Source: Zingiber officinale (Eukaryota; Streptophyta; Magnoliopsida; Zingiberales; Zingiberaceae). From it: a stretch of 64,000 bases of DNA. The translations under genes and the position numbers were made by a program. Location of the stretch: contig NW_024589881.1 in the NCBI RefSeq assembly GCF_018446385.1, forward strand, positions 124,001 through 188,000, in the 5' to 3' direction. A model generated the notes under the pieces. It was not told the DNA's origin and ran no database searches. It was given only the letters and a program-made list of their open reading frames with translations. Positions 1 to 64,000 of the stretch are shown here, piece after piece (the first letter of the stretch is position 1; every line of letters starts with the position of its first letter).

Positions 1-640
1 CCCCCCCAGACTTACGCACCCACGCGTGAGAGAGAGTCTCTCCCCATATATTTGTTCACAACCTCAATATATATGAATTAATATAAACCAACAAAATTAT
101 CTTGAAACTTTCAATGTAAAACTAAAGTCTCATTCACAATAAAATCTCTTTACTATTTTATTTCTCCTCCATTCACTTATTCAACAATATGATCCACCGT
201 CAATTCTCCAAACCAAGAACTAATTTTCTATTCCTTTTCTATTTCCAACTTTCATGTCATCCAACCAAGCACCCTTTGTATGTAATCTGGTGCTTTTCAG
301 TATTTTGATTTTTCATTAATTTTCTTGTCCATTCCTATTAATTCTCAGAAGTCTTGTTTTTCATGAAGTTTCATGGGAATTTATTTTTAGATAGAATGAT
401 TATTGGAGGAAGATTAAATGATGCTAATGTGGATATGATATCGATGTGCAGAATTTCTTGAATCTTTGTAGAATTAATCTGTCTTAGAGCATCCTAAAGA
501 ACTCGTACTTGATGAGATTGTTAATCATGAAATGAAGAATGCAAATGTTGTAGCTAAGAAAGTAAACTGTATTTCTTTTTGAGTTTTCTTTTCTACTGTA
601 TTATCTCTCGAGTTTTGAAAAAGCGAAAAAAAGTGAGAAG
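1..640. other. AT-rich stretch, no gene recognised
   Basis: No reading frame in this stretch resembles a known protein. The DNA is AT-rich and mostly non-repetitive. It probably belongs to the old LTR remnant described from 640 onward, because the start of that LTR was not found, but this is inference. Confidence 0.4.
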
Positions 641-929
641 CCTTATTAATCGGATATTTGACATGAGATAGAAAGTCTAAATGGGTCATAGAAGACCAAA
701 CACTTGATGATGACAGAAGTCTCGATAGATCATAATGGACTGGATGTTGAGTAAAGGAAGTCTTGGTAGTTAAAGTCAACTGGATACTAGCAAGAGAAAG
801 TCCTCGAAGATCGTAAGGTTGGATATAAGATAAGAAAAGTCCAAAAAGATCAATGACTAGATTCTTGGTAAGAGATAGAAGCCCGAATTGATTGTTGGAT
901 CGGATAAAGGGTGGTAATAATCCAGAAAT
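640..929. repeat. Degenerate ~42-bp tandem repeat
   Basis: About seven imperfect units share a GAAGTC-type core followed by a GATC/ATAAG block and a GGAT block, for example near 690, 760, 805 and 840. The layout recalls the intact 41-bp GAAGTCC repeats in the LTRs at 34246 and 41001, so this may be a mutated version of the same kind of LTR minisatellite. Confidence 0.45.
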
Positions 930-1190
930 AAATCAATCCAACTGGTTGGAAAAATTAGTTGAATTGATTTGATTTAGAAGCAAATCAATTCAATTGATTG
1001 GGAAAGTCAGTTAAATTGATTCAATCCAGAAGCAGTTTAGTCGATTGATTCAGAAATCAGTCAAATCGATTTGTTCTAAAAACAAGTAAAAGCAAATCGA
1101 TCCATCTGATTAGGAAAATCAGACGAATTGATTTATTTCAAAAGCAAATCAACTTGACTAGTTTGGAAAATCAGTCGATTGATATGGTCA
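930..1190. repeat. 52-bp tandem repeat, nearly five copies
   Basis: Units begin with AAATCAAT-like sequence and end in AGAAGC or AAAAGC: 930-981, 982-1033, 1034-1093 (longer by 8 bp), 1094-1145 and 1146 to about 1190. Each contains AATTGATT/AATCGATT palindromic cores. These look like decayed forms of the GTCGAC palindromes seen in element X; an intact CAGTCGACT lies just beyond, near 1275. Confidence 0.7.
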
Positions 1191-1410
1191 AATATATCAA
1201 AAAAGAGACATTTTGTAAATTTCAATGATTGGATTCATCAGATTAGTCGAGTGATTGGTAAAATCAATCAACTTCAGTCGACTAATAGACAGAAATCAGC
1301 CCGAGCAGTATCCTTTAAAAAAGTAGTTTCAAAGAAGTTTGAAGGTGCTAGTTCTTGGAGGTTTGAGGGAGAAGTGCTATTACATTTCCAAACCAACAAG
1401 AGACATTCTA

Positions 1411-1435
1411 GAGCTATCCAATGGCGTAGCCAGAG
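1411..1435. repeat. Left hAT terminus: 8-bp TSD plus TIR
   Basis: GAGCTATC (1411-1418) is followed by the inverted-repeat end CAATGGCGTAGCCAGA. The copy at the other end confirms the boundary. Confidence 0.9.
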
Positions 1436-1444
1436 TCTTCAAAT

Positions 1445-3852
1445 TGTTGGTTGCTACTCGGAAAACCTAGAGGTTCCATTGTACAAAAATTTTGTACAAC
1501 GGTCTGAACCTTTTCCTAGCTACCATGTGTTCTTTTAAATTAAATTTTGGATCGCCTGCGGAACTTAACACGTTCGATCCAAAACTTAATCTATTTATTC
1601 TTTTAGGTTTTGACTTGGATCTCCTGCGGAACTTTACACGTTTGATCCAAATCACCTAAGTTATTAATTCCATTAAATATTAATTTCCAAAATTGGTTCC
1701 CGGTACTGACGTGGCGAGGCACATGACCTTCTTGGATATGGGAGCAACCACCACCGACTAGACAAAACCTTTTAAGGAAAGCTAATATTTAATTTCCTAA
1801 AATAACTTTAGGTTAACCGAAAAGAACAATCAAATCACAAGGAAAAGAAAAAACAAAAGAGCACAACATCGACAAACATATTCGAAATACTAGAATCGTA
1901 AGCCTCTTGTATTTGGTATTTATTTCCAAAAATAACTAGTATGATGCGGAAAGGAAAAATTACTAGTTATACCTTTTAGAAAGACCTCTTGATCTTCTAC
2001 CGTATTCCTCTTCTAACCTCGGACGTTGTGTGGGCAACGATCTTCCGAGATGAGAAATCACCAACACACCTTCTTCTCCTCCTTGCTAGGTTCGGCCAAA
2101 ACAAAAGCTTCACCAAGGATGAAGAATAACACCAACCAAGCTCCAAGGGATGCAAACTTTCTCTCCTCCTTCTTCTTCTTCTCCAAGTAGTATCCGGCCA
2201 CGACAAGAGCTCCAAGCAAGAGATAGATTTCGGCCACCACAAAGAGGAAGAGAGGGAGGGAGGATGGCGGGCCATAACACCAAGGAAAAGAGGGAGAAAA
2301 CAATAGAAGTTGTAACCCATGAAGGCACCCCAACCCCTTCTTTTATATTCCTTGGCTTTGGCAAATAAGGAAATTTATTTATAATAAAATTTCCTTAACT
2401 TTCCTTGACAATAATTAATTAAGAAAAATTAAATAAAATTTCCTAATTAATTGTATGTGGCCGGCCACCTCATGTAGAGCAAATAAGATAAATTTAAATC
2501 AACAATTAAAACTTCCTTATTTGTCTTTGGAAATTTAAAAAATAAAATTTCCCTTTAAAATCCCTTCATGGTTGATAAAAAGAAATTTCTATAATTTTAA
2601 TTTTTCAACATGTAAATAATTTTCAAAGAGAAAAAATAAAATATCTTTCCAATCTACAAATAAGGAAAGAGATCTAATCTCTTTCTTTAATCTTTTGTAG
2701 ATCCTTTTAAGAGAGATATTTTAATTTTAATTCTCTTTAATAAATTATATTGTCCACATAATAAAAATTAAAAATTAAAATTCTTTTTAATTTAATGGGG
2801 GCCGGCCACCTAAGCTTGGGTTCAAGCTAGGGCCGGCCACCCATGAATTAAGGCTTGGCCGGCCCTAGCTTGAACCACAAGCTAGCTTGGCCGACCCCTT
2901 TATCATGGGTATGAAGGTGGGTATAGGTGGGTATAGTACTCTATAAATAAGAGGCTACGATAGGGACCGAGAGGAGGAATTGGTTTTGGTCTCCCGATAA
3001 AATTAAGCATCCCGTGTTCGCCCCGAACACACAACTTAATTTTATCAATAATAATTCATTCCACTAGAGAACTATTATTGAACTACCGCACCAATCCCAA
3101 ATTACATTTTTGGGCTCCTTCTTATTATGAGTGTGTTAGTCTCCCTGTGTTTAAGATGTCGAATGTCCACTAATTAAGTGAGTTACTGACAACTCATTTA
3201 ATTAATATCTTAATCCAAGAATAGTACCATTCAACCTTATCGTCATGTCGGACTAAGTCCACCTGCAGGGTTTAACATGACAATCCTTATGAGCTCATCT
3301 TGGGGACATTATCAACCTAGATTGCTAGGACACAGTTTCCTTCTATAATCAACAACACACACTATAAGTGATATCATTTCCTAACTTATCGGGCTTATTG
3401 ATTTATCGAACTAAATCTCACCCATTGATAAATTAAATAAATAAATATCAAATATATGTGCTTGTTATTATATTAGGATTAAGAGCACACACTTCCATAA
3501 TAACTGAGGTCTTTGTTTCTTTATAAAGTCAGTATAAAAGAAACGACCTCAAATGGTCCTACTCAATACACTCTAAGTGTACTAGTGTAATTATATAGTT
3601 AAGATAAACTAATTCCTAATTACACTACGACCTTCCAATGATTTGTTCCTTTCCATTTCGGTTGTGAGCTACTGTTTATAATTTATAAGGTACTGATAAC
3701 ATCATCTTCTGTATGTGACACCACATACTATGTTATCTACAATATAAATTAATTGAACAACTACAATCAAATGTAGATAATTTGACCAAATGTGATTCTT
3801 TATTCAAAATAAATGTTTACAAAAGCTTAGGCTTTCAGTATACACTCTAACA
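1445..3852 (-). mobile_element. Solo LTR (2.4 kb, Copia-type), nested in the hAT element
   Basis: On the minus strand it starts TGTTAGAGTGTATACT at 3852 and ends CAACCAACA at 1445, with 5-bp target duplications CAAAT at 1440-1444 and 3853-3857. There is no internal region, primer site or polypurine tract, so it is a solo LTR left after recombination between two LTRs. A second copy lies on the plus strand at 27911-30516. Long stretches around 2960-3560 are clearly the reverse complement of 28160-28850. It holds no gene; the short frames at 1997-2368 are chance. Confidence 0.88.
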
Positions 3853-3977
3853 CAAATGTCCTGGGCTAAATTACGACCATAATAAAACATACATGTATAA
3901 AAAATATTTAACAAACATATAACATTTATATCCCAATATCCTTTTACATAGTTCAAATTTCATACAAAATACTTCAT

Positions 3978-6445
3978 CTACTTAAGCTGTGCTCGACGAG
4001 ATTTTAGAGTATAAAACTCATCTATTACTGATTCCAAGTCTATTTTCTCAGACAATTGTCGTTCTATGTAGAGAATCATGCAATCAGAAAGTAAATCATC
4101 ATCCATCTTGTTGCGACGTGCCGTTTTGAGAAATTTCATGGATGAAAAGGCTCTCTCTGCAGTTGCAGTTGATACAGGAAGAGTCAAGACAAGTCGAATC
4201 AATCTCTGAATCATAACATAACTCTCAGCCTTTTTAGTCACAATCATTTCTCTATATAATGCAGAAAGAGTAGAAATTGTTGAAACTCATGATCACAAAC
4301 TATGTCAAGTTGATAGTGTTCCAATTCAACTCTCAAAGCATGAATTTCTTGTTGAGTAAAATCAGCCGGATAAAATTTTAATGCAAGCTTGCAAATATCG
4401 CCCATATTAAATTTTTTAAATGAATCAGTAGGATCCAAAGCTGAACAAAGAGCAAGAAGTTCCATTGTTGCCTCACTGAATCTACAATTTAGTTCCATCA
4501 CTTGAAAATCTATTGCAGCATTAAAAATATCATAGTGATAATGATGCTCAACTGTAACATGATCCCGTTGTTAACAATAACGATTAACTTTATAACCACA
4601 GCTCATACCAGACATCTCAATATTATGTCTTTCACAAAAAACCTTTACTTTCACAAAAAAATCATCCCAACCATCTTCTCTAAATTTTAGAAGGATGACT
4701 TTTGTGGTTGAGATAAATTTTAAAGCATTCACAATGTCTTGTGATTTATTTTGTAGAGCTTGACAAAATATGTCAGTGGTTTCTAAGATCTTTTCCATCA
4801 AAAACAACACAAATAAAAATTCAAAACTCATAATCATGTTGCATAAACCACAAGCTTCCCCATGTATTGTACCATTTGGCCCATTTTCACTAACATTTCC
4901 AAGGATCTTACAAGTTGCTGCATACATGTCTATCAAGTTCCTAACAGAATCATAATGAGAGCTCCAACGAGTAGCACCAGATCTATACAATGTACCAATT
5001 TGATTAGTTCCTGTACCAGATTCACACTCACCAATAGCCAACATATATGCAATCTCTTCTTGTTGAGCAGATTATAAATCACTAAGACGTTTAGGAGACG
5101 AGGTGACGAAGTTTACAATGGAAGTCAAATAAGAAAAGAATTACCAAATAGAAGGCACATCCTTAGCAGCTGCAACCAATGTTAACTGTAAACGATGAGC
5201 AAAACAATGTACATAACAGGCATATGGACAGTCTCTAAGAAATAATGCTTGAAGCCCATTCCATTCACCACACATATTACTTGCACCATCATACCCTTGT
5301 CCTCTCATGTTGTGGATTTGAATATTGTGTTGAACAAAGATGTCAGAAATTGATTTCTTAAGGTTTGTTGATGTTGTGTCCTCAACACTCAAAATCTCAA
5401 AGAAGCGTTCCACCAAAAATCCATAATTATTAACAAATCTGAAAATAAGGGACATTTGCTCTTTTTTAGATTCATCTTGATCTTCATCAATAAGAATACA
5501 AAACTTGGCATCTCCCAATTCATCTCGAATCATTGTTCTCACTTTATTAGCAAGAATATGCAATATTTCCTTTTGAATTTGCGGAGAGGTGTATTTAGCA
5601 TTTTGCGGGGCATTATGTAACACAACTTTTGCAATTTCATCATTTAAATGTGCTTGAAATTTCAACAATTCAATAAAATTTCCACGATTTAAGGAACTCT
5701 CTGATTCATCATGACCTCTAAAAGAACATCCTTGAGTTGCAAGCCATAATAAACCTTCAATTGTTGCCTTTAGGTGCAACCTATTCTTTATAATTTCTTC
5801 CGTAGATTGAGCATTCAACACTTTGTCAATATTTTGCTTTGGTTTCATCAAATCCTGAACACATTTCACACATCTATTATGTGATGAAGACAATGAACCA
5901 ACATGAATAAGAAATGCACATTTTTCTCCATCATTAACTCTCTTCCAACTGTTAACCCCTTCAGAAACAAGTGCAGAACGAGCCATTGGATTACTTGTAT
6001 TCTCAAAAAGAAAGCATGGAAAATAATATGCTTTGTCCTTTGAAGGTGAATATTCCAGCCAAGGAAATTGTTTGAACCAAACATATTGAAATCAACGGTT
6101 TTGCTTTCCAATTTTTGTTCTTGGATACTCAATAAGTTTGGGTTGATAAGGACCTGCTTTGATATATGCTCTTCTAATCTCATCCCGCTCATTAACAGAG
6201 TATTCACAAATCAATTTTTGTAATCCCGGATCTCGTTCAATAGAAGAAATATCAAATTCTTCTTCTCTTTGTTCTGTTGGCCTAGATACAAAGTGAGGTT
6301 GTAAATCGGAAGTAGAGGATCCAACTGTTGGTCTAAGAGGTATATCACGTTGCAATTGATTATCAGATTTAGACTGATCATCTCTTTTCCCCAAAAATGT
6401 CGGTAATGTTTTTGCCTTTTTATTTGAAGGTTGTTGGTGTTCCAT
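3978..6445 (-). pseudogene. hAT transposase pseudogene (TTF zinc finger, DUF4371, hAT C-terminal dimerisation)
   Basis: Reading from ATG at 6445, the N-terminus is a low-complexity leader. It is followed by a TTF-type zinc-finger region (around 6090-6000), a DUF4371-like core with RGQGYDGASNM near 5300 and CFAHRLQLTL near 5200, and the hAT dimerisation block with LPVSTATAERAFSSM near 4170-4130. The family is that of plant 'zinc finger MYM-type protein 1-like' transposases. The frame is broken by in-frame stops at about 6089, 5138, 5073 and 4569, and by a one-base frameshift near 4285, after which the C-terminus continues to 3978. All segments before the frameshift share one frame, so decay is modest. 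The product would have cut and rejoined DNA at the element's TIRs; it is now non-functional. Confidence 0.9.
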
Positions 6446-7615
6446 TTATAACCTAAGGAAAAAAATAACTACAAATTAATTATTTATAACTTAAAAACAA
6501 AAAACAACTACCAATCAATTATAACAAACTCAATCATATTTTTCATTTTATGATAAACTCAAACACAATAATAAATCAATTTATAATATCACAACATTCC
6601 CTAGTATTAGAATCATAATTTTTCAGATAATTTAAAATTTTAAATAATTTCAAATAAAATCACAACTACAATTCTAAAATTACCTGTGAGGCTGTGATTT
6701 GCCACTTTAAGATAAAGAGAAGTCCACTGCCTACCCGTAAAATCCAGTGCTATGCTAAAACTTGAAATGTCTGAAATCAAAAATAAAAATAAAGGACTTA
6801 AAAAGGGAATAAATGTGAGAATTTAGAAGTAAACTTAGGACCTTTCATTTTTTTTTTCAACCACAACAATCACAAATAATAATGAGTATCACATTTAGAT
6901 TGACAGAATGTTTAAATTTTTCAGAAATTTAACCTAGGTTGGAAAAAATTTTCCTAAAAAAAATTAGGGCAAATTAAAGCGACTATGATTCTATGAAGAA
7001 CAATTTTTACTGTTATTCTGGTAAATCTATCATACACGGCGATCCCCAAATCGTCAAGACTAAACTCACACAAAACATTCTAAGAGCCATGGAATTCCCA
7101 TAAGGGTGAAGCAACTAGCAAGGAAGACGAAGGAACCAAAGAATTCACAAATCATAAAAAAAAAAAAGTGGAAATTGCTGTTCTATAACAGGAGAGCATT
7201 GGAGATCTGGAGAGGTTGGATTTTGAGTCTTTGACGAAGGACGAAGAAGACGAAGAAGATGTAGATGGAGATTAGTAGATTACCACTTAGCAGTGCTTGA
7301 AAAGGTATTGCAAGAGCAAGAGGCTGAGCGAGGAGAATCGGCGGTTGAAGATTTGTAAGAGGTTGAGCGAGGAGAACCGGCGGTTGAAGAAGGAGATGAT
7401 GTGCTGACTGCTGAAGATTGAAGGACTGAAGGTGGCGACGATCACTGCCTCGATGTGCAATGGCGTGCTAGAGGAGGAGGGCGGAGAAAAAATCGCTAGG
7501 TTACCACTGGGCTCGATGTTCACTACACTGGGCGGTGAAAAAAAAATTAGGAATTAGGAAGTTAGGGTGTTAAAAATTGCTGGGCTGCACTGGGCTTCAG
7601 CCCAGTGCAGCCCAG
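6446..7615 (-). other. hAT 5' non-coding region
   Basis: This AT-rich DNA lies upstream of the transposase start and probably contains its promoter, 5' untranslated leader or an intron. Around 7290-7400 a short GGCGGTTGAAGA-containing segment is repeated twice. No protein-coding segment is supported. Confidence 0.5.
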
Positions 7616-7640
7616 TACTGGCTACGCCCTTGGAGCTATC
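7616..7640. repeat. Right hAT terminus: TIR plus 8-bp TSD
   Basis: TACTGGCTACGCCCTTG ends at 7632 and is followed by GAGCTATC (7633-7640), identical to the left duplication. The TIR arms differ at only a few positions. Confidence 0.9.
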
Positions 7641-7981
7641 AATAACGATCAAAACGAAGTTCTCATCTTGTAACGTTGTTTTGCTTTCATTTGTAAGTTG
7701 TATTCGCTTTAGTTGTTATATTGTCGTGAATTTGTTGTAAGAGGTTTCTCTATGCTCGGAAGGTTTTTGATAAGGAGAAAGTTCTTAGTGGAAGTAGAGA
7801 GCTAGGAGTGAACCTTTAGATTAATCATTTCAAAAAGACGGATATCAAGTAAAATCCAAGTATTGTGCATATGTAGTCGGTTTTGAATCAAAGTTTCCAT
7901 TACGCATTCAAACGACAAGCACAAGATCAAAACGAAATGATTAAAGTTATCCACCCCTCTTCTGGCTCGTATGGTCCTAAC

Positions 7982-9138
7982 AATAATTACTATAATATAT
8001 AATAACTATGGAATAGCTAATACAAATATTCAATATATAAAAATAAATTAATTCAATTTATTAAAAAACTATATATGTACATCTTTTTATAATTTTTTTT
8101 ATCAAGTTAGTTAAAATCATTTTAAAATAATTAAATTCATCATAAAAATATTATAAGTAGTTCAATAGATGATTAATTGACAGATGACAAATTATCATCA
8201 TCTTATTGATTAGTTGATGTTTGTTTGTTTGTTTTTTTAACTAGCACATTCGATCCTTCAGTCGTTATTAATCCTAAAAATGAGCGAATGGACGGTCCAT
8301 CAGTCAAACATCTCAAAATTTTCAATTTATTAGAAGAAAATATCTTACAATGTACTGTAGTTAGAAATCAAACCATAATATTCAAAAAAAGTACATATGC
8401 ACCCTACCATCACATCATAATGGGAGTGATTGGGCATAGTCAAGATAAATATCTTCCTTGTACGTCAATTACTATTCCAAAAGCTAGTATCCACCCTCGA
8501 TTTACCTCCTCCTTATTAGCCCTAGAGCGGATTAACGGGGATGCTGGGGCGAACGTAGTCACCTTTTGCCATTATAATCGGGTGGGATTGGTGGATGCTT
8601 GTTGAATAGAAGCTTGAGCAATGCCACTAGAGCTCCCAGGGCGTAGCACATATGATGAGCGCATGATATCTCTGGCATAATGGCCAAGGATCAATTCTCA
8701 GGAACTAACGATCTATTTATCTCATCATACATCTGACGCCTATGTACTTATATATATCTCCCCCATATCCGTAGAATCGATAGTAGGAGCCAGTAATATA
8801 ACATATCTACACTGAGCAATGACACTAGAGTGACAATTGTGGATGCTTGTCTGATAGTTTCTCATTTGATACCCTGCTTTGATTGCTCCAACAACAGCAA
8901 TCAACGATAATGCCTCGATTATAAAGGGTCGACGAAAAGATAAATTTCACTCTGTACAAAATGATTTTTCAGGTCAAACAGACCTAAAGTCTTTGGAATG
9001 GCTGATAAACCCTAAAAGAGGCTTCTGTAAATCAAATTTCATAACAAAAGTAAACTTGATACATATCTTACAAGCTTCTGCACAAAGAAAAATAGAAAAA
9101 AAAAAATACAGATTTTTTACTTCTCAATATTACAAAGA
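7982..9138. other. Intergenic region between the LTR remnant and the CLC gene
   Basis: No known gene was recognised. A 126-codon frame at 8225-8605 has no familiar motif. A short motif (GAGCAATGxCACTAGAG) recurs at about 8613 and 8816, and TGGATGCTTGT recurs near 8592 and 8842, suggesting a small duplicated or rearranged repeat of unknown type. Confidence 0.4.
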
Positions 9139-9183
9139 AAATAATAATAATAATAATAATAACAACAACAATAAATAATAATA
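9139..9183. repeat. (AAT/AAC)n microsatellite in the CLC 3' region
   Basis: AAT triplets followed by AAC triplets and again AAT run immediately downstream of the CLC stop codon, about 25 bp away on the gene's strand. They would lie in the 3' untranslated region of the transcript. Confidence 0.85.
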
Positions 9184-9208
9184 ATACTTCCTCCATAAAT
9201 CTTAGAAG

Positions 9209-12200
9209 CTAAGAGCACGCCCACATCAAACAAGCCCTGTAAAATCTAGTAAAAGTCGATTTCTGAAACCGCAATCTCTTCCATCTGCTTTCCGACAGGT
9301 ATGGATGCAGACCCAAGATGTGCTCCGGCATAAAGTCATGCCTCGTCAATATACCGACCACCGGCGCCCTCTGCATTCAAAGTTACACAAGTTATTTCAT
9401 GAACTAATAGCAAGGTATCGAAAAGATAGAAGAATAACTTGAGGTTGAGTTTCTTACATTGGAGGACTTGGGAACAACCAACAGATGCCTCAAGCCGATT
9501 TCCCGGAATAGGATGAGAGCCTTTGCGAGTGACATTGTCTCAATGACTGTGTAAGGCGAAGTGTTTGTAAATGGATGCAAATCGATGAACATCTCCATCT
9601 CTTCGGCAGTGAGCTCTATATCCTCAATGTGATCATGTTTCCCTGATCCACGCTTTGCAAAGTCATCGGCCACAAATTTCTTCGAAGCATCAGAGCCAGC
9701 AAGTGAACATGTCGGCAGAAAATGCTTCTTCCTCAACAAACTTAGCAGATGCGCGCGGAGGATCAGACCAAACAACACAGGAGGAGAAGAAAATGGTGGT
9801 TCATCTATCACAGGGAATGCATGATGGCCGGTAGTCTTCAATATATGAACTATGTAGCTTACCTTTTCAACACCGTTAAAAATTCGTAGAGGACCTGTAA
9901 CGACATCGCTTACCGTAAGCTGCCTCATGTACGGTTCGACATGGTCTTCCAGATAAGGAAGGCACTTCAATTTCAGAATCAGATGGTAGATGTTGGGATT
10001 GAAAGAGTCAGCAACCGTTTTGGATATCAAGAGCACCAACATAACCAGGGGAAGCAACAAGAGATTGTTGGTTAGCTCGAGTATGATGACGCACACCGAC
10101 ACAGTCATCCTCATTGTTCCACCGAGAAAAGAAGCAGCACCAAGGACCGCAAAGAGACCATGATCTAGAGTCGTGTTCGTGCCCATTAGCATTCCCGTGA
10201 CCCGCCCGTAGGCAGCACCGGTCAAGAAAATAGGCACAAAAAGACCAAAAGGTGCAGCTACACCGTAACTTACGATGCCAAGAACATATGAGGCTACAAA
10301 GGACACCATGATGGATGACTTATGGAAAACATCATTCGTGCCACTGCTGAAAAGTTTTCTGATCGTATTATCGTTGGTGTTGAAGAACAAGATGGCTAGA
10401 TCGTTGTACTGATTCGGAGGGCACTGGAAGTTATTATAACCGCCGGAGTGACCTATAACACGACAGTCATCCTTTTCACAAGGCCTACAAGGTGCTAACC
10501 ATGGTAATCCGAACAGACAACATGAAGTAAATATCGATACGGTAGCTGCAAGAAGCAATTTATAGGCTGGCCCTTTCCTGGTAAAACAAAAGATTTCAAG
10601 AACATAAGCAAGTAAATAACTGATGCAAAATTGTTATCCTAAACATTTGAAAATAAAAAGGAAACCAGAAAGTAGTGCGTACTGGTTGATTAGGGTGAAT
10701 ATTTGAAGGACCTTCAGCATAAGAAAGTTGTATAGACTTCCCAATATCCCCCCAATCACTCCGAGGAGGATCACTGGGGGTAAGTCAGCTAGATGATAGG
10801 TAATGTTATCGGCAGTAACATTGTACATTATGAGCCCGCCCTTCCCAAATAAACCACATCTTCCACTTTCACAAACATCCATCAGAGCACGGAGTGTGAC
10901 CGCAACTACAGCAGTTGCGAAGAAAGCTCTCCAGATTAAGGCACCTCTCCACCTGTGACATGAAATGAACATCTGAATTAGGAGACTTGGAAAACTATCA
11001 TCCATTAAGACGAAAGAAATTAGCATCTCAGCAAGTAATCAAAATGGCCTCCTTTTGTTACCCGAAAGCAAAAAGGTATTTTGATCAAACAAGATAAATT
11101 TTCCATTATTGCTGAGAATGAAACCTTGTTGATTGGCCAAAAAGGATAAGAATGCCTAATCGTGATCGACATTCAAAAGCTTTAACTAGTGATTCTTAAT
11201 ATAGCATGTGGCACTACCATGATGACAATGACTCGAGTGCGAAAAGAACTCCACCAACTGGAGCACGAAAAGCAGCAGCAATGCCAGCAGCCGCACCGCA
11301 GGTGACAAGGTCACGCCGATCTCTATCATTTTTGAAGTAGCGTAGCCATCTCCACGTCATGCCATACTTCCGCGACCCACCCTGTCCAACTATTGCGCCA
11401 ATGCACGCACCAATGTGAACCATTGGGCCTGCCTTGCCCACATGGAGAGAGGATGAAACAGCTGCTATCAAACCTACAATCTACAATTCAACTCATGAGA
11501 AACAATCATAGTTACTTGAGTTAAAAGATACGAATGTTAGAACATGGAAGTTCAATAAAGTGAGCTAAAAGTCAATAAAAGTTGAAGAGGTTAGATATAA
11601 ACATTGATAAACTAGCCAAGTTTCAGGCAGCACTAGTTTTAGCATCAAAACATCTTGCCGTTTCCTCTAACTTTGATCTCTCTTCCATCGTCATCGATAA
11701 TAGATGAAAGGATCCATCTTAAGCAAATTCAATTCATTGAAGTGCAAATCTAGCTAACTTTAATATGAACATGATCTACACAGATCATGGATGAAGCTAA
11801 CTTTTCAGGAGAATGAGCTTCTAATTTGAGGAAATCACTGATAACAGTTTCAATTCAAAGAAAAAGAGAAGAGAAATCGAATCTCCCACAAGAAGATTGT
11901 CAGCATGTTCAACAAAATCTCACCTTTACTGCAAGGGTGCGCAGTGAGAAGATATCAGGAGCATCGACGCCATTCAAGTAAGCTTTCACCTCTGGAATTC
12001 CTGAACCGCCGGCGGCAGTCGAAACAAACGCCGTAATCGCCGTAGCAAAGATCAACAGGGCCAGATTGGAACCGGCAAAAACCCCAAACGCAGTCCAATA
12101 CCTTGAGACAACCACCGTCAGCAAATTAGCTTGAAGAAAAGGGACGATCTAAGACGGTGGTGGCTTACTTATCGGCGAGCATCAAGTCGGAGACGGTGGC

Positions 12201-12655
12201 GAACTTGAGGCCGGCGACGTTCTCCACGGAGAGGTTGTTGAAGAAGCCAATAGCGCCGGAGACGAGGCCGATGAAGAGGCAGAAGGTCCACTTGAGGAAG
12301 ACGTACCGAAGTATAGCCGACCGGCCTCGGCTCCTCCAGTCCTGGTTGAAGAGCTCGTTCTCGACTAACCTAAAACGCCCCCAAAATCAAAATAGCAAAG
12401 CTGCTAGAAGATCAGATTAGCCAAAAAGGGATTTGACCATCACTCGTAATCAAGGCTCTCTATGGGGCAGAGATTGGAGCCGACGATGGCGACTTGGGAG
12501 GTGTTGTTGGGGGCGTGGCGGCGGAGATTAAGCGAAAGATGCTCCAAAAGCGACTCCTTTAGGGTTCCTATCAGCTCCTCTTCCTCCACCTCTTCCTCCG
12601 GCGACGAGGAAGCAGGAGCCAGCTCCTCTTTCGAGGCGCCCGCGGCGTCCGCCAT
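9209..12655 (-). CDS. CLC: CLC-family chloride/anion transporter, 7 exons, 801 aa (CLC-c/g-like)
   Basis: Exons (minus): 12655-12444, 12369-12169, 12101-11924, 11480-11218, 10952-10683, 10577-9458 and 9370-9209. All introns are GT-AG, phases agree, and there is no internal stop. The 801-codon length fits plant CLCs (about 760-800). An acidic N-terminus precedes the membrane domain, with selectivity motif GSGIP at 170-174 (Ser171, as in chloride-type rather than nitrate-type members), GKAGP at 212-216, RDRRDLVTCG, and GVAAPFGLFVP near 480. Two cytosolic CBS domains follow (about 590-655 and 708-790). Plant members of this group sit in the vacuolar or other endomembranes and move chloride. The gating-glutamate position is Ala214 and the proton-glutamate position is Ser281, so tightly coupled anion/proton exchange is not expected. 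The start is the first ATG, after a CT-rich leader. This is the only intact host gene here; assignment to c versus g is inference. Confidence 0.95.
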
Positions 12656-12830
12656 TGGAGAGAGAAGAGAAGGGGACGAGGAGGAAGTGAGAGGGAAGCA
12701 GAAGGAAGATGAAATAAAGTTGATGATGATGGATGATCACTCCATCACAGCCGTCCATTTAGTGCCTACTAAAGCCAAGAGTTGGAATCCAATGGCAATT
12801 TTGAATGTTCTTCTAATTGTTTTTTAAAAA
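12656..12830 (-). promoter_or_regulatory. Pyrimidine-rich 5' leader / promoter-proximal region of CLC
   Basis: Upstream of the CLC ATG the gene strand is strongly CT-rich (12656-12710), as in many plant 5' untranslated leaders. No convincing TATA box was located. The function is inferred from position. Confidence 0.4.
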
Positions 12831-12910
12831 ATAAAACAAAATTTTATTTTCCCCCAAATATTTCGTAGTTATTAACTTATTAAACTAATTAATATATTTT
12901 AAATAAAATT

Positions 12911-13437
12911 AGAAAAAAGTAAAAAAAAAATCTCTAGCTTATGTAAATCATAAAAGACACTCTTTTTTAAAAAATAAAATAAAATAACACCCTATTATAT
13001 CATTTATCCTAGAAATACTCTTATTCTAATAGTATTGAAATAATTACGTGGCTTATGCTAAAATATGTTAATACAAATATTAGAAGGAAAATAAATTACG
13101 AAAACTTCACCCAACACAATAAAATTAATACAACATTATAGTACAATGTTATAGTTAATTATAGCATCTATTTACTAAAATTATTTTAAAATAATTTTAA
13201 TAAAGTTTAATCAATTTTGATTAAAAAATATTTTACTATAATAATACTCTAAAATAATTTTAATTAAAATAAAATAATTATTTTTTTTACTATTACATTT
13301 GTAGCAGTTATTAGTATTGAAATAATGAGTATTTTTTATATAAAACATATGGCGAGACATCTTTCTATTTTATTTTATTTAAAAAGAGGTGTTATTTTGA
13401 TGATTTACATAATTTAGAGGACCCTTTTGATTTTGAC
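12911..13437. mobile_element. MITE-like inverted-repeat element, ~0.5 kb
   Basis: The arm at 12911-12980 matches the reverse complement of 13361-13437 over roughly 60-70 bp with several mismatches. Shared blocks are CTTATGTAAATCAT / ATGATTTACATAA and TAAAATAAAATA / TATTTTATTTTA. The interior is AT-rich and non-coding. A clear target duplication was not found, so the class is undecided. Confidence 0.45.
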
Positions 13438-14180
13438 CAATAAAATTATATTATTTTATCATCCAATTATTAAATTGAATGAATAATAGATCACATGGAA
13501 ATGATTGGCAAATTGTCACACTCTCTTATTTATTTTGTTTTGTAGACATGAAATTGATGAGATTGAGGTGGCAATTGATTGGGCCCCATGTAAATCAATA
13601 ATTGGATCATACCGGGCGAGATCCACCTCATTAGTTTGTCATATGTACATCAGTACATGTTTGAATTATTGTCGATACGGAGAATAATAATTTCAAGTCC
13701 TCACTAGTAAACATCGATGAAGTTATCGCAAAGATGATGTGTCTCACGTGTGGATTAGTCGACTCGAGTTCGTATTTTACATTGTCGACATTGGAGAGGT
13801 ACGAGGAATCCATGTTAAATTCAGTCGGAGTTACTCTAAATGTAATAAGAACTTGATAATTCAAAGTCTCCAAATGGTTAAAACAATGATAAAAATCAAA
13901 AGGCCGTTTCATTATATTAGAATCATCAAAAGAATATATTATTTGATGTTTAATCAAAAGAACGTCTCACTCCTCCATCAACCCGTTTTGTAAAATAATA
14001 TAATTATCTTCTAATATATTATTCAATATTATTATCTTCTGTCACTCAGTCTCATTAGTCAATTATATTATAATATTGTAATAGCTAGTTATAGTAGCTA
14101 TAATTCTTAACTACTATAACAAAAATATTATTGAATAAAATAAATTTATTATAACAGTTATAAAATCATAGCTACTATAA
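13438..14180. other. AT-rich intergenic region with a small palindromic segment
   Basis: No gene was recognised. At about 14070-14185, ATAGTAGCTAT and ATAGCTACTAT motifs form an imperfect palindrome into which Copia B inserted at TATTA. It may be a small MITE relic. Confidence 0.35.
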
Positions 14181-14185
14181 TATTA

Positions 14186-14983
14186 TGTAAGGTAATAGAT
14201 TGCTAAACACGTAAACGCGCAGCGGAAAAAACCTATTTCCTCTAGAAGATCCATGCGAAGAGAAACAAAATCTTATACTAAGTTAGATCTAAAGACATGA
14301 TAGAGTTATACTTTTGAAGTATGCTCACGATCTCCCGACAGCTCGGATCACAGCACGATCAATTGTTCGCGCTTCTACGGTATCCACACGAACAAGCCTT
14401 ACCTTCGTTTGTCTCACAAACTCAACAAGATGGAGATCAAAACACCTAAGGTTGTGCTAGCAACCTCAACTACGAGTTTCGGCCAAGAAGAGGGAAGGAG
14501 GAAGAAGAAGATCAAGGAGACCTTTCACCTTCTCAAGTGATGAAAATCATATGAAAAATATCATTCAAATGATATTTATAGCCATCCCATGGAATACCAA
14601 GAGTCTCCACCCTTTCATCTTCTCAATTGATGAAAATCATATGAAAAATATCATCCAAATGATATTTATAATCATCCCATGGAATACCAAGAGTCTCCAC
14701 CCTTTCATCTTCTAATCTAATGGCTTAAAATCAACCATTCAATCCAATGGTTGAATTTTGACTATTCAACTTCCTTGGTGAACTCAAGTTCACCCAATGA
14801 GTCTAACCCATTGATTCTCATGCAATTCGACTCAATCCTACGATTGGATCCACTTGAGTCTAACTCAACGAGTCTAATTCGGATTACACTTAATCCAATG
14901 AGTGAGTTCATTCGAGTCTAACTCAATGATTAATCCAAAAAGCCTAATCATCTCATGATTGACTCTTAGGCTAATTACTAACA
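14186..14983 (-). repeat. 3' LTR of Copia B (798 bp)
   Basis: It begins TGTTAGTAATTAGCC and ends ATTACCTTACA on the minus strand. It is 90 bp longer than its partner because a 90-bp segment is tandemly duplicated (about 14520-14609 and 14610-14699). Confidence 0.93.
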
Positions 14984-15005
14984 ATCTCCCACTAGCACTA
15001 GTGCC
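14984..15005 (-). promoter_or_regulatory. Polypurine tract of Copia B
   Basis: CTAGTGGGAGAT lies directly before the 3' LTR. It primes plus-strand DNA synthesis in LTR retrotransposons. The same pol-end sequence (GGCACTAGTGCTAGTGG) sits next to it. Confidence 0.8.
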
Positions 15006-16084
15006 AATCACCACTAAGATGACACCAAAACTTTGGATTTACCCACTATTCTTAATATCCTTTGTATTTTAGTCAAACTAAAATACCCATCTCCATATCT
15101 ACTTGTTCTTTGTGTGTGACCCTATAGGCTCTCGTAACGTTGGCAATGTATCCAAATCAACATTTGTGATACATAAACAATAAGTGGCATCTAGCAAGGC
15201 ATCATTGCTACCCAAGTGACGGGAAAGTCGTGATCCGACCTAACCTTTCCGTGGCTATCATATTGTATGACTTGGTCCCTCTATCTTTAATATCTAGATT
15301 GATCAATGAGGCATAGACTGTGCCATCCTCTTATCAATCTTTGTGTTTCTTGATCTCCAAGTAGAAACACTCAAACAAATGAACTCAATATCTCATATTG
15401 ATTCATTTACGCATGGTCATGCTTTCTTGTGTCCTACTAATCAAGGGGCTCACAGATATCGCTTCCGTCATATGGAAGGGATAGATCCCATCTACATCAC
15501 TCACATCCTTGCGCATAATTTATTGCATACCCAGTGATAGACTTTATAGTCCACCCTATTACGGGTGACGTTTGACGATACCAAATTATACAACTCCTTA
15601 TGTAGGGAACCGTAGTGACTTCAGGTCTAAGGACTATTCATACCAATAGTCATATGAGAATGTTTATGACACTCATACGACGATCCATGAAACATTTTCA
15701 TGGCAGGTCATTCAGTATATATTCTCTAATATATATCCATGTGTCAACCTGATATCTCATATCCATGACTTGTGAGATCAAGTCATCCGTTGACCTACAT
15801 GCTAGTCTTAACGCATTAATATTGTCCTTGTATATTAATGCTCGACTAGGAATAGTTAAGAGTAGTGTTCTCTACAATATCTCACTATCAATTCAACCAA
15901 TTGATTATTGTAGATAAGAACCTACTACCCAAGGACATTATATTTATTCAATCAACACTGAATTGCAATAAATATAATAACCATAACCTTTGCCTTTTAA
16001 TTAATAATGATATATGATACAACTTGAGCCCTCTACAATCATCTCATAATTGGTACTAGGGTTAATGGTAACAATCCATTAGCA
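15006..16084 (-). other. Spacer in Copia B homologous to the first ~1 kb of the family-A LTR
   Basis: Directly after the pol stop there is a degenerate polypurine-like site (GCTAATGGATTG near 16075). Sequence then matches, block by block, the family-A LTR starting at 63066: the GATAGTGAGATATTGTAGAG block, the CACAAGTCATGGATATGAG block and others. In family A this DNA is LTR; in B it is internal. Confidence 0.75.
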
Positions 16085-19000
16085 CTAGTGCCAATCCCTG
16101 AGGTATCGAATACCCATTGACCTAGTGTGACCATCATGCTTTCCTTGTGCCAAAGCTTTGGTCAAAGGATCTACAATGTTAGCATCGGTTGGGACTCTGC
16201 ATATCCTTACATCGCCTTTATCGATGATCTCTCGAATGAGATGGAATCACCTGAGTATGTGTTTGGATCTCTGATGAGAGCGAGGTTTTTTAGCCTGTGC
16301 AATAGCCCCATTGTTATCACAATAGAGGTCTATTGGGTTTCCTACACTAGGAACAACACCAAGCTCTGTAATGAACTTCCTGATCTAAACAGCCTCCTTT
16401 GCTGCAGTTGATGCAGCAATGTATTCGGCTTCTGTTGTAGAATTAGCTGCGTGTCCTACTTCGAACTCTTTAAGCTCACAGCACCACCATTTAAGCAAAA
16501 TACATACCCTGATTGCGATCTGTAATCATCCTTATCAGTTTGGAAGCTAGCATCAGTATAACCCTTTACAACAAGCTCTTCATCACCTCCAAAGATCAAG
16601 AAATAATCTTGAGTCATTCTCAAGTACTTAAGAATATTCTTGACTACTGTCAAGTGACCTTCACCTGGATTTGACTGGTATCTGCTCGTCATGCTTAACG
16701 AGACATCTGGGTGGGTACAAAGCATGGCGTACATGATCAACCCTATAGCAGATGCATAAGGGATCTGATCCATGCGGTTCCTTTCTACCTTAGAAGAGGG
16801 GCATTGAGTCTTCAAAAGACTCACACCATGTGACATAGGCAGGAATCCCTTCTTGGAATTCTCCATGACAAAATGTTTAAGCACCTTGTCAATGTATGTA
16901 CTCTGGCTTAGGCCAAGTAATTTCTTGGATCTATCTCTATAGATCTTAAGATCTAAAATGTAGGCTGCTTCACCTAAGTCTTTCATTAAAAAATAATTCC
17001 CAAGCCAAGTCTTCACTGATTGAAGAGTAGGTATATCATTTCCAATGAGTAGTATGTTATCTACATACAATATAAGAAAGATGACTGTGCTCCCACTAAC
17101 CTTCTTGTAGACACAAGGTTCATCTTCATTCTTAATGAAATCAAACATTTTGATTGCATCATCGAATCGAAGATTCTAGCTTCTAGAAGCTTGCTTCAAT
17201 CCATAAATGGATCGTTGCAATTTACATACCTTTCCAGCATGCTCTGGATCTACAAAACCCTCAGGTTGTGTCATGTACACATCCTCGAGTAGATTTCGAT
17301 TAAGAAATGTGGTTTTGACATCCATCTGTCAGATCTCATAATCATAGTAAGCAGCAATAGCAAGCATGATCCGAATGGACTTGAGCATCGCAAGTGGTGA
17401 AAGGGTTTCATCATAGTCTATACCATGAATCTGTTTGAATCTTTTAGTCACCAATCTATCTTTGTAGGTATGCATATGACCATCCATGTCAGTCTTCACC
17501 TTGAAGACCCACTTACACCCAATGGGTTTGATCCTTTCAGCTGGATCAATCAAAGTCCATACTTGGTTGGTGTACATGGATTCCATCTCGGATCTCATGG
17601 CCTCTAGCTATTTCTCAGAATCTGGGCTCTATACAGCTTCCTGATACGATGTAGGCTCATTGAGACCAATAAGCTCTATATCACCGTGGTTAGACAAGAG
17701 AAAAGAATATCTCTCAGGTTGACGACGAATCCTATCAGATCTGTGTAGAGCATGTGCTACTTGAACAGGTTGTTGTTCCATAACTTCTTTTGGTGCAACA
17801 AAATCCTGATCCACAACATCTTGTGGTACCTGTTTAATTTCCATCATGGTGTCAGTGCTAGTATCTTGAACTTCTTCAAGATCGACTTCACTCCCACTAG
17901 TTTTTCTAGATATCAATTCCCTTTCTAGAAATATACCAGTTCTGGCAACAAACACCTTGCCATGTGTGGGATTATGGAACTAATATCCCTTTGTTTCCTT
18001 GGGATATCCAACAAAGTAGCACTTATCTGATTTGAGTCCTAGTTTATCTGAGACTTGTCGTCGAACGTAAGCCTCACAACCCAAAATCTTCATAAAAGAC
18101 ATATTGGGACTCTTCTCGGTCCATATCGTATATGATGTCTTTATGACAGCTTTGGATGGAACTCGGTTAAGTGTGAAAGCAACTGTCTCTAGAGCATGTC
18201 CCCAGAAGGAAGTAGGAAGATCTGTATGACTCATCATTGATCGTACCATATATAATAAAGTACGATTCCTCCTTTCTGATATACCATTCCATTGTGGTGT
18301 TCCAGGTGGAGTGAGTTGAGATATGATCCCACACTCAACGAGATGGTCATGAAACTCTTGGCTAAGGTATTCCCCACCTCGATTTGATCGAAGCATCTTA
18401 ATACTCTTACCAAGTTGGTTTTGTACTTCATTCTTAAATTCTTTGAACTTTTCAAAGGATTCTGACTTGTGTCTCATCAGATACAAATAGCCGTATCTAC
18501 TGAAATCATCAGTGAAGGTAATGAAGTAATGATAACCTCCTCTAGCTGCTATTCTGAAAGGGCCACATATATCAGTATATATGAGTTATAACAGATCATT
18601 AGCCCTTTCGCCATGTCTACTAAATGGAGTCTTTGTCATCTTGCCTCGAAGACAAGATTCGCATACCTCATATGATTCAAAATCAAATGAGTCCAAAAGT
18701 CCATCCTTATGGAGTTGGGATATGCGACTCTCATTTATGTGACTTAAGCGGCAATGCTAGAGGTATGTTTGGTTCAGATCATTAGTGAAGGTAATGAAGT
18801 AATGATAACCTCCTCTAGCTGCTATTCTGAAAGGGCCACATACATTAGTATCTATGAGTTATAACATATCATTAGCCCTTTCGCCATGTCCACTAAATGG
18901 AGTCTTTGTCATCTTGCCTCGAAGACAAGATTCGTATACCTCATATGATTCAAAATCAAATGAGTCCAAAAGTCCATCCTTATGGAGTTGGGATATGCGA

Positions 19001-20320
19001 CTCTCATTTATGTGATAAGCGGCAATGCCAGAGGTATGTTTGGTTCAGATCATTAGACTTGAACTGTTTGGTATTTATGTTATAGATCGGGTTTTCAAAG
19101 TCTAGAACATAGAGTCCATTTATCAGAGGTGCACCACAATAAAACATGTCATTTAAATAAATAGAACAACATTTGTCCTTTATTATAAATGAGAACCCCT
19201 TCTTGTCTAAACAAGAAACAGAGATTATATTTTTGGTTAAAGCAGACACATAACAACACTCTTCCAGTTCTAAAATAAGCTCAGTGGGCAAAGATAAGGA
19301 GTAGGTTCCTACAATGATAGCGACAACTCTTGCACCATTGCCTACTCGTAGGTCCACTTCGCCCTTTGTCAATAATTACTATTTTTCAACGTCTGCACAT
19401 TAGTACAAATGTGAGATGCACATCTGGTATCTAATACCCATAAAGAAGAAATAGATAGATTGACTTCTATAACATATATACCTGAGGCAGAAGTCTCACT
19501 TCTCTTCCGTTTCAATTCCTCTAGGTCCCCTTGTAGTTCCTCTTCCAGTGTCCGGTCTCACCGCAGTGGAAGCAGGTTCCTTCCTTAGTAACCCCTCCTT
19601 TGGGTTTCAGTGCATGAGCCTTGCCCTTGCCTTTGGCTTGGGTCTTACCCTTACCTTTAGGCTTCCACTTACCTTTGCCTTTAGATACCATCAAAATGGA
19701 ACCAGGCTTTGCCTTCTTAAGGTTGAGTTCATCAGTTCTCAACATGCTCAACATCTCAGGCAGTGAGCTGCCAATTTCATTCATATTGTAGTTCATGACA
19801 AACTGACTATAACTATCAGGCAACGACTGTAAGTTAAGGTCAGTGGCCAATTCTTGGCCTAGTGGGAATCCCAACCTTTGCAGATTCTCCACATACCCGA
19901 TCATTTTGAGTACATAAGACCCTACAAGAGTTTCTTTTTGAATTCTGCATTGAAACAGTGCTTTAGAGATCTCAAATCTCTCATGCCTTTCTTGTCTTTG
20001 ATATAGTTGTTTAAGATGTTCAACCATATCATAAGCATCCATGTTCTCATGTTGCTTCTGAAGCTCAGAGTTCATGGTGGCGACCATAAGGCATGACACA
20101 TCTACTGCATCATCTTGATACTTCTTGTAAGCATCCCTATCAGCTCTAGTGGCATTAGCAGGGGGTGCTTCAGGAATAGACTGGTCTAGGACATACAATT
20201 TTCGTTCTTGCTTGAGGACTATTCTCAAGTTTCTATACCAGTCCAGGAATTAACTCCATTGAGCTTGTCCTTATCAAGGACATATCACAAAGAGAGGGTA
20301 TTTGTTGTACTTGACGACAT
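16085..20320 (-). pseudogene. Copia B gag-pol polyprotein pseudogene
   Basis: ATG is at 20320. Gag carries a zinc-knuckle region (CFHCGETGHWKRN, about 19570) in which the fourth zinc ligand is Tyr. Integrase (WNGISERRN near 18285), reverse transcriptase (LYVDN near 17065, where a YVDD motif is expected) and RNase H (TTEAEYIAAS region near 16430) follow. The stop is at 16085-16087. The frame is lost by a one-base deletion near 20252, several stops, and a 273-bp tandem duplication (18512-19055) between the GAG-pre-integrase and integrase regions. It closely resembles copy A2 at 59098-63051, so they belong to one lineage. Confidence 0.93.
18512..19055 (-). repeat. 273-bp tandem duplication inside B pol
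   Basis: 18512-18784 and 18785-19055 are nearly identical. The second copy differs by a few substitutions and a 2-base deletion, so the duplication also shifts frame. Confidence 0.93.
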
Positions 20321-21880
20321 GGTAATATACAACAGTGAAATGTAGGTCTTAGTATCATATATCTATCATTCAATTAGGCCTTTAATTAAATGATTCTCCC
20401 ACTAAATTCTAAAGTTTGATAGAAGCAAGCCACTACTAATTCTATACCCATAAGCAAAGATATTCTAGTGGGATAAGATCCACATCATACCTCATCTTGA
20501 GTTAGCTTTGGCTAATCGCCCAAGACTTGTATAATTAGGTAGACAACGTGTACCATTTGGAAAAGATCCATATTATACTTTTCTTGAGTTAGCTTTGGCT
20601 AATCACCCAAGATTTGTATAACTTAGGTAGACAACGTTCACAAATTACATCCTATGTAACTCTTGTATCCTTAGATGAACAACACTGTTTGTTCATTTTC
20701 CTATCTTATGAAATCCATATCATAATTCATCTTGAGTTAGCTTTGGCTAATTACCCAAGACTAGTATAATATGATTTACATCTTATGGGATATGCCGTTA
20801 AGTTCTCAATCCAATTGAGATAACTCAATTAAGTCATACCCAAAGGTCGGTAGTCAGACATCACAATTGTCCTATCGCACTCTACCAAGATAAAACGAGC
20901 CACTTTGCTTTGGCAAACCTGACTACAGATGATCGAGATAGTAGTGAGTACCAAACTTTGGTAGGCATATGTAAATGACTTAATTACGATAGCTACACAT
21001 GCATCACATACATCATGGCATATCATGGCATATATCAACATATACACAAGTTTAAACGTGACATGGTTATGACCCCTATAAACTACAATCTTCTCAAGCC
21101 AATGAGAAGAGCGATAAGTCAACCTAGGTCTAAGCAGCTTCTCCAAGCGCTTCCTCGGTTGTCGTGTGTTGTTGTCCTTCCTTCCTTTTCACCCGTCTTC
21201 CAGAAGACTAACTCTTTCTTATTTTGTACATTACAAAATCTAAAGAAACTCGAGTTACATTCGAGTGTAATCTAATTACAACAAGAATAAAAGGGGATGA
21301 AGGCACGACACGCAGGTTGTATTATAAATTATAACATTACACACATCCAATCACATTGGGGTTAAAGGGCCATAACCAAGTACCATGTCATGTATATTCA
21401 CAATATTCTTATAACATAAATTTACTATGATTTCAACAAACAAATTATGAGCCGCAACGCCACGGTGGTCAAGGGGCAGTGCCCCCGAAGCAAAATTTAT
21501 TTTGCATACTCGTTTATGAGTTGCTTCCTTATCCGAGACCCTACTACCCACAATACCAACTATGTTTTGTTCCAAAAAAAACATCTATGGCCGAGACCTT
21601 GTTGGTCACACACCAACTTCGTTTTGTTCACAAAAAAACACCTTTCTTGGCCGAACCCTTGTTGGTCACACACCAACTTTCGGTCAAGGGTTAGGGTTTG
21701 GCCAGGATTTGGCCGAGACATAAAATTTGGCCAAAACTCATAGTTTGGCCGAGATTCACAATCTGGCCGAGACTCATAGTCTGGCTGAGACTCATAATTT
21801 TGCCACTCATAGAAAACCCTATCATGCAATTTCTATATTATATATAAAAATTCTAATAACTTAGCATATCCCTTCGCAAG
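20321..21880 (-). other. 5' leader of Copia B with repeated hairpins and minisatellites
   Basis: Between primer site and gag lie three copies of a 29-nt hairpin-forming repeat (20496-20524, 20583-20611 and 20731-20759), with core TTAGC-CAAA-GCTAA. There are also three copies of a ~58-bp unit around 21530-21690, and about five copies of a ~20-bp unit (TTGGCCGAGACTCATAGT) at 21706-21806. No coding sequence is supported. Confidence 0.75.
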
Positions 21881-21894
21881 TGGCTCTGATACCA
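21881..21894 (-). promoter_or_regulatory. Primer-binding site of Copia B (initiator Met-tRNA type)
   Basis: TGGTATCAGAGCCA on the minus strand lies one base inside the 5' LTR. It is complementary to the 3' end of plant initiator Met-tRNA. Confidence 0.92.
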
Positions 21895-21895
21895 T

Positions 21896-22603
21896 TGTAA
21901 GGTAATAGGTTGCTAAACACGCAAACGCTCAGCAGAAAAACCTATTTCCTCTAGAAGATCCATGCGAAGGGAAACAAAATCTTATACTAAGTTAGATATA
22001 AAGACATGATAGAGTTATACTTTTGAAGCGTGTTCACGATCTCCCGACAACTTGGATCACGACACGATCAATTGTTCACACCTCTACGGTATCCACACGA
22101 ACAAGCCTTGCCTTTGTTTGTCTCATAAACTCAACAAGATGGAGATCAAAACACCTAAGGTTGTGCTAGCAACCTCAACTAGGAGTTTCGGCCAAGAAGA
22201 GGGAAGGAGGAAGAAGAAGATCAAGGAGACTTTTCACCTTCTCAAGTGATGAAAATCATATGAAAAATATCATCCAAATGATATTTATAGCCATCCCATG
22301 GAATACCAAGAGTCTCCACCATTTCATCTTCTAATCCAATGGCTCAAAATCAACCATTCAATCCAATGATTGAATTTTGACCATTCAACTTTCTTGGTGA
22401 ACTCAAGTTCACCCAATGAGTCTAACCCATTGATTCCCATGCAATTCGACTCAATCCAACGATTGGATCCACTTGAGTCTAACTCAACGAGTCTAATTCA
22501 GATTACACTTAATCCAATGAGTGGGTTCATTCGAGTCTAACTCAATGATTAATCCAAAAAGCTTAATCGTCTCATGATTGGCTCTTAGGGCTAATTACTA
22601 ACA
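21896..22603 (-). repeat. 5' LTR of Copia B (708 bp)
   Basis: Same termini as the LTR at 14186, with scattered differences and only one copy of the 90-bp segment that is duplicated there. It contains the element's promoter. Confidence 0.93.
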
Positions 22604-22608
22604 TATTA

Positions 22609-23284
22609 TAGGAACTTAATTGACTTGGTCAAAAATAAGTCGCTATAGGTCACACCATATCTAAAGGATAGAAAAAAAGAAAGGAGAAATCAAGACAAAA
22701 TGTAGTGGTAAGCAATATGTATACATCGAAACAAAATCATATTATGCATCTAAGGATCTAGTTATCATCATCTATAAGGCTAAAATTGAAACCCTAATAC
22801 AACGACAAGCAAAGGGTTAACCTGAATCCATTGCATGAGCCATTGAGCCTTACTTTTCATTGTATGAATTCCTGCAAGCATAGCGGATGACCTTCTATAA
22901 GGATCGAGCAATAACCGAATTCCTTCTCAATGGGGAAGAGAGAAGGAAGAAAGAGGAGAAGCCAAAAGTCAAGATGCCCAAATGGATTTTGACCTCCTTA
23001 TATACCCAAGGCCATCCTGTAGGAACCATCCACCTTAAAGCCTATAACCCATTAACTACGCATTAGTGTTAATAGAACGAGTTATTAGATCTACATATTG
23101 AATCTACATCTAATATCTTAAACCTCCTTCACATATAAAGCATTAGATTACTTTATTTGGGTTTAATTTCCTTAATGACAATTAGTTGTATGTGTGTTAA
23201 TCAAACGTAAGCCACCTTATGGGGATTAAGCTGATCCATATGGACTTAATCAGATTAAGCCCACCCATGTAGATTTAATCCTTC
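22609..23284 (-). mobile_element. Probable LTR fragment of another element
   Basis: On the minus strand it starts TGAAGGATTAAATC at 23284, directly preceded by the polypurine-like GCCCAAGTGGGAGAT (23285-23299). A GTATATAAGG TATA-like motif sits at about 22985-23000. The other end was disturbed where Copia B inserted. The family is unknown. Confidence 0.5.
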
Positions 23285-23763
23285 AATCTCCCACTTGGGC
23301 TATACTTGATCTCTAATATACCACACAACCTCTTAGTTGAGCTCAACATGCCAAAACTTTATCGGTTAAATACTTCTTTAAACAACCTGGTTCATTAAAT
23401 CAATTAATATAGAACCAAAGAAGTCAGAGTTATTATAACTATAACAAAACCTAATAGTAATCATAGTATTAATATTATTAATGACATAGATCAAATGTGG
23501 ATGTGTAATATAAGAATAACATGAAATATGATTTATAAATACCCATTCACAATAAGTCCTCCTTATAATCCAAACTCGATCGAAATTACATTTACCAAAA
23601 CCTTATGCTAAACCATAGTGGTAAATCATAATTCAACCTTATGACTCAAATTGAGTCTCACATTATATATACAAAATTATATGCAAAACCGCAATAGTAA
23701 ATCATATATCCTCGTGTGTAGAGACTTAAAACCATATACACATGTAAATACTTTATTACATAC
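23285..23763 (-). other. Internal remnant upstream of that LTR fragment
   Basis: AT-rich DNA without recognisable protein. By position it is the 3' internal part of the element ending in the LTR at 22609-23284. It was cut by the Gypsy insertion at 23764. Confidence 0.4.
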
Positions 23764-24715
23764 TGATGTGGTGATGATGGAGGGTCTCACCCCGGTGCCA
23801 CGGTGGAGGTCAAAGTCAAGACGGTCAACGAGTTGAAGGCATCGATTGGTCAGGCGAAACATGCTCCGACCGGAGAGAGGGCTTCGACCCGTCGTCAACT
23901 TCGACAAGGGAGCATTAATACAACCAATGCTCAAGGGAGAACGACACGCAGAGGCCGAGCCGAGCGGCCACCCCATTCGGCCAGCCAGCGAGGCCTGGCA
24001 TCGACAGAGTTCAATTTCAGCCGAGCGACTTCCCCACTCGGCCTGACAGCAGAACTCAACATCATCCGAGCACACGGACAGTGGACTTCCAGCCGACGAC
24101 TATCCCGCTTGGCCCAATAATAAAGCGAGCGGGCAGTGAACTTCTAGCCGAGCGACTATCCCACTTGGCCCAATAGCGGACAGTGCATGGACAGTGGAAT
24201 TTCGGCCGAGTGACTATTCCTCTCGGCCAAGCAACAGACACAGCAGACTATCTTTCGACATCCTTTTGGGAGCTAGTGCCGCTGATATGCAGCATGGTTA
24301 GACAGAGGATCGTATGACAGAAACTTCCACTGTCACTTCAGAGATATGCTCAGCCTGTTAAGGTATTATGTCAGGGACACTTTGCTGATAAGTCTTTTCA
24401 GGGAAAGCTTTGAGATGCATGTTACCTTGGGAAGCATGCACACGCGCTACCAGAGCTTTATATAAAGGGGGGGGGGGTTCAACTATCAGCGAGGGTATGC
24501 GATATTTTACTGTTGCGCTACAGTCTTCTAGTTACTCCGCTCTTTGCTTCTTCTTCGTCAAAGACTGACTTGAGCGTCAAAGGACCATTATCGGGGATCC
24601 CTTCCCTGGCTCGGCACTGATGCTACTTGTGTTTCAGGTCGAAGCGAAGTCCATAGGAGGTAAGCAGGAGCGCCACATCCCTAGCATTTATCTCATCGAC
24701 TTTCAGACAGGATCA
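23764..24715 (+). repeat. 5' LTR of the Tat element
   Basis: It begins TGATGTGGTGATG (start tentative) and ends GGATCA at 24715. TTATATAAAGG with a G-run at about 24457-24478 is a good TATA box. No partner LTR is available to confirm the ends. Confidence 0.65.
23950..24235 (+). repeat. Hairpin-containing tandem repeat in the Tat LTR
   Basis: Five imperfect units each hold a GCCGAG...CTCGGCC-type inverted repeat around a short loop, for example GGCCGAG and CTCGGCC near 24203-24228. They are separated by GGACAGTGGACTTCC-like spacers. Confidence 0.7.
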
Positions 24716-24740
24716 TATTTAGCGCCGTCTGTGGGAACGC
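24716..24740 (+). promoter_or_regulatory. Primer-binding site region of the Tat element
   Basis: TTAGCGCCGTCTGTGGGAAC follows the LTR end. The GCGCCGTCTGTGGGAAC type is usual after Tat-group LTRs; the first bases deviate from TTGG. Confidence 0.7.
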
Positions 24741-24789
24741 TACTTGAATTCGAGTTGAGAAGGTGGAGGACTCTTGATGACTCACCACT

Positions 24790-26060
24790 GTGACTCTCAC
24801 TCAGGAGGAACTTGAGATGCTCGTTCAAGCCCGAGTAGCAAAAATGATCGAGCAACAACAACAACAGGCGTTGGACGATTGGCAAGTGTCACAACCTGCA
24901 ACATCGACAGCCGATGGCGAGCGGGGCAAGAAGACCGAGCGGAGAAACTTTCCGTATAGGGACATAACTGAAGGCCGACTGGCATATAGGGGGAAGCGCC
25001 GCCTGCGTCGATCCCCTTCCATCGAGCTTTATTCCAGACCCCCTCAGAGATAGCCCAAGCGCATCAGGAGCGGGGATCATCTTCAGACAATGCTCCCGTT
25101 TGGGATGCATGGAAAGGCAAAGCACCCCGAAGCAACACATCTCCCGAATGGATCAACAGGCAGTTCTCAGAGGAGATCTTACAAGACTCTCTTTCCCGAC
25201 ACTATACCCCGTTAGCAATCGGGACGTACAATGGATCGACCAACCCAGATTATCATTTGGATCGGTTTGATAACGAAGTCATACTGCACCAATACACGGG
25301 CGGAGTGAAATACCGTGTCTTCCTCATGACTCTCTCCGGATTGGCATAACACTAGTTCAAAAGACTGCCAGATAGCTCGATATGAAGCTTACTTTAAGGA
25401 TTTCCGAGCTGTGTTCCAGCATTACTTCGCCAGCAGTCGATGCCACCAGAAGACAAGCGTTAACCTCTTTTCCCTAAAGTAAGGGCCCAAGGAAGCGCTA
25501 TGAGCGTACATTCAGCGCTTCAATCAAATGGCCATGGACATTCTCTTGGTCTCGTCTGAGACCATGATGAACGCCTTCACCCAGGGGCTCACCGAGAAAG
25601 ATTGTTTCCTGTCACTCATTAGGAAGCCGTCCAGGGACTTCGACCACATGCTCAAGAAGGCCAACGAATATATCAATGTGGAAGAAGCCCAGGCGACCAA
25701 AATAAAGGAGGTATCGATCGAGCATTCGACGCCGATCAAACATCGACCGTCTAGTAACCATTAGCCACTCAAGGGGCTAAGGGCTGAAGGAGCACGACCG
25801 CACTAGGAGACCAGGGTACATGCCATACAACATGTGGTGTCTAGTCGACTTAAGGCGTCGAAGGGCAAGGTATGGATGCCTATCTTTTATTCATTCACCA
25901 GTCGGTGACGCACAACACGTGAGACTACTGAGGACTGATACCAATCGTCAGCCGACCGACCCCAAGAGGATACCATCGTCGATCTCCTTCTCCCGATCGG
26001 CGACAAAGGCATCGATCGACCAGGCGGCGAGAGGAAGAAAGAAGGGAGCCTGAGCGCCAT
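24790..26060 (+). pseudogene. Tat gag pseudogene (5' part)
   Basis: Segments in different frames encode a Gag: LTQEELEMLVQARVAKMIEQ near 24793 (N-terminus), and the conserved retrotransposon-gag block ending in RKPSRDFDHMLKKANEYI near 25620-25670. Several stops and frame changes break it. The solo LTR at 26061 interrupts it, and remaining gag sequence resumes at 27735. Gag would have formed the virus-like particle. Confidence 0.8.
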
Positions 26061-27729
26061 TGATAACTAACATTTTGATACACTATTTTGGCTCTTATAC
26101 TTGATATTTTTACCCTCTCGTATGCTTAATTCCGTATTTATATCATGTTTTAAGAGTTGAGATTTAATTGGAGTGTTGATCTAATTTTTCCTATAATTTT
26201 TGGTATTTTATCTAAAAAATGTGCATTTTATTTATAGGGGAGCAATATGGGAGATCTGAACCGTCCGATCATTTCATTCCAGGAGAGATGAGTCCAATTT
26301 GATCCAAGCCCAACTTCACACTTAATTTCAAATCAATTAAAAACCTTATTGGATTTGGACTTTTTTCTCCTTATCCTAGATCAACCCGCTAAGGAAATCC
26401 ATTCCTTACCTTCACGTGACAACACAGTGCAGAGCAATCTCTTCCTCTTGACTTTCTCCTTGCGCGGCTAGGGCTCGTGACTCTTCCCCATCGGTGCTCT
26501 CTTTCTCTGTTCTTTCTCTGGCTGGCGGGTTTTTCCCTTACCTTCACTGTCGCCGGCCGGCCCTCTATAGTCCATCCTTCCTCTTCTGGATTCCAGCAGC
26601 GACAATAATGACATTCTTCTCGACGGGCAACAAGAAGACGACAACAGCTCTGATCTTCACCTCGCCGGAGAGGGTTTCTCTGGTGTGACCTCCATCTTTC
26701 GACCACCTTCCGACAGTGTCTTCCGACCGGGGTTCAGGTGGCAGATTCCAAAGGATGACGGAGATGAGCAGTCCATCTTCATTTTCAGTTCAATTCCAAC
26801 GAGTGGGTTCTTCGGTGGAAGATCCATTCACCATCACCGTTGTCGCAGTTTGCAGCAATCCATCAGAGTGCTACTGTTCACCGAAGTTCGGGGTTCGATC
26901 GCCAGCGGCGTCTTCGTGTGACGACGAAGGATAGTCGTTGGTATTTGAAGAAGTGTGTGGATTGTGGTTGGAATTCTCAGTTTATTTCTTGTTTACTGTT
27001 GATGTTTGTTAATTCTTATTGAATGTTTGTAGCAAACTTGTTCTTCCATGTTTAGATTGCACACACTTTATCTAATTTGATCTAAGCATACAATGTATTC
27101 AATGAATTGCTTTAACCAATAGTTAGGTTTATTTTGAGGCATTTTAGTTTGGTTAATTCTTGCTTTGTCTTGTTCGTTCAATTTCATTAAGTTCTAGTTT
27201 TGATTGGATGCAATTAGGATAAAGTAGTTTAGGTTTTGTTTCATGCTTTAGCTTTTTCTACATGCTAGTTTTGTTATACTTTACTTCATGTTGCCCTCTT
27301 AATATCTGCCATTGTAGTTAAGTTAGGTTTAGCTTTATTACTTGCATTGTATTTCATTTATTAGATTAGGTTTCATTTAATGCTTTACTATTTCCTTCCT
27401 TAATTTAATTGTGTTGATGGTTAGTCCATAGCATAGAGTGATAATGCGTTGTGGATTAATTATTCGCACTTAGTTAGATTTCATTCCAACACTAGATTAG
27501 TTTCCTACTTGCTTTGCTTTTCATTTGTTAGATTTAGAATCAAAATCCAAAACCCCCATTTACATATTAAAACCCCCAAAAATAGAAATAACATATAAAC
27601 CTAGAGTACAATCCTATCGTTGCATTCGTTGGCGGACGACCCGAGTCATTTCTATGCTACATTAGCATAGGAAGGGTTTGATACTTCATTGTTTGATGCC
27701 CAATTTATGACAAAATTGGGTCATAATCA
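26061..27729 (+). mobile_element. Solo LTR (1.67 kb) inserted in Tat gag
   Basis: It starts TGATAACTAACATTTTG and ends GGGTCATAATCA, with perfect 5-bp duplications GCCAT (26056-26060 and 27730-27734). There is no internal region. The small frames around 26390-26930 do not look like real proteins. The family is not determined from the sequence. Confidence 0.88.
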
Positions 27730-27734
27730 GCCAT

Positions 27735-27910
27735 CACCAACATCAGCGAAGGGAGGACACCGATCCCTCCAGGATATCGGCCGAGTGAAATAGGTCATCC
27801 GCTTGGGAAGAAGAAAACAAGAACAATGCTTCCCAAGAAGAGATAGGCATGATCACCGGATGACGGCGACTCTAACCGAACCAGGAAGTCATACACTTGG
27901 TGGTTAGAGA
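27735..27910 (+). pseudogene. Tat gag, 3' remnant
   Basis: Short stretch of Gypsy sequence between two insertions. It continues gag from 26060 toward protease at 30517 and is too decayed to give domain positions. Confidence 0.55.
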
Positions 27911-30516
27911 TGTTAGAGTGTATACTAAAAGCCTAGCTTTTGTATAAACATTTATTTAGAAATAAAGAATCACAATGGTCAAATACCTACATTTATATAC
28001 TAAGTGTAGTTGTTCAATTAATTTATATTATAGATAACATGGTGCGTGGTGTCACACACATAAAATTATGTTATCAATTCCTTATAAATTATAAACAGTT
28101 GCTCACAACTAAGATGGAAAGGAATAAGTCGTTGGAATAGTCGTAATGTAATTACGTATTAGTTTATCTTGACTAATAAATTACACTAGTACACTCTAAG
28201 TGTATTGAGTAGGACCATTTAAGGTAAGTTCTTTTTATACTGACTTAATAAAAGAACAAGACCTTAGTTATTATGGAAGTGTGTGCTCTTAATCCTAATA
28301 TAATAACAAGCACATATATTTAGTATTTATTTCTTTGACTTATCAAAGGGTGAGATTTAGCTCGATAAATCAATAGGTCCGATAAGTTGGGAAATGATAT
28401 TACTTATAGTGTGTGTTGTTGATTATAGAAGGAAACTGTGTCCTAGCAATCTAGGTTAATAATGTCCCCAAGAAGAGCTCATAAGGATTGTCATATTAAA
28501 CCCTGCAGGTGGACTTAATCCGACATGACAATAAGGTTGAGTGGTACTACTCTTGGACTAAGATATTAATTAAAGAGAGTTATCAGTAACTCATTTAATT
28601 AGTAGACATTCGACATCTTAAACACAGGCAGACTAACACACTCATAATAAGAAGGAGCCCAAAACATAATTTGAGATTGGTGCGATAGTTCAATAATAAT
28701 TCTTTAGTGGTATGAATTATTATTGATGAAATTAAGTTGGGTATTCGGGGCGAACACGGGAAACTTAATTTCATTGGGAGACCAAAACCAATTCCTCCTC
28801 TCGGTCCCTATTGTAGCCTCTTGTATATAGACAATTATACCCACCTATACCCACCTTCTTACCCGGCCCACTCTTTGGTGGCCGGCCAAGCTAGCTTGGA
28901 GCCCAAGCTAGGGCCGGCCAAGACCCAAAGATTGAGCCAAGTAGGGGTCGGCCAATGCTTGGAACCCAAGCATAGTGTGGCCGGCCCTAAAAAAAAATAA
29001 AAGGGATTTTTATTTTAAAATTTTCTTATGTGAACTCCATGGTTTTGAAAGAGAGTTTGAAATTTAAATTTTTCTTTCTACAAAAGATTAAGAGAAGATT
29101 TGATATCTTTCCTTATTTGTAGATTGAGAGGAAGATTTTAATTTTGATAAAACTTTCCTTTTTTGTAACCATATTCATGATTTAAAAAGAGAGTTTTAAA
29201 TTAAATATTTCCTTTTATAGTCTTCTACAAAAGATTAAGAGAAAGATTAGATATCTTTCCTTATTTGTAAATTGAAAGGAGATTTTAATTTTAGAGATAA
29301 CTTTCCTTTTTGGAAATCGTCCACATGTTTAAAAGAAAGATTTTAATTTATAAAATTTCTTTTTAACCAACCATGAAGGGAAAAATTATTAGAGAATTTT
29401 TTTATAAATTTCTGAAAACAAATTAGGAAGTTTTAATTCTTGTGTTATTAAAACTTTCCTTGTTTGGAGCTTGTATGTGGTCGGCCATGTTAATAAAGAA
29501 AAGAAAATTATTTTTTAAATTAATTAATTTTTTTTTCATGGAAAAAGAATTAAGGAAGTTTTTATTTAAATTTTCTTATTTGCCAAGGCCAAGGATTATA
29601 AAAGAGGGGGTAGAGGTGCCTTCAGGTAAAAACGCTATTCTTTTCTCCCTCCCTCTCTTCCTTGCTGGCCGGCTATTGTTGCAAGCTATTCTCCCTTTCT
29701 CTTCCTCCTTTTGGTCGGCGACATCAACACAAGAAGGAGTCTTTGGTGGCCGGTTCTAGTTAGGAGAAGAAGGAGAGGAAAAGGAGGCTTTGTTTCTAGC
29801 ATCCCTTGGAGCTTGGTGGTGGTGGCCGAACCTCTACATCTCTTGGAGACTTGGTGGTGGCCGAAACTAGCTTGGTGAAGAAGGAGCTTGGGTGGTTCTC
29901 GTCTCGGTAGATCGTCGCCCACACGATGTCTGAGATTAGAAGAGGAATATGGTAGAAGATCAAGAGGTCATTGCATACAAAGAAAGGTATAACTAGTAAT
30001 TATTTTCCGCATCATACTAGTTTTTCTTTGTATGAATTCCAAACACATAAAGCATATGATTCTAGAGTTTCGAATTTGTGATTCTAGTTTGTGTTTTTTT
30101 TTTTATTTTTCGAATATGTGATTCGATTGTTCTTTTTGGTTAAACCTAATGTTATTTTAGGAAATTAAATATTGAATTTCGTTAAGAGGCTTTGTCGAGG
30201 TAATGGTGGATGCTCCCATACCCAAGAAGGTCATGTGCCTCGCCATGTTTGACCTGGGAGCCAATTTTCAAAATTGATATTTAATTGAATTTATAACATA
30301 GGTGGATTTGGATCAATAGTGTTAAGTTCTGCTTGCGATCCAAATCAAAACCATTAAGAACAGATAAGTTAAATTTTGAATCAATAATGTTAAGTACCGT
30401 TTGCGATTCCTAATTTAATTTCTAAAGAACACAATAGGTTGTTTAGGAAAGGTTCGACACTTGTACAAAATTTTTATACAGTGCAACCAGTACAATCTTC
30501 CTAGGACCAACCAACA
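27911..30516 (+). mobile_element. Solo LTR (2.6 kb), second copy of the family at 1445-3852
   Basis: It begins TGTTAGAGTGTATACT and ends CCAACCAACA. The flanks AGAGA (27906-27910) and GGAGA (30517-30521) form a duplication with one mismatch. It shares long blocks with the reverse complement of 1445-3852. No internal domain or gene is present. Confidence 0.85.
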
Positions 30517-33259
30517 GGAGATCTACGCCGTGGGATGCAGCAAGGAGAAGTCCGAAGGCCCCCAGATCATCTTCGGCCCTAGAGACTTAGAGGGGGTCGA
30601 GATCCCTCATGATGATGCTCTGATCATCCGAGCAGTGATGGCCAACTACACCATTCACTGGATTTTCATTGACACGGGATGTTCAGTGAACATAATCTTT
30701 AAGAAGGCATTCAATCAGCTGTAGATTGATCAAAGCAAGCTGTTGCTCATGGTGACCTCGCTTTATGGATTCATAGGCAACGAAGTTTTGCCGATCAACC
30801 AAGAATGGTTGGTCATCTCGCTGGGAGAAGAGCCGTTGAGGAGGACCCGGACCATAAAACTTATAGTGGTGGATGCACCATCGGCCTACAACGTCATTTT
30901 GGGCTGACCGACCCTCAACGAGTTTCGGGCGGTAGTGTCAACTTACTGCCAAAAAATAAAGTTCCCAGTGGGCGACCAGGTGGGTGAGGTCAAAGGCGAC
31001 CAAGTAACCGCTCGATGTTGTTATGTGGAAATGGTCAAGACCGAGGCAAAAGTCGCTTAAAAGGCTCTATGACTGGAGGTAAACGCGATCACTGAAAAAC
31101 CCCCTACCTTGGTATACAAAGAAAAGGAGGAGGTCTAGATCCACCCCAGCTGAGTGGAGGAAACAACCTTCATCGTTGCCGACCTGGAGGAGGAGAAGAA
31201 TGAAGAGTTGGTCATCTGCCTTAAACAAAATCACGACGTATTCGCATGGTTGACCCATGAGCTTCCCGACACTCCCCGAGCGTGGCTTAGCACGAGCTTC
31301 ATGTCCGACCAGACACTTGACCGGTGAAGCAAAGGAAAATGGATTTTAGCTCGGAGCAGAACGTAATCATCTGGGCAGAGATAGAGAAGCTACTGGAGGC
31401 CGTCCATATCAGGGAAGTCCAATTCCCGAGCTGGCTAGCCAATATTGTGCTAGTCTCCAAGCCGGGCAACAAATGACGAGTCTGCATCGACTTCCACAAT
31501 CTAAATAAGGTGTGCCCGAAGGACTTCTATCCGCTGCCCAGGATAGACCAAATGGTGGACTCAATGGCGGGATACGAGCTGATCTGCATGCTCGATACGT
31601 ATTAAGGGTACCACCAAGTGCCGCTCGCCCGAGAGGACCAGGAAAATGTCAGCTTCATTACGGCCGACGGAACATACTGCTACAACGTCATGCCGTTCGG
31701 ACTGAAGAATGTCAGAGTCACCTACGAGAGGCTGATGAACAAGTGTTCTGACGGCAGATCGGTCGTAATATGGAGGTATAAGTTAACGATATACTGATTA
31801 AATCCCTCCGAGTTGCTGACTTATGCACAGATATCAATAAGACTTGCCGGACGCTGAGGACATATGGAATAAAGCTGAACCCAAGCAAGTGTCTGTTCAA
31901 CACGAAGAGTGGCCACTTCCTGGGCTACATAGTCACCGAGCGAGGCATCGAAGCCAATCCGAGCAAGGTCCAAGCTTTGCAAGACATGCCTCCACTTCAG
32001 AACTTGAAGGAAGCTCAGAGGTTGACCGGTCGGATCACGGTGCTGTCCAGATTCATATCCAAGTCATCTGATCGGAGCCTTCCATTCTTCAAGATACTTC
32101 GTCAAGCCATAAAATTCCAGTGGGATGCCGAGTGTGACCGGGCATTGGAAGAACTCAAAGAATATCTAAATTCCTTGCCTATATTAGCCAAGCCAATTGT
32201 TGGTGAGTCACTCTGGATCTACTTGTCATTCAATGAGCATGTGGTCGAGTTGGCTCTAGTTAGGCAGAACGACCAAGAGCAGCAGCCTGTATATTTTTTG
32301 AGCCATATATTAAAGGATACTGAGTCCCGCTACACTGATCTTGAAAAGTTGGCTTATGCATTAGTACTCGCTGCGTGGAGACTTCGCCCGTACTTCCTAG
32401 CGCACTCAATAATTGTGATGACTAACAGCACTTTGGAAAGAGTCCTCCTCAATCCGGAGGCATCCAGATGGCTGATTAAGTGGACGACAAAACTTAGTAA
32501 GTTCGACATTCAGTATCAACCTCGAGCAACGATCAAGGCTCAAGCCTTGGCAGATTTTGTCATAAAAGTCCAGAGTGATGAGCCGATAGCAACATAGAAG
32601 ATATATGTTGATGGCTCATCCACTCGGCAGGGCAGTGGAATCAACATATTGCTTATCTCACCGCGGGAGGACTGGATGCAGCTGTCCGTTCGGTTGAACT
32701 ATCGAGTCACTAATAACGAAGCAGAGTATGAGGCGCTGATAGCTGGCCTATATGTAGCTAGGCACATGGGAGCGGTTAAAGTCCTCATCCATTCGGACTC
32801 CTAGCTTGCCGCCTAGCAGCTATTCAGAACATTCGAGATAAGCAACGCTCAGCTAAGGCTCTATGCAAAGGCTTTCGAGAAGCTAAAGACCAACTTCCAG
32901 GAGGTTATTATACAGAAGATCCCCCGATCGGAGAACCAGGAGGTGGATGAGTTAGCGAAACTAGCCAGTTCATTGACGCCGATCATCATAGGTCAGCCGA
33001 TTGAGCAGGTCTCACTTGTGGCGCACATCGACTGGATGGAGGGAATAACTTTCCCGAACGATTGGAGAATATCCCTGACAGAGTTCTTGCAGTCAGGAGC
33101 TGCACCTTCCGATCCGGAAGAAGCTCGCTTGCTGAAGAAGAGGGTCGGATGGTTCACCTTGGTGGGGGACCAACTTTACAAGTAGTCATTCTCTAGGCCC
33201 CTCCACAAGTGCGTCGGAGCGGAAGACGTCCAATACATCTTGAAGGAGGTGCACTAAGG
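30517..33259 (+). pseudogene. Tat pol pseudogene: protease, RT, RNase H, aRH, start of integrase
   Basis: The protease has IFIDTGCSVNIIF (about 30660). RT blocks include VCIDFH.LNKVCPKDFYPLPRID (about 31480-31550) and ENVSFITADGTYCYNVMPFG (about 31645-31700). The YVDD site at 31779-31790 is degraded to stop-V-N-D. The RT-linked RNase H lies at 31977-32597. A second RNase H domain (IYVDGSSTRQGSG near 32605, VTNNEAEYEALIAGL near 32710) is the aRH type typical of Tat. An integrase N-terminal segment follows (32943-33258). Multiple stops and shifts make it inactive. The reading continues at 42986 after the Copia-A solo LTR. Confidence 0.9.
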
Positions 33260-33361
33260 TGTTGGGTTTTTCGGGCCGCAAAAACCGCTTTTTGCGTTGC
33301 GGAAACCCCGAATCCCATGCCACCGGATCCGTGCGAAGTTATAAAACAAAATTTTTTTTTT

Positions 33362-33396
33362 NNNNNNNNNNNNNNNNNNNNNNNNNNNNNNNNNNN
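33362..33396. other. Assembly gap (35 N)
   Basis: Undetermined bases directly after a run of T. They lie inside the Copia-A solo LTR, so any frames across it are meaningless. Confidence 0.99.
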
Positions 33397-34137
33397 TACA
33401 AAGAAAAAGAGATTACCCTTGATGCGAAGCCCTTCGCAAATCCCGCTCGTCCAAGGTTCGCCGGATCTCAAGGTTGTCAAGTGTACAACCCTCTATGTGT
33501 ATCCACACGAACAAATCTATGGAGAGAACCTCTAAAGATGTGCTAACAACCTTAGAGGATCAGCAATGGTGGAGGAGAGGGAGAGAAGAAAGGTAGAGAG
33601 GAAGAAGAAGGAGGTTACCAAAACCAAATGAAACTCACACTTGTAAAAATTAAGTGACCGACCACCTTTTTGAGGCTTATAAACCTCCATGGGATTTCAA
33701 GAGTCACAACTCTTGATCTCCTTCATGAGGTGGCACACACATGTGCTAGCCTTGATGATGTGGTACATCATCATTAGTCCACTTAATGCCAACTCACAAA
33801 TGAGGTGGCAATGGCCAAGTCAAACTTGACTTTTCATCTTCCTCTCAAGTCAAGTCAAACTTGACCACTTCTCTGCCATGGTTGATCAAATCTAACCATT
33901 GGTTCAAGTAAATTTTAATTTAATGAATCTCTATTCATTGAATTAAATTGGCTCAATGAGTCTAAGTCTAAATTAGACTCATTTAACACATGAACCGAAT
34001 TGAGTCCAACTCAATTAGTTTACTTTGGATTACTCTTAATCCAATTTGGTTCATCACATGAACCTAATCCTCTTGGTTCATCATATGAACCTAATCTCCA
34101 TCTAATTTCCCTTTGTGTGTGACCCTATAGTTCTTGT

Positions 34138-35260
34138 TGTTGGTGCGGGTAGCACTAACGGTCTAACCCAGGTTTTGATGAATGACAAATAGGTTAAGTT
34201 AGTTGTGTTGTTGTCTGACACTTTGATCGAGTGTGCAGGAGAAGTCCAGACAGGTCGACGGGCTGACCAGATGTCTGGCACGAAGTCCAGCTAGGTCGAC
34301 GGGCTGACCGGATAGCTGGCGAGAAGTCCAAGCGGGTCGACGGGCTGACCGGACGCTTGGCGAGAAGTCCAGCTAGGTCGACGGGCTGACCGGATAGCTG
34401 GCGAGAAGTCCAAGCGGGTCGACGGGCTGACCGGACGCTTGGCAAGAAGTCCAGACGGGTCGACGGGCTGACCGGACGTCTGGCAGGTAAGTGAGGTAAG
34501 TCACTGGAGGGGAGTGACTGCGAGGACGCATTCCCGGGAAGGGAACATTAGGCGTCGATCCGGCTTAGATCCATTTCGGATATCTAAGTCGAGATCGTGA
34601 CTAGATTCCGGTCTCGGAAAGATGGAATCTAAGTCATACTCTTGATGCTAATTTTTATTACTTAGCGTATCTGTAAAAATGTGCTAACAAACTGTGCTGC
34701 AGGGTTTATTTGCCTCGGACTAACCGTGTTTTGCAGGAAAGCTGGGTCCGGCGCAAAGTGGTCCGGGAGGATCCAGCGCCCGGAGGCAAATTTATCCCGG
34801 GACGACGTTGACACTTGGAGCATGCTGGTTGGGAGTGTTGTCACATTCCGTGCGCCGGAAGGGATCCAGCGCCGGCAAGATATAAAAGAAGCCTGCGAGC
34901 TTCAACATATCGCTTCGAGAACTCGAGTCCAATCACTCTCCGCTCTGCGCTCCAACAACGTTCACAAAGCTCCGACGACTCACTCCGCTCTTTTAATTCA
35001 TTGTTTGTCGGTTAGCTTTGTTTTCTTTCTTTTCATTAGCAATATTTGTACGTAAATTGTAATTATCCGAATTGCTAGTGAATTGCCCAACGAAAGTACT
35101 CAAGGAGTACAGGCCTTCGAGTAGGAGTCGTCACAGGCTCCGAACGAAGTAAAAATCAACAGTGTTCATCTCTTTACTTCTTTACTTTTCCGCTGCGTCT
35201 TAACTCGAGATTTTCGAATTGATATTCACCCCCCCCTCTATCGAATCTAACGGTCTTACA
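34138..35260 (+). repeat. 5' LTR of the gag-only element (1,123 bp)
   Basis: It runs from TGTTGGTGCGGGTAGC to CGGTCTTACA. It contains the six-unit hairpin minisatellite (34246-34483) and a TATAAAAG box at 34880-34887. It matches the 3' LTR closely except around 34735-34870, where the two differ by several small indels. Confidence 0.93.
34246..34483 (+). repeat. Six-unit 41-bp hairpin minisatellite, 5' LTR copy
   Basis: Units start at 34246, 34287, 34328, 34369, 34410 and 34451. Each has arm 1 (7 bp), the block GGTCGACGGGCTGACC, a 3-bp spacer and arm 2 complementary to arm 1. The arms are CCAGACA/TGTCTGG, CCAGCTA/TAGCTGG, CCAAGCG/CGCTTGG (units 3 and 5; CCAGCTA again in unit 4) and CCAGACG/CGTCTGG. 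Confidence 0.95.
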
Positions 35261-35262
35261 AG

Positions 35263-35274
35263 TGGTATCAGAGC
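35263..35274 (+). promoter_or_regulatory. Primer-binding site (Met-tRNA)
   Basis: TGGTATCAGAGC lies two bases after the LTR end, the standard start point of minus-strand synthesis in plant Copia elements. Confidence 0.92.
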
Positions 35275-35501
35275 AGGTACCACTCTGATTTGGTGCAACC
35301 ACCAATCAGACAGGGGGTGAAATCATTTTTTTTAACAATTCCAAACTGATATTATTATCTTTTTGGAAGATTTTTTCTCGTTGCATTTAAAATCTAAATT
35401 GGTACAACACCAACTTAGAGTTTCTATTTCTCCCGCACTGCTAATCCAAGACGAAGTCTTGGGATTTTTTTTTCCAGTTAATTTAGTGTGTGCAGGATAA
35501 G

Positions 35502-37161
35502 ATGTCTCAACAAGAAGGCTTCAGCACAGTACGTCCTCCCCTATTCAACGGGGATGACTTTTCGTACTGGAAGAGGAGAATGGAGGTCTACATGAAGACA
35601 GACTACGACCAATGGATGAGCGTCACAAGGGCTTACAAAATTCCAGTAGACAACTCCGGGAACATAGTAGACCCTGAAGACTGGACAAATGATATAAAGA
35701 AAAAGGCATCAATTGAAAACAAAGCCATCAATACTCTACACTGCGGACTAACACGAGAAGAACTGAACCGGGTCGGACCGCATCAAAACGCTAAGGAGCT
35801 TTGGGATAAACTGATCGAGCTGCACGAAGGAACAAGCGACGCGAAGGTAACAAAAAGAGATTTGCTGTTAAATAAAATTTTTAATATAAAAATGCAGGAA
35901 GGAGAAACGGCAAGTCAGCTCCACGCGAGGGTCAAAGATATCCTCAACGGTCTCCACGCGATTGGCCACCAAATGGAGAACCGAGACTTAATCAGGTACG
36001 CGTTAAATGCTTTTCCGCGAAACAATTTGTGGGCATCAATCGTAGATGCCTACAAAATTTCAAAAAATTTATCTAAATTAAAATTGGATGAACTCTTTTG
36101 TGAATTAGAACTTCATGAGCAAACTAACGCCGGGGTCGAGAAAGGTGTAGCTTTATTTGCAGGTTCCTCTAAAGAAAAGAAGAACAAGCCCGAATCTGAA
36201 GAAGATTCCGATCAAGACTCTGAAGACGAAGAACACCTGGTGAACCTGGTAAGGAAAATATTCACCAGGAAAAAGAGAAGCTTCAACAAACAGGATCTTC
36301 AGAAGATCAGTTCGCCAGCCGACTCAAGAAATGTCACATGTTTCGAATGTAACAAAAAGGGGCACTACAAGAACGAATGCCCAAGATTGAAACTTGACAA
36401 ACCAAAGTCAACAAAGAAGAAAGCCCTCAAAGCAACATGGGACGATTCCTCCTCAGACGAATCGGAAGGAGAAAGGCAAAAGCACCAAAGTCACCTCACG
36501 GCGATGGCTCGCGAAGCTGAAACGGAAGACGAATCGGAGGAATCGACCCGAATTGAGCCACGAGTCCGCACTCGTTTCCGAAGGTTCCGAAGAGGTATAC
36601 CTAAACTTAAATCGTAAATTCTTTAGAATTATCTCGTGTTTAAATAAAAAATTAGTTAAATTGGAAAATAAAAATAAATCGCTTCTTGAGGAAAATCAAA
36701 ACCTCAAGGAACAATTAAAAAATTCGAATCCAACTCAAGATCGAACACTTGAGGAGGAGAATTTATCATTAAAAAATGAAATTAATAAGTTAAAAGATTT
36801 GTTGAAAAAATTCACAACAAGATCTAAAAATTTAGATTTAATTCTAAATAACCAAAAGGTATGCTATAATAAAACCGGACTTGGATATAAGTCAAACTCA
36901 AACAAAACCTTTAAATCATTATTAACCCAACACAAAGCAACTAAACAAGCTTGGGTCCCGAAAGCGTGCTTAACCACGCAAGTAGGACTTAATCAATTCT
37001 ATATACCTAAAGATAAAATACATTATATAAACTTGAATAAATCAGATCAAAAACTAAAATATAAATCTAAATTAAAATCAAAATTCAAAACTCAACAAAA
37101 TTTAGATTATCACCAAGTTGATTATACCTATAAAAAGAATCGACACAAACCCAAAATCTAA
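35502..37161 (+). pseudogene. SIRE-type Gag of the gag-only element, one frameshift
   Basis: The ATG at 35502 opens a 371-codon frame to 36617. It has a Gag core (LFNGDDFSYWKRRMEVYMK near 35540, UBN2-like with ELWDKLIELHEGTSDAKV near 35800) and a zinc knuckle CFECNKKGHYKNEC at residues 280-293. Near 36575 the true coding shifts by one base and continues in another frame to 37161. That part has a coiled-coil (KLENKNKSLLEENQNLKEQL) and the conserved LLKKFTTRSKNLDLIL and TGLGYKS motifs. The same C-terminal extension is seen in element X. The product would assemble particles and bind RNA. Loss of frame suggests this copy is inactive. Confidence 0.88.
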
Positions 37162-37690
37162 ATTAATGGCCAATAATTCAGGGGGAGGCTCCAGAATAGC
37201 TGTCACCTCCAAAACTAACCTACCCGACAGGGTAACCCAAAAACAAACTAACCCGGCAGGGTAATTAGGATTAGTTAAAGAGAGACCAAGTTTAACTTGA
37301 CTCATGGTACTGGTGAAGTTTTTGGATGATAGTACGTTAGGGAAGCTTGGGCATCGCATGTCTAGAAAGATATGGCTTCGATCTAGTGCATTTGGCCAAG
37401 TGGAACTGACCGAAGCTACCCTTAAACGAATCCTAACCAGTTAGACCAAGGTTTAATACTAAGCTCCGTGGATAGGACTATTCGGAAAACCTCGAAAGGT
37501 TGGTTACTTCTAATGACGTCCAAGTGACTCACCAAGCTTAGAAGTTTATCCGAAAAATGCCTATTTGTTGAGACCAAAGCTAAACCTGAATCTAACACAA
37601 GTTAAACCAAACTCTGTAATTAAATCTAATTCATCTCACAAAATTATAAGATTCCCTGATTGATAATCTAGATCGGGTGAGATGAATAAG
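37162..37690 (+). other. Post-gag remnant of the gag-only element
   Basis: Decayed sequence continuing the SIRE-type region. Fragments such as LTHGTGEVF and LDQGLILSSVDRTIRKTSKG are visible in translation, but there is no open frame. A GGGGGAGG purine box lies at 37178. Confidence 0.5.
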
Positions 37691-39130
37691 GATTAAATTA
37701 ATTAATTTTCAAACGAAATTAAAGTTAATTAAAATTAAATTTTGAATCTCAAATTCAAATTGAATTAAATTAATTAAAATTAAATTTTGAATTTCAAATT
37801 AAATTAAAATTAAATTTTGAATTTCAAATTCAAATTAAATTAAAATTAATTTAAGTTAAATTTTGAATTTCAAATTAAAATTAAATTTCGAATTTCGAAT
37901 TTCAAATTAAATTTCGAATTTCAAAGTAAATTAAAATTAATTAAAATTAAATTAAATTAAAATTAATTTTTTTTTTAAAAAAAAACTATTTTAAAAATTA
38001 AACTTAATTTTTTTAACTTAAAAATTTATTTTAAAACTTAATTTTTTTTAACTTAAAAATTTATTATTTAAAAATTTATTTTAACCTAAAAATTATTTTA
38101 AATTAAAAATTTATTTTTACTTAAAAATTATTTTAACTTAATTATTTAAAAAAAAACTATTTAAAAAAAAAATTCTTTAAAAAAAAATATTTTAAATTCT
38201 TTAAAAACTATTTTAAAAATTCTTTAAAAACTATTTTTAAAAATTCCTTAAAAACTATTTTAAAAATTTTTAAAATTCTTTAAAAATTATTTGAAAAATT
38301 CTTTAAAAACTATTTTTAAAATTCTTTAAAAATTATTTGAAAAATTCTTTAAAAACTATTTTTAAAATTCTTTAAAAACTATTTTTTTAATTCTTTAAAA
38401 ACTATTTTTTAAAATTCTTTAAAAACTATTTTAAAAATTCTTTAAAAACTATTTTTTTAAAATTCTTTAAAAAACTATTTTAAAAAATTCTTTTAAAACA
38501 TTTTAAAAATTATTTTAAAAACTCTTTTAAAAATCATTTTAAAAACTTTAAAAAATTCTTTTAAAACATTTTAAAAACTCTTTTAAAATCATTTTAAAAA
38601 CTTTAAAAAATTCTTTTAAAACATTTTAAAAATTATTTTAAAAACTCTTTTAAAAATCATTTTAAAAACTTTAAAAAATTCTTTTAAAAATTCTTTTAAA
38701 ACATTTTAAAAATTATTTTAAAAACTCTTTTAAAAATCATTTAAAAAACTTTAAAAAATTCTTTTAAAAATTATTTTAAACATTTTAAAAATTATTTTAA
38801 AAAACTCTTTTAAAAATCATTTTAAAAACTTTAAAAAATTCTTTTAAAAATTATTTTTAAACATTTTAAAAATTATTTTAAAAACTCTTTTAAAAATCAT
38901 TTTAAAAACTTTAAAAATTCTTTTAAAAAATTCTTTTAAAACCTTTTAAAAATTATTGTTATTTTAAAAATTATTTTAACTTAAAAATTATTTTTACTTA
39001 AAATTATTTTAATATAAAAATTATATTTTTAAATTATTTTAACTTAAAAATTATTTTTTTAAAAAAATATATTTAAAAATCATTTAAAAAAATATTATTA
39101 AAATCATTTTAAAACTATCTAAAAATTTTG
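37690..39130. repeat. AT-rich tandem-repeat block inside the gag-only element
   Basis: Three zones follow each other. First come AAATTAAATTTTGAATTTC units (37690-37960), then TTCTTTAAAAACTATTT units of ~22-25 bp (38160-38480), then ~70-bp units mixing CTTTTAAAACATTTTAAAAATT and CTCTTTTAAAAATCATTTT blocks (38490-38945). GC is extremely low and there is no coding potential. Confidence 0.9.
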
Positions 39131-40878
39131 TATCATTTTGAAAAATTCTTCTTATTTTTTCACTATAATGAAATTTAGTTAACTTAAAAATAGTGATAAT
39201 AAATTATTTCTATAGATTATTTTCACTTTAAAAATTATTATTTTGACTTTAAACTCATTTTTAATCTTAAACATCATTTTAACCTTAAAATTAATTTTTA
39301 ATTTGACTTAACTAAAAATTAAATCTTAAATTAAAACTTAATATTGAAATTACAATTAAAATTAAAATTTTTAACTTAAACTTAAAATTAAACTTAAACT
39401 TAAATTAACTACTAATATTAATTTAAATCTAAAATCAAAACTGAATCAAACATATGTTAATTGACATAAAACATATTATAAAAATCATTTTAAATTCCTT
39501 TTAAATGCTGTTTTAGAAATCCCTTTAAAATTTTTTTTAATAATAATAATAATTATAATTAACACTTTCATTGACCAACTCAATCAAGTAATATGAAATT
39601 TAAATTATTTCACTAAGTATTAAATTATTAAATCAAGTAAAAACTAATCAATAAATTATTGATAATGCTTAACTGTTATTGAATTAATAAAATCTTATCT
39701 TATTTAACCTTAAACTAAAGTTAAGCACCTGAATCTAACATTAATTAATAATTGATCAATCAAATTCAAATAAACAGTTATACCAAGGATACAGAGATAA
39801 TAATATATGTATTACTAAATTAGACAAATGTGTTAGAGCTTTGAAATTTAACACAACCAAACCTTAGTATTAAAGGGGAGATATTAAATTAAGGGGAGTA
39901 ACCAATTCAGGGGGAGGTTCAATTTCTTTTAAATCCCCTAGAAAAATTAATAAATAAGGAGGATTAATAAAGGAATATCAAATTCAGGGGGAGGTTTATT
40001 TTTTAATTATCTCCTTAAGCGTTATTTTTTAATCTTCTCTTTAAAATCTCTCTAGAAAATTCTACCTCATTTAAAAAAAATTTTTTTTTACTTTGAATAT
40101 TTTTAGCAAATATTTTCAAAATTTTAAGTATCAAGTTCAGGGGGAGAAATTAATTAAAATTTTGTGTGTTTTTTTACATCTATTTTATAACTAACTTATT
40201 TTTAAAACACCAGTTTTCATAAAATTAAATTTAACTAAGTTTAATCCCACCTAATTTTTAAACCTGATTTTAAAAGTTAAATATTGCAAATTTAAACTTA
40301 TTCAGTTTTTTAACATATGCTTGAAAATTCAACTTTCCAAACTTAGCTTTTATCAAATTAGCCTTAAAAATTTATTTTGGCAAAAATTTTACTTCTTGAA
40401 AAATTATTCTTACTTGTTTAATTTTTGCTTTGTTTTGAAAAATCGAAGTTGAAAATTTACCTTTTTGAAAAGTAAATGTTACTTAAACATGAAAAGTAAA
40501 TTTGAAAAACCTGTTTTGAAAATTTAATCTTGAAATTTAGACCTTATACACTTATGTTTGAAAATTAAACTTAAAAGTTTTCAAATCTTTATACTCCCCC
40601 CAGTCAACTTGATCTTTTCTTGGATTTAAAAATTGTACTTTTGTCCTTGAATCATGAACCAAACTCAGTTATTTTTCAAGATTAAGTGTTATTGTTTTAA
40701 GTAACTCTACACTATGATTGTTTACCCTTGTTTTTTTGATGAATGCCAAAGGGGGAGAAGGGTTAGGTGGTTAAGTTAGCTAAACCAATTTGAAAACACA
40801 AACTAACTTTAAAACCACACAAATGCATGTTGTTTCGTACATATGCTTTCACTAACTTAACCAGGTTGTCATTCCATC
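39131..40878 (+). other. 3' non-coding region of the gag-only element with repeated purine boxes
   Basis: No frame is supported. AATTCAGGGGGAGG-type boxes occur near 39903, 39981 and 40136, and AAAGGGGGAGA near 40748. They resemble the polypurine tract at 40879. Confidence 0.7.
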
Positions 40879-40892
40879 AAAAAGGGGGAGAT
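40879..40892 (+). promoter_or_regulatory. Polypurine tract of the gag-only element
   Basis: AAAAAGGGGGAGAT sits immediately before the 3' LTR start. Confidence 0.92.
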
Positions 40893-42032
40893 TGTTGGTG
40901 CGGGTAGCACTAACGGTCTAACCCAGGTTTTGATGAATGACAAATAGGTTAAGTTAGTTGTGTTGTTGTCTGACACTTTGATTGAGTGTGCAGGAGAAGT
41001 CCAGACAGGTCGACGGGCTGACCAGATGTCTGGCACGAAGTCCAGCTAGGTCGACGGGCTGACCGGATAGCTGGCGAGAAGTCCAAGCGGGTCGACGGGC
41101 TGACCGGACGCTTGGCGAGAAGTCCAGCTAGGTCGACGGGCTGACCGGATAGCTGGCGAGAAGTCCAAGCGGGTCGACGGGCTGACCGGACGCTTGGCAA
41201 GAAGTCCAGACGGGTCGACGGGCTGACCGGACGTCTGACAGGTAAGTAAGTCACTGGAGGGGAGTGACTGCGAGGACGCATTCCCGGGAAGGGAACATTA
41301 GGCGTCGATCCGGCTTAGATCCATTTCGGATATCTAAGTCGAGATCGTGACTAGATTCCGGTCTCGGAAAGACGGAATCTAAGTCATACTCTTGATGCTA
41401 ATTTTTATTACTTAGCGTATCTGTAAAAATGTGCTAACAAACTGTGCTGCAGGGTTTATTTGCCTCGGACTAACACTGTTTTGCAGGTAGGGAACAGTGA
41501 GGGTCCGGGCGCCCGGAAGTCCGGGCGCCTGGAAGGGATCCAGGCGCCCGGAGGCAAATTTTATCCCCAGGACGACGTTGACACTTGGAGCATGCTGGTT
41601 GGGAGTGTTACGTCACATTCCAGGCGCCTGGAGCAGCATATAAAAGAAGCCCCAGGCAGGAGCTTCAACATATCAGTCTTCTGAGAACTCTGAGTCCAAT
41701 CACTCTGCTGCTCTGCGCTCCAACAACGTTCACAAAGCTCCGACGACTCACTCCGGCTCTCTTTTTAATTCATTGTTTGTTAGTTAGCCTTGTTTTCTTT
41801 CTTTTCATTAGCAATATTTGTACGTAAATTGTAATTATCCGAATTGCTAGTGAATTGCCCAACGAAAGTACTCAAGGAGTACGGGCCTTCGAGTAGGAGT
41901 CGTCACAGGCTCCGAACGAAGTAAAAATCAACAGTGTTCATCTCTTTACTTCTTTACTTTTCCGCTGCGTCTTAACTCGAGATTTTCGAATCGATATTCA
42001 CCCCCCCCTCTATCGAATCTAACGGTCTTACA
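40893..42032 (+). repeat. 3' LTR of the gag-only element (1,140 bp)
   Basis: Same ends as the 5' LTR. It carries the same six hairpin units at 41001-41238. In unit 6 the second arm has one change (CGTCTGA), breaking one pair. The 41490-41640 segment differs from the 5' LTR by several indels. Confidence 0.93.
41001..41238 (+). repeat. Six-unit hairpin minisatellite, 3' LTR copy
   Basis: Units start at 41001, 41042, 41083, 41124, 41165 and 41206, in the same arm order as in the 5' LTR. Confidence 0.95.
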
Positions 42033-42985
42033 CTTATAACGTTGGCAATGCTCCTAAACCCATTTAGAAGCATAAGTAATGAGCGGTATCTAGCAACACA
42101 TCATTGCTACCCAAGTTACAAGAATGTTGAGATCCAACATCACCTTGTGACTACTAATTGTGACCCCTCACAATATATGACAAGTGTCCTTCTATCCTTG
42201 ACATCTAGATTGATCAATATGAGGCATAGACCGTGTCATCCTCTAATCAATCTAAATCTTAAATCCCAAGTAGACTCACTCAATCAAATGAGCTCAACAT
42301 CTCATATTGACTCATTTGGGCATGACCATGCACTTAGTGGTCTCACTCTATCAAGAATAATGATGTCACTCCCATCATATAGGAGGGATAGATCCCATCT
42401 ACATCACTCACATCCCTCCGCATAATTCGTTACATACCCAGTAATCACCTTTATAGTCCACCCAATTACGGGTGACGTTTGACGAAGCCAAAGTATGTAA
42501 CTCCTTATGCAGGGAACCATGGTGACTTCAGGTCCAAGGACTAATAGTCATACTAATAGCCACATGAGAAAGTATATGACACTCATATAATGATTCATGA
42601 TACTTTCTCATGGCGGGTCATTCAGTATACATTCTCCAATGCATTCCCATGTGTCAAATTGATATCTCCATATCCATGACTTGTGAGATCAAGTCATCGA
42701 GTTGACCTACATAATAGTCTCGTCGCATTAACATTATCCTTGAATGTTAATAATTGACTAGGAATGATTAAGAGTAGTGTTCCCTATATCATCTCACTTC
42801 TATTCAACCAATCGATTGATATAGGTAAGAACCTTCTACTCAAGGATGCTATTATACTTAGTTATTTGACACCAATACAAGTAAGCATAATAACCATAAA
42901 CAAATGCCTTTATATACATAAGAATATGATACAATGAGTCCATACAACAATCATCAAATGATTGGCTCTAGGGCTCTAACTAACA

Positions 42986-43999
42986 CAAGGCTCTTGCAGA
43001 GGTCATCCGGGCGGCCGTGCATTAGCCCGAAAGATACTTCTGGTAGGATATTTTTGGCTGACCCTCCAAGAAGACGACTCTCGGACGGTGGCCACTTGCT
43101 TGTCTTGCCAGAAGTATCACATCATGCCGCACCGACCAATCGAGGAAATAAAAGTATCCACGGTATCATGCCCGTTCGACCATTGGGGCATGGACATCGT
43201 TGGACCTTTCTCAATGGCGATCGGTCAGCGGAACTTTCTGCTTGTTGCAGTGGACTACTTCTCGAAGTGAATAGAAGCTGAGCCGCTTACAAGAATCACC
43301 GAGCAAATGGTCATCAAATTTATTTGGCAAAACGTTATTTGCTAGTTCAGAATCTCACGCTGACTCATATCCGACAACGAAAGACAGTTCGCCCCTGGGA
43401 GCTTAGAGAATGGTGTGAAGGTTATGACATCTAACAAGCCTTCACCTCGGTGGCCTACCCTCAGGGCAATGGGCAAGCTGAAGTCACCAATCGGGAGATC
43501 CTCAGAGTCTTACACGCTTGGCTCGACTACATGGGAGGTAGCTGGGTCGACGAGCTCCCCAGTGTGCTATGGGCTCTCCGTATGACTCCAAAGGAGGCGA
43601 CTGACGTAACCCCATTCCAGTTGGTGTACGGTAGTGAAGCAATTGTCTCCGTGGAGGTCAGAATAGAATCTGATCGAGTGCAGCTCTATGATGAAGGGAA
43701 CGTCGAACAGAGGTTGATGGAGCTTGACTTGGTGGACGAAACACGGGCAAAAGAAGCAATTCGGCTAACGACGTACCGGTAGCAAATGAAACAGAACTAC
43801 AATCGGCGAGTGATCCTGAGGTCCTTCCAGGTCGGCAATCTCATCTGGAAGAAAGTAAAGTTGGTCGGTGACGTCACCAAGCTTGAGGCACCATGGGCAG
43901 GACCATTCAAGGTTGTGTAGAAGCTCCGTTCAGGTGCCTACTATCTGGAGGACGAAGAGGGAAGACAGCTCGAGAGGCCATGGAGCGTGAACCACCTTT
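42986..43999 (+). pseudogene. Tat integrase pseudogene (3' part of pol)
   Basis: It continues from 33259. ATCLSCQKYHIMPHRP (about 43090), PFDHWGMDIVGPF (about 43165) and LLVAVDYFSK (about 43240) mark the integrase zinc and core region. YPQGNGQAEVTNREIL (about 43455) contains the catalytic Glu. A chromodomain-less C-terminus (WVDELPSVLWALRMTPKEAT, FQLVYGSEA) ends near 43995. Stops and frame changes break it. Confidence 0.9.
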
Positions 44000-44099
44000 A
44001 ACCCTATAGGGTTGGATGAGAGGTTCGCGAGTGAATACTATATACTGTATTTCTTGTATGTCTCTCGAGCATAGGACAAAAGTTGAATGAAAAAGCAAA

Positions 44100-44620
44100 G
44101 GCCTCTTGGAAGTACATCCCTCTCAAATCGTTGAGCAGTAATGTTAAACCCTTGTCTCCATCGACGGTCAAGGGGCGACCTTAAACCTGAGATCACAACA
44201 ATGGTCAAGCGGCGACCTTAAACCTGAGTCTACCTCAAATCGTTGAGCGGCGATGTTAAACACGGGTCCACATCAAATCATCAAGCAACGATGTTAAACG
44301 TGAGTCTACATCAAATTATTGAGCGACGACGTTAAACCCTTGTCTCCACTAGCGGTCGAGAGACGACCTTAAACCCGAGTCTATGACAAACCATTGAGTG
44401 ATGACGTTAAACACGAGTCCACATCAAATTGTCGAGCGGCGACGTTAAACTCTTGTCTCCATGAGCGGTCGAGCGACGACCTTAAACGCGTGTCTCCATC
44501 AATGGTCAAGCGGCGACCTTAAACTCGAGTCTTCATATATTCTTCAACAATGGTCGAGCAGCGACCAAAAACCTGGGTCTTCATCAACAGTCGAGCGGCG
44601 ACTATAAACCCTTGAGTCAG
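44100..44620 (+). repeat. 38-39-bp minisatellite downstream of Tat pol
   Basis: About a dozen units share GGTCGAGCGGCGACCTTAAAC or a GTTGAGCGGCGATGTTAAAC variant, separated by CGAGTCTCCATCAA-like spacers. The GGTCG...CGACC arms can pair. Minisatellites between pol and 3' LTR are common in Tat elements. Confidence 0.85.
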
Positions 44621-45207
44621 AGACTCCCATGCCGATCGATCAAGTTTGAGTTGTATTTGAGCCACAAGCTCAGCGTTAGAAACTCTCGTGTTGACCGGTC
44701 GGGGTCGAACGATATTTACTAGTCACGGACCTGCTTATCAGAGCATCTATCTCTCCCATTCGGGGTTGAGAGATTTTCACTCGTATGGGACCAGCTCATC
44801 GGATTCCAACCTCCCCCGTTTGGGGTCGAGTGGTCTTCCTTGGTCTTAAACCAACGCACGGGATTCCTTGTCTCCCCCGTTCAGGGTCGAGTAGTCTTTG
44901 AAAGCTCAGTGAATGGGCAAGTGTCGATGAATAGCCGACCGTGAACCCGGGCTACTCACAAGCTCTAAGTCTTCAGATTTAGCGATCGTTTGACACTATT
45001 CTTTTAAATACTCCCAGGGTCGAGCGGGAGATCACAGAATCATGGACTCTGAGTACTACAGGGGTCGATCGTCTGATAGAATAATCGTAAATGAGGCCAC
45101 GAACTTTTGTAATACTTAACGAGTTGAAAAACAAGAAGGTAAAGCATGTCCGAACGGACGAACATGCATTTAAACTTCAAAAAATTTATAGTTTATAGGG
45201 CTCTGCC
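44621..45207 (+). other. Tat 3' non-coding region
   Basis: GC-richer repetitive text with CTCCCCCGTTCGGGGTCGAG-like boxes around 44750-44900. No gene was recognised. Confidence 0.5.
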
Positions 45208-46905
45208 TCACTCAAGATAGTCCAAGGCATCGTCGAGCAGCGCGACAATGAGCTTATCCCAACTGATGACATTGCTGGTGAGAGTGATCGGCAGGTGGCC
45301 TCCCTCGCGTAGCTGATCGATCGTCCTATCGATCGCCAAGTCAAATAGTTGAAGGGCCCGGTCGGCGACTTTGTCACAGAATGCGTTCGAGCGGATGTAG
45401 GCTTGCTTCATGACATCAAACCTACTCGCCTAGGCATCCTGATAAATCATCAAGGTTGTTCGAGAGCCCTCCAGTTCGTCCTTGGCAGTGGACAGCTCCT
45501 TATCTTTATCGACGAGCTGACCTCGAAGAGCAGCCCCCTCAGCTGACTGGCTGTGTCGCTCGGTGACTAGGAAGTCCTCAACTTCCTTAAGCTTTTGAGC
45601 GAGGGCCCAGGCCTCTTTATTCTTTTCGTTGAGGTCGGCGATGACCCAGTTCTTCCGCGCATTAGCCGACTCGATCTTATTATCAAAAGTGGCGACTTGT
45701 TTATTGAGTCGCTCCAGCATAGTGGCTAGCTCGGCACTCTTGGCCTGTTCGGCCTACAACAGTTTGTCTCTCTTCTCTAGAGCGACCCGTAGCTTGACCA
45801 CCTTGGTGTCTGTTTTCTCCTAAGCAGTGGAGGATTGGCCGCTCGACGCCTTCAGTTGCTTCACCTCCTTTTCCAAAAATGCAAGCCTGTGGCACATGAC
45901 CAGACTCTCCACTCAGTACTGCGGACAACAAGAAAAAATAAGTGTCGATTAGGAGTGAATTATGCAAATGTAAGATGAAACTTACCCCAGTGGACATCTG
46001 AGTGTGGATGTTCGCGAGTGCGCCTAGAGGCATCATCGCCGCACAAGCTCGGGCGTCCTCCCAGATCTTAGCGAGTGATCCTTGGATGATGATATGGTGC
46101 TTGGGGCCTTGAGACGCGATGCTCGGCTCACTATATTCTTCGGTGGGCAGGTGGAGGATTGCCGTGATATGGTGTTGGCCGCTCGGGGCCAATTGAGACA
46201 AGCTCACTCAGCCGGACGGTTGGAAGGAGGACGCTGAACGAATGTCGAACTTTTTTACCTTCGAGGGCTTCGAAGGCGGTGGCATGAAGGCCACTGGCGA
46301 TGTAGCGAGAGTCTCTTGCGGCAGCTCGGCTAGAGAAGGCGTCCGATCATACGACGTAGCTGCCTAAATCTCCAGGAGGGTAATAGGGGTTGAAGTCTCG
46401 ACCCGCTCGGCAGACCGCGCCCCGGAAGTGGTAGAGCACGAGGAAGGCTCTGCTCGGTGCCTCTGGCGCCTGTTTAGTGGCACGTCAGAGGAAGCCGAGC
46501 CCGATGGCTCCTTGACCGGGATAATTGGACGCCACTTAGAAGGAGGTTGTGAGCTCGACGCCACTTCTCTACTCAGCGCATGGTTGGCCTCGCCTCCACT
46601 CACCAAGATGCCCATCGCGTCGCTCTCATCCTAGGGCTCTTCATGTGAGCCGACCGATTGCAGGCCGCAACTCGCTAGTTCTTCAACAGTTGCCGCATTG
46701 ATTGTGGCGTCCTTGAGCTTCGCCCTGCCAGCCAGACGTGCTCACATCATGACTTCAGCTGTAAAATAGAAAGAGAAATCAGTTAGCATCAAAGGAAGAA
46801 TTAAAGGAACTTCATACCTAGGCTGGTCGGCAACCAAGTGTGGATCAGGCATAAGCCAAAGATATAGAGGACACCTTCCAGCAGCAACTTGTGGATGTCA
46901 TACTT
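45208..46905 (-). pseudogene. Antisense spliced coiled-coil ORF of the Tat element
   Basis: Three exons on the strand opposite pol are deduced: 46905(or beyond)-46818, 46758-45986 and 45918-45208. GT-AG junctions keep phase (GTATG/TTACAG and GTAAGT/CCGCAG). Exon 1 encodes YDIHKLLLEGVLYIFGL. Exon 2 is Ser/Pro-rich with a conserved-looking IWEDARACAAMM segment. Exon 3 is a long coiled coil (MLERLNKQVATFDNKIESAN, LAQKLKEVEDFLVTERH) ending LDDALDYLE. The only breaks are about seven in-frame TAG/TGA codons, each one transition from CAG or CGA. Antisense extra ORFs 3' of pol are known from Tat/Retand elements; their function is unknown. The 5' end is cut at 46920. Confidence 0.75.
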
Positions 46906-46920
46906 CTGACCGACCAACAT

Positions 46921-47306
46921 TACATAGTTGCTGATTCTACAACAGAGGCCGAATATATTGCTGCATCAGAAGCAGCAAAGGAGGAAGTTTGGATCCGCAA
47001 GTTCATTACTGAGCTTGGGGTGGTTCCTAGCACAGCTGATCCTATAGAGCTCTATTGTGACAACAATGGAGCAATTGCACAGGTTAAGGAACCTCGCTCA
47101 AACCAGTGGACCAAACACATACTACGACGCTTCCATCTCATTTGAGAGATCATCAATAGAGGAGATGTGAAGATTTGCAGAGTATCTACAAAGGCTAACA
47201 TAACTGATCCCTTGACCAAGGCTTTGGCATAGAGAAAGCATAATGGTCACACTAGGTCATTGAGCCTTAGAGCCTACACTGATTGACACTAGTGCTAGTG
47301 GGAGAT
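46921..47306 (+). pseudogene. Copia-A copy A1: RNase H end and polypurine tract
   Basis: It begins abruptly within RNase H (STTEAEYIAASEAAKEEVWI near 46930), with an LYCDNNGAIAQ block and stops, and ends with GTGGGAGAT before the LTR. The left edge at ~46920 joins Tat sequence directly, so it is a rearrangement junction rather than an insertion end. Confidence 0.88.
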
Positions 47307-49176
47307 TGTTAGTTAGAGCCCTAGAGCCAATCATATGATGATTGTTGTATGAACTCGATGTATCATATTCCTATATATTAATAAAGTCATTTCTTTATGG
47401 TTATTATTCTTACTTGTATTGGTGCCAAATAACTAAGTATAATAGTGTCCTTGAGTAGAAGGTTCTTACCTATATTAATCAATTGGTTGAATCGATAGTG
47501 AGATGATATAGAGAACACTACTCTTAATCATTCCTAGTCAAGTATTAACATTCAGGGACAATGTTAATGCGATGAGACTAGCATGTAGGTCAACTCGATG
47601 ATTTGTTCTCACAAGTCATGGATATAGAGATATCAAGTTGACACATGGGTATGCATTGGAGAATGTATACTGAATGACCCACCATGAGAAAGTATCATGG
47701 ATCATTATATAAGTGTCATATACTTTCTCATATGACTATCGGTATGACTATCAGTCCTTGGACTTGAAGTTACCATGGTTCCCTACATAAAGAGTTACAT
47801 ACTTTGGTTTTGTCAAATGCCACCCGTAACTGGGTGGACTATAAAGGTGATTATTGGGTATGTAACAAATTATGTGGAGGGATGTGAGTGATGTAGATGA
47901 GATCTATCCCTCCTATATGACGGGAGTGACATCATCATTCTTGATAGAGTGAGACCACTAAGTGCATGACCATGCCCAAATGAGTCAATATGAGATATTG
48001 AGCTCATTTGTTTTGAGTGAGTCAACTTGGAGTTCAAGATATAGATTGATTAGAGGATGACACGGTCTATGCCTCAATTTAATCAATCTAGATGTCAAGG
48101 ATAGAAGGACATTATCATATATTTTGAGGGTCACAATTAGTAGTCACAAGGTGATGTTGGATCTCAATATTCTTGTAACTTGGGTAGTAATGATGTGTTG
48201 CTAGATACCGCTCATTACTTATGCTTCTAAATGGGTTTAGGAGCATTGCCATTGTTACAAGAACCTATAGGGTCATACACAAAGGGCAATTAGATGGAGA
48301 ATGACTTCATATGATGAACCAAGAGGATTAGGTTCATATGATGAACCAAATTGGATTAAGAGTAATCCAAATTAGACTAATTGAGTTGGACTCAATTTGA
48401 TTCATGTATTGAATAAGTCTAATTTAGATTTTGACTCATTGAATCAATTTAATTTAATGGATAGAGATTCACTAAATTAAATTGACTTGGATCAAAGGTT
48501 GGATTTGATCAACCATGGGAGAATTTAAGTCAAGTTTGACTTGACATGAGAGGGAAGATGAAGGGTCAAATTTGACTTGACCTTGACTTAACCAAAGCCA
48601 CCTCATTTGTGAGTTGGCATTAGGCCGGCCAATGATGATGTGCCACATCATCAAGGCTTCTTTACTTGGTCAAGATTGACATGACCAAGTGCCACCTCAT
48701 GAGGGAGACCAAGAGCCATGACTCTTGGTATCCCTTGGAGGTTTAAAACCCTCTAAATGTGGCCGACCACATTATGGTGCTTGAATAGCATTATGTGCTC
48801 ATTCAATCTATCTTCTTCCTTCCTCTCTTCTTCTCTTCTCTCCCTCTCATCGTTGCTGAGACTCCTTGGAGTGCTAGCACACTCTAAGGCTTCCTCTCCA
48901 TCTCTTGTTCGTGTGGACACTTCTAGAGGTGTGTACACTTGAACACACTTTAGATCCGACGGACCTTGGACGAGCGGGATTTGCGAAGGGCTTCGCTTCA
49001 AAGGTATACTCACCTTCTTGTAGATCTAGTGTAGATCTAGGATAGGAAACATGTACATGTAAATTTTTATATGTCTTTGTACGGATCCACGGCAAGAATT
49101 TGGGGTTTCCGCAACGCAAAAAATGATTTTTGCGGCCCGAAAGTCCCAACAGTTTTTGCGGCTCAAATTGCTAACA
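47307..49176 (+). repeat. Copia-A LTR of copy A1 (1,870 bp)
   Basis: It starts TGTTAGTTAGAGCCC after the polypurine tract and ends TTGCTAACA before a primer site. Internal sequence flanks it on both sides, as for the shared LTR of a tandem element array. Its terminal 25 bp is a tandem copy of the preceding 26 bp (TTTTTGCGGC... twice). Confidence 0.88.
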
Positions 49177-49972
49177 GTGGTATCAGAGCCACGTGCGAAG
49201 CATGTACTTGTTTGTATTTTATTTTTATGAGAAGATATCAGATCTGTAAGTTTCTGTAAGTTTACTATGTTTATGGATTTTGTGAGTATTTTTCTTGTAG
49301 AGGTGAAGCAACAAGTGCTTGGACACTTGTCGGCTTCAACTACCGAGAAAAACCTTTCGAAACGGCAAGGCCTCGCCTAAATTGTTTTGGGACAGTGGCT
49401 TAAGGCACTGTTAGATCAAGATGGGACACTTGTGATATTCATTTCGTGAGTAGGGGCGCTGCCCCTAACCCCGCAAGGGACATTGTACCGCGATCGCGCC
49501 CGAAAATCGCTAATCGGGACTGTCGGGAAGTTGTAACTAATAAAATTCATAAAAACAATAGTAAAATTATATAAATTTATGTAAAATACATAATTTAGAA
49601 TTATGTATGATATTGTGATGATCATGGCCCAAAAACCCCAATATGATTGGTTAAAATATGTTGTAATTCATAATATGACCTGCGCGCCATTTTTGTGTTG
49701 TGCGTGTTGTATGTGATTTGCGACCTACGCGTCGTGCCTCCTTTATTTATATTCCTCTTGTAATTAGATTTTAGACTCGAATGTAACTCGAGTTTCATAT
49801 TTGTAATGTACAAAATGAAGCGGTGGAAGGTCCATTCAAGAAGGAGTTACGAGGAGGGTGCGATCAACACATGACGGTCAAAAGGAGGCGCTTGAAGAAG
49901 TCCTTGACCCTAGGTTGACCGTTCGATCTTCTCATTGGCTTGAGAAGATCGTAGTAGGGCCATGACCTCATC

Positions 49973-50006
<34 letters not shown>

Positions 50007-50380
50007 CTTGTGTGTATGTGATGCATGCTAGTGTAGGGTAATTAGTGCCTTAATGCGTATATGATACACATTTACGATTAGATTAGATCTTAATCAAGTC
50101 AACTCGAAATGCCTACCAAGTTTTGATACCCATCACTACCTCGATCATTTGTTGTTGTTGAATCTACCAAAGAAGAGCAACGCATATTATATTGGTAGGG
50201 TGCGGAGGAATAATCTTGGTCCCGCCTATCAAAGCTTGGGTGAGTATAAACTCAATTAGATTGAGTATAACTAGTTAACTCAATTTGATCGGGTATAACT
50301 ATAGGCATTTTCCAACGGTTGGAAGATAGGATACAAATCCCATTTATACTAAATCTTGGGTGATTTAGGCAAAGCTAACT
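49177..50380 (+). other. A1 primer site and 5' leader, truncated
   Basis: TGGTATCAGAGC (49178-49189) is followed by a leader nearly identical to that of A2 (57589-58856), with a short TA microsatellite at 49976-50003. It stops in the middle of the first leader hairpin repeat (50355-50380), where element X sequence begins. There is no gag. Confidence 0.88.
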
Positions 50381-50886
50381 GACACTTGGGGCAGTCGACT
50401 GATACCAGCCTGATATTGTTTTTCTTAGCTGTTCTTGATCATGTAAACTCGTTTAAATGTATGGGATCTATGGGGGGATAAATACATGAGTTTAGGGTCA
50501 GTTTGGATGATAAGTTTTCAACAATTGGGATATTGTTGGAGAACTTTTTGGATGTTAGGCAAAGGGGGAGAAGTAAGGTTTAGTTGGGAAAACCTTAGTG
50601 CCTTTGTGTACGGGGAGCCTTGTGATAGGTTCTTAAAAAGCCTTGTGATAAAATCCTAGCTCAATGGGGAGCCTAGGTGTAGGGGGAGCCTTGGCATAGG
50701 TTCCAATGCATGATGCATTTTCCATTCGGCGGTTGCCAAGTGTGTAGCCTTGGCAACGTAAGTCCATTCGGCGGAGTAAGTCCAAGTGTGTAGCCTTGGC
50801 ATCGTAAGTCCATTGTATTAGCATGTTTATTTGCTAGTTGTTTTCCCTAACTTAAACGTATTGCCAAACACCAAAAAGGGGGAGAT

Positions 50887-51916
50887 TGTTGGAGCAATCC
50901 CAATGGTCCGCGGGACCATGTGTTTTGGTGTTTGGGCAAAGGGTTTAAGTTAGGTTTACCCTTGTTATTTGATATGTGTACTTGAGTTGTGCAGGATTGC
51001 AGGTGACACATGTGACTCAGGTTGACAGCTTCGGGTCCGGTGAAGGATGGAGCATCCGAGGGACCGTGGACAAGGTAGCAAGGACAATGGCCGAGGGAAG
51101 CGACTTCGAGGCATACGCGAAGGATGACATTGGAGACAAGCCGCGGGCTTGGATGCATCCGAGGGACGAGAGCCAAAGGAAGTAGGCTTGAAGGCAAGAG
51201 GTCAAAGCTGCAAGGGAAGTATCAAATGAGTCATAAGGGTGAGGGTACGAGTGCATGAGAGATTGTACTCGGAGTAAAATCCTAGTTTTAGGGTTTTACT
51301 ATAGCGGCACTGTAGCAGTTCTTGTAGTGTACTGTAGCAGTTACTGTAGCGCACTGTAGCAGTCGACTGGTGATGAACCAGTCGACTGATGCACTGTAGC
51401 ATAGCCGTTGAGAGAGCCGGTGGGCTGGCACCAGTCGACTGGTGCAAGGACCAGTCGACTGGTAACGGGCAAATTAGGTTCTGATTTGTTCCAAGCTCTA
51501 TAAGAAGGAGCTTGGTATGGCCGGCCAAGGTGACGAAATTAGACTTGGTTAAAGCCTAATTAGTAGTCACCAAAGTGCTCAAGGTTCCCTTGTGTCCAAG
51601 TGTTGTTGGTGAGGTTTCTCCACCTACAAGGAGGTTTGAGCTAGCCGGAGGTCTTTCGGGGAATAATCCACCAACGGATAGGGATCGTCCACCTTACGGA
51701 CACGCCGTGGAGTAGGAGCTTTATCTCCGAACCACGTAAATCGGCGCGTGTTGGTTTGCTTGCTCTTTCTTTATCTTTGTACTAGTATTTGGCTTTCGTA
51801 TTTGTGTTTGTATTATTTGTATTCCGCTTGCAAACTAACAAATACGTAGAGAGCGATCAATTTGGGGGCGCCGTCTATCCAACCCCCCTTCAAGCCGGCC
51901 GCAAGATCCTCCAACA
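50887..51916 (+). repeat. LTR of element X (left, 1,030 bp)
   Basis: It runs from TGTTGGAGCAATCCC to GATCCTCCAACA. It contains several ACTGTAGCAG decamers (51293-51405), two palindrome pairs (51362/51381 and 51434/51454), and a TATAAGAAGG box at 51499. Confidence 0.93.
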
Positions 51917-51918
51917 AG

Positions 51919-51930
51919 TGGTATCAGAGT
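51919..51930 (+). promoter_or_regulatory. Primer-binding site of X
   Basis: TGGTATCAGAGT: one mismatch in the last base from the usual Met-tRNA site. Confidence 0.85.
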
Positions 51931-51970
51931 AAGGCCGCTCTCTGTCGGACTAACCTTCGAGGAACCAAAG

Positions 51971-53641
51971 ATGACTAGCTTGATAGATCCGCCAAAGTTC
52001 GAAGGAGGAAGCTTATGGGACATCACCTTTTGGATGGTGAAGATGAAGAACTTCTTCGAGACGGATTGGGACACAATGATGGTGGTGGAAGAGCCATTTG
52101 AAGTCCCTAATGACAAGAAAGGGAAGAAGCTCCGAACACGACATTGGACGGAGGAGCAAACCTCACGATCGGAGGCAAACTCAAAGGTAATAGCAATTTT
52201 AATTGATTTATTGCCTCCTAATATGATAAATGGTGTAGGTAAATATGAGAACACCCATGAATTGTGGAGAAAAGTGAAGAAATTTCCATGGGAGGAATTT
52301 TTGCCTACACAAGAAGAAGAAGAAAAATCCGAAGAAAGTGATGAAGTGGTCCAAGAGGAGAAGAAGGACCAATCGGATGTGGAGCCCAAGGAGATGGGCT
52401 TAGTAGCTCAAGAAGAGGAGGAGGAGCAACTGGAAGTTGAGTCATGCTCAACATCCGAGGAGGAGAAGGAAGATGAGGCATCATCTACATCCTCAATAAT
52501 TGAAGAAAATTCCAAGGCAAGTGAAGAAGAAGAAGAAGAGGTCTTGGAAGTGGTTAATCTTGCAAGCACCTCCACCGAAGCAAAGTCAAAGGACCACATT
52601 GTGTGCTTCGGGTGCAATGAGAAGGGACACTATAAGAATAGATGTCCTATGGGTAAGAAGAAGGTAACTCCTAAACCCAATCAAGTTATTTTGAATACTA
52701 ACATGGGTTGTAGGAATAAAGAAGCCCAAAAGAAGGAGAAGAAATGGCACATAGTGTGCTTCACGTGTGGTGAGCGGGGTCATTACCACACCAAATGCCC
52801 AAAGAAGAAAGAAATCAAGAAGTTGGCGCATTTGAAGAAATGGGAGAAGAAGAGAAGCAAGAGTCAAGGGGGAGCTTCAAGGGTAAGGGAGGTATACCCT
52901 AACTTGAAGGTTAATTCAAATTTAAACTCTTTCATGCATGCTAGGAAAAATAATGTTAATCATTATATGCCCATGCAAAATTTTGGTTTCAAATATCATG
53001 ATCGGAATAGAGTAAATGTAGATCATAACCCTAGGAGACCTATGCATGATAGACCTAGGAAAGTTAAATTCTCATTACCTAAGGAGAAGAAGGTAATAGA
53101 GAACCAAGGCATTAATCCCAAGAAGGGGAGACATATGCCTAGGAAAGGTAGGTCTGGGAATGTCCAAGGTGGACAAATTAACTCTAGGGTTAGGAACCTA
53201 GAGAAGGAAAATCAAGGTTTAAGGGGAAAGCTTGATAAGTTAGAACAATTTCTTAAGAGATTCAATGTTGGATCTAAGGAATTAAGTATGGTGTTGGGTA
53301 GTCAAAGACCTAACAATGATAGATCGGGCTTGGGATACCGATCTAGTCCCTCCAAGGCCAAAAGGAGACCATGTGCTAGAGTGACACATGATAAGGGCAA
53401 GGGAGAGTCATCCAAGGCCAATAAAAAGAAATATGCTAGGGTTGCATATGATTATAGCAAGGATGATGTGTCCAAGGTCAAGAAGATAAGGAGATCTTCT
53501 AAGGGACATCATTGTGGTTTGGTCACAATAGATGAGTCACCTAGGGAGGTGACTAAGGTAAAGAGCTCTAGGGGGAGCTCCAAGAGTCAATTTGGGACCC
53601 ATGGCCAATGGATCTCAGGTGGGTTTTACTTGGGAGTCTAG
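51971..53641 (+). CDS. Intact Gag-only ORF of element X (556 aa, two zinc knuckles)
   Basis: The ATG at 51971 closely follows the primer site. The N-terminus (residues 1-100) is a Copia Gag start (PPKFEGGSLWDITFWMVKMK, HELWRKV). The usual UBN2 middle part is missing, and the sequence jumps at about residue 102 to an acidic Glu-rich stretch (114-192). Two CCHC zinc knuckles follow (212-225 and 263-276). Then come basic regions, a coiled-coil (RNLEKENQGLRGKLDKLEQF), and the SIRE-type FLKRFNVGSKELSMVLGSQ...GLGYRS motif. The frame is fully open, unlike almost every other retroelement gene here, which suggests recent insertion or selection. It would package RNA, using enzymes from another element. 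The family function is known; activity is inference. Confidence 0.88.
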   Translation: MTSLIDPPKFEGGSLWDITFWMVKMKNFFETDWDTMMVVEEPFEVPNDKKGKKLRTRHWTEEQTSRSEANSKVIAILIDLLPPNMINGVGKYENTHELWRKVKKFPWEEFLPTQEEEEKSEESDEVVQEEKKDQSDVEPKEMGLVAQEEEEEQLEVESCSTSEEEKEDEASSTSSIIEENSKASEEEEEEVLEVVNLASTSTEAKSKDHIVCFGCNEKGHYKNRCPMGKKKVTPKPNQVILNTNMGCRNKEAQKKEKKWHIVCFTCGERGHYHTKCPKKKEIKKLAHLKKWEKKRSKSQGGASRVREVYPNLKVNSNLNSFMHARKNNVNHYMPMQNFGFKYHDRNRVNVDHNPRRPMHDRPRKVKFSLPKEKKVIENQGINPKKGRHMPRKGRSGNVQGGQINSRVRNLEKENQGLRGKLDKLEQFLKRFNVGSKELSMVLGSQRPNNDRSGLGYRSSPSKAKRRPCARVTHDKGKGESSKANKKKYARVAYDYSKDDVSKVKKIRRSSKGHHCGLVTIDESPREVTKVKSSRGSSKSQFGTHGQWISGGFYLGV

Positions 53642-54740
53642 AGGAGCCATGGAGTGTGCCAAAAGGTTTGGAGATGGATTTGAGTCTCAAACCTAGGGAT
53701 TTGGCACACATGGTTTATGTTTCATGCAAGAAATATGACATTTGGGGGTCATATAGTATGATAATTGGTTTTGGATGTATAGATTCCATATAAACCAATG
53801 CTAGGGATGCATTGTGGATTGGTATGGGCAAATACATCAAAAGGAAGCCAAAACTAGGACTTTAGGTCAAGGTTCAATTGAACCATTTAGCTAGTTTTGG
53901 ATTTTATGTCAATCTTGGGATTGGTAATAGATACATTTTGTAATGTATTTTTCCCAAGTAGACAAGGGTACAATAGACCTCTCCACAAAATTTGGGAATT
54001 TTTGGAGGTCTAGGGAATTTCTGGTGCATTTCTGAAGTTGGCCTGAAAAGGCTGATTTTTTCAGAAATAGGGTACCAGTCGACTGGTACAGATACCAGTC
54101 GACTGGTAACAGTGTTTTTAAGCACAGAATGCCTCTGTAAGCTCATTTTATCGATACCAGTCGACTGGTGATGATACCAGTCGACTGGTAACAGTAGATT
54201 TCGACCACAGAATGTTTCTGTAAGGTTGTGTCGAAGGGGTCAGTCGACTGGCACTTGGGGCAGTCGACTGATACCAGCCTGATATTGTTTTTCAGAGCTG
54301 TTCTTGATCATGTAAACTCGTTTAAATGTATGGGATCTATGGGGGATAAATACATGAGTTTAGGGTCAGTTTGGACGATAAGTTTTCAACAATTGGGATA
54401 TTGTTGGAGAACTTTTTGGATGTTAGGCAAAGGGAGAGAAGTAAGGTTTAGTTGGGAAAACCTTAGTGCCTTTGCGTATGGGGAGCCTTGTGATAGGTTC
54501 TTAAAAAGCCTTGTGATAAAATCCTAGCTCAATGGGGAGCCTAGGTGTAGGGGGAGCCTTGGCATAGGTTCCAATGCATGATGCATTTTCCATTCGGCGG
54601 TTGCCAAGTGTGTAGCCTTGGCAACGTAAGTCCATTCGGCGGAGTAAGTCCAAGTGTGTAGCCTTGGCATCGTAAGTCCATTGTATTAGCATGTTTATTT
54701 GCTATTTGTTTTCCCTAACTTAAACGTATTGCCAAACACC
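53642..54740 (+). other. 3' non-coding region of X with palindrome pairs
   Basis: No frame is supported. Three pairs of ACCAGTCGACTGGT-like palindromes have GTCGAC at 54078/54098, 54160/54180 and 54243/54263. A repeated GAATG(C/T)CTCTGTAAG segment lies between them. Confidence 0.8.
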
Positions 54741-54754
54741 AAAAAGGGGGAGAT
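54741..54754 (+). promoter_or_regulatory. Polypurine tract of X
   Basis: AAAAAGGGGGAGAT directly before the right LTR. An identical tract precedes the left LTR at 50873-50886. Confidence 0.92.
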
Positions 54755-55774
54755 TGTTGGAGCAATCCCAATGGTCCGCGGGACCATGTGTTTTGGTGTT
54801 TGGGCAAAGGGTTTAAGTTAGGTTTACCCTTGTTATTTGATATGTGTACTTGAGTTGTGCAGGATTGCAGGTGACACATGTGACTCAGGTTGACAGCTTC
54901 GGGTCCAGTGAAGGATGGAGCATCCGAGGGACCGTGGACAAGGTAGCAAGGACAATGGCCGAGGGAAGCGACTTCGAGGCATACGCGAAGGATGACATTG
55001 GAGACAAGCCGCAGGCTTGGATGCATCCGAGGGACGAGAGCCAAAGGAAGTAGGCTTGAAGGCAAGAGGTCAAAGCTGCAAAGGAAGTATCAAATGAGTC
55101 ATAAGGGTGAGGGTACGATTGCATGAGAGATTGTACTCGGAGTAAAATCTTAGTTTTAGGATTCTACTGTAGCAGCACTGTAGCAGTTACTGTAGCGCAC
55201 TGTAGCAGTCGACTGGTGATGAATCAGTCGACTGATGCACTGTAGCATAGCCGTTGAGAGAGCCGTTGGGCTGGCACCAGTCGACTGGTGCAAGGACCAG
55301 TCGACTGGTAACGGGCAAATCAGGTTCTGATTTGTTCCAAGCTCTATAAGAAGGAGCTTGGTATGACCGGCCAAGGTGACGAAATTAGACTTGGTTAAAG
55401 CCTAATTAGTAGTCACCAAAGTGGTCAAGGTTCCCTTGTGTCCAAGTGTTGTTGGTGAGTGTTGTGGTGAGGTTTCTCCACCCACAAGGAGGTTTGAGCT
55501 AGCCGGAGGTCTTCCGGGGAATAATCCACCGACGGATAGGGATCGTCCACCTTACGGACACGCAGTGGAGTAGGAGCTTTATCTCCGAACCACGTAAATT
55601 AGCGCGTGTTGGTTTGCTTGCTCTTTCTTGTTCTTTGTACTAGTATTTGACTTTCATATTTATGTTTGTATTATTTGTATTCCGCTGCAAAACTAACAAA
55701 TACGTAGAGAGCGATCAATTTGGGGGCGCCGTCTATCCAACCCCCCTTCAAGCCGGCCGCAAGATCCTCCAACA
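54755..55774 (+). repeat. LTR of element X (right, 1,020 bp)
   Basis: Nearly identical to 50887-51916. It lacks part of the ACTGTAGCAG decamer run and has a 10-bp insertion near 55455. Confidence 0.93.
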
Positions 55775-57588
55775 TCATATTCCTATATATTAATAAAGGC
55801 ATATTTTTATGGTAATTATTCTTACTTGTATTGGTGCCAAATAACTAAGTATAATAGTGTCCTTGAGTAGAAGGTTCTTATCTATATTAATTAATTGGTT
55901 GAATCGATAGTGAGATGATATAGAGAACACTACTCTTAATCATTCCTAGTCAAGTATTAACATTCAGGGGCAATGTTAATGCGATGAGACTAGCATGTAG
56001 GTCAACTCAATGATTTGTTCTCACAAGTCATGGATATAGAGATATCAAGTTGACACATGGGTATGCATTGGAGAATGTATACTGAATGACCCACCATGAG
56101 AAAGTATCATGGATTATTATATGAGTGTCATATACTTTCTCATGTGACTATTGGTATGACTATCAGTCCTTGGACTTGAAGTTACCATGGTTCCCTACAT
56201 AAAGAGTTACATACTTTGGTTTCGTCAAATGTCACCCGTAACTGGGTGGACTATAAAGGTGATTATTGGGTATGTAACAAATTATGTGGAGGGATGTGAG
56301 TGATGTAGATGAGATCTATTCCTCCTATATGACGGGAGTGACATCATCATTCTTGATAGAGTGAGACCACTAAGTGCATGACCATGCCCAAATAAGTCAA
56401 TATGAGATATTGAGCTCATTTGTTTAGAGTGAGTCAACTTGGAGTTCAAGATATAGATTGATTAGAGGATGACACGGTCTATGCCTCAATTTAATCAATC
56501 TAGATGTCAAGGATAGAAGGACATTATCATATATTTTGAGGGTCACAATTAGTAGTCACAAGGTGATGTTGGATCTCAATATTCTTGTAACTTGGGTAGT
56601 AATGATGTGTTGCTAGATACCGCTCATTACTTATGCTTCTAAATGGGTTTAGGAGCATTGCCATTGTTACAAGAACCTATAGGGTCATACACAAAGGGCA
56701 ATTAGATGGAGAATGACTTCATATGATGAACCAAGAGGATTAGGTTCATATGATGAACCAAATTGGATTAAGAGTAATCCAAATTAGACTAATTGAGTTG
56801 GACTCAATTTGATTCATGTATTGAATAAGTCTAATTTAGATTTTGACTCATTGAATCAATTTAATTTAATGGATAGAGATTCACTAAATTAAATTGACTT
56901 GGATCAAAGGTTGGATTTGATCAACCATGGGAGAATTTAAGTCAAGTTTGACTTGACTTGAGAGGGAAGATGAAGGGTCAAATTTGACTTGACCTTGACT
57001 TGACCAAAGCCACCTCATTTGTGAGTTGGCATTAGGCCGGCCAATGATGATGTGACACATCATCAAGGCTTCTTTACTTGGTCAAGATTGACATGACCAA
57101 GTGCCACCTCATGAGGGAGACCAAGAGCCATGACTCTTGGTATCCCTTGGAGGTTTAAAACCCTATAAATGTGGCCGACCACATTATGGTGCTTGAATAG
57201 CATTATGTGCTCATTCAATCTATCTTCTTCCTTCCTCTCTTCTTCTTTTCTCTCCCTCTCATCCTTGCTGAGACTCCTTGGAGTGTTAGCACACTCTAAG
57301 GTTTCCTCTCCATCTCTTGTTCGTGTGGACATTTCTAGAGGTGTGTACACTTGAACACACTTTAGATCCGACGGACCTTGGACGAGCGAGATTTGCGAAG
57401 GGCTTCGCTTCAAAGGTATACTCACCTTCTTGTAGATCTAGTGTAGATCTAGGATAGGAAACATGTATATGTAAATTTTTATATGCCTTTGTACGGATCC
57501 ACGGCAAGACTTTGGGGTTTCCGCAACGCAAAAAATGATTTTTGCGCCCCGAAAGTCCCAACAGTTTTTGCGGCTCAAATTGCTAACA
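55775..57588 (+). repeat. 5' LTR of A2 (5'-truncated)
   Basis: Matches 47363-49176 almost base for base. The end TGCTAACA is followed by the primer site. Confidence 0.92.
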
Positions 57589-58406
57589 GTGGTATCAGAG
57601 CCACGTGCGAAGCATGTACTTGTTTGTATTTTATTTTTATGAGAAGATATCAGATCTGTAAGTTTACTATTTTTATGGATTTTGTGAGTATTTTTCTCGT
57701 AGAGGTGAAGCAACAAGTGCTTGGACACTTGTAGGCTTCAACTACCGAGCAAAACCTTTCGAAACGGCAAGGCCTCGCCTAAATTGTTTTGAGACAGTGA
57801 CTTAAGGCACTATTAGATCAAGATGGGACACTCGTGATATTCATTTCGCGAGTAGGGGCGCTGCCCCTAACCCCGCAAGGGACATTGTACCGCGATCGCG
57901 CCCGAAAATCGCTAATCGGGACTGTCGGGAAGTTGTAACTAATAAAATTCATAAAAACAGTAGTAAAATTATAGAAATTTATGTAAAATACATAATTTAG
58001 AATTATGTATGATATTGTGATGATCATGGCCCAAAAACCCCAATATGATTGGTTAAAATATGTTGTAATTCATAATATGGCCCGTGCGCCATTTTTGTGT
58101 TGTGCGTGTTGTATGTGATTTGCGACCTACGCGTCGTGCCCCCTTTATTTATATTCCTCTTGTAATTAGATTTTAGACTCGAATGTAACTCGAGTTTCAT
58201 ATTTGTAATGTACAAAATGAAGCGGTGGAAGGTCCATTCAAGAAGGAGTTACGAGGAGGGTGCGATCAACACATGGCGGTCAAAAGGAGGCGCTTGAAGA
58301 AGTCGTTGACCCTAGGTTGACCGTTCGATCTTCTCATTGGCTTGAGAATATCGTAGTAGGGCCATGACCTCATATATATATATATATATCGTAGTAGGGC
58401 CATGAC

Positions 58407-58480
<74 letters not shown>

Positions 58481-59097
58481 CTTGTGTGTATGTGATGCAT
58501 GCTAGTGTAGGGTAATTAGTGCCTTAATGCGTATATGATACACATTTACGATTAGATTAGATCTTAATCAAGTCAACTCGAAATGCCTACCAAGTTTTGA
58601 TACCCATCACTACCTCGATCATTTGTTGTTGTTGAATCTACCAAAGAAGAGCAACGCATATTATATTGGTAGGGTGCGGAGGGATAATCTTGGTCCCGCC
58701 TATCAAAGCTTGGGTGAGTACAAACTCAATTAGATTGAGTATAACTAGTTAACTCAATTTGATCGGGTATAACTATAGTCATTTTCCAACGGTTGGAAGA
58801 TAGGATACAAATCACATTTATACTAAATCTTGGGCGATTTAGCCAAAGCTAACTCAAGTTTTCTTATAAATGAGGATCTTGATCCTATATAAAAGAGTTG
58901 CATAGAGATGTAATTGATAATTCGTTATATACCGATCATACTAAGTCTTGGGCGATTTAGCCAAAGCTAACTCAAGTCATAGTATGATATGGATCTTGTC
59001 CCATGAGTCAGTGGGAGTATCATTTAGTTAAATGCCTAATTAAATGATAAATGGAATATGATATTTACTTTCTGCATTATTTCTGTTGTAGATTTCC
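57589..59097 (+). other. Primer site and 5' leader of A2
   Basis: The Met-tRNA site TGGTATCAGAGC is at 57590. A very long TA microsatellite (58372-58477), interrupted once by a copied CGTAGTAGGGCCATGACCTC segment, replaces the short run of A1. Two 30-nt hairpin repeats lie at 58829-58858 and 58947-58976. No coding sequence. Confidence 0.88.
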
Positions 59098-62000
59098 ATA
59101 TCGACAAACACGAACACTTTCTCCCTGCGTTCTGTCCTTGATAAGGACAAGAGGAATGGAGCTAATTTCCTGGATTGGTTTAAGAATCTGAGAATTGTTC
59201 TCACACAAGAAAGAAAACTGTACGTCCTAGAGTAGCTCATTCTCGAGGCACCTCTTGCCACTACCATGTGAGCTGACTGAGATGCTTATAAGAAACATCA
59301 AGATGATGCATTAGATGTGTCATACCTCATGCTCGCGACCATGAACTCTGAGCTTCATAAGCAACATGAGTTGATGTCTGCTTATGATATGGTTGAACAT
59401 CTTCGTCAACTATATCAAGTACAAGCTAGGCACGAGAGATTCGAGATCTCCAAGGCATTGTTTCAGTGCAAGATGGAAGATGGGACTCCCGTAGGTCCAT
59501 ATGTGCTCAAGATGATTGGGTACATAGAGAATCTACAGAGGTTGGGATTCTCACTTGGCCAAGAGCTGGCCACTGACTTGATCTTGCAATCCTTACCAAA
59601 GAGCTACAGTCAATTTGTCATGAATTACAACATGAATAAAATTGACAAGTCACTGCCTGAGCTACTAAGCATGTTAAGAACTGTTGAGCTCAACCTTAAG
59701 AAGGTAAAGCCCAACTCCATTTTGATGGTGCAAAGGCATAAAGGCAAGGGCAAGCCTAAAGGTAAGGGAAAGTCCCAAGCCAAGGGCAAAGGCAAGATAC
59801 TGAAACCTAAAGGAGGGGTTTCCAAGGATGCTACTTGCTTCCACTGCGGTCAGACCGGGCACTGGAATAGGAACTATAAAGTATATGTGGAAGATCTTAA
59901 GAAGAAGAGAAGTGAGACTTCTACTTTAGGTATATATGTTATAGAAGTCAATCTATCTATTTCTGCATCGTGGGTATTGGATACCGGATGTGCTTCTCAC
60001 ATTTGTACTAATGTGCAGGCGCTGAGAAATAGCAGGGCATTGATGAAGGGCGAGGTGGACCTACGAGTTAGCAATGGAGCATGAGTTGCTGTAGGAACTT
60101 ACTATCTATCTCTGCCCTTTGGGCTTGTACTAGAATTGGATGAATGTTGTTATGTGCCTGCTCTTACAAAGAACATCATTTCAGTCTCTTGTTTGGACAA
60201 GAAAGACTTTTCTTTTGTAATAAAGAACAAATGTTGTTCCGTTTACTTAAATGATATGTTCTATTGCAGTGCACCTTTGATAAACGGACTTTATATTCTA
60301 GACTTAGAGAACCCCATCTATAACATAAGTACCAAAAGGTTCAAGTCAAATGATATGAACCGAACGTATCTCTGGCATTGTCGCTTAGGTCATATAAATG
60401 AGAACCGCTTATCCCAGCTCCATAAAGATGGTTTGTTGGACTCATTTGATTTTGAATCATATGAGACATGAGAGTCATGCCTACTGGGCAAGATGACCAA
60501 GACTCCTTTTAGTGGACACAGCGAAAGAGCTACTAACTTGTTAGAACTTATACATAGTGATGTATGTGGCCCTTTCAATGTCGCTGCTAGAGGTGGTTAT
60601 AGGTACTTCATTACATTTACTGATGATTTCAATAGATATGGTTATGTGTATCTAATAACATATAAGTCACAATCTTTTGAAAAGTTCAAAGAATTCAAGA
60701 ATGAAGTACAAAACCAGCTAGGCAAGAGTATTAAAATATTTTGATCAGATCGAGGTGGTGAATACCTTAACCATGAGTTTCGTGACTATCTAGCCGAGTG
60801 TGGGATCCTATCCCAACTCACTCCTCCTGGAACGCCACAGTGGAATGGTGTATCCGAAAGAAGGAATTGTACCCTATTAGATATGGTACGGTCGATGATG
60901 AGTCACACAGATCTTCCTATGTCTTTTTGGGGATATGCTCTAGACATAGTAGCCTTCACACTTAACCGTGTTCCATCCAAGGCTGTGATAAAGACCCCAT
61001 ATAGGATATGGACAGGGAGAGATGTCCAGATGTCTTTTATGAGGATTTGGGGTTGTGAGGCTTACGTTCGACGTCAAGTCTCAGACAAACTGGGACCCAA
61101 ATATGATAAGTGCTATTTTATAGGATATCCCAAGGAAACGAAGGGATATTACTTCTACATTGCCAGTCAACACAAAGTATTTATGACTAAGATTGGGGTA
61201 TTTCTAGAAAGGGACTTTGTTTCTAGAAAAACTAGTGGGAGTACGTTCAATCTTGAAGAAGTTCAAGATATGGACCATAACACTGAAGCCTTGATGGAAG
61301 TTGAACTGGAACCACAAAATGTTGTGGATGATGAGATTGTTCCATAAGGAGTTGAGGAACAACGACCAGTTCAAGTAGACCTACCTCTTCGCAGGTCTGA
61401 TAGGGTACGTCGTTAGCCTGAGAGATACTCATTTCTCTTGTCTGACCATGATGACGTTTTGCTCATTGAGAATGAGCCTATTTCCTATCAGGAAGCTGTG
61501 ATGAGACCAGATTCTAAGTCATGGCTAGAGGCCATGAGATCCGAGATGGAATCCATGTACACCAACCAAGTATGGACATTGGTTGATCCACCTGAAGGCG
61601 TCAAACCCATTGGGTGTAAGTGGGTCTTTAAGAGAAAGACTGACATGGATGGACTTATTACCTATAAAGGTCGCTTGGTAGCTAAATGTTTCAAGCAAAT
61701 TAATGGTATTGACTATGATGAAACTTTTTCTCCAGTAGCGATGTTTAAGTCCATTTGGATCATGCTTGCTATTGCAGCATACCACGATTATGAGATCTGA
61801 CAGATGGATGTCAAAACCGTGTTTCTGAATGGAAACTTACTCGAGGATGTGTACATGATACAACCTGAGGGTTTTGTAGATCCACAGCATACTGGCAGAG
61901 TATGCAAGCTGGATAAGTCCATTTATGGACTAAAGCAAGCTTCTCGGAGCTGGAATCTTCGATATGATGATGCGATCAAACAGTTTGATTTCATCAAGAA

Positions 62001-63051
62001 TGAAGATGAACCCTGTGTCTGCAAGAAGGTTGTTGGAAATATAGTTGTCTTCCTTATATTGTATGTGGATGACATACTACTCATTGGAAACGACATCCCT
62101 TTGCTGCAGTCTGTAAAGACTTGGTTGGGGAATTGTTTCTCAATGAATGACTTAGGTGAAGCAGCCTGTATTCTAGGCATAAAGATCTATAGAGATAGAT
62201 CCAAGAGATTGCTTGGCCTAAGTCAGAGTACATATATGGACAAGGTATTACTACGGTTTGCCATGCAGAATTCCAAGAAAGGATTTCTGCCGATGTCACA
62301 TGGTGTGAGTCTTTCGAAGACTCAAAGTCCCTCTTCCAGAGAGGAGACAGACCGCATGGATAAGATCCCTTATGCTTCAGCCATAGGATCTATCATGTAC
62401 GCCATGCTATGTACTCATCCTGATGTCTCATATACTTTGAGCATGATGAGCAGATACCAGTTAGATCCAAGTGAGCGTCACTGGATAGCGGTCAAGAATA
62501 TTCTGAAGTACTTAAGAAGGACTAAAGAATATTTCTTGATATTTGGAGGGGATGGCGAGCTAGCTGTAAAGGGTTACAGTGATGCCATCTTCTAAATTAA
62601 CTAGGATGATTATAGATCACAGTTTGAGTTTGTGTTTTGCTTGAATGGTGGTGCTGTGAGCTGGAAGAGTTCGAAGCAGGACACAGTTGCTAATTCTACA
62701 ATAGAGGCCGAGTATATTGCTGCATCAGAAGCAGCAAAGGAGGCAGTTTGGATCCTTAAGTTTATTACTGAGCTTGGGGTGGTTCCTAACATAGCCGATC
62801 CTATAGAGCTCTATTGTGACAACAATGGAGCAATTGCACATGATAAGGAACCTCGCTCACACCAGCGTACCAAACACATACTACGGCGCTTCCATCTCAT
62901 TCGAGAGATCATCGATAGAGGAGATGTGAAGATTTTCAGAGTACCCACAGAGGCTAACATCGCTGATCCCTTGACCAAGGTTTTGACACAGAGAAAGCAT
63001 GATGGTCACACTAGGTCATTAGGCCTTAGAGCCTACATTGATTGGCACTAG
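59098..63051 (+). pseudogene. Copia A2 gag-pol polyprotein pseudogene (one frame, nonsense codons only)
   Basis: A single frame of about 1,317 codons runs from an ATA (expected ATG) at 59098 to TAG at 63049. Landmarks: Gag zinc knuckle at residue ~247 (last ligand Tyr), protease DTG near 295, GAG-pre-integrase LWHCRLGH near 425, and integrase with HSDVCGPF (~486), SDRGGEY (~550) and the Glu in GVSERRN (~588). RT has YVDD near 990, and RNase H has TIEAEYIAAS near 1202. It is broken by about eleven stops, at 59251, 59269, 59278, 60082, 60469, 60742, 61345, 61414, 61798, 62593 and 62602 (positions approximate to a codon). No frameshift was found. Domain order PR-INT-RT-RH defines Copia. The polyprotein would have made particles and copied and inserted the element; this copy cannot. 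Confidence 0.95.
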
Positions 63052-63065
63052 TGCTAGTGGGAGAT

Positions 63066-64000
63066 TGTCAGTTAGAGCCCTAGAGCAAATCATATGATGA
63101 TTGTTGTATGGACTTGATGTATCATATTCCTATATATTTATAAAGACATTTCTTTATAGTTATTATACTTACTTGTATTGGTGCCAAATAACTAAGTATA
63201 ATAGCGTCCTTGAGTAGAAGATTCTTATCTACATCAATCGATTGGTTGAATTGATAGTGAGATGATATAGAGAACACTACTCTTAATCATTCCTAGTCAA
63301 GTATTAATATTCAGGGACAATGTTAATGCGATGAGACTAGAATGTAGGTCAACTCGATGACTTGATCTCACAAGTCATGGATATAGAGATATCAAGTTGA
63401 CACATGGGTATGCATTGGAGAATGTATACTGAATGACCCGCCATGAGAAAGTATCATGGATCGTTATATGAGTGTCATATACTATCTCATGTGACTATTA
63501 GTATGACTATAGGTCCTTCGACCTGAAGTCACCATGGTTCCCTACATAAGGAGTTGCATATTTTGGCTTCGTCAAATGTCACTCGTAACTGGGTGGACTA
63601 TAAAGGCGATTACTGGGTATGTAACAAATTATGCAGAGGGATGTGAGTGATGTAGATGGGATCTATCCCTCCTATATGACGGGAGAGACATCATGATTCT
63701 TGATAGAGTGAGACCACTAAGTGCATGACCATGCCCAAATGAGTCAATATGAGATATTGAGGTCATTTGATTAGAGTGAGTCTACTTGGAGTTCAAGATA
63801 TAAATTGATTAGAGGATGACACGGTCTATGCCTCATTTGATCAATTTAGATGTCAAGGATAGAAGGACATTGTCACATATTGTGAGAGTCACAATTAGTA
63901 GTCACAAGGTGATGTTGGATCTTAACATTCTTGTAACTTTGGTAGTAATGATACGTTGCTAGATACTGCTCATTACTTATGCTTCTAAATGGATTTAGGA
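63066..64000 (+). repeat. 3' LTR of A2, cut by the window end
   Basis: Starts TGTCAGTTAGAGCCC after AGTGGGAGAT and matches the first half of 47307-49176 with modest divergence. Confidence 0.92.

Follow-up and report, generated by a model that had tools for sequence, protein, structure and literature searches.

Individually paired hairpin stems in a 41-bp U3 minisatellite of a gag-only Sirevirus-type element from Zingiber officinale

The window, by which we mean the whole stretch of 64,000 nucleotides of Zingiber officinale DNA that was analysed, contains a retrotransposon with a gag frame and two LTRs, each carrying a tandem array, and a second element. The features to which we refer are the following.

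34133-34137: target-site copy CTTGT, flanking the 5' LTR
34138..35260, + strand: 5' LTR of the gag-only Sirevirus-type element
34246..34483, + strand: six-unit array of the 5' LTR, stem order A B C B C D, every unit perfectly paired
34881..34887, + strand: TATAAAA, the TATA box in the 5' LTR, lying some 400 bp downstream from the array; the 3' LTR copy is at 41639
35266..35274, + strand: primer binding site TATCAGAGC
35487..36617, + strand: gag reading frame with Retrotran_gag_2 and a CCHC zinc knuckle (Pfam)
40851..40958, + strand: inverted repeat spanning the junction of polypurine tract and 3' LTR, arms 40851-40874 and 40935-40958, 88% complementary
40883..40892, + strand: polypurine tract AGGGGGAG, then AT, then the TG that opens the 3' LTR
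40893..42032, + strand: 3' LTR of the gag-only Sirevirus-type element
41001..41238, + strand: six-unit array of the 3' LTR, order A B C B C D, one outer pair of unit 6 broken
41504..41632, + strand: second palindrome cluster of the U3, with TCCGGGCGCCCGGA, TCCGGGCGCCTGGA, TCCAGGCGCCCGGA and TCCAGGCGCCTGGA
42033-42037: target-site copy CTTAT, flanking the 3' LTR and identical to the 5' copy at four of five bases
about 50888-55800: second Sirevirus-type element with a gag-like frame

The Pfam search covered two frames, the gag frame (35487..36617) and 36391-37161. No stop-to-stop frame longer than 65 codons is present between 37602 and 40868, so that an intact pol has no room in the element. In this respect it resembles the non-autonomous TR-GAG elements, which we take likewise to consist of LTRs and a gag frame without pol. 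Judging from its non-coding hallmarks, the element is of the Sirevirus type (Ty1/copia). The polypurine octamer AGGGGGAG lies 10 bp upstream of the 3' LTR next to an AT/TG attachment site, and further exact copies occur at 40139 and 40750, as is typical of the Sirevirus linker; a poly-C integrase signal is found near both LTR ends (C8 at 35229 and 42001), and TATAAAA stands at 66% and 65% of the LTR length, the mid-LTR placement of Sireviruses. The primer binding site is read in the context CA AGTGG TATCAGAGC (35259-35274), that is after a 5-base spacer, and the accessible part of the Sirevirus description gives TATCAGAGC after the intervening sequence ATTGG, with variants (PMC2829016). The junction inverted repeat, also a Sirevirus feature, has 24-nt arms (88%) and its right arm begins 42 bp inside the LTR, the average in the same excerpt being 28 bp (PMC2829016). 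The likeness to Sireviruses, as far as that excerpt describes them, thus extends to polypurine tract, primer binding site, attachment site, poly-C signal and junction inverted repeat.

Each array is composed of six units of 41 bp, as the preliminary description had reported with the correct arms and coordinates (34246-34483 and 41001-41238); it had taken these spans for the LTRs themselves, which in fact run from 34138 to 35260 and from 40893 to 42032. Every unit contains a 33-bp quasi-palindrome with a long constant centre, and its hairpin has a second, inner helix of 4 bp (GGTC/GACC) and a bulge of 3 nt. The 16-base core occurs 12 times exactly in the window and twice with three mismatches, against a chance mean of 0.09 at up to three mismatches. 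Four stems alternate around this core, with left arms CCAGACA (A), CCAGCTA (B), CCAAGCG (C) and CCAGACG (D) and their complements as right arms. The only broken pair is, as previously noted, that of unit 6 of the 3' LTR (CCAGACG/CGTCTGA), all other window units pairing over seven bases. The array occupies the region from 110 to 350 bp into the LTR and, being upstream of the TATA box (about 400 bp), sits in the U3; from LTR biology it should then be present twice in the element DNA and once in the genomic RNA.

The compensating change between arms first pointed out in the preliminary description is real for the four paired types, although it does not amount to twelvefold evidence: the two LTRs are copies of each other and units 2 and 4, as well as 3 and 5, share the same arms, so the window holds four independent stems, linked on the shortest tree by five paired changes. 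With the same number of right-arm changes placed independently, five matched changes among the window stems would have a chance of about 1.3e-6. This figure, from the window stems alone, speaks against the absence of any constraint, a reading in which a few ancestral stems, produced by chance and in part through C-to-T decay of the two arms, were amplified by tandem duplication and transposition.

Clusters of this general kind have a named precedent, a point on which the preliminary description, which knew of no named system with this design, needs correcting. Palindromic repeated motifs (RMs) of 10-20 bp, with one consensus per element, are described upstream of the TATA box of Sireviruses in the accessible part of Bousios et al. 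2010 (PMC2829016). Like them, the array is a cluster of units with dyad symmetry that lies upstream of TATA in the upper LTR half; it differs in its 41-bp unit, in its several different, individually paired stems, and in its start at about 110 bp into the LTR, against 200-400 bp for the RMs (PMC2829016, same excerpt). The position and the dyad of an RM are therefore present in the array, with a centre that differs from the plain CGG-CCG palindrome. The second cluster of the same U3 (TCCGGGCGCCCGGA) does show a repeated palindrome with the CGG-CCG core upstream of TATA, the RM signature in that excerpt (PMC2829016). This second cluster is complete in the 3' LTR (41500-41635), and several bases of it are lost in the 5' LTR (34740-34875); the loss may reflect true instability or an assembly error. 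On the literature examined, parts of the papers included, a palindrome cluster in a Sirevirus U3 is already known and the several individually compensated stems are new; a literature search returned no paper joining Sirevirus, Zingiber and retrotransposon, which does not exclude a prior description.

The exact core is found 48,737 times in the 3.09-Gb genome (211 contigs). From 100 core places listed, all on C1, together with the window element, 35 stretches were fetched, and they gave 47 arrays with 213 units. Arms were counted in 205 of them, eight being excluded because template mismatches or arm differences exceeded five, and 122 of the 205 have perfect seven-base pairing. In this sample only A, B, C and D are perfectly paired at more than two places (CCAACTA/TAGTTGG at two), and the most frequent unpaired form, present at 7 places, is a B whose last base differs.

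Genome-wide, six paired stems recur: to the four of the window are added E (CCAAACG/CGTTTGG) and P (CCAGATA/TATCTGG), neither of which is present in the window. Unit types and arrays differ by single-pair steps, the six stems being joined in the order B-P-A-D-E-C by single compensated pairs at pairs 5, 6, 7, 4 and 5. The left arm of E, one compensated pair away from C (CCAAGCG/CGCTTGG), is carried by 421 units; among 100 listed, 54 match at both right bases, 38 of these being paired throughout; one-sided forms account for 25 (C-like) and 16 (D-like), and 5 are other. At 12 of 16 E loci (15 places picked for a perfect E plus one partner LTR) the array reads A-B-E-B-D, when units are typed by nearest stem and one-sided changes tolerated; the remaining four have shorter, longer or different arrays. 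The third place of A-B-E-B-D is occupied by E, where the younger array carries its first C. E arrays have 1.5 core changes per unit (46 other units, those with the GAA core form excluded from the mean) versus 0.21 in arrays with a perfect C (97 units), a gap that does not cleanly measure age because selection by exact core favours low core change in the latter. Being more decayed, the A-B-E-B-D arrays are likely older than those with C, and E in place of C supports paired evolution within active lineages. As for P, its left arm is found in 473 units genome-wide; among 100 listed, 19 (counted by eye) have the matching right bases at pairs 6 and 5, 14 have the right arm of B and 67 have neither, mostly that of A. 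Each of the four places fetched for P has it or a one-base derivative, in arrays whose linker is different, and two of these places, 6.3 kb apart on the same strand, look like the LTRs of one element.

Two further forms recur at several places, the unpaired CCAGACT/TGTCTGG (T.T at pair 7) and a bulged C form with an inserted A. In three instances (L082/L083, L041 and L092/L093) the paired assumed LTRs of an element differ by whole or part units, and array length may still be changing after insertion.

These stem series bear on a second possibility, namely that a polymerase switches template inside the hairpin during reverse transcription or replication and copies one arm onto the other, so that a new base is matched in one event and no selection is involved. 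The accessible part of Monttinen and Loytynoja 2022 (PMC8794818) reports that stems can arise and be preserved through template switching, with paired multi-base change between arms as here, and in the window A/B and D/C indeed differ at two adjacent pairs; moreover, such copying needs no gain for the element and suits an array that is reverse transcribed. However, P and E split these double steps into single pairs, which stepwise change explains equally well. The hairpins of that excerpt are those of RNA genes. Such copying would be expected to leave an inverted centre as a by-product, which is not seen: of 115 exact cores in the stretches fetched from C1 and the window, none has a core of opposite orientation within 140 bp. 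We regard arm copying as possible, though doubtful.

A covariation test on aligned units and the folding of LTR transcripts had been proposed in the preliminary description. With a second parser, 200 units gave 122 distinct sequences, of which 109 were aligned and 13, mainly near indels, were left out by hand. In the 109, standard pairs fill 92.8% of the pair cells versus 84.0% in shuffles and 13-39% with a slid partner; the covariation score is 0.346 versus 0.182, and none of 500 shuffles reaches it. For all 122 the values are 92.0% and 83.0%, again with no shuffle of 500 as high. Pairing and covariation across units thus exceed those of the shuffles, with the qualification that these values depend heavily on the four types passed down by descent and do not count independent events. 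The outermost pair is formed in only 84 of the 109 units, and pairs 4-7 each show two or three Watson-Crick types.

The latter variation would not easily be tolerated by sequence-specific half-sites of a dimeric DNA-binding protein, for which the dyad would be kept by the binding of both halves and not by folding, and pairing is retained where sequence is not. Such half-sites would fit the nearly constant core and outer CCA/TGG, and also the palindrome ACCAGTCGACTGGT carried by the other Sirevirus-type element in the window; Sirevirus RMs were themselves first read as cis-acting regulatory motifs, according to the same partial source (PMC2829016). We nevertheless consider protein binding very unlikely as the reason for the dyad.

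As for folding, single units adopt the proposed hairpin both as RNA and as DNA (z -1.3 to -2.6). The array as single-stranded DNA folds better than 199 of 200 shuffles (z -2.46), with units 1, 3, 5 and 6 as local hairpins; the whole array as RNA does not fold significantly better than its shuffles (z -1.33, 21 of 200 at least as good).

The individual copies behave differently from the unit types. A left base foreign to the four window stems is found at pair 7 in 327 units genome-wide, and among 100 listed with the new base none has the matching right base; at pair 6 there are 232 such units, with one match in 100 listed. The 13,986 B units of the genome comprise, at pair 4, 13,013 intact, 362 changed on the left only, 586 on the right only and 25 on both arms. 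The double change exceeds the expected 16.3 (P = 0.027, the expectation being uncorrected for copy age), a margin in which we see no sign of selection on recent copies. It is merely 25 versus 362 left-only in a pair that shares the CTG context of pair 4 of D, which we count in favour of a constraint on the fold. The preliminary description had named one-sided change in genome-wide copies, as often as chance predicts, as the observation that would speak against it, and the one-sided change seen here argues against maintenance within individual copies. The sampled copies are presumably mostly dead insertions, of which one-sided decay is expected; as a consequence, individual copies say little on active lineages.

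The same B units show more right-arm C-to-T (586) than left-arm G-to-A (362) changes, despite a symmetric local context. Selection on an RNA strand was considered for this excess of G.U over A.C (p = 3e-13) and rejected: over all positions of the C1 sample the counts are 44 and 54, with no general excess, and the mark of an RNA is thus absent.

Transmission was judged by spacing alone: where a variant occurred twice on the same strand at a distance of 4-12.5 kb, the two places were treated as the LTRs of a single element and the variant as older than the insertion, the counts covering the first 100 places listed per variant, from the first contigs only. Among the matches listed, one-sided arm changes occur in 11 LTR pairs and 376 single sites (four listings) and a loop change in 4 pairs and 90 single sites (Fisher p = 0.51); broken arms are thus not visibly disfavoured in this comparison, the power of which is low because the pairs are few. 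With a lower limit of 4.5 kb, the ratios among the matches listed are 4/90 for the B-left/C-right chimera (159 copies), 15/40 for intact B and 15/63 for the C|C junction. The rarity of the chimera against C|C (p = 0.003) was considered as a sign of selection and dismissed, as the loop-change control is equally 4/90, so that C|C probably represents no more than a lineage of greater age. If the assembly is the published ginger one, it derives from nanopore reads (PMC8342452), and its tandem arrays, chimeric units included, may contain errors. Some unpaired stems have spread as well: by spacing, T.T at pair 7 is in two LTR pairs, A.C at pair 5 of C in three (counted by eye) and B/C chimeras in four, and an A/B-like chimera is present in both stretches of one assumed LTR pair. 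Such mismatches and chimeras, which seemingly passed reverse transcription uncorrected, argue against very efficient arm copying and equally against strict selection.

The spread of unpaired stems and the one-sided change of individual copies would suit the absence of constraint, as would the small number of events, about five paired steps, four of them single-pair transitions (G:C/A:T or C:G/T:A), behind tens of thousands of copies. On the other side, decay of both arms is infrequent in the one case open to counting (25 of 13,986 B units at pair 4), and the step from E to C opposes decay, if E is older as the decay of its arrays suggests. We hold unconstrained descent to be unlikely.

On balance we favour, as the probable explanation, a U3 array of quasi-palindromes of the RM kind whose fold was kept in active lineages and which decays freely after insertion. 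RM-type tandem quasi-palindromes would have been enlarged into a 41-bp minisatellite with stems differing between units; in active lineages the pairing of the arms would be retained, with base identity at pairs 4-7 free to drift; the folded form would have mattered either as (i) a DNA hairpin or cruciform in the U3, or (ii) hairpins of the genomic RNA within its 3' untranslated region; and inserted copies would decay free of the pairing constraint. Pairing was kept through two-sided change between unit types and arrays, and in individual copies change is one-sided, so that the preliminary proposal of a maintained fold or of copying through hairpins is partly supported, by the unit types, E and P included, and not by individual copies, which do not covary. 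The simplest explanation is that the fold was constrained in lineages that stayed active for long. Such a structural constraint is likely rather than proven, hairpin-templated arm copying being its main rival since it would leave nearly the same pattern.

A variant of structural selection adds that neighbouring stems are kept different, which would let each unit fold separately instead of pairing with the next. Adjacent units of the same type number 8 of 132 versus 24.3 expected after shuffling within arrays (C1 sample), and the ABCBCD and ABEBD designs both alternate. The pattern is suggestive only: the two designs have a common ancestry, and 765 C|C junctions, as well as two adjacent P units at L131, one of the four P loci, count against it. 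We find this variant quite unlikely.

The family, whose units number in the tens of thousands and whose stems form a stepwise series, is a natural test bed for structures exposed to silencing, and the series separates the keeping of a sequence from that of a fold, and selection from hairpin-templated copying. Work of Bousios et al. from 2016 reportedly identified maize Sirevirus LTR palindromes as small-RNA hotspots. As presented in the accessible parts of two papers (PMC5311732, PMC10760457), those palindromes, like the present array, form a variable cis-region of a Copia LTR that is rich in palindromes and predicted to be strongly structured. The latter paper (PMC10760457) asks, for Copia elements and Sirevirus palindromes, why structures are retained that lay a transposon open to small-RNA silencing.

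The second element of the window has polypurine tracts at 50876 and 54744, a primer binding site at about 51919 and a 600-codon frame with two CCHC-like motifs (identified by eye). Its palindrome ACCAGTCGACTGGT lies near the LTRs (51360-51463 and 55276-55309) and upstream of the second polypurine tract (54073-54190), and the arms CCAG/CTGG of this palindrome resemble the outer arms of the 41-bp unit. Finally, the array of the first element is directly followed by CAGGTAAGT (34484-34500; 41239 onward), which also stands behind the last unit in several genomic copies and which we take to be a good plant 5' splice-site consensus.
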